64,000 bases of DNA from Nitrospina sp. GTDB taxonomy: Bacteria > Nitrospinota > Nitrospinia > Nitrospinales > Nitrospinaceae. Shown in pieces: positions 1 through 64,000 of the stretch. The notes below the pieces were generated by a model. That model made no database searches. It had not been told where the DNA came from and saw nothing but the letters and a program-made list of their open reading frames with translations. The stretch lies in NCBI GenBank assembly GCA_020430445.1, contig JAGQJZ010000003.1, positions 1-64,000 of the forward strand. The letters run 5' to 3'. The stretch's first letter is position 1. The number at the start of each line of letters is the position of its first letter. A program made the translations under genes and the position numbers.

Positions 1-1
1 T

Positions 2-178
2 TTTGTTCGACCTTTTCTGGAATACAATTTCTCCCTTTATCTCCCGGTTCAACTCCCTTCTCCCACCGAATGGATATATCTGGGGGGTATCCTTTTAGGC
101 GGCATAATTGCGGGACTCATTCCCGCCATCAAAGCCTATCGCAATACCCTGCAAGATGGCTTAACCATTCAGGCCTGA
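2..178 (+). CDS. ABC transporter permease, C-terminal end (partial)
   Basis: The window opens inside a gene, and 58 codons in frame 2 remain before the TGA. The tail reads as a final transmembrane helix rich in Gly, Leu and Ile, followed by GLIPAIKAYRNTLQDGL. That ending is typical of FtsX/MacB/LolC-type permeases of lipoprotein or efflux ABC transporters. The assignment rests on this C-terminal signature alone, because the periplasmic domain and earlier helices lie outside the window. No partner ATPase is visible. Confidence 0.6.
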   Translation, partial: FVRPFLEYNFSLYLPVQLPSPTEWIYLGGILLGGIIAGLIPAIKAYRNTLQDGLTIQA

Positions 179-298
179 CCGATTCAACTGGAAATATACA
201 ACATCTATAAATAGTTCACAGCCCGGTTCCGTGATTTCCGGCAGGTGGACCTGATGGCTCCAGTAGGTGTTCTTGAGCCTAAAAGTAAGAAAAAATAA

Positions 299-382
299 TG
301 CCGAGGGCGGGACTCGAACCCGCAACCCCTTTCGGGGGATGGATTTTAAGTCCACTGCGTATACCAATTCCGCCACCCCGGC
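299..382 (-). tRNA. tRNA-Leu (anticodon UAA)
   Basis: On the minus strand the sequence folds as a class II tRNA. The acceptor arm GCCGGGG pairs with CCTCGGC with one G-U pair, and the discriminator is A. The anticodon loop CTTAAAA gives TAA. A long variable arm (CCCC-GAAA-GGGG) and a T loop GTTCGAGTC follow. CCA is not encoded. A TACAAT hexamer at 401-396 on the minus strand lies 13 bases before the mature 5' end and may be its -10 element. Confidence 0.96.
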
Positions 383-604
383 AAGCGCGGAAGTCATTGT
401 AACTCAAACCTCCCCAATCCTCCCCGGAAATTTAGCCTGCTTCGGAAAACCGGCGGCGAATCTTCTGCTGTTCCGCCTGCATCCTAACCTTATTGGCCGT
501 TCCCGGTCCCCAAAAGGGGGAATTCGTGGTATGTTCAGACTGGAAGTGGCTGTCAATTCAACACCATCCGGGCCTGGCCCGGTTTTTCCGAGGCATATTG
601 ATAA

Positions 605-1213
605 ATGGACACACAGAGGAAATCGTTTCTGGTCATTGCCACTGAGCCCACGCCCAATCCGGCGGCGTTTAAATTCAACCTCAACCAGAAGGCGGCGGTC
701 AGTACCCAGGCTTTTAATAATGAAGAGGAAGCGGAGGGCGACCCTTTTGCGGAAAAACTGTTTTCCTTTGGTGTGGTGCGTGCACTGCTGATCCATGAGC
801 GCTTCGTTTCGGTGACGCTCGATTCGCCGGATGAATGGGAATTTTTTCTCGATCCCATTATCCAGTGCATCCAGGAGGATCTTGTTTTCTACGATGGCGA
901 TGAAGAGCCGGAGAAGACCGAGTCGATTCTCGACAAGATCGACCTCGACAAGTTTGATTCCATGACCGACGAGGCGAAGATGCAGGTGATCGACGTGTAC
1001 ATGGACGAAACCGTGCGGCCGGCGCTGGCAGCGGATGGCGGTGGTGTGTTGGTCACGGGCGTCAGCGGCGATTTGGTCAAGATCCGCTACCAGGGCGCAT
1101 GTGGCAGTTGTTCGAAATCGCAGTCCGGTACGCTGGTGGCCATGCAGAACATTTTGCAGAACAATATTTCGCCGAATCTCCGCGTTGTGATCGGCGGCAA
1201 CAGCGACTGCTGA
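605..1213 (+). CDS. Nfu-type iron-sulfur cluster carrier protein
   Basis: This 202-residue protein has the two-domain layout of NFU1-like carriers. Residues 9-90 form an Nfu N-terminal domain (TEPTPNPAAFKF opening). Residues 125-200 form the NifU C-terminal domain with Cys166 and Cys169 in a CGSC motif, which would hold a [4Fe-4S] cluster at a dimer interface. Such proteins hand clusters to target enzymes in the cytoplasm. The linker between the domains is acidic. The start has no strong Shine-Dalgarno sequence. The next gene begins 17 bases downstream, so the two may be co-transcribed. Confidence 0.88.
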   Translation: MDTQRKSFLVIATEPTPNPAAFKFNLNQKAAVSTQAFNNEEEAEGDPFAEKLFSFGVVRALLIHERFVSVTLDSPDEWEFFLDPIIQCIQEDLVFYDGDEEPEKTESILDKIDLDKFDSMTDEAKMQVIDVYMDETVRPALAADGGGVLVTGVSGDLVKIRYQGACGSCSKSQSGTLVAMQNILQNNISPNLRVVIGGNSDC

Positions 1214-1230
1214 TCCCGCCGCGCGCTTTT

Positions 1231-2070
1231 ATGGCGGACCCTCAACGCATCCTGAAAAAAATTCTTGCCGATGGATACGACGCCACGGCGCTGGCGGATA
1301 CCGGAGAATCGCTCGACCTTTTGGTCGACACCCTGCGCGATATCATCCGTTGCCGCCGTCAGGCGCAGTGGCTGGCGGAACACTGCGGTTTCGACCCCCT
1401 CCTCACGCCGGCGCGGTTCCATTCCCTGCTCGATATTGACGCCATCAATTATTCAGAAGAAGTCGATCGCAACCTCGACGTCACCCGCCATTCGCTGAAA
1501 GACACGCGGCAGGCAAACGATCCCGTCACTGTGGCCAACCTCAATGCCGTTTTGCGCGAAATGTTTCGCGAACTCTCCAGCCTGTTTCAACTGCGTGAAA
1601 AAGAATACCCGCGCCTGCTTCTGAGAGAAAACATCAGCGGGGATCTGGTGGAGCGCGCTGAATCGTCCGTTCATCGTTTGCGTGGGCTGGATTTGAAGGG
1701 CGTTGGGTTTCTGTTCACCGGATTCTGGGCCCGTGGGATTGAAAAAGAATTCGAGCGTGGGTTTCCCAAAGCCACGCGTGTGCACCCGCTGCGCAAGAGC
1801 ATGGATGCGGTGCAGGCGGAACTGGGGTTTTATCACCGTTGTCTGGAAGTGAATATCCGGTGGGCGGCGACGGGGCTGGACCTGTTCCGCGTTATCCGCG
1901 AAGACACGCTGGCGCAGGTGGTGGAAAACCTTTCCACGCTCGGCAACGGCCTGTGGAACGTGGTGTACAACGGCATGCAGATGCGCGAAGCGCTGGCGGT
2001 GGCGGGCATCGACTTCGCCCGGGCCGAGACGCTTCTCAGTGAAGAGATCGTCCCCCTCCACAACCGATAA
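1231..2070 (+). CDS. conserved hypothetical cytoplasmic protein
   Basis: I do not recognise this 279-residue protein. It has no signal peptide or membrane segment and looks mostly alpha-helical, with many Arg/Glu/Leu heptad-like stretches and a short hydrophobic patch (GVGFLFTGFWARG) near residue 165. The same frame is open upstream to 1099, but that part overlaps the Nfu gene. The ATG at 1231 just after the Nfu stop is the natural start, although no ribosome-binding site is obvious. Its position suggests an operon with the Nfu gene. No function is proposed. Confidence 0.65.
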   Translation: MADPQRILKKILADGYDATALADTGESLDLLVDTLRDIIRCRRQAQWLAEHCGFDPLLTPARFHSLLDIDAINYSEEVDRNLDVTRHSLKDTRQANDPVTVANLNAVLREMFRELSSLFQLREKEYPRLLLRENISGDLVERAESSVHRLRGLDLKGVGFLFTGFWARGIEKEFERGFPKATRVHPLRKSMDAVQAELGFYHRCLEVNIRWAATGLDLFRVIREDTLAQVVENLSTLGNGLWNVVYNGMQMREALAVAGIDFARAETLLSEEIVPLHNR

Positions 2071-2235
2071 GTCCTCGCCGGACGGGCAATACCCTGTCAC
2101 TGAGAATTCTTTCTGAGAATTTTTCTCCAGAATCAGATGGAAAAAAGCAACAGTCCCAGACGTGTGATCCCGAGCGCCAAGCCAGGGATCGTGCCTTTAC
2201 CTGATTTTTTGACTATTTTAAAAAAAAAGTCTCTT

Positions 2236-5200
2236 TCAAAGTTTGCCGGGAATGACGGTCCAGCCGGCGGCGGTGTCGAGGAAAAGGAGAAACGGCACCG
2301 AAGTGATGGCGGTGCCGTCCTGCAAGACCGCGAGGACCGCCCCCGTCGCCGGATCCCAGATGAGTAAATCGGCCAGGCCGTCGCCGTTGTAGTCGCCGCT
2401 GTTGAGATAATCCAGCGTTGTCGGCAGCGTGCCGAAAACCAACGGGGATAAAACTGTGCCGCTGTCCTGCAGCCAGGCACCCAGGGTACGGTTGACCGTG
2501 TCCCACAGCAGGACGTCGTCCTTGCCGTCGTTGTTGTAGTCCGCAGTTCCTACCGGCACCCAGTCCGGACTGGGCGCGGGGCCGAAATTCACCAGGCTGA
2601 CCTGGGTCGATCCGTCTATTTCCGAGTAGGCTATTTCTGTCGTGAGCGTGTTGTGCCAGAGCAGGTCGAATTTTCTGCTCGCGTCGAAAAGGCCGGAGCC
2701 GATCAACTGCCAACCGGAGGCGATATCTGGAACGCCGCTCACCGGTTCACGTTTATAGAAAGCGCCCGCTTGGAGATAGAGGAGATCGACCGCGCCGGAG
2801 GTGGCGTTGTAGAGCACAATCTCATCGATGGTGCTGGCGTTGAAATTGCCCGTAGTGAAGGGAACGAACCCTTCGGCGGTGTTGAGGGTGTGGACGACCG
2901 TGTCGCTGAGTATTGTGAAACCGTCGAGGAGGACGAGGCGAATTTCACCCGTGGTCGTGTTGTAGAGGAGCAGGTCGGCGTTCGTGTCGCCATTGAAGTC
3001 GCCGGTGGAACTGACCGCCCATCCCAGGTTGGGGGCGGCCTGCACCAGTCCCTGGATGTTGGTCACCGTAGCGTTCTCAATTGATCCCGCCGCGACGGTG
3101 CCGAACAGCGTTTCCATCGCCAACAGGTCGGATGTTCCATCGCCGTCAATATCATTGAGCGTGGGAACCGGCAACTCGACTAATTTAAAAAAAATAACAT
3201 CGCCATAACCGCCAGTGTATATTCCTTCTTCTAAAGGATTGACTAAATCAAAGTTTGGTGAATAGCTCCCGCCAATCACATAAACATTGCCGAGTGTGTC
3301 TAATGAAATACCATAGCCCCATTCCTCAAATTTACCCCCTAGATAAGTTGAATAAACCAAGGAGGGAAAATTCTGATCTTGTTTTATTTTGAGAATAAAG
3401 GCGTCGTCATAATACAGCGATCCTTCAATAGAGTTTCCTTCAATTGCATTCGCGATATTGAAATCGGTGGACATGGTATGTCCAGTTAAGTAAACGTTTT
3501 CATTGGAATCTGTTGTGATATCGAATGCTGCGTCGCCATCATTTCCCCCCAGGTAGGTTGACCAGGCCAGTGATGGAATATTTTGCGATTGTTCCAATTT
3601 GAAAACAAACGCATCGTAAGGGAAATTTGGATCAACAACTTGATTCCTCCCTTCGATCTCGTTTTTCAAATCAAAATCATTTGACTGGGTCTCTCCTGCA
3701 ACGTAAACATGATTTGAATTGTCCAGCGCAATGGCGTAAGGAATATCCTCCTGACTTCCGCCCAGCAAGGTAGACCAGGCAATAACGAGTTCATCTGTTG
3801 TTTGCTCCAGTTTAAGCACAAAAACATCAACCTGAGTGCCATTCCCTTTTCCCTCGATGGGATTCACACTTGGGAAGTCGGACGAACCCGAATATCCAGT
3901 TAAATAGATATTTTCATTTTCATCCAGAGCGATTCCCGTTCCGGCATCGCCATTACTGCCTCCAATGAAGGTTGACCATAAAAGGGAGGGTATGTTTCCC
4001 GACTGTTCAATTTTTAATAGGAAAGCCTCCTTTTGGCTGAATTCATCATCCACGGGGTTTACCAGGTCAAAATCATCAGAACTGGTCCAGCCTGCCACAT
4101 AGACATTTCCCGAATTTCCAACAGCAATGTCCATGGCCAAATCATAATCGTTTCCTCCTAGGTAGGTCGACCAGGCTAATGAAGGTACATTTCCGCTTTC
4201 CTGCAACTTGAAAACAATTACATCATCAAAGTTTATTTGAAAGCCGTTGCTTCTGCCCGTAAATCCTTCGATTTCATTTACTAGATTAAAGTTGGATGAA
4301 GTGGAGTGTCCGGCAATATAGACACCTCCGAAGTTATCTAAAGCGATTCCTCTTGGAATGTCGTCTCCACCTCCCCCTAAATAAGTTGAGTATATCAGTG
4401 TTAACGTGTTGTCAGATTGCGCTAATTTGGTAATGAAAATATCCTGCCAACCTGGGTAAGTTTCGTTTTGTCCTTCGATTTCATTTAGAACCGGGAAGTC
4501 TGAAGATCCGGTTGTCCCGATGAGATAAATATGGTTTGTATTGTCCAGGATAATTTTGGAACCTTCATCAGAGGTGTTTCCTCCCAGATAAGTCGAGAAA
4601 CCCAATACCGGATCGATGACGAGGTTTTCAGCTTCGTTGTAGGCGGCAACCTGGAATGCGACGCGGTTGTTTTCTTTCAGAACGTACCGGCCTTCGATGG
4701 ACTGTTTTCCTCCGACAATCATCTGGTAGACGATTGGTTTGTGCTGAACGAGGTTTCCGGTTTTGGTTTTTAGGATGAGGTCTCCCTTGTCATTCAGTGA
4801 AAGGTTGTCCGCGCCTTTAAAGTTGAGTTCAATATTTTTCGGGTCCGCGCCGGGTTTGACGATGAAGTCGTATTCGAGTTTGCTCTGGTTGCCGTAGTAG
4901 ACGAGGTCGATGCCTTTGTACACCTCTTCGTAGTGCACCTTTTGGTAATGCGCGACGCCCTGCCGCCATTTGGACTTGTCGTTGCCCACAAAATAATGAC
5001 TGGTGCTTTTGAGTTTTTCTTGTCCCTTGATCGTGGCCTTCTTGTTCGCTCCAACTACTTCCATGCGCACCACGGATTGTTCGATCTTGGGCGGGTCCAT
5101 GTTCTCGCGAGGGTCGAAGCGATGCGGTTCTTTTATCGGGCCCGGATGCTCTTTGATGGTTTTCGACAGCACCATGACCGATTCGGTGGGCGTCAGATAA

Positions 5201-5526
5201 AAGTTGTAACCGCGCCCGCGCGAGTAGAACCGTACCTCGTCGGATGTCTGGCCCTTGTTTTCTTCGAACATCAGGGGCATGGCACTGAAGGATTTTTCGA
5301 CCTTGAGGCGCGTTTTGGGGTCGGTCTTTTTCAGTTCCGGACGAGTTGAGTCGCCTGGTTTAGCCGGATCAAAGCGAATGAGGTTGTTCGGTTGGGAAGC
5401 GGTAGCGGCCTTCAGTTTTTCATACAGGCCGAGGTCGCCGGTATCCGCCTGGGCGGTGTGGACAGGAATCAGCAGGAGGAACGTGCCGAGAACTTTCGAA
5501 AACCATTTCAGCGTGAATGGGCGCAT
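2236..5526 (-). CDS. large secreted SBBP-repeat protein with C-terminal FG-GAP-like module
   Basis: This 1096-residue exoprotein starts at an ATG preceded by GGAG, 8 bases away. An N-terminal signal peptide ends near TAQAD. A beta-rich domain follows, with the FEENKGQ motif that usually precedes SBBP repeats. Seven beta-propeller-like repeats follow, each opening with a form of STYLGG and continuing with a hydrophobic VYVAG-type strand. From about residue 790 to the end there are FG-GAP/VCBS-like units with DxDGDGxxD calcium loops, closing on GWTVIPGKL. This last part closely matches the C-terminus of the M6 protease at 42019-44877. The repeat section is visibly richer in A+T than both flanks. 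Substrate or partner is unknown; adhesion or surface display is an inference. Confidence 0.85.
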   Translation of the reverse strand: MRPFTLKWFSKVLGTFLLLIPVHTAQADTGDLGLYEKLKAATASQPNNLIRFDPAKPGDSTRPELKKTDPKTRLKVEKSFSAMPLMFEENKGQTSDEVRFYSRGRGYNFYLTPTESVMVLSKTIKEHPGPIKEPHRFDPRENMDPPKIEQSVVRMEVVGANKKATIKGQEKLKSTSHYFVGNDKSKWRQGVAHYQKVHYEEVYKGIDLVYYGNQSKLEYDFIVKPGADPKNIELNFKGADNLSLNDKGDLILKTKTGNLVQHKPIVYQMIVGGKQSIEGRYVLKENNRVAFQVAAYNEAENLVIDPVLGFSTYLGGNTSDEGSKIILDNTNHIYLIGTTGSSDFPVLNEIEGQNETYPGWQDIFITKLAQSDNTLTLIYSTYLGGGGDDIPRGIALDNFGGVYIAGHSTSSNFNLVNEIEGFTGRSNGFQINFDDVIVFKLQESGNVPSLAWSTYLGGNDYDLAMDIAVGNSGNVYVAGWTSSDDFDLVNPVDDEFSQKEAFLLKIEQSGNIPSLLWSTFIGGSNGDAGTGIALDENENIYLTGYSGSSDFPSVNPIEGKGNGTQVDVFVLKLEQTTDELVIAWSTLLGGSQEDIPYAIALDNSNHVYVAGETQSNDFDLKNEIEGRNQVVDPNFPYDAFVFKLEQSQNIPSLAWSTYLGGNDGDAAFDITTDSNENVYLTGHTMSTDFNIANAIEGNSIEGSLYYDDAFILKIKQDQNFPSLVYSTYLGGKFEEWGYGISLDTLGNVYVIGGSYSPNFDLVNPLEEGIYTGGYGDVIFFKLVELPVPTLNDIDGDGTSDLLAMETLFGTVAAGSIENATVTNIQGLVQAAPNLGWAVSSTGDFNGDTNADLLLYNTTTGEIRLVLLDGFTILSDTVVHTLNTAEGFVPFTTGNFNASTIDEIVLYNATSGAVDLLYLQAGAFYKREPVSGVPDIASGWQLIGSGLFDASRKFDLLWHNTLTTEIAYSEIDGSTQVSLVNFGPAPSPDWVPVGTADYNNDGKDDVLLWDTVNRTLGAWLQDSGTVLSPLVFGTLPTTLDYLNSGDYNGDGLADLLIWDPATGAVLAVLQDGTAITSVPFLLFLDTAAGWTVIPGKL

Positions 5527-5939
5527 GGTGGGTTCTCCAGTCGGAAATATTTGGCATTTCAAATTGATGCGTAAAATAATATAGGAAATGGAAAGTTTTA
5601 CAAGCCAATAAAACCCAAGTGGGATATGGGGGGCTTGCGGACTTTGCAATCAGACAGGGGCAAAATCGGGTTGCTTTGCCCGGCAGACGCTGGGGGTTTT
5701 CACTGGATGGCGGCACTGTTTTCGCAATTCGTCATCGCACGAGACCGTTGGGAACGTGTCGTGGTATTTGTCCAAAGATTGCTTGTGTGCCGAAGGGGAG
5801 GGGCACACGTCTGGATCGTTGCACCTTTGGAGTTGTTCTGGGGCTGGCGCGGTTTCCCGCAATGACGGGCTTTCTTGGGCGGCCCGGGGCAGGGGGAAGG
5901 GACAATCGGGTGACCCGTGTCGGGCCCACCGCAAGGTGG
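5527..5939. other. intergenic region without recognised gene
   Basis: This 413-base gap separates the SBBP protein promoter side from the end of the LRR gene. It holds a 7-bp inverted repeat (GTGTGCC 5785-5791 with GGCACAC 5802-5808). A small stable hairpin (CCACC-GCAA-GGTGG, 5926-5939) lies directly after the LRR stop codon and may act as its transcript end, though it lacks a T-tract. No convincing coding frame is present. Confidence 0.5.
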
Positions 5940-6500
5940 TTACAGGTGGCCGCCGGTTTTCACGTTAAACCCTTCGAACTTGTCGAGCAGGAGCTGCTTG
6001 ATCTCCGTTTTTTCCTTCGCTTCCATGAGGGCGGTCTGGCCTTCTTCCCGGATCTTGTTGAGCCGCAGGTCCAGCCGCCGGAGGTTGGTCCACAGCGGCA
6101 GGAACTTCGCCAGGTATTTCGCGCCTTCGTCGGTGATGTTGTTGTCCGACAGGGTGAGATTGGTCAGGCTGAGCAGGTTGTCGGAGATGGCGATATATTT
6201 CACGCCTTCATTGCCGATGGCGTTGTAAAACAGGTTCAGCGAAGTCAGGTTGACCAGGCATTTCGACTGCGCCAGGTATTTGGCCCCCTTGGAGCCGATG
6301 AGGTTCGTGCCCAGTTCCAGGGTGGACAGATCCTTCAGGATTTCCATGTTGGCGAGGTCCTTCGCGCCCAGTTCCTTGAGGTAATATGCTGTTAAATCAA
6401 GGGTTTTCCCGTCCTTACTGATCTCGGACCGGACCATTTCCTGGGTTTCCTCAAACGCCCTGTTTTGACCCTTTGATTCCTTATTTAGTGAAGTATCCAT
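5940..6500 (-). CDS. cytoplasmic leucine-rich-repeat (RNI-like) protein
   Basis: This 186-residue protein has no signal peptide. Residues 40-165 contain four or five LRR units of the ribonuclease-inhibitor type, with consensus LxxLxLxxNxIxxEGAKYLA. Such repeats form a curved protein-binding scaffold. The start is the ATG at 6500, preceded by GGAGG. A second, exported member of the same repeat family lies at 49878-50786, suggesting a lineage-specific family. The binding partner is unknown. Its upstream region is shared with the divergent nuoB gene. Confidence 0.75.
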   Translation of the reverse strand: MDTSLNKESKGQNRAFEETQEMVRSEISKDGKTLDLTAYYLKELGAKDLANMEILKDLSTLELGTNLIGSKGAKYLAQSKCLVNLTSLNLFYNAIGNEGVKYIAISDNLLSLTNLTLSDNNITDEGAKYLAKFLPLWTNLRRLDLRLNKIREEGQTALMEAKEKTEIKQLLLDKFEGFNVKTGGHL

Positions 6501-6671
6501 TCCGCATTTCCTCCGGGAGCGCGCTTTTTCCTTATTATGACATCGCCTGAGTGGGGAAGTTGCCAAAAATTGCGGGCTGGAGCCCGAAATTTTGGTGTTC
6601 CTGCCCTAACTCTGCTATGATGGGGCACTTCATTGTAACCCGAAGTTCCGACTTTTAGGAGAGATTTTGTA

Positions 6672-7205
6672 ATGTCAAATCTGGTCCAGTCCGAGCTGGA
6701 AATGAGCCTCGGCAATAACGTGATTGTGACCCAGATGACCCAGGCGGTCAACTGGGCAAGAAAATATTCATTTTTTATATATCCCTTCATCACCGCCTGT
6801 TGCGGGATGGAGTTTATGTCTGTTGCCGGTCCGCGTTACGACCTCGACCGGTTTGGCGCGGCGTTTCCCCGGTTTTCGCCCCGGCAGGCCGACCTGCTGA
6901 TGGTGGTCGGAACGATCAGTCACAAACAGGCGCCCATTCTCACCAAGGTGTACAATCAGATGACCGAGCCGAAATGGGTGGTGGCCTACGGTGTGTGCAC
7001 GGTGTCCGGTGGGTTCTACGACAATTACGCCACGGTGATGGGCATCGACACGCTGATCCCGGTGGACGTGTACATCCCCGGTTGCCCGCCGCGGCCGGAA
7101 ATGGTGATCGACGCGCTGATCAAACTGCAGGACAAGGTACAGCAGGAAACTCTGGCGGATCACATCAAGGGTCCGGCACCGGTCACCCCGGCGCACCGGA
7201 TTTAG
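6672..7205 (+). CDS. nuoB: NADH-quinone oxidoreductase subunit B
   Basis: This is the 177-residue Complex I subunit that holds cluster N2, the last Fe-S centre before quinone. The four ligands are visible: the tandem Cys43-Cys44 (TACCGMEFM), Cys109 (GVCTVSGG) and Cys138 (PGCPPRPE). AGGAGA lies about 8 bases before the ATG. The gene stands alone: no nuoA, C or D is next to it, and a strong terminator follows. The remaining subunits must be encoded elsewhere, or this copy serves a split or second Complex I. Confidence 0.95.
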   Translation: MSNLVQSELEMSLGNNVIVTQMTQAVNWARKYSFFIYPFITACCGMEFMSVAGPRYDLDRFGAAFPRFSPRQADLLMVVGTISHKQAPILTKVYNQMTEPKWVVAYGVCTVSGGFYDNYATVMGIDTLIPVDVYIPGCPPRPEMVIDALIKLQDKVQQETLADHIKGPAPVTPAHRI

Positions 7206-7227
7206 TTTCCAGCCCGGACAGAAAAAT

Positions 7228-7266
7228 AAAACCTCCGTTCCCGTCAGGGGATGGAGGTTTTTTTAT
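7228..7266 (+). terminator. rho-independent terminator after nuoB
   Basis: AAACCTCC at 7229-7236 pairs with GGAGGTTT at 7253-7260, around a loop, and the right arm runs straight into a T-tract. It sits 25 bases after the nuoB stop. Confidence 0.85.
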
Positions 7267-7369
7267 TGGGGTAAGGTGGACAACAACCGCCGTACGTCTT
7301 CGCGGTTTGCGAAGGGGGTGCTTGCGGGCGGTTGACGCGAAAGCATTAAAAAACCAAAAACCTCCGCAC

Positions 7370-7400
7370 TGTCGTTCTGAGGGCAGCGGCCCGAAGAATC
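7370..7400 (+). repeat. copy of a short intergenic repeat (GTCxTTCTGAG...CGAAGAATC type)
   Basis: The segment matches, in the opposite orientation, the repeat at 57862-57890 in this window. Both share the outer parts GTC-TTCTGAG and CGAAGAATC around a variable middle. Both copies are intergenic. Confidence 0.55.
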
Positions 7401-7463
7401 GCCCCTTTGCTTTTCAATTTGGTTTTCGCTTTTTTCTCTCCCGATTCAAATCATTTGAAAGAA

Positions 7464-8771
7464 TCAAGGAGCCGGCAAGGTTTTTAATAGCCGCCGCGCG
7501 CCTTCACGCTCGATCTCCGTCAGGCCGGGGTAGTCGATCATCTTTTCCACCCCTTCGCGTTTTCGCCGGATGAAGTTTTTAAAATCCCCTTCGTCTTCAA
7601 TAACCAGCTTTAATTCCGCGGCGTCGTTTAAAAATCGCTTTTTCAGATAATGGAAGTACAGCAGGCGGCGGTCGCGCTTGTCCTTCACCGGGCTGGCGTA
7701 CTGGAGCGTCATCATGCTTTCGGTCTTGCGGTCGATGACGTAACCGAGACGGGTATTGTCGGTTTTGCGCATTTGCTGGTCGAACACTTCCATGGCTTTC
7801 GCAATCACATCTTCGGCCAGCTCCGGCGCGGGCAGGTTGAGTGTTTTCACCGCGGCGAGATCGAGGACCAGTGAATGCACGCCGGTCTGTTCGGTCAGGT
7901 ATGAGGTCTCAAGCGGATGCGCCCGGTAAATTCGGCTGGCTTCCTTTAAAAGGGATTTCAGTTGCGGCGCGGCGGTTTTCAGTTTTTCAAGACGCGTCTC
8001 GTCGAAGGGCATGAGGAACCACTGCGCCTCGCGCGGAGCGTGGGCGTCGTCGCTGGTGTCGCGCGCGTACCAGTCGGCGAGTAGCGTGTCCATTTCCGGC
8101 TCGAAAAACTGCGCCACGGAATCGGCGAAGTAGGGATAGTTGAGTAACAGGAAGCGCGGGTCCTCCAGTGCGTTGACGCTGTAGGCTTCCAGTTCGTTGA
8201 CGTGGCCGAGGAAGGGCTGGTTCAGGTGCAGTGCCTCGTGCAGGTGTGTGTTGCCGCTGTAGGCTTTGGAATCGATGATGAGCGTGCCGGGAAAGACGCG
8301 GATCGTGTCAAACGTGGCGTGCGCCAGTTGGCCTGCCTGCAGAAGTTTGTCCGTATAAGGCTGGATGATGTATTGCTTCAATGGCAGCGGCTTCGCTTCC
8401 GGCCAGGCGGTTTCGAGTTTGCCGATGACACTGCGCAGGTGTTCGGCCGCGCTTTGTGTCAGGTCCTGCGGTTGATGGCATTGGCTGCAGCCGAACTGTT
8501 CGAAACCGGGGATACGGAACAGCACCGCGCCGCGACCGGGAGCGAGTTCGATTTTTTCTTCGTAAGCGGGGAGGGAGGCGATTTTATCCTCCGCGATTTC
8601 CTGTGCCGGATGCTGGTCGAGCAGGCTCCCCAATTCTTCCGGTCCGATGGCCTGCGCGGTGGAAACCCACAGCCCTGTGGCTGCCAATAGAACGCCCGCA
8701 ACCAGCTTCCACTTAAAAGGAATGGTGTTGGGCCACATCTTCTGGAACGTAATGGCTGATAAAGTCCCCAT
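7464..8771 (-). CDS. exported single-haem protein with HExxH motif, unknown function
   Basis: The 435-residue product has a long N-region, a hydrophobic segment (residues 22-40) and a likely signal cleavage after STAQA. A CSQCH motif (residues 95-99) would attach one c-type haem. Residues 178-182 read HEALH, the HExxH zinc-protease signature, followed by Asn-Glu at 192-193 as a possible third ligand. The remaining 240 residues are charged and helical. I know no named family with this layout. A haem-bearing periplasmic metallopeptidase or a catalytically dead relative is possible. The gene converges on nuoB. Confidence 0.7.
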   Translation of the reverse strand: MGTLSAITFQKMWPNTIPFKWKLVAGVLLAATGLWVSTAQAIGPEELGSLLDQHPAQEIAEDKIASLPAYEEKIELAPGRGAVLFRIPGFEQFGCSQCHQPQDLTQSAAEHLRSVIGKLETAWPEAKPLPLKQYIIQPYTDKLLQAGQLAHATFDTIRVFPGTLIIDSKAYSGNTHLHEALHLNQPFLGHVNELEAYSVNALEDPRFLLLNYPYFADSVAQFFEPEMDTLLADWYARDTSDDAHAPREAQWFLMPFDETRLEKLKTAAPQLKSLLKEASRIYRAHPLETSYLTEQTGVHSLVLDLAAVKTLNLPAPELAEDVIAKAMEVFDQQMRKTDNTRLGYVIDRKTESMMTLQYASPVKDKRDRRLLYFHYLKKRFLNDAAELKLVIEDEGDFKNFIRRKREGVEKMIDYPGLTEIEREGARRLLKTLPAP

Positions 8772-8977
8772 GAATTTAAGATACCATATTGCAAGGGGCC
8801 TCGAGGAGTGATGCAGAATTATATGGAATACGAATGTTAAAGTTAAAGCAGGCGCTGATCTTCGGTTGAGAACATACGGGCGAAGAAAAAACTTGCAATG
8901 AAAGTGATTAATGCTTCACCTGATAATCTGGTTCAATAAACTCGACCTGCTTTCTGATTCAAACCGATTGGGGAAAA

Positions 8978-9910
8978 ATGGAACTCATCAAGGCGCATGA
9001 AATATTGATTGTTGATGACAGCCCGACAACATTGTCGATTCTAAAACAGATGTTTTCAAAGGAACCTTACAGAATATCCGAGGCCGGCACGGGGGAGGAA
9101 GCCATTTCCAAGGCCCTTCGCACCTTCCCGGATTTGATTCTGCTGGATCTGAACCTGCCGGACATCGACGGTATTGAGATATGCAAAATTTTAAAGGACA
9201 ACGCGCTGACGCGGGACATCCCGATTCTTTTTATTACCGGAGAAAGAAACACAAAAAAATTGTGCGAGGCCTTCAACGCGGGAGCTCTGGATTACATCAT
9301 CAAGCCTTTTGACCTGATGGAGATCGGTGCCCGTGTCAAAACACATCTTCAGTTGATGGATTTGATCCAGAGGCACAAGAAACTGATCTCCGATCTTAAG
9401 GAGGCAAACGAGCGAATTGATTCCTTGAGCAAGATGGATATGTTGACGGGATTGTACAACCGGCGCGGAATCGAGGAAAAGTTCAAGATGGAATTGAGTC
9501 GTACCAAAAGGTTCGAGAGTCCATTCTCCATATTTCTGGGAGATCTTGACGGATTCAAGAATATCAATGATTCTTTCGGTCACAACCTGGGAGACAATGT
9601 TTTGCAGGAGATCGCACTTTTATTGAAAGAGAATTCCAGGGGGTATGATTGTATTGGACGCTGGGGCGGGGAAGAGTTCATTGGCCTGTTGCCCGGAGCG
9701 GATTGTGACGGGGCGAGGAAAGTGGCGGAGTCTATTCGGTCAAAAGTGGAACGACATGCTATCTCCCGAAACGATAAGAAAATCCAGGTCACCATGAGCT
9801 TCGGGCTTTCATCCTTGAAGCCGGACATGCAATTTTCAGAGTTGATTGAGGTCGCAGACCGGAATTTGTACCAGGCAAAAAGATCAGGAAAAAATATTGT
9901 CGTCGGATAA
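8978..9910 (+). CDS. response regulator with diguanylate cyclase (GGDEF) output
   Basis: This 310-residue protein joins an N-terminal receiver domain (Asp13-Asp14 acidic pair, phospho-acceptor Asp57 in LLDLNLP) to a GGDEF domain (residues 145-305), like PleD/WspR family proteins. The active site reads GGEEF. An inhibitory I-site RGYD lies exactly five residues before it, so product feedback by c-di-GMP is expected. It should make c-di-GMP from two GTP when phosphorylated. It stands alone, without an adjacent kinase. A close relative lies at 22650-23561. Confidence 0.92.
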   Translation: MELIKAHEILIVDDSPTTLSILKQMFSKEPYRISEAGTGEEAISKALRTFPDLILLDLNLPDIDGIEICKILKDNALTRDIPILFITGERNTKKLCEAFNAGALDYIIKPFDLMEIGARVKTHLQLMDLIQRHKKLISDLKEANERIDSLSKMDMLTGLYNRRGIEEKFKMELSRTKRFESPFSIFLGDLDGFKNINDSFGHNLGDNVLQEIALLLKENSRGYDCIGRWGGEEFIGLLPGADCDGARKVAESIRSKVERHAISRNDKKIQVTMSFGLSSLKPDMQFSELIEVADRNLYQAKRSGKNIVVG

Positions 9911-10167
9911 TTGAAAAGTTCTCTGGCGATTTGTCAGCCACGTCACAAAAATCCTCCCTTCACGAGTAACAATCCGACCCTGTTTGCACTCCTCCGGATC
10001 TCGACATCTTCTGTCGTGTTTTTCGCTACGCCGCTCCGGCCTTCCGTAAACCCGCTCTGGGCAAGGGTGAGAAGGCACTTCTCTACTTTTCTCCTAATGC
10101 AATGATGATAGAATTGAATTTATTTTTTAATTGCAGACAACGGTCGGGAAACGCAAAGGAGATACGC

Positions 10168-11511
10168 ATGAAGTGGATTTTGAAAAGTTTCATTCCGGTA
10201 TTTGCTCTGGTGTATTTGCTGGGATGGACGGTGGCGCAATCGGGTAGTGCAGTGGTTTCTGAGTTAACGGAGAACAAAGACCGGTTGATAAAAGTAGCGG
10301 GGGCGGTTTCGGTAAAAGATGATGTGCCGACCGGCGCGCTGCAATTGGATCATCCATCAATTCCTCGCGACTCGTCCCGTCTTTCCGCCGATTCCCTGCC
10401 GACACTCAACATTCCCCGGTTGCTTGCGGGGCACCGCCACGCCGTATCGGCGGGAGATCCGCATTACCTGACGCAGACGTTCGGTTTTCAGGTCGGAACG
10501 GACTTCGAATATATCATCTATCCGCAAACCATCAGCTCGGCCATATCCATCGCAGTGCAGGCGCTTTTGAAGACGGGAAACACGATCACGTCCATCAATG
10601 AAGGACACGCGGTATCGGTTTTAGGGTATTTTCAGCACACACAGTACTCTGAATATCCGCTGGGTATCGCGCTCGAAGGGAAATGCGAAAACGTCGGCGG
10701 TGGGACCATGCTCTATTGTGTCGGGGTGGAGTCGCAACTTTCCGCCAACAACGGTAACGTCAACTTCATCGGATTGGATGCTCAGGTCACCAGTAACAAC
10801 GGCAACCTGAGCAGTTTTTTCGGGATGAAAGTGGGCATCGGTGGAAACACGCAGATCGTTCCGATCATTGAAGGCGTGCGCGTTGAGGATATGGACAGCG
10901 GAGAAGGGGAAGTGCTGGAGATCAACGGACTGCATTTCGAGAACCAGACCAGAAACAATGCTTTGGTCAAGCGTGCGATCTGGGTTGAAGATCCCGAAGC
11001 CGTGATCGAAACCGTGGGCAGGATCAAGGCCCCCGGCATCACCGTGCAGACGGTGAACGCGCCGGTGAGCGCCGGCCGGACCGGCACGGGCAGGGTTCCC
11101 GCCGACGGCACGCGGCCGCAGAACCACGAGGGAACGGAGTTCATGACCGTGGTCATCATGCCGAAGGATCCGGAGAACATCCTGCGGATCGAATACGAGG
11201 CCGGTTTCAGCACCCCGCAGGGCGGACAGCTCGTCACCGCGTTGTTCCGGGATGGCGCGCCCGACACACTGGACGCCAAGGCGAATTTCGTTCTGGCCAA
11301 CACCATGAACACCGTGTACGGGACGTACGAGACCGTGGCCGGCACCACCGCGCCCATCACCTTCCGCCTGCGCGCCGGGCTGACCAGCCCGTCCCTGCTG
11401 TATATGAATACCCTCGGCGGGCAGTCTTTTTTGGGCGACAGCATGCACTCCTACATCCGCGTCACCGAACGCCGCCCCAACGCCAGCGTCACCCCACTTC
11501 CCGGTGGCTGA
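10168..11511 (+). CDS. secreted hypothetical protein with fibre-like repeats
   Basis: This 447-residue protein starts at an ATG preceded by AAAGGAGA, with a signal peptide ending around the SGSA segment. Residues 150-290 hold loosely repeated strands (for example VNFIGLDAQVTSNNGNLSSFFG) like those of trimeric phage-tail or fibre proteins. The last 120 residues look like a beta-sandwich of the kind found at tail-spike tips (MTVVIMPKDPENILRIEY). The fibre analogy is by eye only. It could be a surface appendage or adhesin. No phage genes are nearby. A 14-bp inverted repeat follows downstream. Confidence 0.6.
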   Translation: MKWILKSFIPVFALVYLLGWTVAQSGSAVVSELTENKDRLIKVAGAVSVKDDVPTGALQLDHPSIPRDSSRLSADSLPTLNIPRLLAGHRHAVSAGDPHYLTQTFGFQVGTDFEYIIYPQTISSAISIAVQALLKTGNTITSINEGHAVSVLGYFQHTQYSEYPLGIALEGKCENVGGGTMLYCVGVESQLSANNGNVNFIGLDAQVTSNNGNLSSFFGMKVGIGGNTQIVPIIEGVRVEDMDSGEGEVLEINGLHFENQTRNNALVKRAIWVEDPEAVIETVGRIKAPGITVQTVNAPVSAGRTGTGRVPADGTRPQNHEGTEFMTVVIMPKDPENILRIEYEAGFSTPQGGQLVTALFRDGAPDTLDAKANFVLANTMNTVYGTYETVAGTTAPITFRLRAGLTSPSLLYMNTLGGQSFLGDSMHSYIRVTERRPNASVTPLPGG

Positions 11512-11584
11512 CACTGCCCCCAGACTGACTGAACGAAACCTCGATTGCGTTTGCAGTATCAAGAAGCGGCTGGCCGCAATGCCC

Positions 11585-11618
11585 GCTCACCGTGAAAGCG
11601 ATATCTTTCACGGTGAGC
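11585..11618. terminator. perfect 14-bp inverted repeat between convergent genes
   Basis: GCTCACCGTGAAAG at 11585-11598 pairs perfectly with CTTTCACGGTGAGC at 11605-11618 across a six-base loop. It lies between the fibre-like gene (plus) and the end of the M24 gene (minus), 21 bases past the latter's stop. There is no T-tract directly after either arm. A bidirectional transcript end or RNA-stabilising hairpin is likely. Confidence 0.65.
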
Positions 11619-11639
11619 AGCGCGGCGCATCAGGTTTTT

Positions 11640-12755
11640 TTAGGAAGCGGGCAGGCGGAACGTTTTGGGGAACCGGGTCAGGGGGACTGCGTTGTCTTTC
11701 CCGATGGCAAAGGTGTCTTCAATCCGCACTCCGCCGACCTCGGGAACGGCCAGAACCGTGTGCCCCACCGTCATGGTCATCCCTTCCCGGATTTCAATGG
11801 CGGAATCGGCGGGGTGGATGGTCGGGGCGGGTGTTTCTTCAAAGCCGAGGCCGATACTGTGGCTGATGCCGGCGACGTAATACTCCCCAAACCCTGCATC
11901 CTCGATCACTTTTCTGGTTTGCGCATCGATATCACGCATCTTGTTTCCCGGTTTCAGGGAGTGGATGCCGGTTCCTTGCACCTTGAGGTATAAGTCAAAA
12001 AGCTCCTGTTGTTTTGCCGTGGGAGTTCCGACGACGAATGTCCGGCACAGGTTGGAGCAGTATCCCTTATAAGTCGGGACCAGGTCGATCAGGACGATTT
12101 CTCCTTCCGCAATGACCTTATCGGTCGCGCCTCCATGCAGCCAGCAGGAGCGATAGCCTGAATTGACGAACACGGGTGTCTGTGTGCGTCCTCCCCCCGC
12201 TTTTCGCATGGCGTATTCCGCTTCCGCCGCGACTTCGTTCTCGGTGACTCCGGGGCGCAGGGCTTTGGCCGCGGCTTCCATCCCGATATCGGCGATCTCC
12301 CCGGCCCGCTTCATGATTTCCAGTTCCTCGTTGTCTTTGACCATCCTCAGTTCATCCATGACGGATGCGATATTGGCAATTTTGATAAATGGATTGGCTT
12401 TCTGGAACATGTTCAGGAGGAAGGCGGGAGTTGAAAACCACATTTGCACGCCGACGGTGATGTGCTCGCGGTCGCCTTTCAGTGTCTTCATCACTCCGAC
12501 CACGTCTTTGATCTGCTCTCCGACGCTGGACATGATGCGGACATCATGCGCCTGCATCATTTCCTTGATCTCTTTCTCTTCAGCCTTGAACGTCACAATC
12601 AGGGGTTGCCCCTCCGCCGGAATGATGGCTCTTGGCTGAGATCGGTCTTCGCCAAAAAGGTAGGTGTAATCGTCGTGAGTCAGGATCATATAGGCGTCGA
12701 TATTTTGAGCCTTCATCCTTTCCTGAACTTTTCTGACCCGGTCCATTCTAATCAT
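11640..12755 (-). CDS. M24 (pita-bread) family protein with altered metal ligands
   Basis: This 371-residue protein has the two-domain layout of Xaa-Pro peptidases and creatinases: a creatinase N-terminal domain (residues 1-130) and a pita-bread domain (140-365). The usual metal site is degenerate. The first Asp is kept (VLIDLVPTY). The second Asp is Asn (GYCSN). The His is kept (GISHSIGLG). The Glu of the TxEP motif is replaced (MTVGHTV). The final Glu is kept (VRIED). It may therefore be a creatinase-like, non-metal hydrolase rather than an aminopeptidase. It is the last gene of the minus-strand nitrite/NO cluster, 25 bases after the carbonic anhydrase gene. Confidence 0.8.
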   Translation of the reverse strand: MIRMDRVRKVQERMKAQNIDAYMILTHDDYTYLFGEDRSQPRAIIPAEGQPLIVTFKAEEKEIKEMMQAHDVRIMSSVGEQIKDVVGVMKTLKGDREHITVGVQMWFSTPAFLLNMFQKANPFIKIANIASVMDELRMVKDNEELEIMKRAGEIADIGMEAAAKALRPGVTENEVAAEAEYAMRKAGGGRTQTPVFVNSGYRSCWLHGGATDKVIAEGEIVLIDLVPTYKGYCSNLCRTFVVGTPTAKQQELFDLYLKVQGTGIHSLKPGNKMRDIDAQTRKVIEDAGFGEYYVAGISHSIGLGFEETPAPTIHPADSAIEIREGMTMTVGHTVLAVPEVGGVRIEDTFAIGKDNAVPLTRFPKTFRLPAS

Positions 12756-12780
12756 GTGTGATTCCTTAAAAAAACAGTGG

Positions 12781-13599
12781 TCACTTCAACTCGATAATGA
12801 TCCGGTGATGCAGCTTCTGCACGGGCCGCGCATTCTGCCGGATGTGCTTCTGAAAATGTTCCAGTTGTTCCTGCGAAATTTCGATGGGTTCCTCCAGCAC
12901 CAGCCAGGTCACGTTTTCAGTGCAGGGAGGCGTGGTGAGGGAGCCTGTGTAATGGTAATAAACCCTGGAGTCCGGGATGAGGTCCCCGGCGGACAACCTC
13001 TCGTCACTATAAGTTTTTTCCCGGTCGATTTCCTGTGGGATTTTGTCCCATAGCTTTTCAATCCTGGGGTGCTCCCTGCCGACCCGGGCAAACACGGCGA
13101 GGACGACGTATTCATGGTCCGCCGCCCGGTGCACGAAATGGATCTCCATGGGATAGGCGTTGCCCTTCAAAAGGTGTTCGCTGGGGTGGTGGAAGTGGAA
13201 TTGGATCAATTCAAACCTTTCATCGTCCCACTGGATATAACTCCCCGGTTCAACCCGCAGCAAAATGGTGTGCCGGTTGTTGATGATCTGCACGGGTGTT
13301 TCCCGGTAGCGGCTTTTAAGGTCCAGTTTTTCCACACCCAGGACTTCCCGGATATCCACCGGAGACTGGTGGACTCCCTCGCGGCACATGATGTGTTTGT
13401 CGTGATCCTGCTCCATTTCTCCCCAATGCCGGGGACCGGTACCGCCTTCGTAACCCCAGGGCTCGGCCGGTTCGCCCGCCCGGACCGGGCTGGGGGTTCC
13501 GGCCGGTAAAACAAATAAGGCCGAGAGAAAACCGAGGCATAAAATCGCGTTGCCCCGTTTGAAATGGTTCAGTATTGGATTAGAGTTCAAGAAGACCAC
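12781..13599 (-). CDS. alpha-class carbonic anhydrase, exported
   Basis: The enzyme interconverts CO2 and bicarbonate, presumably in the periplasm. Family signatures are complete: SPVDI, the zinc histidines in HFHHPSEH and MEIHFVH, and SLTTPPCTENVTW. A signal peptide (AILCLGFLSALFVLPAG) precedes the domain. I place the start at a GTG (13599-13597) because GGAG lies 8 bases before it. A TTG 45 bases upstream also fits the frame but has no better support. The gene overlaps the end of the globin-PsiE gene by 20 bases, so translational coupling is likely. Confidence 0.92.
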   Translation of the reverse strand: MVFLNSNPILNHFKRGNAILCLGFLSALFVLPAGTPSPVRAGEPAEPWGYEGGTGPRHWGEMEQDHDKHIMCREGVHQSPVDIREVLGVEKLDLKSRYRETPVQIINNRHTILLRVEPGSYIQWDDERFELIQFHFHHPSEHLLKGNAYPMEIHFVHRAADHEYVVLAVFARVGREHPRIEKLWDKIPQEIDREKTYSDERLSAGDLIPDSRVYYHYTGSLTTPPCTENVTWLVLEEPIEISQEQLEHFQKHIRQNARPVQKLHHRIIIELK

Positions 13600-14545
13600 G
13601 GTTCGCGCTCCCTGTTTTTTTGTCGGACTCCGCCTTGTTGACAATCAGTCTGTAAGACATTCCCAGGCAAAGAACCAGAACGCCATAAAGGAGGACGTCC
13701 ATGGTTTTCGCCGGAGAAAGAGAGAAGATCAAAATTTTTCGAATCAACGCCGCGATGGCCAATGCAATGAAAGCCTCCAGGGCGAATTTCCCTCCCCGCA
13801 GATGGTTCATTTCTTCCTGAATCAGTTCAATGGCGGCCCAGAGGATGAGCAGGCTGCCCAGAATAGTCAAGATTCCCTGTTCGATCGGAGCCTGCCGGGA
13901 AAACAGCAGGTAAACATCGTAACTGAACAGGCCGATCGAAAAAAAGGCGACCAGTACCAGCGCCCCCGACAGGAGGTAGTTGAAATACCCGCTGATTTTT
14001 TTCAAAAGCCTGAGCAGGAGCTTTTCAACTTTGGAGAGGGATAAAAACCGGCTCATTTCCTCTTCCCTGTAGGAGCTGGTCAGAACGTCCAGGTTGATGT
14101 CCAGCACCTTTTCAACCGCTTCGAGTCTCTCCGTCAAGTCGGGTTGGCCGGTGTACAGTTTATAGACCCGCCCCAGGGTGAACACCCTGACGTAATTGAA
14201 AGCCGCGTTGACGTAATGGGTCGGCAATCCCAGCCTGACGTGGATTTCGCCGATGCGGTAAAGCTTTGTGAAATAGGAAATGTCGTATTTTCCGGAAAAC
14301 AGACTTTTGTACCAGAGTGAAATTTTATTTTGGTGACGCTCGATCACATCCTTGTCTTTTAAAAACTCCGCGGTGTTGCCAAACATCCAGATAAATTCGT
14401 AAAACCCTTCGATGAATTCTTCCACAAAGTCGTCCATCCTGGGCTTCATGTCCAGGAGAAGCGCTTCATCTTCCCCGGTAAAACGATAATGCTTTTTCAG
14501 GATCGAATGATTGCTTTCAGAAGATTGAGTGAATTCATTAAACAC
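13580..14545 (-). CDS. globin-coupled sensor fused to a PsiE-type membrane domain
   Basis: Residues 10-165 form a protoglobin/globin-coupled-sensor domain. His102 in RIGEIHVRLGLPTHYV stands where the proximal haem ligand is found in this family (IGxxHxxIGL motif). After a short helix, residues 185-305 contain four transmembrane helices that match the phosphate-starvation-inducible PsiE family (AAIELIQEEMNHLRGGKF, ALIRKILIF). A haem-based O2 or NO sensor driving a membrane module is the natural reading. The PsiE role is itself unknown. The gene lies 69 bases downstream of nirK on the same strand. Confidence 0.85.
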   Translation of the reverse strand: MFNEFTQSSESNHSILKKHYRFTGEDEALLLDMKPRMDDFVEEFIEGFYEFIWMFGNTAEFLKDKDVIERHQNKISLWYKSLFSGKYDISYFTKLYRIGEIHVRLGLPTHYVNAAFNYVRVFTLGRVYKLYTGQPDLTERLEAVEKVLDINLDVLTSSYREEEMSRFLSLSKVEKLLLRLLKKISGYFNYLLSGALVLVAFFSIGLFSYDVYLLFSRQAPIEQGILTILGSLLILWAAIELIQEEMNHLRGGKFALEAFIALAIAALIRKILIFSLSPAKTMDVLLYGVLVLCLGMSYRLIVNKAESDKKTGSANRGLLEL

Positions 14546-14614
14546 TTTTAGGGCCCTCCGTCAGGCGGGAATCGATGATTCCCGCCTGAACCTTTGATTT
14601 GAGCGCGCAGTCCT

Positions 14615-15607
14615 CTATTGTTCTTTCCTGAAGACCGCGGTGTTTTCCTTGCCTTCCACAACCAGATGGCCGATCGCGCCTTTTGCCACCCGGAAAATAC
14701 TGTGGTCGACCAGAACGTAGGTCCCCGGGTTTTCGACCTTGAACTCGACGATGGTCGCTCCGGCGGAGGGGACCAGGGTGGTCTGGATGTTGTGGTTGAC
14801 CAGACCGTTGATCCCACCTTCATGATAGACGTTGTCGAAGATTTCTCCAATGATGTGGAAGGACGAAATGCCGTTGGGGCCGATGTTGCCGAAATAAATC
14901 CGGATGGTCTCACCCGCGTTGGCTTTCAGGGCGTTTTTCCCAAGCAGGCCGCCTTCGCGGCCGTTGAAAACGACGTGGGTGGGGTGTTCGTCCAGACCTT
15001 TGGAAATATCGAACGTGGCGATTCCATCCTCGGGGTCCGATGTGAAAAATTCACTTTCGAAAACATAAAACTCCCGGTCCACTTTGGGCAACCCGCCTTC
15101 GGGCTCGACCAGAATCAGGCCGTACATTCCATTGGCAATGTGATCGACGATGGAGCCGGCGGCGCAATGGTAAATGTACAGGCCGGGGTTCAGGGCTTTC
15201 CAGATGAACACCTTGGATTCTCCGGGGCTCACCGTGTTGACCGCGGCCCCGCCGCCGGGTCCGTTGACGGCGTGGATATCAATATTGTGTTGCTGGACGT
15301 TCTCCTTGGCGTTCGACAGGTGGAAGCGGACTTCGTCGCCTGCGCGGACGCGGGCCATGGGGCCGGGCACTGTGCCGTTGAAGCTCCAGAATTCATACTG
15401 CACGCCTTCTGCAAGGGGGCCTTTGTATTCCTTTGCTTCAAAACGAACGTCAATGGTCTGGGCTTTACGCTTGCCAACGGCCGGGGGAACCGCAGGCGCG
15501 TGGGTCAACTCTGCCCGGCTGGCTGCAAGCGAGGGAGTGGCGGCGCTGAAGATCAAGAACGCAGAGAGAATAAAGAGATTAAATTTAAAAATAGGATGTG
15601 TTTTCAT
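14615..15607 (-). CDS. nirK: copper-containing nitrite reductase, AniA-like
   Basis: This 330-residue periplasmic enzyme reduces nitrite to nitric oxide. The start at 15607 follows GGGGAAAG and gives a clean signal peptide ending near SLAAS. It has two cupredoxin domains. Type 1 copper ligands are His107, Cys148, His156 and Met161. Type 2 copper ligands are His112, His147 and His302. Catalytic Asp110 and His251 are present. The short Cys-to-His loop and the HIANGMYGLILVEPEGGLP stretch are typical of the AniA class. The cluster also carries NO-handling genes (ric and truncated haemoglobin upstream, a globin sensor downstream). Confidence 0.95.
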   Translation of the reverse strand: MKTHPIFKFNLFILSAFLIFSAATPSLAASRAELTHAPAVPPAVGKRKAQTIDVRFEAKEYKGPLAEGVQYEFWSFNGTVPGPMARVRAGDEVRFHLSNAKENVQQHNIDIHAVNGPGGGAAVNTVSPGESKVFIWKALNPGLYIYHCAAGSIVDHIANGMYGLILVEPEGGLPKVDREFYVFESEFFTSDPEDGIATFDISKGLDEHPTHVVFNGREGGLLGKNALKANAGETIRIYFGNIGPNGISSFHIIGEIFDNVYHEGGINGLVNHNIQTTLVPSAGATIVEFKVENPGTYVLVDHSIFRVAKGAIGHLVVEGKENTAVFRKEQ

Positions 15608-15731
15608 TTTAAGCTTTCCCCAATTGAATAAATTTATAATAAAAATTATGAATCCTCCAGTGGCTGATTTTATTTGCCGCTCGGAAAAACAATCACGGAT
15701 CAATCTGCCGCACGCCGGCTTAAGAGCCAGA

Positions 15732-16454
15732 TCAAAGCGCTTCCGCGCGTTCAAGGACTTGTGGAAACAGCAGATTGTTTTCCTTGTGAACGTGCAGGTG
15801 CGTGTCGACTTCGACTTGCTTCAACAGGCGATACAGGTGTTTGAAGGTTTCGCATGCATCCTCCGGAGGTTGGTATCCATTTGTGAGTTCGTTGATTTTG
15901 TGCAACAGGTTGCCCGCCCGCTCGTGTTCCATGAGCATCACGCGAATCGGGTTTGCCACCGAACCGCAGTGAGCCATTCCGCCGGACATGGATTTCTCCA
16001 TATTCTTGATCATGGGAAAGAGGATTTGCTCTTCTTTCATCATGTGAGGTTTCAGGTCCTGGATCAGGTAATAAACCGCTTCCTGCAACTCTGCGAGCCA
16101 CGGGTGATTGGCCGCATGCGCCTTGACCACTTTTTCGGTGATTTCAGTGAGTTCCGGGAACACCGATTCCAGGTACTGGTGGTGCGTGGTGACGATGTGG
16201 TCGATCAGCCCCGAGGGTTCGAGATCGGTCCAGTTTTCTTCAGGTTCCGCAGCGGCAGGGGAGGGCGCCTGGTTGAGCTGTTCCAGGATCGCGCCGGGGG
16301 TCAACCCGAGTTCTTCGCATGCCGCGCCGAGCGTTTTTTCTCCACCGCAGCAAAAGTCAATTTTGTGGTGGGCGAATACTTCAATGGCGATGACGGGATT
16401 GTGGTTTACGAAATCCCGCACCGGGCTTTGGGTGTTCAGGTCTGGAAAGTTCAT
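15732..16454 (-). CDS. ric: iron-sulfur cluster repair di-iron protein (RIC/ScdA/YtfE)
   Basis: The 240-residue protein has an N-terminal ScdA domain with the hallmark IDFCCGG (Cys35-Cys36). A hemerythrin-like four-helix domain (residues 80-235) follows, with spaced histidines (DHIVTTHHQYL, DLKPHMMKEEQILFP, LMEHERAG, HLHVHKENNLLFP) that bind a di-iron centre. RIC proteins restore Fe-S clusters damaged by NO and oxidants in the cytoplasm. It starts 21 bases after the truncated haemoglobin gene, so the two form an operon. A 124-base A+T-rich gap separates it from nirK, which may have its own promoter as well. Confidence 0.93.
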   Translation of the reverse strand: MNFPDLNTQSPVRDFVNHNPVIAIEVFAHHKIDFCCGGEKTLGAACEELGLTPGAILEQLNQAPSPAAAEPEENWTDLEPSGLIDHIVTTHHQYLESVFPELTEITEKVVKAHAANHPWLAELQEAVYYLIQDLKPHMMKEEQILFPMIKNMEKSMSGGMAHCGSVANPIRVMLMEHERAGNLLHKINELTNGYQPPEDACETFKHLYRLLKQVEVDTHLHVHKENNLLFPQVLERAEAL

Positions 16455-16475
16455 GGTAACCTCCTCAACGATGCG

Positions 16476-16913
16476 TTAGATATGATGACGCGAATAATGG
16501 GGGATGGCGTGCCTGGCATTTTCAGGCTCGATCCCCATCCGCAATTGAAATGTGCCCGCAATGTTTCGGGCCAGTTGCTTGGACTTTTCCGCAATGGGCC
16601 CTTCGAAATGTTCGTTGACCGTATGGGTGAACAATCGCACCCAGCTTTCAAAATGCCTTTTCTCCAAAGGCAGTGGCAGGTGCTTTGCAAACGGATTGCC
16701 GTCATAGGTCCCCGTTCCAAAAAGAAGCCGTTCCCAGAAGCGATACATAATGGGAAGGTGTGTTTGCCAGTCCCGTATATGCTCCTCGAAAATGGGAGCG
16801 AGATCGGAGTCCTGCCGGACCTTTTCATAAAAGGAATCCACCAGAATCCGGATATGCCCTTGTGAGCTGATGTCGTTTCCCTCGTGGGGAGTGTTTGCGT
16901 TTGCGGGTTTCAT
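16476..16913 (-). CDS. group III truncated haemoglobin
   Basis: The 145-residue globin has the 2/2 fold pattern of group III truncated haemoglobins: FYEKVRQDSDLAPIFE at the N-terminus, HLPIMYRFWERLLFG in the B-E region, and RHFESWVRLF around the proximal histidine. Members of this group are induced by nitrosative stress in other bacteria and bind O2 or NO. The ATG at 16913 is chosen over a GTG two codons upstream. It is the first gene of the minus-strand NO/nitrite cluster and lies directly under the Rrf2-type operators. Confidence 0.92.
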   Translation of the reverse strand: MKPANANTPHEGNDISSQGHIRILVDSFYEKVRQDSDLAPIFEEHIRDWQTHLPIMYRFWERLLFGTGTYDGNPFAKHLPLPLEKRHFESWVRLFTHTVNEHFEGPIAEKSKQLARNIAGTFQLRMGIEPENARHAIPHYSRHHI

Positions 16914-16925
16914 GAGCACCTGACC

Positions 16926-16964
16926 TTTAATTAAGATAAAAGGATAAATATATCTTTAATTAAA
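16926..16964. promoter_or_regulatory. operator dyad 1 (Rrf2-type)
   Basis: TTTAATTAAGATA (16926-16938) and TATCTTTAATTAAA (16951-16964) form an inverted repeat of the motif AATTAAAGATA, with one gap. It covers the -10 box and predicted transcription start of the haemoglobin promoter. Confidence 0.7.
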
Positions 16965-16992
16965 CTATACGACCCTCAATTAAAGATGTCAA
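16964..16992 (-). promoter_or_regulatory. sigma-70 promoter of the haemoglobin-ric-nirK cluster
   Basis: On the minus strand TTGACA (16992-16987) and TATAGT (16969-16964) are separated by 17 bases, a near-consensus housekeeping promoter. Transcription would begin near 16957, 44 bases before the haemoglobin ATG. Both operator dyads overlap it. Confidence 0.8.
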
Positions 16993-17013
16993 GGTCTTTT
17001 TATCTTTAATTGA
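16976..17013. promoter_or_regulatory. operator dyad 2 (Rrf2-type)
   Basis: TCAATTAAAGAT (16976-16987) and ATCTTTAATTGA (17002-17013) are a perfect 12-bp inverted repeat with a 14-base spacer. The dyad covers the -35 box of the haemoglobin promoter. It also overlaps a TTGACT (17010-17015) that could be the -35 box of the divergent regulator gene, with TAATCT at 17032-17037 as its -10. Confidence 0.75.
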
Positions 17014-17072
17014 CTTTTGGCCCGGGTTTGTTAATCTGGATATAGAGACCTTTTTATCCGGAGTTTAAGCCC

Positions 17073-17495
17073 ATGATATCTCAAACCGCTGAATACGCTT
17101 TAAGGGCCGTGGTTGCCCTGGCCCAGCATCCGGACAACCCCCTGACCACCGCTGAAATTGCGCAGGCGACCAAGGTGCCGGAATTCTATCTTTCAAAGGT
17201 ATTGCACGGCCTGGCCAAAGGGGAGATTGTCGTTTCCAAAAGGGGGGTCAACGGGGGCTACAGTTTGAGCCGCCCGGGCGACCAGATCAAATTGCTCGAC
17301 ATCATCAATGCCGTGGACCCGATAAAGCTGATAAAAAGCTGTCCTTTGAAGTTGAAAACCCACTCCAAAAATCTCTGCGCCCTGCACAAAAGAATCAATC
17401 AATCCATTCTATTGATGGAAGAGGTTTTCCGCGGAGCCACGATCCAGATGATTCTGGAAGAGCCTTCCCAAAGCATCCCCCTGTGTGAATCCTAG
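17073..17495 (+). CDS. Rrf2-family transcriptional regulator (NsrR-like)
   Basis: The 140-residue repressor has the Rrf2 winged helix (residues 1-75; TTAEIAQATKVPEFYLSKVLHGLAKGEIV, then RGVNGGYSL). Cys90 and Cys102 line up with two of the three cluster cysteines of NsrR/IscR. The middle cysteine is missing, with His97 and His105 nearby as possible substitutes. A third Cys (138) is at the tail. It is divergent from the haemoglobin-ric-nirK cluster, and two dyads lie between them. It probably senses NO or redox state through an Fe-S cluster and represses both directions. Confidence 0.88.
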   Translation: MISQTAEYALRAVVALAQHPDNPLTTAEIAQATKVPEFYLSKVLHGLAKGEIVVSKRGVNGGYSLSRPGDQIKLLDIINAVDPIKLIKSCPLKLKTHSKNLCALHKRINQSILLMEEVFRGATIQMILEEPSQSIPLCES

Positions 17496-17528
17496 GTTTT
17501 GTTTGACGGGCAGGTGGGCGTCGCGTTT

Positions 17529-18317
17529 TCATGAAATCATCACGCTGCGCATGGAGATTCCCTGGTGCGCGATGCCTTCAACGGGAAAGGTGACGCGCTC
17601 CTCTTCTCTCTGCAACGCCATGATGTAGAGCAGGGGCAGGAAATGCTCCGGCGTGGGGACGGAGAGGCGCGCGATTTCTCCCAGCGATTCATAGTCCAGA
17701 ATCTTCTGATGATCTCCCTCCAGTAAACACTGCTTCACTGCTTCGTCGAATTCCACCGCCCAATCGGCCGGTTCCGCTTCGGCGGCCGGGTCGAGGCGTC
17801 CGAGATTGTGCACGATGTTGCCGCTGCCCAGTATGAGAACGCCTTCGTCCCTCAACCAGCGGAGTTCCTGTCCGATGGCGAAATGCGTTTTGGGGGGCAG
17901 GCCGCCGTCCAGGCTGAACTGCAGCACGGGGATGTCGGCCGCAGGGTACATGGGGGCCAGGACGCCCCAGGTGCCGTGGTCCAGCCCCCGGTCGAACTCA
18001 AGGTCAATCCGGGTGAGCCGGGTTTGGGACTGGATCCGCTTGGCGAGCGCGGGAGACCCCGGAGCCGGGTATTGAATGTCGTACAGGGCCTGCGGGAAAT
18101 TCGCGAAATCGTGCACGGTGCGAGGCATCTCCATCGCCGTGACGCGGGTGCCGGCGGTCACCCAGTGCGCGGACACGCACAGGATGGCCCTGGGCCTGGG
18201 GAGGCACCGGCCCAGAATTTTCCAACTGCTGGAAAACCGGTTGTGCTCGATGACGTTCATGGGGCTGCCGTGTCCGAGAAACAGGGCGGGCATGGGTTTA
18301 TTGTCTGCGGTGTTCAT
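17529..18317 (-). CDS. ygiD: DODA-type extradiol aromatic ring-opening dioxygenase
   Basis: This 262-residue class III extradiol enzyme matches 4,5-DOPA dioxygenase (LigB superfamily). The metal-binding and catalytic histidines are in FLGHGSPMN, SAHWVT, LDHGTWG and GSGNIVHNL. It would open a catechol-type ring in the cytoplasm using O2. It is the last gene of a four-gene minus-strand operon and starts 50 bases after the intradiol dioxygenase stop. The natural substrate cannot be read from the sequence. Catechols or quinol breakdown products are likely given the neighbours. Confidence 0.88.
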   Translation of the reverse strand: MNTADNKPMPALFLGHGSPMNVIEHNRFSSSWKILGRCLPRPRAILCVSAHWVTAGTRVTAMEMPRTVHDFANFPQALYDIQYPAPGSPALAKRIQSQTRLTRIDLEFDRGLDHGTWGVLAPMYPAADIPVLQFSLDGGLPPKTHFAIGQELRWLRDEGVLILGSGNIVHNLGRLDPAAEAEPADWAVEFDEAVKQCLLEGDHQKILDYESLGEIARLSVPTPEHFLPLLYIMALQREEERVTFPVEGIAHQGISMRSVMIS

Positions 18318-18367
18318 GTGACTCTCGATTCAAGCGGTTTCGATGAATGCTTTCGTCCTGCACCCCG

Positions 18368-19216
18368 TTACAGGGTGAGAACGAAATCGTAATGCCCGAC
18401 CAGACCGTCGGTTATTGTTCCGGAAGGATCGGGCCGGTATTCCACGATGAGGCCTTCCTGTTCTTTTTCCGGAATCCGTTCGCTCCTTAAAATGCCGTCG
18501 CGGGCATTCAACTGTTGAATGAACTCGTTGTGCGCGATGTGCTCGCCTTTGAAATAAAGCTGGGTCACCAGTTGGGGAAGCCCCGGCGCGCTGATCATGA
18601 AATGCAGGTGTGGCGGGCGGTACCAGCCGTTGCCCAGGCTGGGCCGGTCTTCCCCTCCTTCGTTGCCGATACGCACGGGGTAGAACCCGGGGACGATGGT
18701 TTTGAACCTGTAATTCCCCTGGGCGTCGGTGATGCTCCGGCCCCAGTACTGGAAATGCGGGTCGTGTTCGCGGTCGATCCATTCTCCGGTGACGGGGTGC
18801 TGGAAACGGGGCGTTTCCGTGTCGCCGCGGTGGTTGTAGCGCCCGCTGGCCGAGGCGTTCCACATGATGAGCACCGCCCCGGGCAGCGGCACCAGTTGGT
18901 CTCCCCTGCGGTTGAGCACCTGGCCCTGGATATAGACGGTCTGTCCCCTGGCCGACTCGGCGTGGCCCTGGATCCGGGTGAGGTCGCTGTCGTTGGCTTC
19001 GCTGATGGGCAGCCGGAAGTCCAGGTTCTCGCGCACCTCATGCACCGGGTCTCCATCGTCCGGGAAAAACGGGCCGAGGGTTTGCCGGGGGGTGGGAGAT
19101 TTCAGCGTGCGTCCGAAAGCGGAACCGGTGAACCAGGTGCTTGCAATCGTTCCCAGGGCTCCCGCTCCGGTCAGGATGAAGTGACGCCGCGATACCGTTT
19201 CTTTTGTCTCGTTCAT
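18368..19216 (-). CDS. Tat-exported intradiol ring-cleavage dioxygenase
   Basis: The 282-residue protein starts at the ATG preceded by AAAGGA. It carries a twin-arginine signal (SRRHFILTGAGALG), so it is folded before export. The catalytic Fe(III) ligands of the intradiol family are recognisable: Tyr in GRYNHRGD, Tyr in the GNGWYRPPHLHF region, and the HLH pair. Such enzymes split catechols between the hydroxyls. Export to the periplasm is unusual for a catabolic dioxygenase and suggests detoxification or an extracellular substrate. It sits between the cytochrome b561 and extradiol dioxygenase genes. Confidence 0.85.
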   Translation of the reverse strand: MNETKETVSRRHFILTGAGALGTIASTWFTGSAFGRTLKSPTPRQTLGPFFPDDGDPVHEVRENLDFRLPISEANDSDLTRIQGHAESARGQTVYIQGQVLNRRGDQLVPLPGAVLIMWNASASGRYNHRGDTETPRFQHPVTGEWIDREHDPHFQYWGRSITDAQGNYRFKTIVPGFYPVRIGNEGGEDRPSLGNGWYRPPHLHFMISAPGLPQLVTQLYFKGEHIAHNEFIQQLNARDGILRSERIPEKEQEGLIVEYRPDPSGTITDGLVGHYDFVLTL

Positions 19217-19270
19217 GACGAATCCTTTCATTTCATTAAAGGCCGGAACCGTGTTGTCCGGCCTGGGGAT

Positions 19271-19846
19271 TTATTTTGAAGCTGCCGGCGGCTCGTTTTT
19301 GGTGACGGAGCACATCCTGCCGAGGAAGTTTTCCCGCGAATCAAAATGCCGTCTCAGGATCAGGGAAACATGGGCCGTCACGAAAGCCACGATGATGAAC
19401 GCCGTGATGCGGTGCGCGTATTTCCCGATCTCATGCAGGACTGCGCTCTTGCCGATCAGGTCCGGCACTTCGAACAATCCGAAGAATTTGAAACCGTGTC
19501 CACCGGCCATGGAGTACACATAGCCGAACAGGGGCATCAGGAGCATCACCGCGTACAGGCCGGTTTCCAGGAACTTGAACGCCTTCTTTTCAAAAGCGGA
19601 CATGGAGTCGGGCCAGGGCGGCAGCGGATTCCGCTTGCGCCACGCCAGCCGGGCGAGGGCGAGAAAAAACAGCGTGACGCCCATCGACTTGTGCGTCACA
19701 AACAAGGCGGCGGGATAATAGTCCTTGCTCGCCACGCCGTTCATGACAATTGCGATCACGAACTGGAACAGGAAGAGGGTGAAAATGGTCCAGTGAAATC
19801 CCCGGGCAATGCTGCCGTACCGATGGTTCGAATCCGTCGCTTCCAT
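19271..19846 (-). CDS. cytochrome b561-type membrane protein
   Basis: This 191-residue protein has four transmembrane helices and the paired histidines of the bacterial cytochrome b561 family (ARGFHWTIF, FVTHKSMG, VLHEIGKYAHR, VTAHVSLI), able to hold two b haems. These proteins pass electrons between quinol and a periplasmic or membrane partner. The ATG at 19846 is preceded by GAGGAAA. It lies 44 bases after doxX and 54 before the intradiol dioxygenase gene, consistent with one transcript. Confidence 0.88.
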   Translation of the reverse strand: MEATDSNHRYGSIARGFHWTIFTLFLFQFVIAIVMNGVASKDYYPAALFVTHKSMGVTLFFLALARLAWRKRNPLPPWPDSMSAFEKKAFKFLETGLYAVMLLMPLFGYVYSMAGGHGFKFFGLFEVPDLIGKSAVLHEIGKYAHRITAFIIVAFVTAHVSLILRRHFDSRENFLGRMCSVTKNEPPAASK

Positions 19847-19890
19847 AACAAGTTTCCTCTGGCTGGAGTTGAGAGTTTGGGTTGAATGCA

Positions 19891-20397
19891 TCAATGAGCG
19901 AACAGCGCCGGTTTCGTTGCGGAGAGGCTGGTGTCGCGTTTTCCGGGAAGCCGCTCCGCGACCCAGCGGTCGAGGGAGAAGCGTCCGCCGCCGGAAATGG
20001 CCAGGGCCACGGCCATGCCGATGGCGAGCAGGTGGAATTCAAACCCTTCTCCCGCCTGTTGTCCCGACCAGTTCATGAAAAACCCGTTGCTCGAGTGCGC
20101 CGTGATCGCCGCACCGGCCATGATGGCGCCGATGCCGAAGGCGCTCAGGCGGGTGAACAAACCGGCGATCAGCCCCAGGCTTCCGAGAAATTCTCCGGCG
20201 ATCACCAGCAGGGCGACCACCATCGGCAGTCCCATCTTTTGGGTCAGAAATCCCAGCGTGCCTTCGAGCCCGTGTCCGCCAAACCAGCCGAGGACTTTTT
20301 GCGCGCCGTGGGGAAAAATCACCAGCCCCAGCATGACGCGCAGGGCCAGAGGTGAATAGCCGTTTCCGGTTCGGAATATTTTATGAATCCAGTCCAT
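19891..20397 (-). CDS. DoxX family membrane protein
   Basis: This 168-residue protein has four transmembrane helices with DoxX family features (ALRVMLGLVIFPHGAQKVLGWFGG, GEFLGSLGLIAGLFTRLSA, GEGFEFHLLAIGMAVAL). DoxX relatives in other bacteria take part in thiosulfate-quinone oxidation or in catechol/quinone detoxification beside ring-cleaving dioxygenases (the CatD and MhqP cases in Bacillus). The latter fits here. It is the first gene of the operon, with GGAGG seven bases before the ATG and a sigma-54 promoter about 50 bases upstream. Confidence 0.88.
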   Translation of the reverse strand: MDWIHKIFRTGNGYSPLALRVMLGLVIFPHGAQKVLGWFGGHGLEGTLGFLTQKMGLPMVVALLVIAGEFLGSLGLIAGLFTRLSAFGIGAIMAGAAITAHSSNGFFMNWSGQQAGEGFEFHLLAIGMAVALAISGGGRFSLDRWVAERLPGKRDTSLSATKPALFAH

Positions 20398-20446
20398 GTC
20401 CAGACCTCCGTTCAAGAGTGATGAATATTAAGCTCATGTGCTATTG

Positions 20447-20462
20447 AGCAAGGCGCGTGCCA
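20447..20462 (-). promoter_or_regulatory. sigma-54 promoter of the doxX operon
   Basis: On the minus strand the sequence is TGGCACG-CGCC-TTGCT, an exact match to the -24/-12 consensus TGGCACG-N4-TTGCW. Transcription would start near 20436, leaving a leader of about 40 bases with a GGAGG site. The adjacent divergent gene encodes a sigma-54 activator. Confidence 0.9.
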
Positions 20463-20553
20463 AAAGCGCGATTTTCAAATAAACTATTGTTTTTATTGAT
20501 ACTTATTTAGATGGAGTGGTTTTGTGTAATATTTGTTTTCAGTTTTAAATTTT

Positions 20554-20583
20554 AATTCCGTTGTTATGGAACGGAATTCCGTT
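20554..20583. promoter_or_regulatory. triple half-site, probable upstream activator sequence
   Basis: The nonamer AATTCCGTT occurs at 20554-20562 and 20575-20583, with its inverse AACGGAATT at 20570-20578. The last two overlap to make a perfect 14-bp palindrome. The centre is about 130 bases upstream of the predicted doxX start, the usual distance for a sigma-54 activator. The sites also overlap the activator's own promoter, so autoregulation is likely. Confidence 0.75.
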
Positions 20584-20588
20584 ATAAT
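20561..20588 (+). promoter_or_regulatory. sigma-70 promoter of the activator gene, possibly leaderless
   Basis: TTGTTA (20561-20566) and the exact consensus TATAAT (20583-20588) are 16 bases apart. The predicted start of transcription, near 20595, coincides with the ATG at 20594, and no Shine-Dalgarno sequence is visible. A leaderless messenger is the simplest reading. Confidence 0.65.
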
Positions 20589-20593
20589 GAGAC

Positions 20594-22222
20594 ATGAACG
20601 ATTCCAGTCATCCGGCCCAGGTCATCGCTAAAATGAGGAACCTCCTTTTGGCCATGCCCCAGGAGAGGAGCGTGACCTCCCTGCTCGATATGGTGGTGCG
20701 TCAGTATGCCGAGGACACGTCCCTGGCGCTCAGCCGAATCTGGCTCATCCGCCCGGGAGACCAGTGCCAGACCTGCAAATTGAGGGACGAGTGCCTGGAC
20801 CGGACCCGTTGTCTGCACCGGGTGGCCGAGGCTTACAGCGAGGGAGCCGAGCCGGAGCAAGGCGAGGGCGCGGACGATTTCGCCCGGGTTCCACTGGGGA
20901 CCGGCAAGATTGGCCGCTGTGCGGTCACGGGAGAGACGGCGGATTTGTCCTCCGCGCAAGACCTCGAGTTTTCTGTCTCCCCAACCTGGGCGCTCCGGAT
21001 CAAGGCGCTGGGCCTGGCGGTGGTGCCCATCGTGTTTCAGGGCAGGGTACTGGGGGTGAACAGTTTTGTCCCCTGGAAAGAAGTGGACATGGAAGGCGAG
21101 GGGCTTTTCTGGGGCCGGCTGGTGGCGGATCACCTTGCCGTCTCCATCGCCAATGCCGAGGCGTTCGAAAAAATTGAAGAACTGAACCGGCAACTGGCGG
21201 AAGACAATGAAATCCTGAACCATGAACTGGAGGAGGCCACCGCCTACGGCGAACTCCTGGGGAAAAGCCCGCCTTTGAAGACGGTGGCCCGGCAGATTGA
21301 GATGGTGGCGGGAACGGATGCCAGCGTTCTGATCACCGGAGAATCTGGAACGGGCAAGGAACTGGTCGCCCGTGAAATCCACAACCGGAGTGCGCGGTCG
21401 AACAGGCCGTTCATCAAAGTCAATTGCGCCGCGATTCCGAGAGACCTGTATGAAAGTGAATTTTTCGGGCACATCAAGGGGTCTTTCACGGGAGCGGTTC
21501 AGGACAGGAAAGGACGTTTTGAACTGGCGGATGGAGGGACGCTGTTTCTCGACGAGGTGGGTGAGATTCCGCTGGATGTGCAGAGCAAGCTGTTGCGCGT
21601 CGTGCAGGAGGGCGAGTACGAGCGCATTGGCGATGAACGCACCCGCGCCACCGATGTTCGCATTCTTGCCGCCACCAATCGCGATCTCAAACGGGAAATC
21701 AAAAACGGAATTTTCCGCGAGGACCTGTTTTACCGGTTGAATGTTTTCCCGGTCGAACTTCCTCCGTTAAAGGAACGTAAAGAGGATATCCCCCTCCTGG
21801 TCAATCATTTCCTGAACCTGACATCGCGAAAATTCAACAAACCGGTCAGGCCGCTGTCGGCGGCCAGGATGTCGGCGCTGCAAAAATACGATTGGCCGGG
21901 GAACATCCGGGAGTTGCAAAATTTAATTGAACGTGCGGTGATCCTTTGCAAGGACGGCAAGGTGAACATCGAAATTCCAAAACCGCATGATGAGGACGCG
22001 TTCGCAGGGGAGGGTCCCGCTGCCGGCATCCCCGGCGACATGGTGATTCCGGAAGAGGAAATGAAGCGCCGGGAAAAAGAGAATATGCTGCGTGCCCTGA
22101 ACCAGTGCGGCGGAAAAATTTATGGAGAGGGTGGGGCGGCGAAACTGTTGGGGATCAAACCGACCACTCTCACCACACGCATCCGGGCCATGGGCGTAAA
22201 GAAAAGGTTCTTTCCGGAATAA
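20594..22222 (+). CDS. sigma-54-dependent activator with four-cysteine GAF domain
   Basis: The 542-residue enhancer-binding protein has an N-terminal GAF domain (residues 20-195), a helical linker, an AAA+ domain (235-460; GESGTGKE Walker [10 protein letters not shown] Walker B) and a Fis-type helix-turn-helix (500-540). The sigma-54 contact loop reads GSFTGA instead of GAFTGA. The GAF domain holds Cys58, 61, 67 and 73 (CxxC-x5-C-x5-C), which may bind a metal or Fe-S cluster. It is divergent from the doxX operon, whose promoter is sigma-54 type, and probably controls it in response to redox or an aromatic ligand. Confidence 0.93.
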
Positions 22223-22649
22223 AAAAGCACGCCCGCCATGCAGCCCGGCCGCGGATGTTTCCAAACGCGCCGCGACGCTATCCCTTTGTTTAAAACGTTT
22301 TCTGCCGGCTCCACCGCCTAAATTCAACCCGCCGCTGCCTGCAATCTGTTCCGGTGCCCGGTTTTATCCTGGGAGGTTCTTTCAGTCTGTTGTTTTATAA
22401 TGATCTACCTGGCTGCTTTCTGGCTGCGAAAAAAGGTGGACTTGGCTGCTCACTGCGATTCCACTGGAGTCAGGCCCCGGTGTCGTTTCAAAAGGGGCGC
22501 GGAGGAGGGCAAAGTGGTAAAACTGTATGGAGCGTTTGTTTTGTATTACGGCTGTTCCCTGAAAATCGGGGATGGGCTGGGCATCTTGGGACATTGCAGG
22601 ATATGGAAATGAAGGAAGGTTTTGCATGACATTCAACTGAGGAAGTTTG
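22223..22649. other. intergenic region without recognised gene
   Basis: Several short open frames cross this 427-base stretch, but none has a convincing start, domain or codon pattern. No strong terminator was found after the activator gene. The end supplies GAGGA, the ribosome-binding site of the next gene. Confidence 0.5.
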
Positions 22650-23561
22650 ATGCCACAAAATTCCCAAATCCTGATCGTGGATGACAACCACTCCAATGTG
22701 GACGTCTTAAAGCGGTCTCTTGAAACCAAAGGCTACGGTATTTCAATAGCGCCGAGCGGGGAAGTCGCGTTGAAAATCGCTCCGAAATTGAAACCCGACC
22801 TGATTTTGATGGACCTCATGATGCCGGGAATGGATGGATTTGAAACGTGTAAAAAAATCAAAGAACTCCCGGAAATTCAGGATGTGCCCATTATCTTTGT
22901 TACGGGTAAGACGGAGACCGAGGATATTGTGAAGGCTTTCCGCGTTGGCGGGGTCGATTACATATCAAAGCCGTTCCGGGAGGAAGAGATCCAGGCCCGG
23001 GTGGCGGCGCAAATTCGTATAAGAAAGTTGATCGGAGAAAAAGAGAAACTGATTCAGGAACTCGACCTGATTTCCAGGATCGACCCTCTCACCCGGTTGT
23101 CCAACCGCCGGGACATCCAGGAGGTCCTGGGCCGCGAATTGTCTAGATGCCAGCGGTATGAAAACGAGTTTTCCATCATTATGGGAGATATCGATTTTTT
23201 CAAAAAAGTAAATGATCAATACGGTCATGACATGGGGGACAACGTTTTGAAAGAAGTGGCGGGAATGCTTCAAAATGAAGTCCGGAAAATCGACAAGGTG
23301 GCCCGGTGGGGCGGCGAAGAATTTCTCATTGTGCTTCCCGACACGGATTTGCCCGGCGCGTACCGCGTGGCTGAAAAAATAAGGGCCGCGGTGGAGCTCA
23401 GGGAAAGCCGGTTCGATGAGGCGATTGTAAAACTCACGATGAGTTTCGGCGTGGCGGGAATTTCAGAGGTGGGAGGAAAAATCGAAGAGATGATCAAGCT
23501 TGCGGATTTGAGGTTGTACAAAGCGAAGGATCAGGGCCGGAACAAGGTGGTTTCCGACTGA
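22650..23561 (+). CDS. response regulator with diguanylate cyclase (GGDEF) output
   Basis: This 303-residue protein has the same receiver-GGDEF layout as the protein at 8978-9910. The phospho-acceptor is Asp55 (LILMDLMMPGMDG) and the signature is RWGGEEF. An I-site RKID lies five residues before the signature, predicting feedback inhibition by c-di-GMP. The ATG at 22650 follows GAGGA. A PilZ c-di-GMP receptor gene lies 192 bases downstream on the same strand, so producer and effector may work as a pair. Confidence 0.93.
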   Translation: MPQNSQILIVDDNHSNVDVLKRSLETKGYGISIAPSGEVALKIAPKLKPDLILMDLMMPGMDGFETCKKIKELPEIQDVPIIFVTGKTETEDIVKAFRVGGVDYISKPFREEEIQARVAAQIRIRKLIGEKEKLIQELDLISRIDPLTRLSNRRDIQEVLGRELSRCQRYENEFSIIMGDIDFFKKVNDQYGHDMGDNVLKEVAGMLQNEVRKIDKVARWGGEEFLIVLPDTDLPGAYRVAEKIRAAVELRESRFDEAIVKLTMSFGVAGISEVGGKIEEMIKLADLRLYKAKDQGRNKVVSD

Positions 23562-23753
23562 TGCGGCCCCGGCCCCGGGCCTGGGACTGCCGGGCTGTGG
23601 TGCTGTTTGGACAACCCCGGCCGTCCGGAACTTTCCCATGGGGGAAAAGGAAATGGGGTTGCAAAAGCGGGGCTTGCCTGTTCCAATAATAAAAGGTGCG
23701 AGGTTTTTTGAGGCAGAATTTTAACAACCCTGGTCCGGGAAAAGAAGGTCCTC

Positions 23754-24077
23754 ATGGAAGAAAAAAGAGCGTGTCCCCGAATCAACAATGATGTGACCGT
23801 CTCCGTCGGAGGCGAAAATTTTCTGGTTCTGGTCGATGTGGTGGACCTGAGTCGTGAAGGGATTTGTTTTCTGGCCGACACGCCGTTCAAGGACAATGAC
23901 TGTGTCTATATTTTGTTTACGGGCGCGAAGGGAATCGATGAAACCGAACTGGAAGCACGCATCTGGCGCAGCCAGCCCTCGGGGGATTCCGCCCGTCCTT
24001 ACAAAGTCGCGGCCGTGTTTGTGGACGCCAACGTGAATTACCTTGATAACGTGGCGGCCCTCATGGAGAATTCCTGA
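23754..24077 (+). CDS. PilZ-domain c-di-GMP binding protein
   Basis: The 107-residue protein consists of a single PilZ domain. Both nucleotide-binding motifs are present: RxxxR as Arg5-Ala-Cys-Pro-Arg9, and DxSxxG as DLSREG near residue 35. It should change shape or partner on binding c-di-GMP. It lies just downstream of a diguanylate cyclase gene. The output target is not evident; motility, adhesion or matrix are common in the family. Confidence 0.88.
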   Translation: MEEKRACPRINNDVTVSVGGENFLVLVDVVDLSREGICFLADTPFKDNDCVYILFTGAKGIDETELEARIWRSQPSGDSARPYKVAAVFVDANVNYLDNVAALMENS

Positions 24078-24353
24078 ACCGGCGATGGCCTTGCACTCGT
24101 TTGGGTGCCTTGAGCCCGGGGTGCCCGGACGCCATCGTAGAACGTTTGACGTGTGCCGGTTGTGCTCCCGGATATTGTCCTGTTCCGGTTTTATTCCCTT
24201 TCCCAGACAGAGTAGTGGCCAGCATGATGAGCGGCAAGGCGCGCTCTCCCTCCCGGGGCCGGTTGTTCCGTGCCGGAAGCGGTCCGTGCCAGCGGATCCG
24301 GCTGGCCGTTTACATCGCCTGCATGGCCAATCGCCAGTGTCCCGTTCGTTAAA

Positions 24354-25619
24354 ATGTATTCCACGATAGTCCCCATCTGGTTTCTGTTCGCCGGCATTGC
24401 CTTGATCATGCTGGGAAGCGGGTTGCAGGGAACCCTCATTGGGGTCCGCGCGACCACGGAGGGGTTTTTAACTGTCGAAACCGGCCTGGTCATGTCGGCG
24501 TATTACCTGGGATTTCTTTTCGGTTCAAAATTCGCCCCGCGCATCGTTCAAAGGGTGGGGCATATCCGCACATTCGGAGCCCTGGCTTCCGTCGCTTCGG
24601 CCACGGTTTTGATCCATGCGGTGTTTGCGAATCCTGCGGTCTGGATGTTGATCCGCGTGGCGTCGGGGTTTTGCTTCGCGGGTTTGACGGTGGTCACCGA
24701 GAGCTGGCTCAATCATTTGAGCACCAATATCATCCGGGGCAGACTGTTTTCCATTTATATGGTGGTCCAACTGTCGGGGCTTGCCGGTGGTCAGTTTCTT
24801 CTGAATCTGGCGGACCCCGGGGGATACGACCTGTTCATCTTGATTTCCGTTTTGATCTCTTTCTCGGTGGTGCCTCTGTTGCTGACTTCCAATCCCGGTC
24901 CGGTGGTGACGGAGTATTCCAAAATCCAGATCCGGAAGTTATACAACATCTCACCTCTGGGAGTGGTGGGAACGTTTGGAGTGGGCATCGCCAATGGCGC
25001 CTTCCTCGGCATGGGAGCGGTGTACGCCCAGATGTCCGGGTTTTCTCCCAATCAGGTGGCGGAGTTCATGGCCACGCTGATATTGGGCGGCGTGGTCCTG
25101 CAGTGGCCGATCGGGCGGCTGTCCGATCATGTGGATCGGCGGACGGTGTTGACGGGAGTCACCTTTCTGGCCGCCGTCGCGGCGTTGCTGTGTAACGGGT
25201 TGGGCGCGGGCTCTCCCCGTAGCCTGTTCATTTTTTCTTTCGTGCTGGGTGGGCTTTCACTCTCGCTGTATTCCCTGTGCGTGGCCCATCTGAATGATCA
25301 TTTAAAACCGGAACAAATGGTCATGGGAAGCAGCGGCCTGACTTTTGTCGCCGGAATCGGCGCCCTGCTCGGTCCTTTTACCGTGTCGGGCATGATGAAC
25401 TGGATGGGACCGGACGGGTTTTTCCTTTATCTTTTCCTGATTCACGCATTGATCGGCGTGTTTGCCTTTTACAGGATGTTGAGCCGCGAACCGGTTCCGG
25501 TGGAAGATCAGACTCCTTATGTTCCCTTGACCACCAAGGTTGCGCCCGCAACCGCGGCGTTGGTTGTGGAGTCGGTGGTGAGTGACGCCGGGGAAAATGA
25601 AGATCGGTTGGACGGCTGA
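24354..25619 (+). CDS. MFS transporter
   Basis: The 421-residue protein has about twelve transmembrane helices of the major facilitator superfamily. The cytoplasmic loop after helix 2 reads GSKFAPRIVQRVGHIR, and a second copy of the motif is GRLSDHVDRRTVL in the second half, as in YcaD-like permeases. Substrate cannot be inferred. The frame is open further upstream, but the ATG at 24354 starts directly at the first hydrophobic helix. No partner gene is close. Confidence 0.85.
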   Translation: MYSTIVPIWFLFAGIALIMLGSGLQGTLIGVRATTEGFLTVETGLVMSAYYLGFLFGSKFAPRIVQRVGHIRTFGALASVASATVLIHAVFANPAVWMLIRVASGFCFAGLTVVTESWLNHLSTNIIRGRLFSIYMVVQLSGLAGGQFLLNLADPGGYDLFILISVLISFSVVPLLLTSNPGPVVTEYSKIQIRKLYNISPLGVVGTFGVGIANGAFLGMGAVYAQMSGFSPNQVAEFMATLILGGVVLQWPIGRLSDHVDRRTVLTGVTFLAAVAALLCNGLGAGSPRSLFIFSFVLGGLSLSLYSLCVAHLNDHLKPEQMVMGSSGLTFVAGIGALLGPFTVSGMMNWMGPDGFFLYLFLIHALIGVFAFYRMLSREPVPVEDQTPYVPLTTKVAPATAALVVESVVSDAGENEDRLDG

Positions 25620-25930
25620 TCCCCTGTCGTGAACAACCGGGTTCATCCATGCAGGCCGTTGTATAGGCCCGTGGCCGGGAAAGGGCGGACTCAAAACGGC
25701 GGCTTCAACCAGCTTAAAAAACATTGATTAGTGAAAAATATGAGATTACGCTAATTATACGTGTTCGGATAAGTCTGTTGTGAAAACCGGGTCCTGAGAA
25801 GGCAGCCGTCCGGATTGAGGTGCGGCGCGAGTCCTTTTCAGGACACCTCTGAAATTATATCGAGCCGCATTATAAGCAATACCGTTTCCATAATGCGACA
25901 GCCAGGCATTGTTTCCAGAACGGCTCTACC
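25620..25930. other. intergenic region without recognised gene
   Basis: This 311-base gap lies between the MFS gene and the histidine kinase. It becomes A+T-rich around 25710-25760 and may hold the kinase promoter. I see no clear hairpin terminator or coding frame. Confidence 0.45.
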
Positions 25931-27925
25931 ATGAAGCTATCCCTTGGAACTAAGATCAGCCTGTTGATTGCCCTCCTGGTCCTGTTCTCATCAGGCACGA
26001 TCGGTTTTTTCTATGTTCAAAAAGAGAAGGCCGATTTGCGTCATATTGCCCTTGGAAAATTAAAAAATTCGGTCAGGGCCCAGGGTGAAAAAATCCGGAA
26101 CGAAGTGTTTGAGTTGGTCAACGACACAAAGTTTCTAGCCCGAACGCCTCCCATTCAGGGCATCATCCGGGCAAAAGAGGGGGGAGGCCTGGATGTGTTT
26201 GACGGCTCGACGGAGGAAGCCTGGCGGCAAAGGCTGATGGTGATCTTTGAAGGATTGCTGGCGGAAAAAAGAAAGTATGACCACGTCCGTTATATCGGCC
26301 TTTCCGGGAACGGGAAGGAAATTGTGCGCGTGGAACAGAAAGACGGCAAACCCTGGCGGGTTCCTCCGGAAAAACTTCAGTCGAAGGGCCGCCGGGAATA
26401 TTTCAGGAATGCGGCCGCGCTTCCGAAAGGATCGGTCTACCTCTCGACAATAAGCCTGAACCGGGAAAGGGGGAGCATTGAAATTCCCTATAAACCGGTG
26501 CTCAGGGCTGCGGTCCCGATTTACACGCCGGAAGGCAAGGTTTTCGGTGTTCTGGCGACGAACATGTTTTTCTCCCAAGTGATCGATTCACTGATTGCCG
26601 AATCCCCGGGTCTCAGTATCGTCAATGAAGATGGATATTACCTGGGAAATAAAAACAAGAGGTTGACGTTTGGATTCGATCTGGGACATTTGCATAAAAT
26701 CCAGAATAAATTCCCGTCTCTTGAAGGACAGTTTGAAAAGCCGAATTCAGATGAGGAGTTCACAACGTGGGTGGATGATGGCGAGAGGAAGGGAATCCTC
26801 TACTTTTATAAAATAAGATTCGACGAAAGTAAAAAAAACAGCTTTATCGGGCTGGTCAATTTTTTTGAGGAAGAACAGATCCTGTCCCAGGCTGAATCGA
26901 ACCTCGCTGAAATTCTGGTTCTGGTGCTGGGGTTGATTTTTATTTCGATTATTGCCGGATTTTATTTTTCCAGGAAGCTGACGTACCCGCTGAAGAAAAT
27001 TTCCCTCGCGACTCTGATTTTTGCCGAACGGGAAGAGACTCTGGACATGAACATTGATTCAAAAGATGAAATCGCAGACCTCGCCAAATCCGTGACGAAC
27101 ATGATGGAAACCGTGCTGGAGCGGAACAAATCCATTCTGAACCAGCAGTTGCAACTGGTGCGGGCGAAAGAGTCGGCTGAAAATGCGAACCTCGCCAAAA
27201 GCGAATTTCTTTCCCGCATGAGTCATGAATTGCGGACTCCGCTCAACGCGGTTATGGGATTTGCCCAGCTCCTTCAAAAAGATTCTGTCTCTCCCCTGAC
27301 CCCGGGACAATTGGAAAATGCAGGGCGCATTGTTTCCGCGGGAAAACATTTACTGGAACTCATCAATGAGGTCCTGGACCTTTCCAAAATTGAAGCCGGG
27401 AAAATGGACTTATCCATTGAGCCGGTAGACGTTGTTCCTGTGGTCGATGAAGTGGTCGCGACTTTCAAACCCATGGCGGAAGAGTCCGGCATCGCTCTCA
27501 AAAATGGAATTTTCCCGGCGAGTTGTGTTCTGGTTGAAGCCGATCGGCTCCGATTCAAACAGGTGTTCATGAACCTGGTTTCCAATGCGATCAAATACAA
27601 TAAACCCAACGGGACCGTGACTCTTTCCATGGAGCGGCTGGAAAAGGATAAGGTTCGTTTGGGGGTAGAGGATACCGGCCGCGGTATTGCCGATGAAAAT
27701 AAAGTGAAAGTGTTTCAGCCCTTCGAACGCCTGGAACTGGGGGCCAGCTATGTTGAAGGAACCGGAATCGGCCTTTCAATCGCGAAAAGAATGGTCGAGT
27801 TGATGGGAGGTTCTATCGGATTCCGGAGCGTTGTCGACCGGGGGAGCTTTTTTTATATTGACCTCCCCCTCTCCGGTGTTTCGGCTTCACCGCTTGATAC
27901 AGGGGAAAAAGCCAATTCGGTTTGA
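25931..27925 (+). CDS. membrane sensor histidine kinase with Cache-type sensor
   Basis: The 664-residue kinase has an N-terminal membrane helix (residues 9-28), a large periplasmic Cache-like sensor (30-320), a second helix (325-345), a HAMP domain, a coiled linker, HisKA with His432 in SRMSHELRTPLN, and an ATPase domain (N-box NLVSNAIKYN, DTGRGI, GTGIGLSI). The extracellular ligand is unknown. No response regulator is adjacent. The arsC gene follows 70 bases later on the same strand but is probably unrelated in function. Confidence 0.92.
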   Translation: MKLSLGTKISLLIALLVLFSSGTIGFFYVQKEKADLRHIALGKLKNSVRAQGEKIRNEVFELVNDTKFLARTPPIQGIIRAKEGGGLDVFDGSTEEAWRQRLMVIFEGLLAEKRKYDHVRYIGLSGNGKEIVRVEQKDGKPWRVPPEKLQSKGRREYFRNAAALPKGSVYLSTISLNRERGSIEIPYKPVLRAAVPIYTPEGKVFGVLATNMFFSQVIDSLIAESPGLSIVNEDGYYLGNKNKRLTFGFDLGHLHKIQNKFPSLEGQFEKPNSDEEFTTWVDDGERKGILYFYKIRFDESKKNSFIGLVNFFEEEQILSQAESNLAEILVLVLGLIFISIIAGFYFSRKLTYPLKKISLATLIFAEREETLDMNIDSKDEIADLAKSVTNMMETVLERNKSILNQQLQLVRAKESAENANLAKSEFLSRMSHELRTPLNAVMGFAQLLQKDSVSPLTPGQLENAGRIVSAGKHLLELINEVLDLSKIEAGKMDLSIEPVDVVPVVDEVVATFKPMAEESGIALKNGIFPASCVLVEADRLRFKQVFMNLVSNAIKYNKPNGTVTLSMERLEKDKVRLGVEDTGRGIADENKVKVFQPFERLELGASYVEGTGIGLSIAKRMVELMGGSIGFRSVVDRGSFFYIDLPLSGVSASPLDTGEKANSV

Positions 27926-27995
27926 AACATCTCGATCCGGTTGTATAATCCGCTCTCAAACCGTTGGGTGAATCACTTTATTCTGTGGAGAAGTT

Positions 27996-28343
27996 ATGTC
28001 TGTTACGATTTATCACAATCCTGAATGCAGCAAGTCCCGGCAGACTCTGGCGCTATTGGAGGAACGCGGAATCGAGCCGGAAATCGTTGAATACCTCCAG
28101 TCGCCTCCGGCGGCGGTGGAGTTGAAAGCGGTTTTGGAAAAGTTGGAGATGTCTCCGCGTGACCTGATGCGGAAAAAGGAATCCGAATACACCGACCTTG
28201 ACCTGGACAACCCGGATTTGACGGAAGATCAATTGATCGATTTCATGATTCAGCATCCCATATTGATCGAACGTCCCGTTGTTCTGGCCAACGGCAAAGC
28301 CGCCCTGGGCCGCCCGCCGGAACAGGTGCTGGACATTCTTTGA
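27996..28343 (+). CDS. arsC: arsenate reductase (glutaredoxin-dependent type)
   Basis: The 115-residue protein matches ArsC of the thioredoxin-fold, glutaredoxin-linked class. The catalytic cysteine is Cys11 in HNPECSKSRQTL, and the typical IERPVVLANGKAALGRPPE stretch is near the end. It reduces arsenate to arsenite in the cytoplasm. No arsenite pump or ArsR lies nearby, so it could also be a YfgD/ArsC-like protein of other function. Confidence 0.9.
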   Translation: MSVTIYHNPECSKSRQTLALLEERGIEPEIVEYLQSPPAAVELKAVLEKLEMSPRDLMRKKESEYTDLDLDNPDLTEDQLIDFMIQHPILIERPVVLANGKAALGRPPEQVLDIL

Positions 28344-28372
28344 ATTTCAGGTTGTTCGGACTATGAAAACCC

Positions 28373-29674
28373 CTAGCCGCGGGGAGTGCTAGCTTTTTGG
28401 GTGCCTTTTGCAATCGCCCATGAGAGAATCAGGGCTCCCGCCACCAGCCCGATGGAAGTCTCCAGCCGGCTCAGCATTTCAGGCGCAAGAAGCAGCGTGC
28501 CCCCCAGTCCCAGCATCATCATTCCGGAAACCAGTTTCAGAACCCGGCCTTCGCGTTCCGTCAGCTTGCGGGACCCGAGTGTGATGGAAAACAGGATCAC
28601 AATGATGGCCAGCGGAATCACGTAGATCACGTTGTACAGAGCCAGATAGAGGTAGGACTCTGCGGAGGACAACGCGTTCAAGGTGAGGATGCGGGTGAAC
28701 ACCATGGGGAAGCCGGAGGTGCACAACAGTTCGTAGCTGTTGGCGACAACGGCGAGTACCATTGTGCCGAATGCAAGGGTGGAAAGGCCGGGGGCCTGCA
28801 CCAGATTGCGGACGCGTGCGTAAATGCCGGCCTTGGCTTTGTCGGGTATGGACAGGGAAACACCTTCCCGGAAAAAGAAATAATCCTTGATGTTGATCAC
28901 GGCCACACCGATGGCTACAAGAGCCGTGATGAGGGTGACGATCCGGATTTCTCCAAGGTAACGGAACAGATTCAACCACGCCGCCATGAACGCAAAATAA
29001 ATCAGACCGGAAAAGAAAACGAAAATTCCACCGATGATCAGCATGCGGGAACGGCTTTTTGCGTTGACCATCAGGCTCAACAAAAAAAGGAGAACGAAAA
29101 AGGCGCAGGGGTTGAACGAGTCCAGTCCGGCGAGAATCAGCGTCAGGGCTGGCAGGGAATGCCGCGACGGGTCGAGTTTGCCTGCAAAGGGAAGGGGGAT
29201 GGGATTCAGGGGAGTGTCCTTTTCCCGGGGCTCCGGTTGCTCCTGCGTTTTTCTCTCCAGGCATTCTTCCAACTGGTGTTGCAGAAGATCGCCGGTGGTT
29301 TCTGTTTCATCGAAACCGATGACGATCTGATTGCAGAATACGAAAGCCGGGACCCCCAGTCTTTCGCGCCCCATACGCTTCGCCATCTCGAGAAATCGCC
29401 CGGCATTCTCCGGGTGTTCGCTCAATTCATAGGAACGGATTTCCAGCCAGTCGCGGCTGCGGGACAGCGATTCGAGGAAGGGTTTGGCTTTCCGGCAATG
29501 CGGGCAGGTTTTGGACCAGAAAAATTCGAGCCGGACTTTTTGCAGTTCGTCGCCTTTGACCGAACTTAATGAAGGTTCCGCCGCTGCGAGAGTTCCCCGG
29601 AAAGGCGACGGCGCCAAGCCTGTGATCCATAGAAAAACAGATGCGAATAAATAGAGGGAGAAGAATTTGCTCAT
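28373..29674 (-). CDS. thioredoxin-fold domain fused to a CcdA/DsbD-like membrane domain
   Basis: The 433-residue protein starts at the ATG that gives a short signal-like helix. A periplasmic thioredoxin-like domain (residues 45-140) carries the CPHC active site. The C-terminal 270 residues contain six to eight membrane helices. The first (LDSFNPCAFFVLLFLLSLMV) has the NPC motif of DsbD/CcdA electron carriers, and a second cysteine lies in LLCTSGFP. It probably moves reducing power across the inner membrane to periplasmic thiols or haem-maturation factors. Confidence 0.85.
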   Translation of the reverse strand: MSKFFSLYLFASVFLWITGLAPSPFRGTLAAAEPSLSSVKGDELQKVRLEFFWSKTCPHCRKAKPFLESLSRSRDWLEIRSYELSEHPENAGRFLEMAKRMGRERLGVPAFVFCNQIVIGFDETETTGDLLQHQLEECLERKTQEQPEPREKDTPLNPIPLPFAGKLDPSRHSLPALTLILAGLDSFNPCAFFVLLFLLSLMVNAKSRSRMLIIGGIFVFFSGLIYFAFMAAWLNLFRYLGEIRIVTLITALVAIGVAVINIKDYFFFREGVSLSIPDKAKAGIYARVRNLVQAPGLSTLAFGTMVLAVVANSYELLCTSGFPMVFTRILTLNALSSAESYLYLALYNVIYVIPLAIIVILFSITLGSRKLTEREGRVLKLVSGMMMLGLGGTLLLAPEMLSRLETSIGLVAGALILSWAIAKGTQKASTPRG

Positions 29675-29919
29675 TGAAACAGCCGCTGGAAAACAGGAGT
29701 GAAACAACACCCGGATCGCTCCAGATAATTTGAAAGCAAAGTTCAGGACAGTTCTGAAAATTGCAATCGGCTGCGGGCAGGCCTGGTTTTTTCAGAGCCC
29801 GCGAATTGAGGAAAACTGACGCTGAATTTGATCCTCTGTTTTTATTTTAATCCCTTAGTACAGGCAGGTTCAATGCTTTGCCGGGGAATGGGAGCGGTGG
29901 GGTTGGCGGATGCGGACGG

Positions 29920-32634
29920 TTATTGTGTCACCGGCAGGTAATGGGAGATTTTTCTCAAAAATTCCGAAATATTGATGGGTTTGGTGATGTAGTCTTTCAG
30001 GCCCAGTTTCAGAGCTTTGTTGACTTCGTCTTTCAAGGCGTTGGCGCTCACTCCGAGAACGGGGATTTCACAGGTTTCCCGGAGGCCCTGCAGTTGTTTG
30101 AACAGATCGAGCCCGTTGATATCCGGCAGGTCGATGTCCAGAAGGATCAAGTCGGGTTTGGATTGCAAAGCTTCCTGGATTCCTTCGCGGCCGGTTTCGG
30201 CTGTGATCAGGGTGAGGTTTTTGAGAGGCTCTAAAATCTGCGAAACCAGTGTCAGGTTGGACGGATTGTCTTCTATATACAGCAGGGTGAATGAACCCTG
30301 GGTCAGCGAAGGCAGGGCCTGCTCGACTTCCTCATCCAGAGCGGGTTTCGGAGTGGGGGGCTTGTCGACGGCTTTGGGCAGTTGAAGGGTGAACCGCGAG
30401 CCTTGTCCGAGTGCGCTGTCCACCTGAATATCTCCGTTCATTTTTTTTGCCAGATCCAGGCAGATAGCCAGCCCGATCCCGGTTCCTTCTATGGTGGAGT
30501 TTTCGGCCCCAAGCCTTTCAAACGGAACAAACAGTTTGTGCATCTCGTCCGGGGAAATACCGCAACCGGTATCTTCCACGAAAATATCGATCAATTCGTC
30601 ACTCCCATTTTGACAGGAGAGAGTGACGGAGCCTTTTTTCCGGTTGTATTTGATGGCATTGCTGACAAGGTTGAGCAGAACCTGTTTGACCCGGGTACGG
30701 TCTCCCATAATCCGGTAGGGCAATGTCTCCGGTATCTGGTTGATGATTTTAATATTGCTGTTCAAGGCCATGGTCTGGGTCAGGGTGATCATTTCCCGGA
30801 TCAAAACGGGAATGTCCAGCGGTTCCAGAGAGAGGGGGATCGCATCCGTTTCGATTCTTGAAAGGTCGAGAATGTCGTTGATCAGGTCCAGAAGATGGTG
30901 GCCTGAATTGACGATGTGCTGAATGGATTTTTTTTGATTCTGCGTGACGGAGCCGTCCAGTTCCAGCAATTGTCCAAAGCCGATGATGGCGTTCAGGGGA
31001 GTCCTGAGTTCATGGCTCATCCGCGCCAGGAACTGGGATTTGGCGTTATTGGCGGCTTCCGCTTCCAGGCGCGCCCGCCTCATTTCCATTTCGTGCTGTT
31101 TTCTTTCGCTGATATCGCGGCAGATACCGGTGAACCAGGTTTCGTCGCCCACCAGGCTTTGGCTGATGGAAAGCTCCAGGTCGAAATGGGTGCCGTCTTT
31201 TTTTAAACCGATCACTTCCCGCCCGATCCCTATGATTCGGGGAACCTGTGTTTCAAGGTAACGTTTGAGGTATTCATCGTGCTTTTCCTGGTGTTCGCCA
31301 TCCATCAGGACTTTAACGTTCCGGCTGATCACCTCCGAAGGGGAATAGCCGAATATTTTTTCCGCTCCCGGGTTGAAGCTTTGTATGATTCCCTTCTGGT
31401 CAATCGTGATCACGGCATCGATGATGGTGTTCGCCAGGGTTCCCAGCATCCGTTCCTTTTGCTGGGTGAGCTCTTTTTGTTTTTCCAGCCGTTTTTTGGA
31501 GCGAAGTTTGCTGAGGTAGATCAAAACCGTGACTACTATTGAGACAAGCAGCAGCAGGAACAGCGTGAAAAAAACGATTTGCAGCATTTTGAGCGGAGCA
31601 AACGCTTCCACGGCATCCACCTCGGTGGTGATGCCAAACCCTTTGTCTTCGAGCCAGGCCCAGGCTCCGACGACTTCGACGCCCCGGTAGTCCCGGTAAC
31701 CGTCGACGTTGATTTCGCTTTTACCCGTGGTGGCGCTTTGAGCCATAAGGGTGAGAGGTTGTTCATTCCGGGGAATGGGAGGTGTGAAGCCTTCTAGCAG
31801 ATTGCCTCCAGGATTCCGGATTTCTACCCGGAGCATCGACAGGGGCCCCGGTTGTCTCGTGAGCAGACCCGCAACGATCAAATCCTCGCTGAAGCGGCTT
31901 TCAGTCAGCAGGGTGCCGCGTGCGTCGAACGCGTAGGATTCTCCCGAATGTCCAAACCGGGTGAGAGACAGTAGACGGTTGAATTCAACTTCCGGGCGGA
32001 TTCTGAAAGACAGGGCGGCGGCGATTTCTCCTGTGTTGTCTTTGACGGGGATCACCACAAACATGGTGGGGTATTGCTCATGGAACATCCCCTCTTGATC
32101 TGGCAGGGGAATTTCACTTTTAAAAGGAATGGTGACAAAGGATTCTCCTGCTAACGCGCGTTTTGCGAAATCGTTTTGCTCGGTCAGTTTTGTTGTCCCG
32201 GTAGCCTCGTCCAGCGTGGCGAGGACCTGGTACGCATTCTTGTCGAACAGGATGAAACCCACATGACCGTAGCTTTTTGACGCGTTGCTCAGTTGTGTTC
32301 TCAAAAATTGTGCTTCCGGGGTTTGCAGAATTTTTTCGCGGGACCAGGGAGAGCCACCCATCTTGTTCAACAGGGACAGAATCTGCTTCCGGGTCTGTTT
32401 GTTTCCAGCCAGAACGGTCGCATCCCTTATTTTATCCTGCCACCAAAAATCCAACGCCTTGGCATGGGTTTTCAGTGTGGCCTGGAGTTGCTGGGTCAGA
32501 TTGAGTTTGGTTTTGTATTCAATTTTCTGGTAACCCAGGGCGGCGATTCCGACCAGCAATAGAAAACCGCAGCCTAGCAACAGCAGAAGAGCGGGATTGG
32601 AGTTTTTTGCCTTGTCTGATCTCGTTCGAATCAT
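29920..32634 (-). CDS. hybrid histidine kinase with FixL-type PAS domain
   Basis: The 904-residue protein has a membrane anchor (residues 15-34), a Cache-like periplasmic region (40-345), a second helix (350-375), a PAS domain (395-510), HisKA with His541, an ATPase domain and a C-terminal receiver (LILLDIDLP). The PAS domain reproduces three key FixL haem-pocket residues with exact spacing: His452, Arg458 (+6) and Arg472 (+20, in RIIGIGR), equivalent to His200, Arg206 and Arg220 of Bradyrhizobium FixL. An O2-sensing role is therefore plausible but needs haem binding. The gene stands alone. Confidence 0.92.
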   Translation of the reverse strand: MIRTRSDKAKNSNPALLLLLGCGFLLLVGIAALGYQKIEYKTKLNLTQQLQATLKTHAKALDFWWQDKIRDATVLAGNKQTRKQILSLLNKMGGSPWSREKILQTPEAQFLRTQLSNASKSYGHVGFILFDKNAYQVLATLDEATGTTKLTEQNDFAKRALAGESFVTIPFKSEIPLPDQEGMFHEQYPTMFVVIPVKDNTGEIAAALSFRIRPEVEFNRLLSLTRFGHSGESYAFDARGTLLTESRFSEDLIVAGLLTRQPGPLSMLRVEIRNPGGNLLEGFTPPIPRNEQPLTLMAQSATTGKSEINVDGYRDYRGVEVVGAWAWLEDKGFGITTEVDAVEAFAPLKMLQIVFFTLFLLLLVSIVVTVLIYLSKLRSKKRLEKQKELTQQKERMLGTLANTIIDAVITIDQKGIIQSFNPGAEKIFGYSPSEVISRNVKVLMDGEHQEKHDEYLKRYLETQVPRIIGIGREVIGLKKDGTHFDLELSISQSLVGDETWFTGICRDISERKQHEMEMRRARLEAEAANNAKSQFLARMSHELRTPLNAIIGFGQLLELDGSVTQNQKKSIQHIVNSGHHLLDLINDILDLSRIETDAIPLSLEPLDIPVLIREMITLTQTMALNSNIKIINQIPETLPYRIMGDRTRVKQVLLNLVSNAIKYNRKKGSVTLSCQNGSDELIDIFVEDTGCGISPDEMHKLFVPFERLGAENSTIEGTGIGLAICLDLAKKMNGDIQVDSALGQGSRFTLQLPKAVDKPPTPKPALDEEVEQALPSLTQGSFTLLYIEDNPSNLTLVSQILEPLKNLTLITAETGREGIQEALQSKPDLILLDIDLPDINGLDLFKQLQGLRETCEIPVLGVSANALKDEVNKALKLGLKDYITKPINISEFLRKISHYLPVTQ

Positions 32635-33075
32635 TATCTATCTATACGCAACTGAATTTAAATTGATTGAAGGGACCCGGCTCTCTTGAAATTAAGGTTA
32701 ACGGTATTTTCTGTAAAGGAAACCGTTTTTTTATTCCCATTAAATTCTTATAAAAGAAAGGATTAAATTTGGGATTCGGATAGCGGGGTAGTGTCCGCGT
32801 GTCCGGTCTCCCCTGTTTTGTACCCGTTATTGGAGACGGGGAAAGCCGGTGGGGAAGACCGTTCGCGAACGGGAAAGAACCTGAATGCGGCAGGGGCGGG
32901 GAACTGCGGGATCAGGAAATGGCAGCGTGATTTTAATTTGGATGTACAATAACTGCGTTATCTTTGTTAAATGTGGCGCCTCAAACGCTGTTTTTTGGCC
33001 GCAAGCGGCCCCTGGTTTTTTCAAGGGCTGTAAGTTGCCGGAACCGGGGAGCCCCATAAAATATTCTATCCGGCT
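32635..33075. other. divergent intergenic region between two kinases
   Basis: This 441-base gap separates the start points of two oppositely directed histidine kinase genes and must hold both promoters. The first 120 bases are A+T-rich (poly-T and poly-A tracts), the rest GC-rich. No gene or clear operator is visible. Confidence 0.5.
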
Positions 33076-35073
33076 ATGAAAATCTGGCAACGGTTCACAC
33101 TTCTGATGGTTGTGGTGGTGTCTATCATCTGTTTGTCGGAATATTTTCTTCTCCAGTCCGCACGGGACGCACTAAAAAAACAGATCGGCCGCCAAACGTT
33201 GCAGATGGGACGCAAGACCCTCAACGGCGTTCTGTCGCAATTGAATTCGGCCCTCGATCAGATCCGCGCTTTTTCAAACGCCCTGCGCCTCCAGTCCATT
33301 ACAAAACTCTCCAATGCCGCTTTTGAGAACAGGAGTGACTTGAAAGCTTACATCCATCGGGTCGACAGGGATTGGATAAAAGGCCTTCAAACCCCGGAGA
33401 TCGACTCCGTTCTGCAGAATGAACTGTCGACTGCTTTTCGGAAATACATTGAGTATTACCAGACCCGCTACGGATACCCTGTGTTCAGTGAGTTGTTCGC
33501 CACCAACCGCTTTGGAATGGTCATCGGGGCGTCGCCCCGGACTTCGGACTTTATGCAGGCGGATGAGGAGTGGTTCCGGAGTACAGTGAGCAGCAAAAGC
33601 GGTTGGCTGGATGCTGTGGAGTTCGATGAGAGCTCCGGGGCTTTTGCCCTGAATGCGAACCTCCGGATTGAGGAGGCGAACGGGGAACTGCTCGGGGTCC
33701 TGCGCGTGGGAATCAATCTGAAAGGGATCGAAGCCATGATCAATTCCTCGCGCATCCATTCCACCTACAAGAGCATTGGCGTGACCCTGGTCAATCACCG
33801 GGGCGATGTGTTGTTTGACAGTTCGCGGCAATCTTTCGTCGAGACCGCGAATGCCGCCCATGCCTTGTCGTTCGGGGCCAATATCGCTTCGCGGGAACCG
33901 GTGGACCGGACGATCAGGGGGCAAAGCGGTTTTCTGGAATATGAAAGGGGTGGCATCCGTTATTTGAGCGCCTATGTCCCGTCCCCGGCGGACTTGGCCC
34001 CGGAAGGCGTGCGCTGGGGATTGGTGGTCGACATTGAACTGAACGAAGTGTTCGCATCGGTCACCGAACTTGAAAAGGGTTTTTTGATCACGATGCTGGT
34101 TTCACTGCTCATCATCGCCGTCATGGGAGTTCCGCTGCTTTTTTCAATCATCCGGCCCCTCCACAACCTTCGCGATGCCAGCGCGGAATTGGCGGAAGGC
34201 CGGTTGCAGGACAATGTGGACATCGACCGGAAAGACGAGATCGGCGAACTGGCCCGTTCTTTCAAGGCGATGGCGGAACGAATATTCGATCAGAAACGTT
34301 ATCTTGAGCAGCGCGTTGAGGAACGGACGCGGGAATTGTCTTTGGCGAAAGAAGCGGCGGAAACCGCAAGCCAGGCCAAATCCTCATTCCTGGCCAGGAT
34401 GAGCCACGAGCTGCGCACCCCGCTGAACGCCATTCTCGGGTTTTCCCAGATCATGATCATGAATTCCAAAAACTCCCTGACCGATACGCAGCAGAAAAAC
34501 CTGGAAAGAATTTATTGCTCCGGAAATCACCTGCTCGATCTTATTAACGAAGTGCTGGATTTGTCCAGGATCGAGTCCGGAACCCTGCGGCTGGTTCTGG
34601 AGAAGGTTGAATTGATTCCAATGGTCGAAAATGTCATTTCGCTTTCGCAATCCCTTGCGGATCAAAAAAATATATCGATCCGTTTCAATCACAACCAGGG
34701 GCGTGATGTTTTTGTAATGGCGGATTCCCTGCGGCTCAAGCAAATCACCATGAACCTGATCGCCAATGCGATCAAATACAACAAACCCGGCGGTTTGGTC
34801 GAAATTTTTGTCGAGGAACGGGAAAATGAAACGGTGTGTTTGAGTTTCCATGACACCGGGAGGGGAATTCCCCAGGAGAAACAGGACCGTCTGTTCCAGC
34901 CCTTCGAGCGGTTGGGCGACGATCCGGACTCAGAAGAGGGAACGGGTATCGGCCTGGCCATCTCGAGGCAACTGGTCGAGATGATGGGAGGCCGCATCGG
35001 GGCCGAAAGCGTTTATGGCGAGGGGAGCTGTTTTTTTATCGAGTTGCCCCGGGTGGCCGGGGGACAATCATAA
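33076..35073 (+). CDS. membrane sensor histidine kinase with Cache-type sensor
   Basis: The 665-residue kinase has a first membrane helix (residues 8-26), a double-Cache periplasmic sensor (30-320, including RYGYPVFSELFATNRFGMVIGASPRTSDF, typical of dCache folds), a second helix (335-357), HAMP, a coiled coil, HisKA with His444 and an ATPase domain ending PRVAGGQS. Its catalytic half resembles the kinase at 25931-27925. No receiver domain or partner regulator is adjacent. A 9-bp inverted repeat follows the gene. Confidence 0.92.
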   Translation: MKIWQRFTLLMVVVVSIICLSEYFLLQSARDALKKQIGRQTLQMGRKTLNGVLSQLNSALDQIRAFSNALRLQSITKLSNAAFENRSDLKAYIHRVDRDWIKGLQTPEIDSVLQNELSTAFRKYIEYYQTRYGYPVFSELFATNRFGMVIGASPRTSDFMQADEEWFRSTVSSKSGWLDAVEFDESSGAFALNANLRIEEANGELLGVLRVGINLKGIEAMINSSRIHSTYKSIGVTLVNHRGDVLFDSSRQSFVETANAAHALSFGANIASREPVDRTIRGQSGFLEYERGGIRYLSAYVPSPADLAPEGVRWGLVVDIELNEVFASVTELEKGFLITMLVSLLIIAVMGVPLLFSIIRPLHNLRDASAELAEGRLQDNVDIDRKDEIGELARSFKAMAERIFDQKRYLEQRVEERTRELSLAKEAAETASQAKSSFLARMSHELRTPLNAILGFSQIMIMNSKNSLTDTQQKNLERIYCSGNHLLDLINEVLDLSRIESGTLRLVLEKVELIPMVENVISLSQSLADQKNISIRFNHNQGRDVFVMADSLRLKQITMNLIANAIKYNKPGGLVEIFVEERENETVCLSFHDTGRGIPQEKQDRLFQPFERLGDDPDSEEGTGIGLAISRQLVEMMGGRIGAESVYGEGSCFFIELPRVAGGQS

Positions 35074-35122
35074 GGAACGGGATTGTTACGATTGTCCCTT
35101 TGCTGGCTTTGCTGTTCCGGAC

Positions 35123-35146
35123 GGCCCGGCTAATAAAAGCCGGGCC
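35123..35146. terminator. inverted repeat between convergent genes
   Basis: GGCCCGGCT (35123-35131) pairs perfectly with AGCCGGGCC (35138-35146) across a six-base A+T loop. It lies between the kinase and the converging porin gene. No T-tract follows, so termination strength is uncertain. Confidence 0.6.
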
Positions 35147-35159
35147 TGAGCGTGTGCTC

Positions 35160-36581
35160 CTAGAACCGGAACGTCAGCATGGTGCCCGCATAGGTGATGT
35201 CCCCGGCCGGGGGCGTCTGCCGCAGGAACTCCCCGGCATCGAAATAAACGAAGATGCCCTTGAGGTCCACGTGTGAATTGAAGGTGTATTTGACCTCCAG
35301 CTCCGGCTGGGTGCCGACATAGCGCGCCCGGCTGAGAGCGCCCGTTCGCAACAGTCCCCCGCCGATGCTGTAGAGGCCGTCGGTCAGGCTGTCGCGCCAG
35401 ATAAACTGCGTGCTCGCCGTGGCCGACCAGTGCCGGTCGAGGACAAAGGTGACGCGCGGGTGCAGATTGCGCTGGTTGGTCAACCCGGCTGCCGCCAACT
35501 GGCTGATGTGTTTCCCTTTTGGAAAAAACGGATTGAAAGAGTTCAGTTCCCCGTCGTTCGGGTTGTCATCGCCGCTGTAAAGGTCCGCCCGCAGGCTCAG
35601 CCGGAGAGAACGGACTTCGCCCCAGCGGAAGGTGTACCCCGTATCCGAAGCCAGCGCGTAGGCCTTGATGTTGCGGGTGTTGAAATCGCCGAACTGGTAG
35701 AGGAATTCAAAATTGTAATCCCAGCCCTCGAATTTCCCCCAAAGCCGGGTGCCGAGGGTGTGCCGCAGTTCGTCCGCCGTTCCCTGGTCGTATTGGCCCG
35801 CTTGCCGGTGGTGTCCCAGGTAATACAAATCAACATTGAGCGGAACCGGGAGGCTTTTATAAACTCCGTAAAGCCCCCACACCGTCTCCGCATCGGTCGA
35901 CTTATCGTCGAAATAACCCGTGTTGATTTGTACCGGGCGCGCCCCAAATACACGCAGATCCAGCCCTTCCCACTTCAGGATGCCCATGGCTGCATCGTGA
36001 CTCAAGCGCATATTGGGGCGCTCACGGTAATTGAAAAAACGGCGGGAACCGAAAATGATTTCCTGCCTGCCGGCGCGTACCGTAAGGGATTTTTTCTGGG
36101 TCTCCCCAAGCAGACGGACGTCCGCGAAGGCCTGATGCAGGTCGAATCGGTCTTCGTCGACTCCGCGCGGGCCGCCGTTACGTCCGGTCTCGATACCGCT
36201 CATGAATTGCGTGAAGACACGGAACCGCTGGCCGACGTGCAGGTCGCCATGAATCAGGTACCGTTGCAGATAGTAACCGTTGTCGTCCTGCGGTCCCTGT
36301 CCCCAGTTGTTGTTGTCGATATATTCGAAATGCTGGCGGGTTTCGCCACCAAAGGAAAGAAACGTGTCCCCGGACTGTGTGAGGGGAATGTATTTGACCG
36401 GGTCAAACCAGTCGGTGCGTTTTTTCGGGTCTTTAAGGAAAGAATAATCCTCCTTGTAACGGGATTGATTGAAAGCCGGGCGTTCGGAATTCCCTTCGCC
36501 GGCATCGGCGTACGCGGTAATCAACAGGAGGCAAGAGCAGGCCAGAACAGAAAACACAACTCTTAAAATTAAAATTTTCAA
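35160..36581 (-). CDS. alginate-export-like outer membrane porin
   Basis: The 473-residue protein has a signal peptide ending near TAYADAG. A long series of amphipathic strands follows and ends in Phe (TYAGTMLTFRF), as outer-membrane barrels do. Its middle section (RAGRQEIIFGSRRFFNYRERPNMRLSHDA) matches the alginate export (AlgE-like) domain family. It is probably a channel for an anionic solute or polymer; the cargo is unknown. Similar porins are common in nitrite-oxidising and other marine bacteria. The gene is single. Confidence 0.85.
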   Translation of the reverse strand: MKILILRVVFSVLACSCLLLITAYADAGEGNSERPAFNQSRYKEDYSFLKDPKKRTDWFDPVKYIPLTQSGDTFLSFGGETRQHFEYIDNNNWGQGPQDDNGYYLQRYLIHGDLHVGQRFRVFTQFMSGIETGRNGGPRGVDEDRFDLHQAFADVRLLGETQKKSLTVRAGRQEIIFGSRRFFNYRERPNMRLSHDAAMGILKWEGLDLRVFGARPVQINTGYFDDKSTDAETVWGLYGVYKSLPVPLNVDLYYLGHHRQAGQYDQGTADELRHTLGTRLWGKFEGWDYNFEFLYQFGDFNTRNIKAYALASDTGYTFRWGEVRSLRLSLRADLYSGDDNPNDGELNSFNPFFPKGKHISQLAAAGLTNQRNLHPRVTFVLDRHWSATASTQFIWRDSLTDGLYSIGGGLLRTGALSRARYVGTQPELEVKYTFNSHVDLKGIFVYFDAGEFLRQTPPAGDITYAGTMLTFRF

Positions 36582-36970
36582 AACAACACCCTGATATCCT
36601 TGTGTGAACGTTACAGGTTGAGACCGTTGCCAAAAATAGATTGGATCGGTCCAAAATCTTCTTTTATCCTATTGTTAGAGATGGGGTGTTTATTTGCAAG
36701 AAACAGAAGGGGAAAGGAATCAAGGGCTTCGCGTTTCTGTTTTTCCAGGAACAATTGCCGTTCCTATGATGACTCGCCAAAGAGTTTTTTTCTTAGGCGG
36801 CTCTCAAACAAGAGGGGAAGTCGAAATCGAAGATGTTCGAAAAATGGATGAATGCTATAAAATGTTTTTGGAAAAGGAGATAAGTAAAACTTTGAAAATA
36901 CGCTCCTGTTTTTTTATCCACCGTCAATGCGGCTTGGTGATATTTCTGCATTAATGGAGACATCCACTGA
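36582..36970. other. divergent intergenic region without recognised gene
   Basis: This 389-base A+T-richer gap lies between the porin gene and the DUF1566-like gene. Two overlapping open frames of 80-90 codons cross it, but neither shows a domain or ribosome-binding site. Promoters for both flanking genes are expected here. Confidence 0.45.
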
Positions 36971-37585
36971 ATGAGACATCAAATGAACGCTTTTAATACC
37001 CTTGGGAAACGCCTGTCTTTAGCGGGTTTGTTGACAGCGCTGGCGTGCGTTTTTGTTTCTGGATTTGGCGTGGCCCCCGCGATTGCGGAGCGCGGCGTTT
37101 ACGAAGCCCCTCCCTATGTTCCGCCGCCGCCCAGGCCCCGGGCGGAGTCCACCCTGCGCGACCAGGGCAACGGAATCATTCTGGACACCGCCACCGGTTT
37201 GATGTGGACGCAGGTGGACAGCTACGCCGACCTCCACAAGTGCCTGGACTGGCGGGAATCGCTGGAATATATCCGCGGCTTGAAAACGGGGGGATACGGC
37301 GACTGGAGAATGCCCACGGTCAAGGAACTGCTCACCCTGTTCGATCCTTCACAGGACAACATCCTGGCCTGGGACCACAACCCGGAATACCCTCTGTCCC
37401 TGAGCCCGCTTTTTGCCGAAGGCGCCGCCTACTGGTACTGGTCGAGCGATTGCGGGCAGACGGAACTCACCATGGGGTGCGCCAAGTCGGTCTACTTCGT
37501 CAACGGAAACATCCAGATCCGGCGGGTCGAGTTGTGCAACAACGGCGGGGTGCGCGCCGTGCGCGAGGGTGTGGCGGAAAAATAA
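36971..37585 (+). CDS. secreted DUF1566 (Lcl-type) domain protein
   Basis: The 204-residue protein has a signal peptide (residues 12-40) and a Pro-rich linker (APPYVPPPPRPR). A DUF1566 domain follows, with the usual LDTATGLMWT opening, a GGYGDWRMPTVKELLTLFD core, WSSD and GGVRAVR. The fold is related to FGE/C-type lectin-like domains and often occurs in cell-surface proteins. The Cys in KCLDW, DCGQ, GCAK and LCNN may form disulfides. A second in-frame ATG lies four codons downstream. Function is unknown. Confidence 0.8.
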   Translation: MRHQMNAFNTLGKRLSLAGLLTALACVFVSGFGVAPAIAERGVYEAPPYVPPPPRPRAESTLRDQGNGIILDTATGLMWTQVDSYADLHKCLDWRESLEYIRGLKTGGYGDWRMPTVKELLTLFDPSQDNILAWDHNPEYPLSLSPLFAEGAAYWYWSSDCGQTELTMGCAKSVYFVNGNIQIRRVELCNNGGVRAVREGVAEK

Positions 37586-37634
37586 GAAGCGCGCGCAAGC
37601 AGCCTCTGTGAATTCCTGTTGGCGGGCCGGCCGA

Positions 37635-38231
37635 TCAGGGAGTGTTCCCGGTTCCGGGAGTGCTGTCCGCACCGGGCGGGGGAGCACCCGGCAGCGGTTT
37701 TCCCGCCTCGCGCAAAAAGCGGTGGTACCCTTCCTTGATGTGGGCGACGAGTTCGTGCTCCGTCCCGAATTTCTTTTCCATGATGGCCAGTGATTTTTGG
37801 TAAGCGGTGTTCGCCTTTTCCACTTCGCCCCGGACGCGGTAATTTTCCGCCAGGTTGTTCAGGCTTGCGGCCACGTTCGGGTGGTCCGGGCCCAGCAGCT
37901 TTTCATCCAGCGCGATCAGGCGGAGGATGACGGGTTCCGCCTCGGAAAACTTGGACTGGAGCGTGTAGAATTCGATCAGGTCGCGCAGGGATTGATGGAG
38001 CCGTGCGTCCTTTTCGGAAAAATACCCGGCCACTTTCAGAGCGGAAACCAGAAGCCGTTCCGCTTCGTCAAGGTTCCCCAGGTTGTATTGTTCGACGGCG
38101 GACGTGCGGATCGTTTCCCAGTCCGGTTTCGGGGAAAAATACCGGTAAAAGAACAGCAGCGTGCCGGTCAGGAGAAGCGCCACGGCGATCCCCCGGATCC
38201 AGCCGGATGAAGTGGGTTGGGTTTCAGGCAT
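37635..38231 (-). CDS. membrane-anchored TPR protein
   Basis: The 198-residue protein has one N-terminal membrane helix (residues 12-32). Three or so tetratricopeptide repeats of the kinesin-light-chain type (TPR_12) follow, for example HPNVAASLNNLAENYRVRGE. The tail is rich in Pro and Gly. It probably serves as a periplasmic protein-interaction scaffold. Its ATG overlaps the last codons of the PrsW-like gene by 8 bases, so the two are translationally coupled. Confidence 0.8.
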   Translation of the reverse strand: MPETQPTSSGWIRGIAVALLLTGTLLFFYRYFSPKPDWETIRTSAVEQYNLGNLDEAERLLVSALKVAGYFSEKDARLHQSLRDLIEFYTLQSKFSEAEPVILRLIALDEKLLGPDHPNVAASLNNLAENYRVRGEVEKANTAYQKSLAIMEKKFGTEHELVAHIKEGYHRFLREAGKPLPGAPPPGADSTPGTGNTP

Positions 38232-39639
38232 TGGTCTTTTTTTCCCAGAGATCCCGTTCCAGTTCCCAGAAATGATTCAGGTCCTTTTGGACCCGGGCCA
38301 GTACCGCGCCCTGCAGCCCGAGAACGGCGAATTCCGTGACCCAGTACCCGGGCATGCCCAGGGGAAGGCTTTTGGCGGTCAGGCTCAGGATGAAGAACAG
38401 TCCCACCAGAATCCATAAGTTAAACGGGGACTTTATTTTTCCCCGGATGACCCGGTTGAGAATTTGAAGGAGTCCCAGCAGGAAGTAGGCTTCCATACCC
38501 GATACGAAAAAATACAGGGTCCATTCCGCCATGCGGGTTTCCTCCTGCGAAGCGAAGAGCTGCTGAAAACGTCCAAACAGGAAAAAGGGGACCAGCGTCA
38601 GGATGAACAGCAGCATGACCCGCAACTCGGGATTGACCCGGCACCGTTTCTGGTTCCTGATCTGCCGCAGGATTTTGTGGAACCAGAAATAGAAGTAAAA
38701 CCCCAGGGTCATGACAAAAAAGAGAATGATCTGCGCCGGTGGCTGGCGGGCCGGCGGGAAGCCGGTCAGGTAGACATGCCGGGCGCCGATTTCCTTGAAA
38801 AAAATCTCCTTGATGGTGGTCTGCTTTCCCGACGAAGTTTCTTCCAGAATATCGTCCGTCTCGAATTGTCCTTCGGCGATCTTGTTGCGGATGTCCTTCA
38901 ACAGGAACGGACCGGACCGGTTCCCGTTTTTCAAAACACAGAATTGTTTGCGGAAAAATTCAATGACCTTGGAATGGCGGGCCAGTTCTTTTTTGGCCCT
39001 GAGGCCGAAATAGATTCCCAGGCTCACCATCACGAGCAGGTACAAAAAGGACCAGGAGGTCTGGGAAAACACAACCGTGTCGTACAGGCCGTGGAGCAGA
39101 ACGACCAGGGCCGCGCCCTTGAAGATGACGGCCTTGCCGTTGGGGCTGAATTTGGCCGTGCCGAGAAAGTACCCGAATATGATGCCGAGAAAAGCGTGCC
39201 CCGGCACCGCGGTCACCATCCGGAGCAGGCCCACCGACTGGCCGTAGGAGAAAACATAGATCACATTCTCGAAGGTGGCGAAGCCGCAGCCCATGATGCC
39301 GCCGTAGACAATGCCGTCGAACGGTTCGTTGAACTGGCGGTCGTCGTACAGGAAGGCCTTGAGGAGCAACACCTTGAACAACTCCTCCACCAGGGCGACC
39401 ACGACAAACGCGTTGACCAGAACCTCCCAGCCGAAGCCGGGAGCGGTGTCGTTCAGGTGGTAGGCCGTCTGCAGGGTTTCCTCAATATAGGCCGACGGGA
39501 AGACGGCGAATCCCCCCAGCAGGAAACTCTTGATCACCATCCACCGGGGTTCCGGTTCCCATTTGTCGGAATAGTACAGGAAAATGGCCAGGGCGATTCC
39601 CGGACCGGTCGCGAGATAGAGAAGGTTGAAGAATTCCAT
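38224..39639 (-). CDS. PrsW-family membrane protease with embedded GYF-like domain
   Basis: The 471-residue protein starts at the ATG where the first membrane helix begins. The N-terminal half (residues 1-235) has the PrsW fold with its catalytic motifs: Glu85-Glu86-xx-Lys89, Glu124-Asn125, His148 and His183. A soluble segment at residues 255-300 (LKNGNRSGPFLLKDIRNKI) matches the GYF_2 peptide-binding domain. Four more membrane helices follow (from residue 315). PrsW proteases cleave membrane substrates such as anti-sigma factors. The extra domains may choose the target. The TPR gene follows in an operon. Confidence 0.85.
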   Translation of the reverse strand: MEFFNLLYLATGPGIALAIFLYYSDKWEPEPRWMVIKSFLLGGFAVFPSAYIEETLQTAYHLNDTAPGFGWEVLVNAFVVVALVEELFKVLLLKAFLYDDRQFNEPFDGIVYGGIMGCGFATFENVIYVFSYGQSVGLLRMVTAVPGHAFLGIIFGYFLGTAKFSPNGKAVIFKGAALVVLLHGLYDTVVFSQTSWSFLYLLVMVSLGIYFGLRAKKELARHSKVIEFFRKQFCVLKNGNRSGPFLLKDIRNKIAEGQFETDDILEETSSGKQTTIKEIFFKEIGARHVYLTGFPPARQPPAQIILFFVMTLGFYFYFWFHKILRQIRNQKRCRVNPELRVMLLFILTLVPFFLFGRFQQLFASQEETRMAEWTLYFFVSGMEAYFLLGLLQILNRVIRGKIKSPFNLWILVGLFFILSLTAKSLPLGMPGYWVTEFAVLGLQGAVLARVQKDLNHFWELERDLWEKKTNA

Positions 39640-39948
39640 GCCCGCACCCACATGAGATTGGATCGGTTCCGAACCCGTCCCGGAGGCAATGCAACGCCCG
39701 TGGCCGGGAGCTTTCAGGATAGTCCCATACTTTTCCCGGCAGGCCAAAAAATTTTAAACGGGACAGGGCTGCGCCGTTCCTTTAGAATGGCTGGCGTGAA
39801 CGATCCGTCATTTCAAGGAAACCTCTGATCATTCGACACGGCGGCTCCGGGCAACTCGCAGACTCCGGAACACCAGGGTCTGTTGGCTCGCGGCCGGCGG
39901 CAATTTTGAGAGGTGTCCTTCATTCATTCCAAAACAGGGAGAATCCAT
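39640..39948. other. divergent intergenic region
   Basis: This 309-base region separates the PrsW-like gene from the parvulin gene. It ends in AGGGAG, the parvulin ribosome-binding site. An in-frame upstream extension of the PrsW frame exists but carries no recognisable sequence. Confidence 0.45.
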
Positions 39949-40227
39949 ATGAGCTTTGCATCGGCCCGGCACATCCTCGTCGAAACGGAAGAGAAGTGTA
40001 ACCAGTTGAAGCAGGAGATTGAAGGCGGTTCGGATTTTGGGGAAATGGCCAAATCCCATTCCAAATGCCCGTCGGGAGCCAGCGGTGGAGACCTGGGCGA
40101 GTTCCGGCCCGGACAGATGGTGCCTGAATTTGACAAGGTGGTCTTCAACGAAGAAGTGGGCAAGGTGCACGGACCGGTGAAAACCCAGTTCGGCTATCAC
40201 CTGATCGAAATCACCAGCCGCAGCTAG
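39949..40227 (+). CDS. parvulin-type peptidyl-prolyl cis-trans isomerase
   Basis: The 92-residue stand-alone parvulin domain has family motifs ARHILVETEEKC, FGEMAKSHSKCPSG, GGDLGEFRPGQMVPEFDKVVF and TQFGYHLIEI. It speeds proline isomerisation during protein folding. With no signal peptide it is cytoplasmic, like PpiC of E. coli. The ATG follows AGGGAG. Its TAG stop overlaps the stop codon of the converging TPR-methyltransferase gene in a shared CTAG. Confidence 0.93.
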   Translation: MSFASARHILVETEEKCNQLKQEIEGGSDFGEMAKSHSKCPSGASGGDLGEFRPGQMVPEFDKVVFNEEVGKVHGPVKTQFGYHLIEITSRS

Positions 40228-41735
40228 TCCCCCATTTTCTTGAGTACGACGTTGTAGCCGGGGATGGGGACATCGTTTTCGGTGCGGATCACGGTGTCTT
40301 CCAGGGCCGCGACTTCCCACCCGAATTCATCCGCCAGCGCCAGCAGGTAATCGCGCGAGTGGCCGTAGCGCCCGGTTGGGCGCAGGCAAAAATCCGCTTC
40401 CCCGGAACGTTCCACTGAAAAGAGGAACCAGGCCGCGCTTGCGGCCTGCCGGTTGACGGCGTCGAACAGGGGCCGCAGATCCCCCAGATAGACCAGCACG
40501 TCCGTTGCCAGAAACAGGTCAAAATGTTCGGCGGACTGCTCAAGAAACCCCAGCAGGTCTCCTGTTTCCAGAGCATCGTAAACATGTTTCTGCCGCGCCA
40601 GGGCCACCATGTTTGCGGACAGGTCCACGCCGCTGAGGTGCCGGACGCGGTCCCGGAACACTTCCCCGGACAGGCCGGTGCCGCATCCCAGGTCCACGGC
40701 TTTTTCAAGGCGCAGGTCCGCCGGCGTCAACGGATCGAACAGGGCGCGCAATTCCTGGGGCGAACGGTACCCGAGCGCGTCGACCAGGCGTGACTCGAAT
40801 TCCGGCGCGGCTTTGTCGAACAGACGCCGCACGTAATCCGGCGGCGCGGTGGCGGTGGTGACGCCGTTCAAGGCATCGAGCATATGCCGGGCCGATTCGT
40901 TTGCAGGGTCGAGCTGGAGCGTCTGCTCGTAGTCCCGCCGCGCCTCGTCGTACTGTTTCAATAAATAATGAACATTGCCCCGGTTGTTCAGCGCCTTGGC
41001 GAAACGGGGAGCCAGGTCGATGGCCTGTTTGTAGCTTCCGAGAGCGGACTGCAACTCCCCTTCCTGCTCGTACAGGTTCCCCAGATTGAAATGGGCATCG
41101 GCAAAGCGGGGTTCGATTGCAAGCGCGCGCCGGTAGGCCTCCTGCGAACCCCCCGTTTCTCCCACCTCTTTCAAGACGATTCCCAGATTGTTCCAGGCCT
41201 GGAAATTTTCAGGCGCTGCGGCGACCACCCGTTCGAACGCGTCGCCGGCGGCGGTCCAGTTTTTCAAATCCATCAGGCAGGTGCCGAGGTTGAAAGCGTA
41301 AACTGGATCGCCCGGCTCCATTTCGACCGCCCGGCGGAATGCGGTCAGGGCTTCCTGCGGACGGTGCAGCTCCATCTGCACAAGCCCCAGGTTGAACCAC
41401 GCCGGGTCCAGCGCGGGATTCAGTTCGATGGCTTTCTGATAGGCGGAGGCGGCTTCCGGAAAGCGGTGGCTGGCCTGCAACACCTTGCCGAGGTTGTAAT
41501 GCGCCTCGGCAAAGCCGGAATGGACTTCGAGGGCTCTTTGTATGAGGGTGACGGCACGTTCATGGTTGCCGCGCTGGTATTCTAGCACACCGGAAATGTG
41601 CAGGGCGTCGAAATGGGACGGGTCCTGGTCCAGAACCTGTTGCAGGCATTCGCCCGCCACATCCAACCGTCCCTGGCCGAACGCGTGCGCGGCTTCATCG
41701 AGCAATTGATCTATGGAAGGGGCGGGTTGACTCAA
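40224..41735 (-). CDS. TPR protein with C-terminal SAM-dependent methyltransferase
   Basis: The 503-residue protein begins with eight or more tetratricopeptide repeats (residues 10-290; for example NPALDPAWFNLGLVQMELHRPQ is one unit). A class I methyltransferase follows (residues 305-500), with the SAM-binding VDLGCGTGLSGEVF near residue 345 and a DVLVYLGDL motif. It probably methylates a protein or small molecule recruited by the repeats. The substrate is unknown. No signal peptide is present. Confidence 0.88.
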   Translation of the reverse strand: MSQPAPSIDQLLDEAAHAFGQGRLDVAGECLQQVLDQDPSHFDALHISGVLEYQRGNHERAVTLIQRALEVHSGFAEAHYNLGKVLQASHRFPEAASAYQKAIELNPALDPAWFNLGLVQMELHRPQEALTAFRRAVEMEPGDPVYAFNLGTCLMDLKNWTAAGDAFERVVAAAPENFQAWNNLGIVLKEVGETGGSQEAYRRALAIEPRFADAHFNLGNLYEQEGELQSALGSYKQAIDLAPRFAKALNNRGNVHYLLKQYDEARRDYEQTLQLDPANESARHMLDALNGVTTATAPPDYVRRLFDKAAPEFESRLVDALGYRSPQELRALFDPLTPADLRLEKAVDLGCGTGLSGEVFRDRVRHLSGVDLSANMVALARQKHVYDALETGDLLGFLEQSAEHFDLFLATDVLVYLGDLRPLFDAVNRQAASAAWFLFSVERSGEADFCLRPTGRYGHSRDYLLALADEFGWEVAALEDTVIRTENDVPIPGYNVVLKKMGD

Positions 41736-42018
41736 GTGGATCTCCTGTTGTGGACGAGGGAATCATAACGCAAATCCGGAAATTTCAGTATCGTCCTGAA
41801 TGCGGAAATGTTCCGGTTGTAAAAGGAGGATGTCCCGTTTCCCATTTTTCCAGCCTCCGTGTTGCGGGAAACAGGCAGGTGTTTCAGAAAAAAAACGTTC
41901 AAAAAACGGATGTTAAATGATTAAAGCCGGGCCCGGCAACATTCTAAAATGAATTTTGGTAAAATTGAAAACCCTGAAATCACGGGGTCCCGAATACTCA
42001 TTTAATTGGAACCAGACA

Positions 42019-44877
42019 ATGAAGCGTCGAATCCTGATACCACTGGCCGGTTTACTGTTCTCTATTCTCATTCCATTGCAGGTCCTGGCGGTTCCCGCCA
42101 ATCCCGATATCAACCCGATGCAGCAGCCGGACGGTAGCGTCTTCGACGCCCGTCTGCAGGGGGATGAGTGGAACAACTGGATTGAAACCCGCGACGGTTT
42201 CACCATCGACCGCGCACCGGACGGGACCTGGCGGCATGTGACCGGATTCGACGGCAACACGCCCCAACTGGGGGCCAGCCGGGCGGACAAACCGGCTCCG
42301 GCGAATTTAAAAAAACACCTCCATCTGGATGTGACGCCTCCCATGAACCTGCCGGGAAGTTCGTCTGGAGCGCCGGTGGCTCCGCAGTCCGCGCCTCAGG
42401 GGGCTCCCTTCGGCAATTTCAACGGTCCGGTTCTGTTCATCCTGGCGGAGTTCAACGATCGCGCCGGAACCTACAGCGAGTCGAGTTGGGGTAGTTTCAT
42501 TTCCAACAACGTGAACGACTTTTTCAGTGAGGCCTCTTACGGCAAGGTCAACCTGACGCCGGCGACGGAAACTTCGGGCGTCAACAACAACGGCGTCATC
42601 GGCTGGGTCAATCTGGGATACAACCATCCCAATACGGGAAGCAGCACCGGTACGGCCAATCAACAGATCACGCGGGACGCGATTCTCGCCGCCGACCCGT
42701 TCATCAACTTCGCGTCTTACGACACGAATTCGGATGGTTTTGTCGACGCGGATGAATTGGCGGTGGTGGTGATCGTCGCCGGTTACGAACGGGCCTACAG
42801 TTCGGCGTATTCCCCGAGCGTCTGGGGACACAAATGGAGCATCGGGTTTTTTGTCGGCGCGCCGACGGTGGACGGGGTGACGGTGGGTGATTTCCACAGT
42901 GGCGAAGGCGGTTATGCCCAGTTCGGCGAAATCCACCGCAGCAGTTCCTCCAACCAGCATCAGGCCACCATGGGCATCATGGTGCACGAATTGGGGCACC
43001 TGATTTTTGGTTTGCCCGACCTGTACGACACGGACGGCTCTTCAAGCGGCATCGGCGCCTTCGGCGTCATGGGGGGCGGCAGTTGGGGCAAGGCCAATGC
43101 CGACCCGTGGTCCGGGCAGACACCGGTGCTCCCCTGCGCCTGGACGAAACTCGAACTCGGCTGGGTGGACCAGATAGAAGGCAACGGTGCAGAATCCTTC
43201 ACCGCCGCAGGGGACCCGGGCGCGGGTCCGGCCAACTCGGTCCGCCGGGCCTCGACACAGGTCTCGACCCAGTATTTTCTGGTTGAAAACCGCCGGCCGG
43301 TGGGCTACGACCTGGGACTGCAACGCTGGTTGGGTACCAATTTCGGTGGCCTCGCCATCTGGCATATTGATGATACCAAATCCAGCAATTCCAACGATGC
43401 GAACCGCTGGGTCGATCTCGAAGAAGCGGACGGCACGCAGATGGGTACCGGACGGGGCTCCCCCACGGACCTCTGGTATCAGGGCAACGCCACCACGTTC
43501 AACGACGGCACCAATCCCAACAGCAAACTGTACAGCGGCGCGTCGTCCAACGTGGACATCAACACCATCTCGGCGGCGGGAACGGTCATGACCGCGGCCT
43601 TCGGCTCGGTGGCTCCGGGGACGCTGGATGTTTCCCCGGCCACGGACCTGATCTCAAGCGGTAACGAGGGCGGACCCTTCACGCCTTCTTTCATCGATTA
43701 CACGCTCACCAACACCGGCGGCGTGTCCATCAATTACAGCGTGACCAAGTCCGAAGCGTGGCTGGGTGTTTCCAACGCCTCCGGCAGCCTGGGGCCGGGC
43801 GCCAACACCACGGTAACCGTTTCCCTGAGCGCCGGAGCCAACAGCCTGACGGCAGGAGCTTACGGCGACACGGTGACCTTCACCAATACGACCAACGGCA
43901 ATGGCAACACGACGCGCGATGTTGACCTGACGGTCAACGCCCCGGGCGCTGTGAACGCGGCCAACGATTTTGACGGTGACGACGATTCCGATTTGTTGAT
44001 GGTGGACGGAAGCGGAAACATTGTCGGCGGCATTCTCGAAAATTCGATCGCGCAGTCGTTTGGTTTCCTGCTGACGGCGAACCCGGCAGCGGGGTGGACT
44101 GTCAATGCCACCGGAGACACCAGCGGCGACGGCAAAAAGGACCTCCTGCTCTACAACACGACCACAGGCGAATATCGCGTGGTCACGCTCGACGGCGCGT
44201 CGGTGCTGACGGACAACGTGCTGTTCACGATCGATCCGCTGGCGGGGCTTGAGCCGCGCGGCACGGGTGACTTCGACGGCGACGGCCAGGATGAAATCAT
44301 CGTCTACCAGCCGGGCACGGGTCTCGTTTCGTTCGTCTATCTCGCAGGCGGAGCGTTTTCTTCGTTTGAAATTGTCACGCAGATAGACGAAGCCAACGAC
44401 TGGACCCTGGTCGACGCGGCGGATTTCACCGGTGACAACAAGACGGATCTTCTGATCCAGAACACGGTCACGGGGGAGACGGCGGTGATCGAACTGAATG
44501 GCTCGACACCGGTTGCGACGACGACGGTCTTCACCCTGGACCCGTTGCTCGGTCTTACTATAGAAGACACGGCGGATTTTACCGGGGACGGCAAGACGGA
44601 CATTTTGATGTTGCACACCTCCGGTGTGCTGGCGGTGATTGAAATGGATGGATTGGCCTTCCAGTCTTTATACGTTCCCGGTGGACTGGCGCCGAATTGG
44701 CAACTGGTCAACGCCGGGTTCTATGACGGAGACAACAAGGCCGACTTCCTGTTCCACGATCCGGCGACCGGCGAGGTCATCACCGGCATCCAGGACGGGG
44801 CGGCGATCACCAGCTACAGTACCGTACTCAACTTCGGTCCCGGCTCCGGCTGGACTTTTCACAAGGGAAAACCCTGA
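42019..44877 (+). CDS. secreted M6-family metalloprotease with C-terminal FG-GAP-like module
   Basis: The 952-residue exoprotein has a signal peptide (residues 3-25) and a propeptide-like region. The M6 (immune inhibitor A type) catalytic domain carries the zinc motif HELGH at residues 323-327, followed by LPDLYDTDGSSSGIGAFGVMGGG. A beta-sandwich (about 530-645) comes next. The final 300 residues are FG-GAP-like units with DxDGDxxxD calcium loops, ending GWTFHKGKP. That last module closely matches the C-terminus of the SBBP protein at 2236-5526. It likely degrades extracellular protein. A strong terminator follows. Confidence 0.9.
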   Translation: MKRRILIPLAGLLFSILIPLQVLAVPANPDINPMQQPDGSVFDARLQGDEWNNWIETRDGFTIDRAPDGTWRHVTGFDGNTPQLGASRADKPAPANLKKHLHLDVTPPMNLPGSSSGAPVAPQSAPQGAPFGNFNGPVLFILAEFNDRAGTYSESSWGSFISNNVNDFFSEASYGKVNLTPATETSGVNNNGVIGWVNLGYNHPNTGSSTGTANQQITRDAILAADPFINFASYDTNSDGFVDADELAVVVIVAGYERAYSSAYSPSVWGHKWSIGFFVGAPTVDGVTVGDFHSGEGGYAQFGEIHRSSSSNQHQATMGIMVHELGHLIFGLPDLYDTDGSSSGIGAFGVMGGGSWGKANADPWSGQTPVLPCAWTKLELGWVDQIEGNGAESFTAAGDPGAGPANSVRRASTQVSTQYFLVENRRPVGYDLGLQRWLGTNFGGLAIWHIDDTKSSNSNDANRWVDLEEADGTQMGTGRGSPTDLWYQGNATTFNDGTNPNSKLYSGASSNVDINTISAAGTVMTAAFGSVAPGTLDVSPATDLISSGNEGGPFTPSFIDYTLTNTGGVSINYSVTKSEAWLGVSNASGSLGPGANTTVTVSLSAGANSLTAGAYGDTVTFTNTTNGNGNTTRDVDLTVNAPGAVNAANDFDGDDDSDLLMVDGSGNIVGGILENSIAQSFGFLLTANPAAGWTVNATGDTSGDGKKDLLLYNTTTGEYRVVTLDGASVLTDNVLFTIDPLAGLEPRGTGDFDGDGQDEIIVYQPGTGLVSFVYLAGGAFSSFEIVTQIDEANDWTLVDAADFTGDNKTDLLIQNTVTGETAVIELNGSTPVATTTVFTLDPLLGLTIEDTADFTGDGKTDILMLHTSGVLAVIEMDGLAFQSLYVPGGLAPNWQLVNAGFYDGDNKADFLFHDPATGEVITGIQDGAAITSYSTVLNFGPGSGWTFHKGKP

Positions 44878-44884
44878 GCGAAAT

Positions 44885-44927
44885 CGCCCTCACCGTTTCT
44901 TTTGAGGCGGTGGGGGCGTTGTTTTTT
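44885..44927 (+). terminator. rho-independent terminator after the M6 protease gene
   Basis: CGCCCTCACCG (44885-44895) pairs with CGGTGGGGGCG (44908-44918), allowing one G-U pair, and is followed by TTGTTTTTT. It starts 8 bases after the stop codon. Confidence 0.85.
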
Positions 44928-45004
44928 GTGTTGCCTCCTGCCGGCGCTATTCTCCCCTGCTATAATGCCTCAACAATTTTTCCAACCGTTTCGGGGACTT
45001 TTCC

Positions 45005-46363
45005 TTGGACTCCCGGGCAACAACGCCTTTTGAATCCATTGTCTGGTATTTGATTGCCGGTACCTTCGTGTCTGGAGTGTGTTCCGTAACGGTCGCTCCG
45101 GTTTTTTACCCTTTTCTCAACCCTGCAAGGCAATTTGAATATGAAGCGCTCATGCGCCTCGGCGCGGGACTTTTTGGGATGTCCCTGTTCCTGTTTTTAA
45201 CGTGCAGGCGGGTGTTTCTTCGATGGCTCGATGAGGAGCGGTGGCGCGGCGGGCTCATCCTGATCTTTTTTTCAGGACTGCTTCTGACTTTCATCTTTTC
45301 TTCAACGACTCTGCGCACGGAGGAAAATCCAATCCGGGATTGGACGGCGGGGAGCCTGCTGGCGGCTTCCCTTATGGCTTTCAGGGCGGCCGCCTTGAGG
45401 CAAGAGGCTGTGATGAAACTGCTTGCGGTTTTTCTCGGAGGTGTTTTTTTGTTCGGCGCGGCGGATGAACGTTTTGAATTTCACGAAAACATCGCCAGCA
45501 CGGTGCTTTATTTTTACGACATCCGTCATGGAACGGTGGACGGGCTGGATTTCAACGCCGTGCAGGATGCGACGACCCTGGCCTATGCCGTGGCCGGGAT
45601 ACTGGCGCTGGGCCTGCTGTTGGGAACCGGTTTTCTCTTCGGTAAGGACTTTTTTGAAAATCAGGCAAGTCGGGGGGCTGCTGGAGTTCCAGAGGAAACC
45701 ATCCGGCACGTTTACCGGGCGGCCGGGATTTTGTTTCTTTTCCTGGCCGTGTGTCTACCGGGGTGGGGGCTGGTCTTCACGCCGGAGTTTGCCGCGCAAT
45801 ACATTGCGCTCAGCCACGAAGTGCAACCGCGGGTGCTGCCCTTCATCAGGAATTTCAGGATCGGTGTCACGGTCTCCGGCCTGCTTTTTCTTGTGGTTGC
45901 GGTGTGGTGGTGGAGACAAAAACAGATCCTTTTCAAATTTGTTGCAGATCTGTTGACGTTTTCTCCAATGCGCATTTCTCCGGCAATCTTCAGGTCTGTC
46001 CCCGTGCGCCTGTTTACCGGGGCTGTTTTGTTGTTCGCCTGCGCCATGGTACTGGACAGTTGGGACAAGAGTATCGCGAGGGCGCTCTCACCGGGATTCG
46101 AAACGGGGGCCACTGAATCCTTTCCTTTTTCACATCCCGGAATGGGCTGGGTTTTTTACGATCTTGCGGAGTTGGCTAATTTCTGGGAAGAGATTTTCGA
46201 ATTTGCCGCCGCGTTGTGTTTTCTGGGAATGAGTGGAACCTTGTTCCAGCCCGGCTATTGGAGAAAGCCGCTGGGATGGGGATTTGTCCGTTACGCAGGG
46301 ATATTCCGCGGTGCATCGGTTGTTGTGATTGTGCTCTGTCTGCTTTTGGGATTTGCGCCTTAG
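45005..46363 (+). CDS. polytopic membrane protein of unknown function
   Basis: The 452-residue protein has about ten predicted membrane helices and no family I recognise. A loop between helices 4 and 5 is acidic and aromatic (ADERFEFHENIASTVLYFYDIRHG). A similar FYDLAELANFWEEIFEFAAA motif occurs near the C-terminus, so the protein may be an internal duplication with metal- or haem-binding His/Glu residues. The frame begins with TTG preceded by GGGGA; the first ATG is 49 codons later and would delete the first helix. No partner gene is visible. Confidence 0.65.
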   Translation: MDSRATTPFESIVWYLIAGTFVSGVCSVTVAPVFYPFLNPARQFEYEALMRLGAGLFGMSLFLFLTCRRVFLRWLDEERWRGGLILIFFSGLLLTFIFSSTTLRTEENPIRDWTAGSLLAASLMAFRAAALRQEAVMKLLAVFLGGVFLFGAADERFEFHENIASTVLYFYDIRHGTVDGLDFNAVQDATTLAYAVAGILALGLLLGTGFLFGKDFFENQASRGAAGVPEETIRHVYRAAGILFLFLAVCLPGWGLVFTPEFAAQYIALSHEVQPRVLPFIRNFRIGVTVSGLLFLVVAVWWWRQKQILFKFVADLLTFSPMRISPAIFRSVPVRLFTGAVLLFACAMVLDSWDKSIARALSPGFETGATESFPFSHPGMGWVFYDLAELANFWEEIFEFAAALCFLGMSGTLFQPGYWRKPLGWGFVRYAGIFRGASVVVIVLCLLLGFAP

Positions 46364-46491
46364 GGGGCGGGTGGGCCTCATTTTGCGCATCACACCATTG
46401 AAAGTGAAACTCACCAGTCACCGGAAGTCGAAGCCTGTGTCGCCCGCGCAATGAAAAGAAAAAATGACAGGCTGCCTCAGGCCGCAGGGAA

Positions 46492-47742
46492 TTACCGGGT
46501 GAGGATTTTCGCGAGGAATGGTTCCGTCATGTCCGCGTAAACGACATGGCCGTGTTCGCTGAAATGGTTGTCTCCATATTCCCGAACCAGGGTGGTGGCG
46601 TCGAGTTCCGCCTGGGTCATCGATTTGTAGACCGGAAACGTGTCGAAGAAGGCAATGCCGTTTTTCTGCAGGAACGCGTCGAGTTCCTGGGTCGGCAGGG
46701 TGGGGTAGTTCAGGACCTGATCGTTTTGCGGGAAATGGACCACCGCCAGCCGGCTTCCGGCGGCCTTCACTTCTTCATTCAGCTTGAGCAGGAGTTTTCG
46801 CGTCACCTGCCAGCCGGCCGATTCCCAGAAGAACATATCGTCATACACTGTCGGCTGATCCGTCTCCAGTTTGATGCGTGGCGCGGCGGTGGCGATGGCT
46901 GCATCTTTAGCTGCGGGTAGAGACGCATTTTGCCGGGCGCTGGCCATTGTTGTATTTGCCGGATGGGTTCCGGAGGCGGGTTTTTGTTGTGAGGCCAGTT
47001 CCGCCGCCTCCTTGATGCGCTCCTGTTGCTCCTGGAATTCCGGGCGCAGCCAGATTTTAATCCTCACTTCCAGCATGTTGTATTTGGTCCGGATCCACTG
47101 GTACAGCGCCGAATGGTTCCACAGCCATTTGTTGAAATTTTTCCGCGTCACCAGAACCCGGCTCCACAACGTGTCGACGGGATAATCGTTTTCCAGCGGA
47201 TTGGGCGCGCCCGCGTTGAACTGGTTGATGTTGTCGGCGATGTCGTTGCCCCAGAACAGGTTGACCACCACCCAGTCCGGTTTATATCGGGCCGCCTTGA
47301 GATGGAACATCTGCAACTGCTCCCAGGTGCCGTAACCGCGCACGCCGAAATTGAGGAACTCGACCGGACGTTTTATTGTTTCAGGCAGGCGCGCCTCCCA
47401 AAGCTCGTGAAAGCGCTTGCCCATATTCACTTCCTCGCCTGCGGTGAAGGAATCTCCCAGCACCGCAACACGAATCGCGCCGGGCGTCCGCGCAATCGGA
47501 TACTCCTTGTCGATCATGCCGGCGGAGTTGACTTCCAGCACGGCGCCGAATTTAATGGCGCCCGTCACGCCCGGGCAATAGTCGCGTTCCATGATCGGGT
47601 GGAAACACAATGCCCGCACGTTTTGAAAGGGCACGGTAAAGCGCAGGACGACCTCCATGATGACGAGGAACATCACGATCGGAATGGCGAGGAAAAGCGC
47701 TTTTTTCCAAAGGGGGAGTTTTTGAGTTTCAACCTGGGACAT
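46492..47742 (-). CDS. membrane-anchored SGNH-hydrolase-like protein
   Basis: The 416-residue protein has one N-terminal membrane helix (residues 13-34) and a periplasmic SGNH domain. The nucleophile block is GDSFT (Ser98), an Asn-containing block is LFWGNDIADN, and the catalytic Asp-His block is DNHFSEHGH near residue 400. Between them is a low-complexity Ala/Gln/Thr segment (about 250-290). Relatives act as esterases or acetyl-transfer partners on surface polysaccharide. The substrate is unknown and no acyltransferase gene is adjacent. Confidence 0.8.
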   Translation of the reverse strand: MSQVETQKLPLWKKALFLAIPIVMFLVIMEVVLRFTVPFQNVRALCFHPIMERDYCPGVTGAIKFGAVLEVNSAGMIDKEYPIARTPGAIRVAVLGDSFTAGEEVNMGKRFHELWEARLPETIKRPVEFLNFGVRGYGTWEQLQMFHLKAARYKPDWVVVNLFWGNDIADNINQFNAGAPNPLENDYPVDTLWSRVLVTRKNFNKWLWNHSALYQWIRTKYNMLEVRIKIWLRPEFQEQQERIKEAAELASQQKPASGTHPANTTMASARQNASLPAAKDAAIATAAPRIKLETDQPTVYDDMFFWESAGWQVTRKLLLKLNEEVKAAGSRLAVVHFPQNDQVLNYPTLPTQELDAFLQKNGIAFFDTFPVYKSMTQAELDATTLVREYGDNHFSEHGHVVYADMTEPFLAKILTR

Positions 47743-47809
47743 AGTGGAGGGAGAGGGGCCGCACCCGGCGGCAGGGGCCGGGTGATTTGAAGGCGGCGTG
47801 TTGACCGGG

Positions 47810-47839
47810 AAAAAAAGGAGAGGGGGGATTCCCCTCTCC
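47810..47839 (-). terminator. rho-independent terminator of the cysteine-rich protein gene
   Basis: On the minus strand GGAGAGGGG (47839-47831) pairs with CCCCTCTCC (47825-47817), followed by a run of seven T. It lies about 40 bases past the stop of the gene at 47880-48281. Confidence 0.85.
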
Positions 47840-47879
47840 CTGAATCAGGCCTGTGTGGAGGCCCGGTTATTTTCTAAAT

Positions 47880-48281
47880 TTATTTGACCTTTGCGTTGCA
47901 ATCCTTTTCCAGTTTTCCGTCGACAATGTTGCCGCACATGCTCTTTTGGTTCCGGACAACCGCGTAACAGTAGGTTTGCTTGTCCCGGTTTTTTATCAGG
48001 GTACAGTAATAATAGGAATGATCCTTGTTCTGATAGCGGTTCCCTTTTTCCGTATCGGAGTTGAAGTCGTCCCGCGTGAAGGCCCGGCAAAGGTTGCGTT
48101 CATCCGGGTCGGCAATCTCGTCGCACGTTTTATCCTTCTCAGGGTCACCGGTTCCGGTCGGAGCCTTGTCGATTTCCACGGGGCGCGTGGAAACTTTCTC
48201 ACCCGCAAAGGCCTGTCCGAAGGGAATTGCCAAGAGACCCAGTAGTATCATCCCAACCGCCACTGCCATTCCTTTTTTCAT
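47880..48281 (-). CDS. small exported cysteine-rich protein
   Basis: I do not recognise this 133-residue protein. It starts at the ATG preceded by GGAG six bases away, has a signal peptide cleaved after GQAFA, and yields a mature domain of about 105 residues with six cysteines (KTCDE, NLCRA, YYCTL, TYCYA, SMCGN, DCNAK). The even spacing suggests three disulfides in the periplasm. It is transcribed alone, ends at its own terminator and is divergent from the HtrA protease gene. A stress or scavenging role is only a guess. Confidence 0.75.
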   Translation of the reverse strand: MKKGMAVAVGMILLGLLAIPFGQAFAGEKVSTRPVEIDKAPTGTGDPEKDKTCDEIADPDERNLCRAFTRDDFNSDTEKGNRYQNKDHSYYYCTLIKNRDKQTYCYAVVRNQKSMCGNIVDGKLEKDCNAKVK

Positions 48282-48429
48282 GGTCAGCTCCAAAAGATTG
48301 ATTTAGCGATTTTCCCAGCAAGGGGTGGCCATAAAAGCTGATTGTATTTCAAAGTCGGACCGAATGCAAATTTTCCCCCAAGGCGTAGGATTTCCCCCAG
48401 TCTGCTGGCCGCCGGCGCTTTTTGTAAAG

Positions 48430-48443
48430 TTAATAATTATTAA
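48430..48443. promoter_or_regulatory. perfect A+T palindrome in the htrA upstream region
   Basis: TTAATAATTATTAA is a 14-bp perfect palindrome in the 293-base divergent region between the cysteine-rich protein gene and the HtrA gene. A TTGCAG follows directly (48445-48450). It may be an operator or simply an A+T-rich promoter element. Confidence 0.45.
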
Positions 48444-48574
48444 TTTGCAGTTAATTCTTTCTTAATGCGGGAATCCTATTCTGTCCAAGAATCAGACTGC
48501 GGTTGCGCGACGCAGGGATGGAACAGGAGGCCCCGCACAGGGCGGGGCGGGAACAGCCTAAGGAGGTTGAGATA

Positions 48575-49723
48575 ATGAAACCATCATTCAGACAAATAGG
48601 AACCGGGTTGTTGGTCGCAGCCCTCATTCTTCCCATATCCATTGCGGGGAATTTCAGCAGCACGGTGGAGCCCAACCGGGTTTACGCGGAATCGGGCGCC
48701 GGGTCCCCCGTGGGGACGAACAAGATTGTGAACATCGCCCGGGGCGCCAACCCGGCCGTGGTCAATGTGAGCACGCGGGCGAAAGTGCAGCCGACGCGGG
48801 CCTACCCGCGCGGGCCGATGAACCCGTTCATGCCGCAGCCCTTCGGCCAGCCGGACCAGAGTCCGGAACGTGGCGGCACGGGTTCCGGATTCATCATCAA
48901 TGAAGAAGGTTACATTCTGACCAATCATCACGTAGTCGACGGAGCCGATCAGATCAAGGTTACGCTGGGACAGGGGCACCAGGAACGCGAGTACCCGGCG
49001 AGTCTGATCGGCTCCGATCCTAAAACCGACATCGCGTTGATCCATATCGAACGCGATAAAGGCGACACGCAGCCGCTTCCGCATCTGAACCTGGGAGATT
49101 CGAGCCAGCTTGAGGTGGGAGAGTGGGTGGTCGCCATCGGCAATCCCTTCGGCCTGAGCCACACCGTGACCACGGGGATCATCAGCGCCAAGGGGCGGAG
49201 CATGGGCGGTCCGTACGACAACTACATCCAGACCGACGCGTCGATCAACCCCGGCAACAGCGGCGGTCCGTTGATCGACATGAAGGGGGATGTGGTGGGC
49301 ATCAACACGGCGATCATCTCGCAGAGCGGCGGCAACGTCGGCATCGGGTTTGCCATCCCGAGCAATCTGGTCAAGGAGATCGTCGCCCAGCTCAAGGACA
49401 AAGGTAAAGTGACCCGCGGCTGGCTCGGCGTTATGATCCAGCGCGTGACCCCCGACCTGGCGGAATCCTTCAAGTTGAAGGACGCCGAAGGGGCTTTGGT
49501 TAACGAAGTGGCCCCCCGGGGTCCGGCGGAAAAAGGTGGCATTCTCAGGGGTGACGTGATCGTCAAGTTCGAGAACCGGAAAATTTCTACGATTGATGAA
49601 CTGCCTCGTCTCGTCGCCAACGTTTCGCCGGGCACCCGGGTGGCTCTTGAAGTCATCCGCGATGGTCAACCCACGACGGTTCATGTGACCATCGAGGAAC
49701 TGGTTCCGGATTCCCGGGCCTGA
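48575..49723 (+). CDS. HtrA/Deg-family serine protease
   Basis: The 382-residue periplasmic protease starts at an ATG preceded by AAGGAGG. After a signal or anchor helix (residues 8-25) comes the trypsin-like domain with His119 (TNHHVVD), Asp152 (KTDIALI) and Ser229 (NPGNSGGP). One PDZ domain follows (290-375). The single PDZ is like DegS or HtrA-type quality-control proteases rather than the two-PDZ DegP. The Pro-rich loop at residues 72-98 is a typical LA-loop insertion. It degrades misfolded envelope proteins. A strong terminator follows. Confidence 0.94.
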   Translation: MKPSFRQIGTGLLVAALILPISIAGNFSSTVEPNRVYAESGAGSPVGTNKIVNIARGANPAVVNVSTRAKVQPTRAYPRGPMNPFMPQPFGQPDQSPERGGTGSGFIINEEGYILTNHHVVDGADQIKVTLGQGHQEREYPASLIGSDPKTDIALIHIERDKGDTQPLPHLNLGDSSQLEVGEWVVAIGNPFGLSHTVTTGIISAKGRSMGGPYDNYIQTDASINPGNSGGPLIDMKGDVVGINTAIISQSGGNVGIGFAIPSNLVKEIVAQLKDKGKVTRGWLGVMIQRVTPDLAESFKLKDAEGALVNEVAPRGPAEKGGILRGDVIVKFENRKISTIDELPRLVANVSPGTRVALEVIRDGQPTTVHVTIEELVPDSRA

Positions 49724-49812
49724 TCAGAAAGCGGAGGCCCGGGAGATGAACCCCGGCATTTCGTAAGCCGGGACTGCGTCGCCAGGGGGCATCAACCGGC
49801 CTCAGCTAAAAA

Positions 49813-49858
49813 GGGACTGCGGACCTCCACCCGTCCGCAGTCCCTTTCCTTTTTTTTT
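49813..49858 (+). terminator. rho-independent terminator after the HtrA gene
   Basis: GGGACTGCGGA (49813-49823) pairs perfectly with TCCGCAGTCCC (49834-49844), followed by TTTCC and a run of nine or more T. Confidence 0.92.
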
Positions 49859-49877
49859 CCGCCGAATAAACAAAACG

Positions 49878-50786
49878 TCAGTTCAGGTTCAGCACCGTCA
49901 GCTTGGGCAGCTTCGCCTGCTCCATCAGTTCCTGCGACTCTTCGAACGTCACCGGGTTCAGCGTCAGGTCGAGGTGTTCCAGGTTTTTCAGGTGCGGCGA
50001 GGTGAGCAGCGCCTTCACGCCCTCCGGTCCGATTTCGTTTTTATACAGGTCCAGCCGCTTGACGTTGGCCAGGTGCGGCGACTGCGCCAGCGCCTTCGCT
50101 CCGGCGTCGGTCATGCCGGTTTTGCTGAGGTCGAGAAAGGTGACGTTCGCCAGCTTGCCGGATTGTGCCAGCGCCGTGACGCCGGCATCGCCCACCTCGT
50201 TTTTCATCAGGTTGAGTTCGGTCAGCGTGGTGAAGTTCTTGGACGCGAGGATCATGCCGACCCCCTCCGCCGTGATGCCGTTGTCCCAGAGCGACAGTTT
50301 CTCCACCTTGCGGAAATTCTCCGAATCGCACAGCAGTTTCAATCCGGCGTCGCCGATCTTGTTGGTCTTGAGCGCCAGCGACCGCACTTCGGAAAAGTCC
50401 GGCGCGGTGGCGAGGAACTCCGCGCCCTTGAGGCCGACCTGCGAGTTGTTCAGGTTGAGCCCCTGTCCGTCTTCACTGGTGCGTGAACGGATGTGCGCCG
50501 GGATGTCCTTGGGCGGGCCGCTCTGCCGGTAATAGTGATGACCGCCGCCGCCCTTCTTGCCGCCGGGATGCTGGCCTTTGCCATATGAATCGCCGCCATG
50601 GGGATTCCCGCCGTGCGGATTCGCTGCATCGCCATGCGGAGATCCCATGTGCGGGTTGTCTCCGTGCGGACTGCCGCCGTGGGGGTTGTCGCCCCCGCCG
50701 TGCTGGCTGGAATCATAGGCCCATCCGGGCTGTGTGGCCATCAGCAGGGCCAGCGCCCCGAGTGCCAGAATCATGCGTTTCTTCAT
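49878..50786 (-). CDS. exported leucine-rich-repeat protein with His-Gly-Pro repeat region
   Basis: The 302-residue protein has a signal peptide ending at GWAYD. A low-complexity region (residues 25-95) repeats (N/S)PHGG or SPHGD about six times and contains more than a dozen His, a likely metal-binding tract. From residue 105 on there are seven RNI-type leucine-rich repeats (LxLxxNxIGxAGxxALA). It is related to the cytoplasmic LRR protein at 5940-6500 but exported. GGAG precedes the ATG. It follows the SUMF1-like gene by 18 bases, at the end of a leuCD-led operon. Confidence 0.82.
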   Translation of the reverse strand: MKKRMILALGALALLMATQPGWAYDSSQHGGGDNPHGGSPHGDNPHMGSPHGDAANPHGGNPHGGDSYGKGQHPGGKKGGGGHHYYRQSGPPKDIPAHIRSRTSEDGQGLNLNNSQVGLKGAEFLATAPDFSEVRSLALKTNKIGDAGLKLLCDSENFRKVEKLSLWDNGITAEGVGMILASKNFTTLTELNLMKNEVGDAGVTALAQSGKLANVTFLDLSKTGMTDAGAKALAQSPHLANVKRLDLYKNEIGPEGVKALLTSPHLKNLEHLDLTLNPVTFEESQELMEQAKLPKLTVLNLN

Positions 50787-50804
50787 GTTGAATCACTCCA
50801 GGTT

Positions 50805-51659
50805 TCAGTTTGTGTCAGGAGCCTTGGAAGCCACGGACCGGGCGCAGCGGAATCCGATGTAATTCATCTTCTGCGTGGGCAGGGCCTTGCCCCGCACCGT
50901 GATACGCGCCAGGTCCATGTTGGAAAACCAGGACCCGCCCTTCATCACCTTGAATTGTTCCCCGAACAGGTCGTTTTTTATCTCATTGCCCGGGTGCGGG
51001 CCGTACCAGGTGTCCGTCCATTCCCAGACGTTGCCCGCAAGGTCCAGCACCCCGTAAGGGCTCCGTCCTTCCGGATACGACCCGACGTTGGCGGTGTAGC
51101 GCTGACCGTCTTTCATGCCGCGGAAATTACCGCGTTCCGGTTGCGGGTCGTTGCCCCAGGGATAGGAACGTCCGTCCTTGCCCCGCGCGGCTTTTTCCCA
51201 TTCGGCTTCCGTCGGCAGGCGCTTGCCCGCCCATTGGCAATAGTCGTGGGCCTGTTTCCAGCTTACCCCGACTACGGGTTGTTCGTCAGCGTTAAATTTT
51301 TCGTTGTCGAAATAGCGCGGCGGTTCGTCCCCCGTTGCGGCGAGATAAGCCCTGTAAGCGCCGACGCTCACCTCGGTCCGGTCGATGTAGTAGGCCATGA
51401 GGCCGGCCGGACGGGACGGGGTCTCATCCCGGTAATAATCCAGCGATTCCGAGTGAAAGGTCTGGGCCGCCCACAGGATGTCGTCCTCCGTCGCGCCCAT
51501 CATGAAGGATCCCGCGGGAATCAACACCATGCCGGGCGGGGCGTCGCCGCTTCCGGAGGGCTGGCTCCAGGCAGGCCCGCACAGCAGGCCGGAGAAGAGC
51601 AGAATCCCCAGAACGCGGGTGACCGCCTTCTTTAAGACAGGCAAGGGATTCCGGACCAT
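50805..51659 (-). CDS. exported SUMF1/formylglycine-generating-enzyme-like protein
   Basis: The 284-residue protein has a signal peptide (residues 12-32) and an FGE-sulfatase (SUMF1) fold: MVLIPAGSFMMGA, ETPSRP, VSWKQAHDYCQWAGKRLPTEAEWEKAARG, LAGNVWEWTDTWYG and MKGGSWF, ending YIGFRCARS. True formylglycine enzymes use two close cysteines; only Cys in DYCQW and FRCAR stand in the domain, so the activity here is uncertain. Many such proteins bind ligands rather than modify sulfatases. The gene lies 16 bases after leuD. Confidence 0.85.
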   Translation of the reverse strand: MVRNPLPVLKKAVTRVLGILLFSGLLCGPAWSQPSGSGDAPPGMVLIPAGSFMMGATEDDILWAAQTFHSESLDYYRDETPSRPAGLMAYYIDRTEVSVGAYRAYLAATGDEPPRYFDNEKFNADEQPVVGVSWKQAHDYCQWAGKRLPTEAEWEKAARGKDGRSYPWGNDPQPERGNFRGMKDGQRYTANVGSYPEGRSPYGVLDLAGNVWEWTDTWYGPHPGNEIKNDLFGEQFKVMKGGSWFSNMDLARITVRGKALPTQKMNYIGFRCARSVASKAPDTN

Positions 51660-51675
51660 GTTGTCAGCGACGGGA

Positions 51676-52239
51676 TCAGGCGGGGATCAGCCCGGCCTTC
51701 TTGGCGTACTCGAAAATATTGCCCGCTTCGATAATATCTTTCACGTCTCCCAGCGGCTTCAGCTTGTAGGTCTTGTTCTGCGTCCGGTTGGTGAGCGTGT
51801 TTTCCTTGAGGTCGATCGCCAGTTCGTCCCCCGTGGCGATCTGCTCCGCCAGCGGCTCCTCGCATTCCAGCGGGACGAAGAATCCGCCGTCGACGGAGTT
51901 GCGGTAGAAGATGCGGGCGTAGGACTCGGCGACGACCGCCTGCACGCCGGCGATCTCCATGCACGCCGGGGCGTGTTCGCGCGAGGACCCGCAGCCGAAA
52001 TTCTTGCCGCCGATGATGATGCTGTACTGCGACTGCCACTGGCCGTCGTCGATGAACGGGGTGTTGCCTTTCGGCAGGCCCGCCGCTTCGGCCGGAACGC
52101 CGGAGAGCGAATACTTGCCGTAGTTCTTGCGCTCTTCGGGGTCGCTCAGGCTGTACACGAGGTGGGCCGCCGGGATGATCTGGTCGGTGTCGATGTTGTT
52201 GCCGAGCACGTAGGCGCGGCCTTCAAAATTTTCCTGCAT
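51676..52239 (-). CDS. leuD: 3-isopropylmalate dehydratase small subunit
   Basis: The 187-residue swivel-domain subunit carries NNIDTDQIIPA and GGKNFGCGSSREHAP, the substrate-gripping loop. With LeuC it isomerises 2- to 3-isopropylmalate in leucine synthesis. It follows leuC by 55 bases. The HacB/LeuD branch of this family also serves homoaconitase or related substrates in some lineages, so the assignment to leucine synthesis is by context and frequency. Confidence 0.9.
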   Translation of the reverse strand: MQENFEGRAYVLGNNIDTDQIIPAAHLVYSLSDPEERKNYGKYSLSGVPAEAAGLPKGNTPFIDDGQWQSQYSIIIGGKNFGCGSSREHAPACMEIAGVQAVVAESYARIFYRNSVDGGFFVPLECEEPLAEQIATGDELAIDLKENTLTNRTQNKTYKLKPLGDVKDIIEAGNIFEYAKKAGLIPA

Positions 52240-52294
52240 GCAGCAAACTCCGTTGATAACGCCCCCCGCGAAGGGGGCTGAATAGGATTTTGGT

Positions 52295-53602
52295 TTACAC
52301 CCGCGCCGGCATGACCTCGCGCGGGTCGGTGACGTGCCCGGTCAGCGCCGACGCGGCGGCGGTGTAGGGCGACGCCAGATAGACGGCCGACTGCTTGGAA
52401 CCCATGCGTCCCGGGAAATTGCGGTTGGTGGTGGAGATCACCACTTCCGTGCCGTGCGTGCGGCCGAAGGTGTCCTTCGGTCCGCCCAGGCAGGCCGCGC
52501 AGGACGGCTCGCCGATGTGGCAGCCGGCTTCCTCGAAGATCGTCTGCAGGGTTTTGCCGTCGATGGTGTATTCGCGGATGCCGTGTTCCACTTCGCGCGT
52601 CGCCGGGACGATGTAGGTGTCGATTTTCACTTTCTCGCCTTTGAGGATTTCCGCCGCGGCGATGAAATCGGTCAGCTTGCCGCCGGTGCAGGAGCCGATG
52701 TAGGAGCGGTCGAGCTTGACGTCGTGGCATTCCCGCGCCAGCGCGCGGTTGTCCGGCGAATGCGGCTTGGCGACCACCGGTTCCATCTTGTCCGCCTCGT
52801 AACTCCTGCGGTAGAAATAATTCGCGTCGGCGTCGGAATGTTCAATGATGTAAGACTTGTCGGTCCGCGCCTTGACGTAGTCCTCGGTCACAGCGTCGGC
52901 TTCGATGACGGAGTTCTTGCCGCCCGCCTCGATGGCCATGTTGCACAGCGTCATGCGCTCTTCCATGGAAAACTGCATGACCGCGTCGCCGGCCCATTCC
53001 ATGGTGCGGTAGGTCGCGCCGTCGCAGCCGATGTCGCCGATGACCTGCAGCAGGATGTCCTTCGCCATGATGTAGGGCGGGAAGGTGCCGTGGAACTCGA
53101 AGCGCATCGTTTCCGGAACCTTCACCCACAGCTTGCCGGTGCCCATGATGAACGCCGCGTCGGTGTTGCCGATGCCGGTGGAGAACATGCCGAACGCGCC
53201 GGAGGTGCAGGTGTGCGAGTCGGTGCCGAACAGCACTTCACCCGGCCGGTTGTGGCCTTCCTGCGCCAGCGCCACGTGGCAGACGCCCTTGTAATCGTCC
53301 GTGCCCGGATCGTAGTAGTAGGGCAGGTCCTGTTCCTTCACGAAATCGCGCAGGATGTCGACGTTGCGCAAAGCGTGCGGGTCTTCGGTGAAAATATAAT
53401 GATCGGGAATGATGACCAGCTTTTCGCGGTCCCACACCTTCGCGTTCTGTCCGAAATGTTTCTTGAAAATGGAGATGGCGCCCGGTCCGCACACGTCGTG
53501 CGTCATGAGAACGTCCACGTCCACCCAGATATTGTCGCCGGGCCGGGCCGAGGTCTTGCCTGCGTGCCGGGCCAGTATTTTTTCGGTAATGGTCATTGCC
53601 AT
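52295..53602 (-). CDS. leuC: 3-isopropylmalate dehydratase large subunit
   Basis: The 435-residue aconitase-family protein has TITEKILARHAGK at the start, VDVLMTHDVCGPGAI, FGTDSHTCTSGAFGMFSTGIGNTD, SYIGSCTGGKLTDF and SCAACLGGPKDTFG. The last two blocks hold the three cysteines for the [4Fe-4S] cluster that binds substrate. It belongs to the shorter LeuC/HacA type of about 420-435 residues, common in archaea and several bacterial phyla, not the 465-residue enterobacterial type. leuD follows. Confidence 0.92.
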   Translation of the reverse strand: MAMTITEKILARHAGKTSARPGDNIWVDVDVLMTHDVCGPGAISIFKKHFGQNAKVWDREKLVIIPDHYIFTEDPHALRNVDILRDFVKEQDLPYYYDPGTDDYKGVCHVALAQEGHNRPGEVLFGTDSHTCTSGAFGMFSTGIGNTDAAFIMGTGKLWVKVPETMRFEFHGTFPPYIMAKDILLQVIGDIGCDGATYRTMEWAGDAVMQFSMEERMTLCNMAIEAGGKNSVIEADAVTEDYVKARTDKSYIIEHSDADANYFYRRSYEADKMEPVVAKPHSPDNRALARECHDVKLDRSYIGSCTGGKLTDFIAAAEILKGEKVKIDTYIVPATREVEHGIREYTIDGKTLQTIFEEAGCHIGEPSCAACLGGPKDTFGRTHGTEVVISTTNRNFPGRMGSKQSAVYLASPYTAAASALTGHVTDPREVMPARV

Positions 53603-53863
53603 GGGAATATCCTGTCCTGTGAATTCGGTTGAGTTTCGCCTGTTCGGTGCCGAAAAGTTACCTAAGGAAGCTATTAAGATACCATTTTACCCCCCGGCCC
53701 GGAATAAAAACATGATTTTAAGGGCCATCGGGGCTAAAATATCTCAAAGGACCCCAATTTCCGGAAATTTTAATCGCGGCGGCTCGCAGGCCCTCAAAAA
53801 GGCTCGTTCGCGGTCCGCGGCAATTGTTAACAGTTCCCATATTCTCATTTCTCCGTCACCGAA

Positions 53864-54892
53864 ATGTTCGGACTCGCAATGGACACCCTGAACCGCCTCG
53901 CCTACCGGATTCCCGGACGGCCCCGGCAGGTGCAACTGGAGGTCACCAACCGGTGCAACCTCGATTGTCCGATGTGCCCGCGCGAGGTCATGGACATCGA
54001 GCTCGAGCACATGGAATGGGACACATTCCGCACGGTGGTCGACAAACTGCACGGCGATGAGGACATCACCCTCACCGGCTGGGGCGAACCGTTCCTGCAC
54101 CCGCGTATCTTCGACATGATCCGCTATTGCAAGGACCGGGGCCACACGGTGCGCATCACCTCGAACGGCCTGTTCCCGAAACCGGAGATCGCCGACGCCA
54201 TCGTCGCCTCCGGACTGGACGCCTTGACGTTTTCCATCGACAGCGTCGAAGGGGAGGTCGATTCCGGCCACGCCAGCCACAAGGCGCTGAAGAATATCGA
54301 GCGCCTGCCGAAGATCCGCCAGAACGGCAAGCCGTACCTGCGCTTGCAGGCGACCCTGCACGGGGACGGCGGCGACGCGCTGTGCGCGGTCATCGAATAC
54401 GGTGCGCGGCACGGTTACGACGCGGTGAACGTCGGCCGTGTCGACCGCAAGTACGACGCCTCGCTCACCCGGCCCGGCCCGGTAGAAGAGGCGCGTATTT
54501 TTGAGCAAGCCGACCGCCGGGCGCGCGCCCTGGGCATCCAGCTCGACTGGTTGCAGTACGGCGTCTCGCGCGGTCTCGTGCGCTGGTTCTACAAGCTCCT
54601 GCGCAAAAAACTGCACCGCTCCGGCCGCTATTGCCTGAAAACCTTCGACTACACCTACATCACCCGCGAAGGCCAGGTCACGCCCTGCTGCCTGCTGCCG
54701 GAGAAGAAAGTCGGCGACGCGCTGGCGGGCGATCTCGACGCTATCTGGAGCAATGCCGACTACGAGCATTTCCGCGAGCATTACCGCGACACCTGCGGCA
54801 AGTGCGACCTGTGGACCGTCGACATGGTGGACATGCCCGATTCGGCGGGCACAACATCGACACCGCCCCGTCCCGAACCCGCCCTTTCCTGA
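53864..54892 (+). CDS. radical SAM protein with SPASM-like C-terminus
   Basis: The 342-residue enzyme binds a [4Fe-4S] cluster through Cys31, Cys35 and Cys38 (CNLDCPMC) and would cleave S-adenosylmethionine. The TGWGEPFLHP and ITSNGLF segments are typical of the MoaA/SPASM clan. The C-terminal block CCLLPEKKVGD with CGKCDLW suggests at least one auxiliary cluster. Substrate is unknown, and no small peptide precursor gene is evident next to it. A second in-frame ATG is at 53879. Confidence 0.85.
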   Translation: MFGLAMDTLNRLAYRIPGRPRQVQLEVTNRCNLDCPMCPREVMDIELEHMEWDTFRTVVDKLHGDEDITLTGWGEPFLHPRIFDMIRYCKDRGHTVRITSNGLFPKPEIADAIVASGLDALTFSIDSVEGEVDSGHASHKALKNIERLPKIRQNGKPYLRLQATLHGDGGDALCAVIEYGARHGYDAVNVGRVDRKYDASLTRPGPVEEARIFEQADRRARALGIQLDWLQYGVSRGLVRWFYKLLRKKLHRSGRYCLKTFDYTYITREGQVTPCCLLPEKKVGDALAGDLDAIWSNADYEHFREHYRDTCGKCDLWTVDMVDMPDSAGTTSTPPRPEPALS

Positions 54893-54924
54893 GGCGGTTT
54901 CTCTACCCCATCTCTTTAATCCCC

Positions 54925-54953
54925 TTGTCCCGTTTTGAGGAAGTATGTATGAT
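54925..54953 (+). promoter_or_regulatory. probable higBA promoter
   Basis: TTGTCC (54925-54930) and TATGAT (54948-54953) are 17 bases apart, directly before the operator palindrome. Confidence 0.55.
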
Positions 54954-54969
54954 TGACGTATAACGTCAA
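54953..54969. promoter_or_regulatory. probable HigA operator
   Basis: TTGACGT-ATA-ACGTCAA is a perfect 17-bp palindrome covering the predicted transcription start, 16 bases before the higB start codon. Toxin-antitoxin operons are usually repressed by the antitoxin at such a site. Confidence 0.7.
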
Positions 54970-54985
54970 AACTGGGAAACGGTTC

Positions 54986-55261
54986 GTGATTAAAAGTTTT
55001 CGTGAGAAGGACACAGAAAAGCTGTTTCGCCGAAAGGCGGTCAAAAAATTTTCCGGTATTGAACGGCAGGCTCTGAAAAAACTGGACCGGTTGGATGCGG
55101 CACCGGACCTCGCCGCTATTTCCAACCTGCCGGAAAACCGGTTCGAGATTTTGAAAGGTGACCGTAAAGGTCAGTACAGTATCCGCATCAACGACCAGTG
55201 GCGAATTTGTTTCAAATGGGAAGACGGCGCTACAGAGGTTGAGATCGTGGATTACCATTAG
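54986..55261 (+). CDS. higB: HigB-family toxin (RelE/ParE superfamily)
   Basis: The 91-residue protein matches the HigB/plasmid-killer group: IKSFREKDTEKLFRR at the start, ALKKLDRLDAA, LPENRFEILKGDRKGQYSIRINDQWRICFKWEDG, ending VDYH. Such toxins are mRNA interferases acting at the ribosome. I choose the GTG at 54986 because the known family starts exactly there with (M)IKSF. An upstream TTG is inside the palindromic operator. Toxin precedes antitoxin, as is usual for higBA. Confidence 0.92.
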   Translation: MIKSFREKDTEKLFRRKAVKKFSGIERQALKKLDRLDAAPDLAAISNLPENRFEILKGDRKGQYSIRINDQWRICFKWEDGATEVEIVDYH

Positions 55262-55272
55262 TGGAGGAAATC

Positions 55273-55596
55273 ATGCCCAAAGACTGGAGAGCCCCGATCC
55301 ATCCCGGGGAGCATCTGGCGGATGAATTGGAGGAAATCGGGATCAATGCCGTGGAACTGGCGCGGCGTATCGAGGTGCCGCCCAATCGCATTTACCAGAT
55401 TTTGTCCGGCAAGCGCTGTGTTTCAGCGGACACGGCCCTCAGGCTGGGAAAGTTTTTCAATACGGGACCGGAACTCTGGCTGAATCTGCAGCAGAAATTC
55501 GATCTGGAAACCACGCGCCTGCGGGAGGAAAAAGACCTCCGGCGGATCAAGCCCTTCATGGCCCGTCCCGCTTCGGCTTCCCGTTCCCGCGCATGA
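55273..55596 (+). CDS. higA: HigA-family antitoxin
   Basis: The 107-residue protein carries an XRE-type helix-turn-helix (residues 20-70; NAVELARRIEVPPNRIYQILSGKRCVSADTALRLGKFF) preceded by the HigA signature IHPGEHLADELEEIG. It neutralises HigB and represses the operon. The ATG at 55273 follows GGAGG six bases upstream, only 11 bases past the toxin stop. The Ser/Ala/Arg-rich tail is probably disordered. Confidence 0.93.
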   Translation: MPKDWRAPIHPGEHLADELEEIGINAVELARRIEVPPNRIYQILSGKRCVSADTALRLGKFFNTGPELWLNLQQKFDLETTRLREEKDLRRIKPFMARPASASRSRA

Positions 55597-55687
55597 TAAA
55601 AATTGTTGAATTTATAGGTCTTGTGGCTTTGTTCCCATGGGCAAAACCCCGGCCTTCTGGTATTATCGTGCCATGAGAGAATCGCAA

Positions 55688-57130
55688 ATGACTGCACCGA
55701 AGATCGTCATCGACCGCCGTCCCATGTGGATCGTCGTGTTCGACCGCATGCGCCGCGGTATTTTCCTGGCGCTGATCTTCCTGCTGTTTTTCGTTGCCCT
55801 GGGGATGGAGGGGCCTTCTGATCTTTCGCCCGAGGCCTACCGCGTGCTGTGCCTGTTCGGGCTGTGCGTCACCCTGTGGTCGACGAACCTGATCCCGCTT
55901 TCCGCCACCAGCCTGCTGGCCATCGGCATGGTGCCCCTGCTCGGCATCATGGAGTCGGGGCAGGTGTACGCTTTCTTCGGCAACAAGGCGGTGTTCTTCA
56001 TCCTCGGCGCGTTCATCCTGTCGGGGGCGATGATCGCCTGCGGCCTCAGCGTGCGCCTGTCGATGTGGGTGATGGAGAACTTCGGGCAGAGTCCCCGGCG
56101 GCTCTGGGGGTCGATCTATCTCTTTGGCGCGATCAGTTCCTGCTTCATGTCCGAGCACGCGGTGGCGGCGATGCTGTTTCCCATCGTTTCGGAAATCGTC
56201 AAGACGCTGGAGCTCACGCCCGGCCGTTCGGTGTTCGCCAAGGGGCTGTATTTCGCCATGGCGTGGGGGTGCATCATCGGCGGCGCGGCGACGGTGCTGG
56301 GCGGCGGGCGCGTGCCGCTGGCGGTGGAGATTCTCGAGAAAACCACCGACAAGGCCGAGACCCTCGGTATCTGGCAGTACACGGCGCTGTCGCTGCCATT
56401 GATCGTGCTCATGCTGCCGGCGGGCTGGCTGGTGCTGACGACGCTGTTCAAGCCGGAGATCGCCGATGTTTCTCCGGCGCTGAAAGTTTTGCACAAGAAA
56501 CGCGAGGCGCTGGGCAAGGTCAGCTTCTTCGAGATGGGCGTCGGCGGCGTCATGCTGGTGACGCTGTTCTTCTGGTTCGTGTTCGGCGAGCGCTATGGCA
56601 TCGCCAACATCGCCATCATCGCCATCGTGTCGCTGTTCCTCTTCCGCCTGATCACCTGGGAGAAGGTGCAGGAACACGTCAACTGGGCGGTGATTTTAAT
56701 GTACGGCGGCGCCATCTGCCTGGGGGAAGTGATGGCGGATTCCGGCGCGGCCCTGTGGCTGGCGCGCCAGGTGTTTTCCGGCATGGTCGAAATTCCGGCG
56801 ATGTTTTTGATAACGGTGGCGGTACTTTCGGCGGTGTTCACCACGGTGATGAACAACTCCGCCGTGATCGCGGTCCTCCTGCCGCCGGTGCTGTCGCTGT
56901 GCGGCGACTACGGCATCAGCCCGCTGGTGGCGGCGATGACGGTGATTTTGCCGAGCAATTTCGCCTTCATTCTGCCGATCGCTACGCCGGCCTCGGCGCT
57001 GGCCTACAGTTCGCGCTGCATCACCCTGCGCGAGATGATGATCACCGGAAGCCTGCTTGCGGGGGTGGGGTTCGTCTGTTATCTCTTTTTGCTCAAAATT
57101 TACTGGCCGCTCATCGGCCTGACGGGGTAG
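55688..57130 (+). CDS. SLC13/DASS-family anion symporter
   Basis: The protein of about 480 residues has roughly eleven membrane helices. Family motifs are NLIPLSATSLLAIGMVPLLG and the conserved second-half segment TVMNNSAVIAVLLPPVLSLC followed by PSNFAFILPIATPASALAYSS. These transporters carry dicarboxylates, sulfate or phosphate with sodium. The cargo is not readable from sequence. The frame has ATGs at 55637, 55673 and 55688; the last has GAGAG at 8 bases and is preferred. The rhodanese gene follows 4 bases later. Confidence 0.88.
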   Translation: MTAPKIVIDRRPMWIVVFDRMRRGIFLALIFLLFFVALGMEGPSDLSPEAYRVLCLFGLCVTLWSTNLIPLSATSLLAIGMVPLLGIMESGQVYAFFGNKAVFFILGAFILSGAMIACGLSVRLSMWVMENFGQSPRRLWGSIYLFGAISSCFMSEHAVAAMLFPIVSEIVKTLELTPGRSVFAKGLYFAMAWGCIIGGAATVLGGGRVPLAVEILEKTTDKAETLGIWQYTALSLPLIVLMLPAGWLVLTTLFKPEIADVSPALKVLHKKREALGKVSFFEMGVGGVMLVTLFFWFVFGERYGIANIAIIAIVSLFLFRLITWEKVQEHVNWAVILMYGGAICLGEVMADSGAALWLARQVFSGMVEIPAMFLITVAVLSAVFTTVMNNSAVIAVLLPPVLSLCGDYGISPLVAAMTVILPSNFAFILPIATPASALAYSSRCITLREMMITGSLLAGVGFVCYLFLLKIYWPLIGLTG

Positions 57131-57134
57131 CGGC

Positions 57135-57470
57135 ATGGCGGTGCAGTCCATCGATCCACAGGAGTTGAAGCGCAGGCTGGACGCGGGGGAGGTCGAATGC
57201 CTGCTCGACGTGCGCGAGGAGTGGGAGCACACGCTCACGGCGCTGCCGGGGTCGATCCACATCCCGCTGAACGAGTTGACCGACCGCATGATGGAACTGG
57301 CGTTCGAAGACAACATCGTTGTGTATTGCCACACCGGGCACCGTTCGCGGCAGGCGGGGGAGATCCTGCTCGAGTCCGGCGTGGCGACGGTCTACAACCT
57401 CAGCGGCGGCATCGACGCCTATTCGCAGGTGGCGGACGCTTCGGTGCCGCGTTACCGCCCGGCTTACTAG
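57135..57470 (+). CDS. single-domain rhodanese
   Basis: The 111-residue protein is a GlpE-type rhodanese. The active Cys65 lies in VVYCHTGHRSRQA, after LLDVREEWEHTLTALPGSIHIPLNEL. It transfers sulfane sulfur, for example from thiosulfate to cyanide or a thiol. It starts 4 bases after the SLC13 gene and ends 13 bases before the next small gene, so these three are one operon. This context hints that the transporter might carry a sulfur anion, but that is inference. Confidence 0.92.
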   Translation: MAVQSIDPQELKRRLDAGEVECLLDVREEWEHTLTALPGSIHIPLNELTDRMMELAFEDNIVVYCHTGHRSRQAGEILLESGVATVYNLSGGIDAYSQVADASVPRYRPAY

Positions 57471-57483
57471 AGGATTTTTTTAC

Positions 57484-57729
57484 ATGATGTTCAACGGCGA
57501 TGGACTGGAAGTTCCCAAATCCCCGTTTGCGGTGGAGAAGGAACTGCTCAACGGCACGGGGTCGGTGATGGGCGACGGCGCAGCGATTTACGTCGAGCAC
57601 CTCAACGTCAGCGAGAACCAGTTCGTGGTCGTGAAATCGCCGGTGAAGGACAACCCGCCCGAGACCGTGCGTTTCCCCTCCCACCAGTTCAACGACGCCT
57701 GGCAGAAGTTTACCGAATGGGTGAAATAG
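57484..57729 (+). CDS. small conserved hypothetical protein
   Basis: The 81-residue soluble protein starts at a tandem ATG-ATG with GAGGA about 12 bases upstream. It has no cysteines and no membrane segment. Sequence features are GDGAAIYVEHLNVSENQFVVVKSP and a C-terminal amphipathic end FNDAWQKFTEWVK. I do not recognise a family. Its place directly after the rhodanese gene suggests co-expression. Confidence 0.65.
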   Translation: MMFNGDGLEVPKSPFAVEKELLNGTGSVMGDGAAIYVEHLNVSENQFVVVKSPVKDNPPETVRFPSHQFNDAWQKFTEWVK

Positions 57730-57802
57730 AATCCCCCAGCCCTCCTTCGTTTCCGCTCAGGACAGGTATTTTGCGCGGGAGAGTGTACGAATACCGGTTC
57801 AA

Positions 57803-57841
57803 TATTCCCCCTTGTAAAGGGGGAAGCGAAGCAGGGGGATT
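57803..57841. repeat. CCCCCTTGTAAAGGGGG-type repeat
   Basis: This hairpin-forming element has a perfect 7-bp stem followed by an AGCGAAGCAGGGGGATT tail. It is the typical form of an intergenic repeat seen in many genomes. Confidence 0.6.
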
Positions 57842-57861
57842 AGACCTTCTTTCATAAAAGG

Positions 57862-57890
57862 CGAGATTCTTCGCTATCGCTCAGAATGAC
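57862..57890 (-). repeat. GATTCTTCGC...CTCAGAATGAC-type repeat
   Basis: The element pairs in opposite orientation with the copy at 7370-7400, sharing GATTCTTCG and the CAGAA-GAC end. Confidence 0.6.
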
Positions 57891-57911
57891 ACACTATTGG
57901 TGTCTAAAAGG

Positions 57912-57947
57912 CCGTCATTGCGAGGAGCGATAGCGACGAAGCAATCC
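57912..57947 (+). repeat. GTCATTGCGAGGAGC...GAAGCAATCC-type repeat
   Basis: The sequence matches a widespread bacterial intergenic repeat known from general experience (GTCATTGCGAGG followed by GCAATC). It is 21 bases from the previous element and may have inserted as part of a composite. Confidence 0.65.
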
Positions 57948-58111
57948 AGAAGTCTGGATCTACCCCTTCGGGGCACGAGTGCTAAGGACGAATACCTGGG
58001 CCACGCTCATTTCATTCGCTCGCGATGACGAGGCTTGGCCTTTCCTCCCAATGATCCTCGCCTCGAAGGTTTTTCCTGGGTTATGCAAAGGAGAAAGCGA
58101 AGTCGGGTCTT

Positions 58112-59608
58112 TCAGGATTCTTTCAGCTTATCCAGCACGACCTGTCGCATGGCGTCGATGGGCGCGGTCTTGCCGGTCCACATCTCAAACTGTTCCACCG
58201 CCTGGTTGACGAACAGTTCGACACCGGGAATCACGGTACACCCTTTCTCCCGTGCTTCTTTCACCAGCCGCGTCTCCAGCGGATTGTAAACCGAGTCGAA
58301 CACGATCATGCCGAGTTTCAGGCAGGAGGCGGGGCAGGGCGTCTGGTTGACGTTCGGCGTCATGCCCGCGGGCGAACAGTTGATGAGGATGTCCGGCGAT
58401 TCCTTGTCGATCGCGTCGACGTGGATCAGCCGCGCGCCGAGCTGATCGGCCAGTTCCTGCCCGCGTTCGCGGTTCCGGTGGTAGGTGAGAGTGAGGTGCG
58501 CGCCCGCGTCTTTTAACGTGTGGCCGATGGCTTTCGCCGTGCCGCCCGCGCCGATGATGACGACGTTCTTCCCCGCAACTTCGCCTTTTTCTTTAAGCGC
58601 GCGCAGGGCGCCGGTGCCGTCCGTGTTGTAGCCCACCCATTCGCCGTTTTCATGCACCACGGTGTTGACCGCGCCGATCCGTTTCGCCTGTGCGGAGATG
58701 GAACCGAGGTAGCGGCCGATTTCCTCCTTGTGCGGCATGGTGACGCTGAGTCCGCCGATATACGGTTCGAACAGGCTGAAGAAGCGTTGCACGTTCTTCA
58801 CCAGGAACGGCACGTAGACGTGGGGCAGTCCGGTCAGTTGGAACGCCTTGTTGTGGATCAGGTAGCCCATGCTCTTGTTGATGGGATCGCCGATGACGCC
58901 GAACACTTTCGCTTCCGGCGGAATGGCTCCGGCGCGGTAGACTTCTTTTAAAATGCGGGCGGGGATCTGTCCCGGCGCGCTTTCCTTGCCCGTTTCGAGC
59001 GAACCGAAGGTCAGCCACCCGCCGAAATGTACGGTGAGGATGCGGCTGATCTCGCCTTTCTCGCCCATGCAGAAGCCGATCATTTTCTTTTCGTCCTTGC
59101 GCGCGCGGTAGAGCAGGCGGAACAACGCCAGGTTGTCGTTGATGTCCTGCGCGTAGGTGATGATCTTGAGGATGTCCGCCGGCATCTCGCACATGATTTC
59201 GTAAATCTGGTCGATGCGTTCGTCGGTGCGGGTGAAGTCGTGATGCGACAGGATGACCTGGCTTTGCCCTTTGTTCTCGAGGACCGATTTGAGCAGGGGG
59301 CCCGGTGTTGACGTTTCGATGTCGATATAGGGCGCGCCGAGGTCGATGGCTTTGCGGATGGAGGCGATGCGTTCCTCGTCCGGGCCGCGGTACTGGCCGC
59401 CGTCCATCTTGTTGCGATAGGTGACGATGACCGGTTTGCCCGCGGCCTGCATCAGGTTCTTTAAATCCGCGTCGGGCATCAGGTCCATGCGCAACTCGAC
59501 GATGTCCGCGAGGTCGCGCGAGCGTTCGAGGTCCTTGAGCGCCTGTTGTTCCGTGGGGCCGACGATGGGGATGCAGATCATGGGGGTCCGGGAGAAAAGT
59601 GAATGCAT
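58112..59608 (-). CDS. aroDE: bifunctional 3-dehydroquinate dehydratase / shikimate dehydrogenase
   Basis: The 498-residue protein fuses two consecutive steps of the shikimate pathway. Residues 10-220 are a type I dehydroquinase with the catalytic His in LSHHDFTR and the Schiff-base Lys in DILKIITYA. Residues 235-498 are shikimate dehydrogenase with NKSMGYLIHNKAF, SVTMPHKEEIG, GYNTDGTGAL and the NADP-binding GAGGTAKAIG. The same fusion order is known in plants and some bacteria. Two starts are possible: ATG 59608, or ATG 59581, which begins directly at the first strand (MICIPIVGP). Confidence 0.93.
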   Translation of the reverse strand: MHSLFSRTPMICIPIVGPTEQQALKDLERSRDLADIVELRMDLMPDADLKNLMQAAGKPVIVTYRNKMDGGQYRGPDEERIASIRKAIDLGAPYIDIETSTPGPLLKSVLENKGQSQVILSHHDFTRTDERIDQIYEIMCEMPADILKIITYAQDINDNLALFRLLYRARKDEKKMIGFCMGEKGEISRILTVHFGGWLTFGSLETGKESAPGQIPARILKEVYRAGAIPPEAKVFGVIGDPINKSMGYLIHNKAFQLTGLPHVYVPFLVKNVQRFFSLFEPYIGGLSVTMPHKEEIGRYLGSISAQAKRIGAVNTVVHENGEWVGYNTDGTGALRALKEKGEVAGKNVVIIGAGGTAKAIGHTLKDAGAHLTLTYHRNRERGQELADQLGARLIHVDAIDKESPDILINCSPAGMTPNVNQTPCPASCLKLGMIVFDSVYNPLETRLVKEAREKGCTVIPGVELFVNQAVEQFEMWTGKTAPIDAMRQVVLDKLKES

Positions 59609-59882
59609 TCGAAACCGGAATTATGCACGCAATGGTGGGAGGGGCGCAACCCATTAAAGGGAGAAATGAGGATCAGGCATGGAACGTGAGGTGTCTTTCG
59701 TCATGTCCCGTCCCCTCGCGGATGGCGCGCTTTGCATAACCCGGGAAATGCTTTCAATGGGGAAGAAATTGGGGCTTGAAGACCAGATTTTGTCCTCCGG
59801 CGGCATCCAACCCTGCTAAAGGTCTTTGAGGCAGCGCCATGAATGAGGGAATTTGTGCTGGTGCGCAAAGTGCAAATGAATA

Positions 59883-60380
59883 TTATTCCCCATCAAATGC
59901 AGAGTGATACCTGACCTCTCCGGCCGGTACGGGATGCACAAAAGCGAGCCGCTGAAAATAGGCTGCCGGAGCAGAAAGAAATTGTAGTCCTGGGTCGCAT
60001 GCAAAGCCAAATTGTTTGTAGTAGTCAGGGTCGCCGAGCACAACACACCCTTTTGCGCCCAGACCTTTCAGTTTTTCGAGCCCGTTATTTATTAAAGTGC
60101 GACCAATTCCCTGGGTTTGATGTTCCGGCCATACAGATACGGGGCCCAATCCATACCAGTCATCTTGCACGCCATTGATCGTGACAGGCGAGAACGCAAT
60201 ATGTCCCACAACCTTGGTGCTTTTTACAGCTACAAGCGAAATAGTGAGCCCGTTCTCATTGCGTAAGGCATCGATAATCGCTGACTCATTCTGATTGCTG
60301 AACGGCATCTTTTCAAATGCGGCATCCGTCAATGCCCGAATGACATGAACGTCATCTTCCTGTTCGAAGCGTAGTTCCAT
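59883..60380 (-). CDS. GNAT-family N-acetyltransferase
   Basis: The 165-residue protein resembles the YhbS group of GNAT enzymes: VVGHIAFSPVTING, GLGPVSVWPEHQTQGIGRTLINNGLEKLK (acetyl-CoA binding Q/RxxGxG/A loop) and GAKGCVVLGDPDYYKQFGF. Substrate is unknown. Base composition is somewhat lower in G+C than its neighbours and it stands alone, so recent acquisition is possible. Spans of 274 and 173 non-coding bases flank it. Confidence 0.9.
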   Translation of the reverse strand: MELRFEQEDDVHVIRALTDAAFEKMPFSNQNESAIIDALRNENGLTISLVAVKSTKVVGHIAFSPVTINGVQDDWYGLGPVSVWPEHQTQGIGRTLINNGLEKLKGLGAKGCVVLGDPDYYKQFGFACDPGLQFLSAPAAYFQRLAFVHPVPAGEVRYHSAFDGE

Positions 60381-60553
60381 TATTTCGATCCTGTAAATCA
60401 GGTTTGAGCGGAATCATTATAGTAACCCATGGGCTTTTGCTTAAAAACGACGAGACCTTATTTTTTTTCTTAGAAGTGGCCCTCCGCCAGGAGTTCTGCA
60501 GAAAAACCTGACGAGGAAATGGCGCGTGCCAGGCCGCTGGCCGTGCGCCGGCA

Positions 60554-61225
60554 CTAGTTCCAGCGGGAGTCCAGGCCTTCGCGGGAGAAGCGGGAGGATT
60601 GGTGGATGATGCGGGTTTTGAGGGTCAGCATGTTTTCCAGTGCCTGCACGCGTTTTGCCACGTTCAACTCTTCCAGGAAGAAACGCTGCTGTTCGAGGTT
60701 GCAGTCGAGCAGGTGGGCCATGCGGTCCGCCGCTTCGCCCAGGCACTGGCAGTCGTCGAGGTTCAGGTCCAGTTCGTCGCGTTTGTCTTCCGGCAGCAGT
60801 TCGCGGAAATTCCAGAAGCGCGAGGCGATATTGTAGAAGCGCGATCCCTTGTTTTTGTCGAGCGGGGCGTCGTCGACATTGGGCAGGACTTCGACCCGGG
60901 CCTGGCGGAACGGCCGGTCGCCGAATTCCTCCAGGATGCGGAATCGGGCTTTGCCGGAGAGGACGATGTCGTATTTGCCGTCGTCCATCTTTTTGGATTT
61001 GACGATCGGACCGGCGCAGCCGATGGGGTGGACCGGCGGGCTCCCGTAATACAATTCCTCCCAGCCCGGTTTCAGCAGCACCATGCCGATCCATTGCCCG
61101 GTTTCCAGAGAATGGGCGACCATTTCCCGGTAACGCATTTCAAAGATATGCAGCGGCAACAGGGTGGAGGGGAAATAGACCGTCGAAGGGAGCGGGAACA
61201 AGGAAATGTTTTGTGTTTCCGGCAT
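60554..61225 (-). CDS. Lon substrate-binding (LonN) domain protein
   Basis: The 223-residue protein is a stand-alone Lon N-terminal domain: ISLFPLPSTVYFPSTLLPLHIFEMRYREMV, GCAGPIVKSKKMDDGKYDIVLSGKARFRI and a helical C-terminal part. It lacks the ATPase and protease domains of Lon. Such proteins are widespread; they may act as adaptors or chaperones in protein quality control. No partner gene is adjacent. Confidence 0.9.
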   Translation of the reverse strand: MPETQNISLFPLPSTVYFPSTLLPLHIFEMRYREMVAHSLETGQWIGMVLLKPGWEELYYGSPPVHPIGCAGPIVKSKKMDDGKYDIVLSGKARFRILEEFGDRPFRQARVEVLPNVDDAPLDKNKGSRFYNIASRFWNFRELLPEDKRDELDLNLDDCQCLGEAADRMAHLLDCNLEQQRFFLEELNVAKRVQALENMLTLKTRIIHQSSRFSREGLDSRWN

Positions 61226-61385
61226 GGGCTGGTTTTAGAACTCCAAATAGGATTATTGTACCATCCCCCGGGAGGCAAACCGCAAGCGCCGTGGCGGTTT
61301 ATATTCCGGGTAATTTTTTGGTAATCTGCAACCGATGCCCGCCCCCGGCATCTAAGTATGTAAGAAATATTCTCAGGATAATTCA

Positions 61386-62819
61386 ATGGAATCAGCGCTG
61401 GCCGAGCCAGGGGAACGGTGTGAAAAGATAAAAGATGACCTCACCCGATGGGGTCTTTATTCGCCCGCAGGAGACACAGCGGGCGACTCCTGGCGCATCT
61501 CTCCCGCGCCGTTCTTACTCGATGCGGAAGACGCCGCTTTCCTGAACGGTTTGGGAAACCACCTGCTGGCGTTTTATACCGCGCTCAACCGCCTCTATTT
61601 CGACAGCCTCAAGGGCCGCGTGCCCGCCTGGGTGGCGGACTATCTGGATGCGGGCAAGCCTTCGGATCTCCTCGGTTTGTCGCAGATGAAGCGGTTTAAA
61701 ACACAATTGCCGGGTATTATCCGCCCCGACTTGATGGTCACCGACGGCGGCTTTGCGGTCACCGAACTGGACTCCGTGCCGGGGGGATTCGGACGGACCG
61801 CCGGCCTGATGGCCCTGTACGACACGGGCGATCCCCTGATTGGCCAGGAAAACGGGGGAATCCCGGCCCTTTTCCACAACATGTTGCAGTCGGTCTCGGG
61901 AAAAACCGACCCCAGGATCGCCCTTCTGGTTTCCGACGAGGCGCAGGACTACCTCGCCGAGATGCAGTACCTCGGGGGCGTGCTGCGGGAGCGGGGCGTC
62001 AGCATTTCAGTGTGTCATCCGCGCGACATCCTGTTCCGGGAAGAGGGGCTGTATATAGAAGAAGCGGGGGAGGCCGTTCCGCTGGACGCGGTGTACCGGT
62101 TTTATGAACTGTTTGACCTGCGCAATATTCCCAAGGCCGAGCTGATCGCTTACGCGGTAAAAAAAGGGAAGGTGGCCCTGACCCCCCCGTACAAGCCGCA
62201 ATTGGAGGAAAAACTCAGTTTCGCCCTGTTCCACCACCCCGTTCTCCGGGCCTGGTGGGAAAAACAGTTGGGGGATGAAACCTTTGGATTGTTATCCCAT
62301 CTAATCCCAAGGACGTGGATACTCGACGACCGTCCGCTGCCGCCGCAGGCGGTGATCCCGGGCCTGAAAATCCGGGGCAATGCCTTGACGGATTGGGAGG
62401 TTCTGTTCTCCCTGACCCAGAAGGAACGCGAACTGGTGGTGAAAACTTCCGGTTTTTCGCCAACCGCCTGGGGGGCGAGAGGCGTGGTGGTCGGCCACGA
62501 TGTTCCCCAGGATGTCTGGGAGGAAACGCTGCGGGAGAGGTTGCAGAAATTCCCGCAGGAGCCGAGCATCCTCCAGGAATTCCACAAGGGAAAACGGTTC
62601 GGCATCCACTGGTGGGACGAAGCGTCCGGAACCCTGCGCGAAATGCAGAGCCGGGTTCGCCTGACGCCCTACTATTTTGTAGTGGAAAACGAGGCCCGGC
62701 TGGGTGGTGTTCTGGCGACGCTGTGTCCGCAGGACAAAAAGAAAATCCACGGCATGACCGACGCGGTCATGGTGCCCTGCGGCATCGCGGGCAGCAGGAA
62801 AAAGGATTGCAAAGCGTAA
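61386..62819 (+). CDS. hypothetical protein, possibly circularly permuted ATP-grasp
   Basis: The 477-residue soluble protein has no assigned family that I can name. The stretch IRPDLMVTDGGFAVTELDSVPGGFGRT and a later YRFYELFDLRNIPKAELIAYAVKKGKVALTPP resemble the strand order of circularly permuted ATP-grasp ligases such as the glutathionylspermidine synthase group. It ends in a region rich in Trp/Arg (FGIHWWDEASG). It lies 5 bases before a glutaredoxin-like gene and close to kamA, suggesting one operon. A ligase or peptide-forming role is tentative. Confidence 0.6.
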   Translation: MESALAEPGERCEKIKDDLTRWGLYSPAGDTAGDSWRISPAPFLLDAEDAAFLNGLGNHLLAFYTALNRLYFDSLKGRVPAWVADYLDAGKPSDLLGLSQMKRFKTQLPGIIRPDLMVTDGGFAVTELDSVPGGFGRTAGLMALYDTGDPLIGQENGGIPALFHNMLQSVSGKTDPRIALLVSDEAQDYLAEMQYLGGVLRERGVSISVCHPRDILFREEGLYIEEAGEAVPLDAVYRFYELFDLRNIPKAELIAYAVKKGKVALTPPYKPQLEEKLSFALFHHPVLRAWWEKQLGDETFGLLSHLIPRTWILDDRPLPPQAVIPGLKIRGNALTDWEVLFSLTQKERELVVKTSGFSPTAWGARGVVVGHDVPQDVWEETLRERLQKFPQEPSILQEFHKGKRFGIHWWDEASGTLREMQSRVRLTPYYFVVENEARLGGVLATLCPQDKKKIHGMTDAVMVPCGIAGSRKKDCKA

Positions 62820-62824
62820 GTAAA

Positions 62825-63067
62825 ATGACCCGTATTCGACTTTACAATATTGACGGTTGTGGTTATTGTGCCATGGTGCGGAATGCGCTGGCGCAATTGG
62901 GCATTGAGTATGAAAAGATCGATGTTCCCTGGCCGCATCACCTGCGATCGGAAGTCATCGAGATTTCCGGTCAAGCCACCGTCCCCGTTCTCGTCGATGA
63001 AGACATTGTGCTGAGCGACGAAAATGACATCATCGACTACCTCAAGAAAACATACGCTAAGGCCTGA
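62825..63067 (+). CDS. glutaredoxin-like protein
   Basis: The 80-residue thioredoxin-fold protein has an active-site CGYC motif (Cys12, Cys15) instead of the usual CPYC, a cis-Pro segment ATVPVLVDE and a final SDENDIIDYLKK helix. It could reduce disulfides or bind an Fe-S cluster. It starts 5 bases after the preceding gene and ends 40 bases before kamA. Confidence 0.9.
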   Translation: MTRIRLYNIDGCGYCAMVRNALAQLGIEYEKIDVPWPHHLRSEVIEISGQATVPVLVDEDIVLSDENDIIDYLKKTYAKA

Positions 63068-63107
63068 CCCGCTTTAATCCCGTATTAATTCAATCAAGGC
63101 GTTTTTT

Positions 63108-64000
63108 ATGGAAACCTGGCAACGTCAGTTGAGCGGCAGTATTACCAAGGTGGACCAGCTTCCATTCATTCCCGAGGACCCGGATTACCGCCGGAAACTC
63201 AACAAGGTGGCCGAGGTCTTTCCGATCCGGATCAATGCTTATTTCGCGGACCAGATCAAATCCGCCAACGACCCCCTGTGGAAACAGGTGGTGCCGACGG
63301 AGGAAGAGCTGGACGATTTCCTGAGCGCGGAAGAAGCGCTGGAATCCGATCCGCTCAAGGAGGAACGCGACATGCCGGTGCCCGAACTGGTGCATCGCTA
63401 TCCGGACCGCGTCCTGTTGATGATCAACAACCACTGCCCGATCATCTGCCGTTTTTGCACGCGCAAGCGCAAGATCGGTTTCCCCGGTCTGGTCACGCGT
63501 GAAACGCTCAGCCAGGGCATCGACTACATCGCCAAGCATCCGGAAGTGCGGGACGTGGTGATGTCCGGCGGCGATCCGCTGCTGGTGCCGGACCGCGAAC
63601 TCGAACGCATCCTCACCGCCTTGCGGGACATTGAACACCTCGAGATCATCCGCCTCGGCACCCGGGTGCCGGGCACGCTGCCCGAACGCATCACGCCAAA
63701 GCTGTGCGAAATATTGAAAAAATTCCACCCGCTTTACGCCAACCTGCATTTCAACCACCCGGACGAGATCACGCCGGAAGTGGAGACGGCGTGCAATCGC
63801 CTGGCGGACGCGGGACTGCCACTGGGCAGCCAGACGGTGCTTCTCAAAGGCGTCAACGATTCGGTCGAGGTCATGAAGGAACTGATGCACAAGTTGCTCA
63901 AGATCCGCGTCAAGCCGTATTACATTTATCAGGCGGACATGACGATGGGCACCGATCACTTCCGCACCAGTGTCGAAAAGGGGTTGGAAATCATCAAGGG
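63108..64000 (+). CDS. kamA: lysine 2,3-aminomutase (partial, runs off the window)
   Basis: The first 297 residues of a KamA-type radical SAM enzyme are present. The cluster cysteines are Cys110, Cys114 and Cys117 in CPIICRFC. HRYPDRVLLMINNHC, VVMSGGDPLLV, RLGTRVPGTLPERITP, HFNHPDEIT and VKPYYIYQADMTMG follow the Clostridium enzyme closely. It turns L-lysine into beta-lysine with PLP. In marine bacteria this often feeds N-acetyl-beta-lysine, an osmolyte, but the acetyltransferase gene is not in view. The PLP lysine would lie past the window end. Confidence 0.93.
   Translation, partial: METWQRQLSGSITKVDQLPFIPEDPDYRRKLNKVAEVFPIRINAYFADQIKSANDPLWKQVVPTEEELDDFLSAEEALESDPLKEERDMPVPELVHRYPDRVLLMINNHCPIICRFCTRKRKIGFPGLVTRETLSQGIDYIAKHPEVRDVVMSGGDPLLVPDRELERILTALRDIEHLEIIRLGTRVPGTLPERITPKLCEILKKFHPLYANLHFNHPDEITPEVETACNRLADAGLPLGSQTVLLKGVNDSVEVMKELMHKLLKIRVKPYYIYQADMTMGTDHFRTSVEKGLEIIK

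Follow-up and report, generated by a model that had tools for sequence, protein, structure and literature searches.

A predicted sigma-54 switch between a Cys4-GAF activator gene and a doxX-dioxygenase operon in Nitrospina sp., with relatives in other phyla

How is the doxX-dioxygenase operon of Nitrospina sp. controlled, and what signal does its control unit answer? In the window, which is the whole stretch of 64,000 nucleotides analysed here, this operon lies divergent from the gene of a putative sigma-54 activator. A preliminary description of the locus had proposed a complete divergent control unit, with an exact sigma-54 promoter, three half-sites about 130 bases upstream of it and the same sites in the promoter of the activator. 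That description was right and understated; a cross-phylum operator array, an invariant Cys4 motif and a leaderless-looking mRNA come in addition to it. Sigma-54 regulation has been little explored outside Pseudomonadota. This manuscript favors a NorR-like sigma-54 switch whose GAF cysteines sense an oxidant or electrophile, a reading that we consider moderately probable as a whole.

Promoters and operators between the divergent genes

The features of the locus are listed in Table 1. The exact -24/-12 element ahead of the doxX operon was recovered as TGGCACGCGCCTTGC, read from 20462 to 20448, and the 64 kb window contains no second exact match. It has the GG-N10-GC arrangement upstream of the target operon, exact and conserved, and lies 51 bp from the doxX ATG. 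An exact match alone is weak evidence, because the 3.3 Mb genome contains nine such matches versus five with a reversed-pattern control. Thus, we take conservation, and not the exact match itself, to decide whether the element is real. Absence of rpoN had been named as a reason to abandon the proposal; an rpoN gene was found in the genome (G000:C210; PF04552, 206.5 bits), with an open frame of 496 aa that looks intact.

Table 1. Coordinates of the annotated and predicted features at the activator-doxX locus.
Feature	Position	Strand	Evidence or remark
LigB / 4,5-DOPA extradiol dioxygenase family protein, YgiD type	17529..18317	-	NF007914, 327 bits, above the cut-off of 233
Intradiol ring-cleavage dioxygenase	18368..19216	-	PF00775, 1.2e-29; twin-arginine-like N-terminus (SRRHF)
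Cytochrome b561 family protein	19271..19855	-	PF01292, 2.6e-22
doxX	19891..20397	-	PF07681, 1.9e-18; SD GGAGG, ATG at 20397
Predicted sigma-54 -24/-12 promoter of the doxX operon, TGGCACGCGCCTTGC	20448..20462	-	Exact match; conserved
Expected operator site 1, TTTGTTTTCAGT	20532..20543	.	Register only, 18 bp upstream of site 2; degenerate, 8/12 by eye; weak
Putative operator site 2	20550..20561	.	In register (21 bp start-to-start); intact in its activator-proximal half AATTCCGT only, half-site exact
Putative operator site 3, perfect 12-bp palindrome ACGGAATTCCGT	20571..20582	.	12/12 versus family consensus ACGRWWWWYCGT
Predicted sigma-70-type promoter of the activator, TTGTTA (20561-20566)-16 bp-TATAAT (20583-20588)	20561..20588	+	Sequence; encloses site 3
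Activator, 542 aa, GAF-AAA+-Fis	20594..22222	+	PF00158, 7.9e-72; PF25601; weak GAF_2 match

Next to the operon, a cluster for NO handling occupies positions 14615-16919. It encodes a NirK-type copper nitrite reductase, the di-iron repair protein RIC/ScdA and a truncated globin, and the gene of an Rrf2 regulator (17073-17495) adjoins it.

Three exact copies of the half-site AATTCCGTT fall within 30 bp, at 20554-20562 (+), 20570-20578 (-) and 20575-20583 (+), and one further copy in the window lies inside the activator gene at 21704. The sigma-54 transcription start is predicted at about 20437, so the half-sites lie approximately 117-146 bp upstream. The sites of the preliminary description were confirmed, with a correction to its division into three units: the half-sites are best read as 1.5 palindromic operators, the complete site 3 (14-bp form AACGGAATTCCGTT, 20570-20583) and the right half of site 2. 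In the window, just one operator is complete and one additional half-site is clear, and related Nitrospinota have better copies of site 1. The 3.3-Mb genome contains the inverted repeat AATTCCGTT-N7-AACGGAATT, of 25 bp, only once, and palindromes of the form ACGRWWWWYCGT number 10 versus 2 in the control. Among these 10 palindromes, a strong sigma-54 promoter in range was found only at the activator-doxX intergenic region, and a wider regulon was not found.

The claim that the same sites sit in the activator's own promoter also held. Site 3 lies inside a sigma-70-type promoter whose TATAAT ends five bases ahead of the activator ATG; because site 3 fills the spacer of this promoter, autorepression of the activator is predicted and appears likely, and conservation supports autoregulation. 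The promoter carries CGTTATAAT or CGTTATGAT in five of the six Nitrospinota with this operon and CGTTATTAT in the sixth. When 55 loci of the activator family were aligned on site 3, site 2 was seen to run straight into a TTG (T 92%, T 70%, G 70%), and site 3 was followed, with a 16-bp spacing, by an AT-rich hexamer resembling a -10. In addition, an SD-like 4-mer precedes only 5 of 81 activator starts versus 25 of 27 divergent CMD starts. Since the motif is rare at the former and common at the latter, the activator mRNA looks leaderless, with a start predicted about at the ATG.

Conservation in Nitrospinota and across phyla

In the window and in L004, L148, L149, L150 and L151, six Nitrospinota genomes in all, the activator is divergent from doxX-intradiol dioxygenase-(cytochrome b561)-LigB. 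Loss of the half-sites in relatives with this operon would have counted against the preliminary description, and the sites are kept in all six. The intergenic regions of these genomes vary widely, yet ACG-N6-CGT and the adjoining TATAAT-like -10 are retained. The ACG and CGT of site 3 (CGTTATAAT/ACG...CGT) are in the same position in 6/6, as is the TTGGC...TTGCT sigma-54 promoter. The five full-length Nitrospinota activators of the doxX operon form one clade with full support; the activator of L151 is cut by a contig end and was left out of the tree. An additional exported-looking protein of ~200 aa is encoded first in the operon in L148 (6066-6698), L149 (6317-6934) and L151 (976-1581), and is absent from the operon of the window. 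No Pfam match was obtained for the L148 copy of this protein (L084:676-1308).

The wider activator family was represented by the best 80 loci by similarity from a protein scan of bacterial genomes, in which related rows are not independent of one another. Planctomycetota (40) and Nitrospirota (13) account for most of the loci; the others belong to Verrucomicrobiota, Myxococcota, Nitrospinota and, as single members, to other phyla. These assignments were taken from record titles, and many of the records are MAGs.

Several observations suggest that the arrangement in the window is shared by this family. First, a palindrome close to ACGAAATTTCGT is found upstream of the activator start at least once in 72 of 81 loci, at least twice in 63 and at least three times in 40, and the 175 sites compare with 11 expected from dinucleotide shuffles. 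Secondly, the operators form a trio at about -64, -46 and -25 from the activator start, with start-to-start spacings of 17-18, 21 and 38-39 bp across the family. Site 3 and the half site 2 of the window are in register with this array, and by sequence and register the half-sites of the window evidently belong to it. Third, a divergent -24/-12 element was located between -150 and -120 in 68 of the 80 loci, mostly at -135 to -130, versus one on the other strand and about 0.7 in shuffles. Judged from these counts, array and sigma-54 promoter travel together with the activator family across many phyla. The conservation of promoter, sites and activator thus supports the complete divergent control unit with a cognate activator that had been proposed. 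In three verrucomicrobial loci (L047, L050 and L068), the CMD gene lies downstream on the same strand, and these loci are without the standard divergent sigma-54 promoter.

The GAF cysteines and the candidate signals

The activator consists of a GAF domain (about residues 15-185), an AAA+ sigma-54 activator domain (222-460) and a Fis-type HTH at the C-terminus, which aligns with that of FhlA. Its GAFTGA-type loop reads GSFTGA, a variant listed among those compatible with activation (PMC4641369). The AlphaFold model of the N-terminal domain has a GAF fold (pLDDT 92), and Foldseek matched this domain to GAF domains, cAMP/cGMP GAFs among them. Among solved structures, none was close to the domain by sequence (best E 0.018), and a search for homologs of the sensor domain on plasmids found none.

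The GAF domain contains the motif C58-x2-C61-x5-C67-x5-C73. C58, C67 and C73 are present in 82/82 activators and C61 in 80/82, in loci collected with six peptide patterns, of which one covered two of the four cysteines and the other five none; most loci diverge in sequence from the cysteine-covering pattern. The hairpin that carries the motif connects two strands (residues 54-72), and the last Cys is already where the second of these begins. The spacing C-x2-C-x5-C is found in the [4Fe-4S] proteins FNR and WhiB, which is a lead only. The four cysteines probably ligate an Fe-S cluster or other metal; against a sensory role, such a hairpin can be structural, with Zn. In the Nitrospinota loci L135, L142, L144 and L145, the Cys4-GAF module is fused to a PP2C/SpoIIE-type phosphatase-like domain, recognized by eye. 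Because of these fusions, the Cys-GAF appears to behave as a portable sensor.

Outside the DoxX clade, the first divergent gene mostly encodes a CMD/AhpD protein; 51 loci have such a gene nearby, nearly all as the first divergent gene. Other divergent genes encode thioredoxin, DUF417, DUF1348, isochorismatase, pyridine nucleotide-disulphide oxidoreductase, nitroreductase, SDR and glyoxalase. Some do not point to oxidants, namely those for sigma-70-like factors, an antiporter subunit and an efflux adaptor, and this diversity of targets counts against the favored reading. A sigma-70-type factor with regions 2 and 4 is the divergent product in the planctomycete loci L048 and L069, which hints at a regulatory cascade. 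The AhpD/CMD proteins RclX/RcsA are needed by P. aeruginosa against HOCl/HOSCN (PMC7950407, PMC9751292). An oxidant or electrophile signal is proposed mainly because the output genes include the CMD family of RclX/RcsA, and in addition because of the cysteines.

By analogy with NorR, the proposed switch would work as follows. In the intergenic region, the activator would occupy an array of as many as three palindromic operators. There, it would block the sigma-70-type promoter of its own gene at the spacer and the -35 region, so that less of its mRNA is made, and would also serve as an enhancer scaffold from which the AAA+ ring remodels the sigma-54 polymerase at the -24/-12 element ~130 bp off. 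The sigma-54 promoter so activated would switch on doxX-cytochrome b561-intradiol dioxygenase-LigB. The GAF domain would keep the AAA+ ring off in the absence of signal, and an oxidant or electrophile (a quinone, or reactive oxygen or chlorine species) would alter the Cys4 hairpin and free the ring. Going by the architecture, operator binding, autorepression, a leaderless mRNA and activation are very likely. Redox or electrophile sensing by the cysteines is the weaker part, suggested by the output genes and the cysteines, and is somewhat more probable than its opposite.

Three other explanations were weighed. The first keeps the same circuit with an aromatic ligand, a catechol-like dioxygenase substrate, in the GAF pocket, so that the cysteines would be structural zinc ligands and the operon a substrate-induced catabolic one. 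Two ring-cleavage dioxygenases are indeed present in the operon and kept in six genomes, and GAF domains often bind small ligands, as the cAMP/cGMP GAFs among the Foldseek matches illustrate. However, the operon is without uptake or downstream catabolic genes, and the family as a whole cannot be answering an aromatic substrate, because the targets in other phyla are mostly CMD/AhpD genes without ring-cleavage enzymes. An aromatic ligand is possible for the Nitrospinota version, whose operon could equally be catabolic, and overall we regard this explanation as unlikely.

The second explanation makes the activator a NorR-type NO sensor and the operon a partner of the neighboring NirK, RIC/ScdA and globin genes that answers NO. 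These genes do adjoin the operon, and NorR likewise is a GAF-AAA+-HTH protein with three enhancer sites. However, membership in NorR was rejected: the activator scores 365.9 versus a cut-off of 476, and its operators are ACGRWWWWYCGT and not the GT-N7-AC of NorR. NO sensing as inferred from the neighborhood was also rejected, as the NO genes are adjacent in none of the five related Nitrospinota loci. The usual targets of the family are, in addition, CMD proteins, and an NO sensor seems quite improbable here. The third explanation, that another regulator binds the palindromes and the -24/-12 match is incidental, can draw on the fact that exact matches are not rare alone, but array and promoter accompany the activator family across many phyla, and the half-site TTTCGT fits the FhlA consensus CATTTCGTACGAAATG while the activator has an FhlA-like HTH, so that we give it hardly any credence.

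The oxidant- or electrophile-sensing switch may then be extended to an apparently undescribed cross-phylum family of sigma-54 activators. These would have a Cys4-GAF metal or Fe-S sensor of oxidants or electrophiles, and a three-operator array would join a leaderless, autorepressed activator gene to a divergent sigma-54 detoxification promoter, with the doxX-dioxygenase operon replacing AhpD/CMD as the output in Nitrospinota. This extended reading is tentative, and we would put it slightly short of an even chance. Descriptions of the activator family with its operator array and Cys4-GAF sensor, of DoxX or CMD with sigma-54 and of HOCl with sigma-54 were not found in the open-licence literature, an absence that carries weak weight. 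Across many phyla, Nitrospinota and planctomycetes among them, one cassette of activator, operators and promoter geometry can be identified from sequence, and the kinds of output gene hint at a shared stress signal. For finding out what is sensed and how, direct and inexpensive handles are available in the operator consensus, the Cys4 motif and the prediction of a leaderless mRNA.

Comparison with known systems

Divergent sigma-54 units that include the gene of their own activator are a well-known kind of system. NorR of E. coli (norR-norVW) is similar in its GAF-AAA+-Fis layout, in the sigma-54 promoter of a detoxification operon and in three intergenic enhancer sites. It differs in its operator, noted above, and in sensing NO at a mononuclear iron. 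We know of no C-x2-C-x5-C-x5-C motif in NorR. The three enhancer sites of NorR are thought to scaffold the oligomer, and the AAA+ domain is restrained by the GAF domain (PMC2941729).

FhlA, the formate hydrogenlyase activator of E. coli, is the best NCBIfam match and the nearest well-known relative, although membership was rejected at 381 bits versus a cut-off of 830. The identity is 41% over 435 aa through the AAA+ domain and HTH (HTH alignment GAA..LG.K.TTL..R....G), and the half-site TTTCGT is shared. However, the operator halves are reversed, TTTCGT-ACGAAA versus ACGAAA-TTTCGT, and the N-terminus and targets differ.

VnfA of Azotobacter is a sigma-54 activator with GAF cysteines and a possible [3Fe-4S] cluster, and it is inhibited by superoxide generators (PMC9542535), which makes it a precedent for the sensor proposed here. 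VnfA/AnfA resemble the present activator (C58/C61/C67/C73) in having conserved GAF cysteines; their targets, in contrast, are nitrogenase genes. The catDE-type quinone/catechol responses of B. subtilis combine a DoxX-family protein and a ring-cleavage dioxygenase in one operon, as here, but are repressor-controlled and not sigma-54 dependent. To our knowledge, RclR of the P. aeruginosa HOCl response is not a sigma-54 activator. The likeness of RclR-RclX/RcsA to the present system, at the family level only, is an AhpD/CMD output gene beside its regulator and protection against HOCl/HOSCN (PMC7950407).
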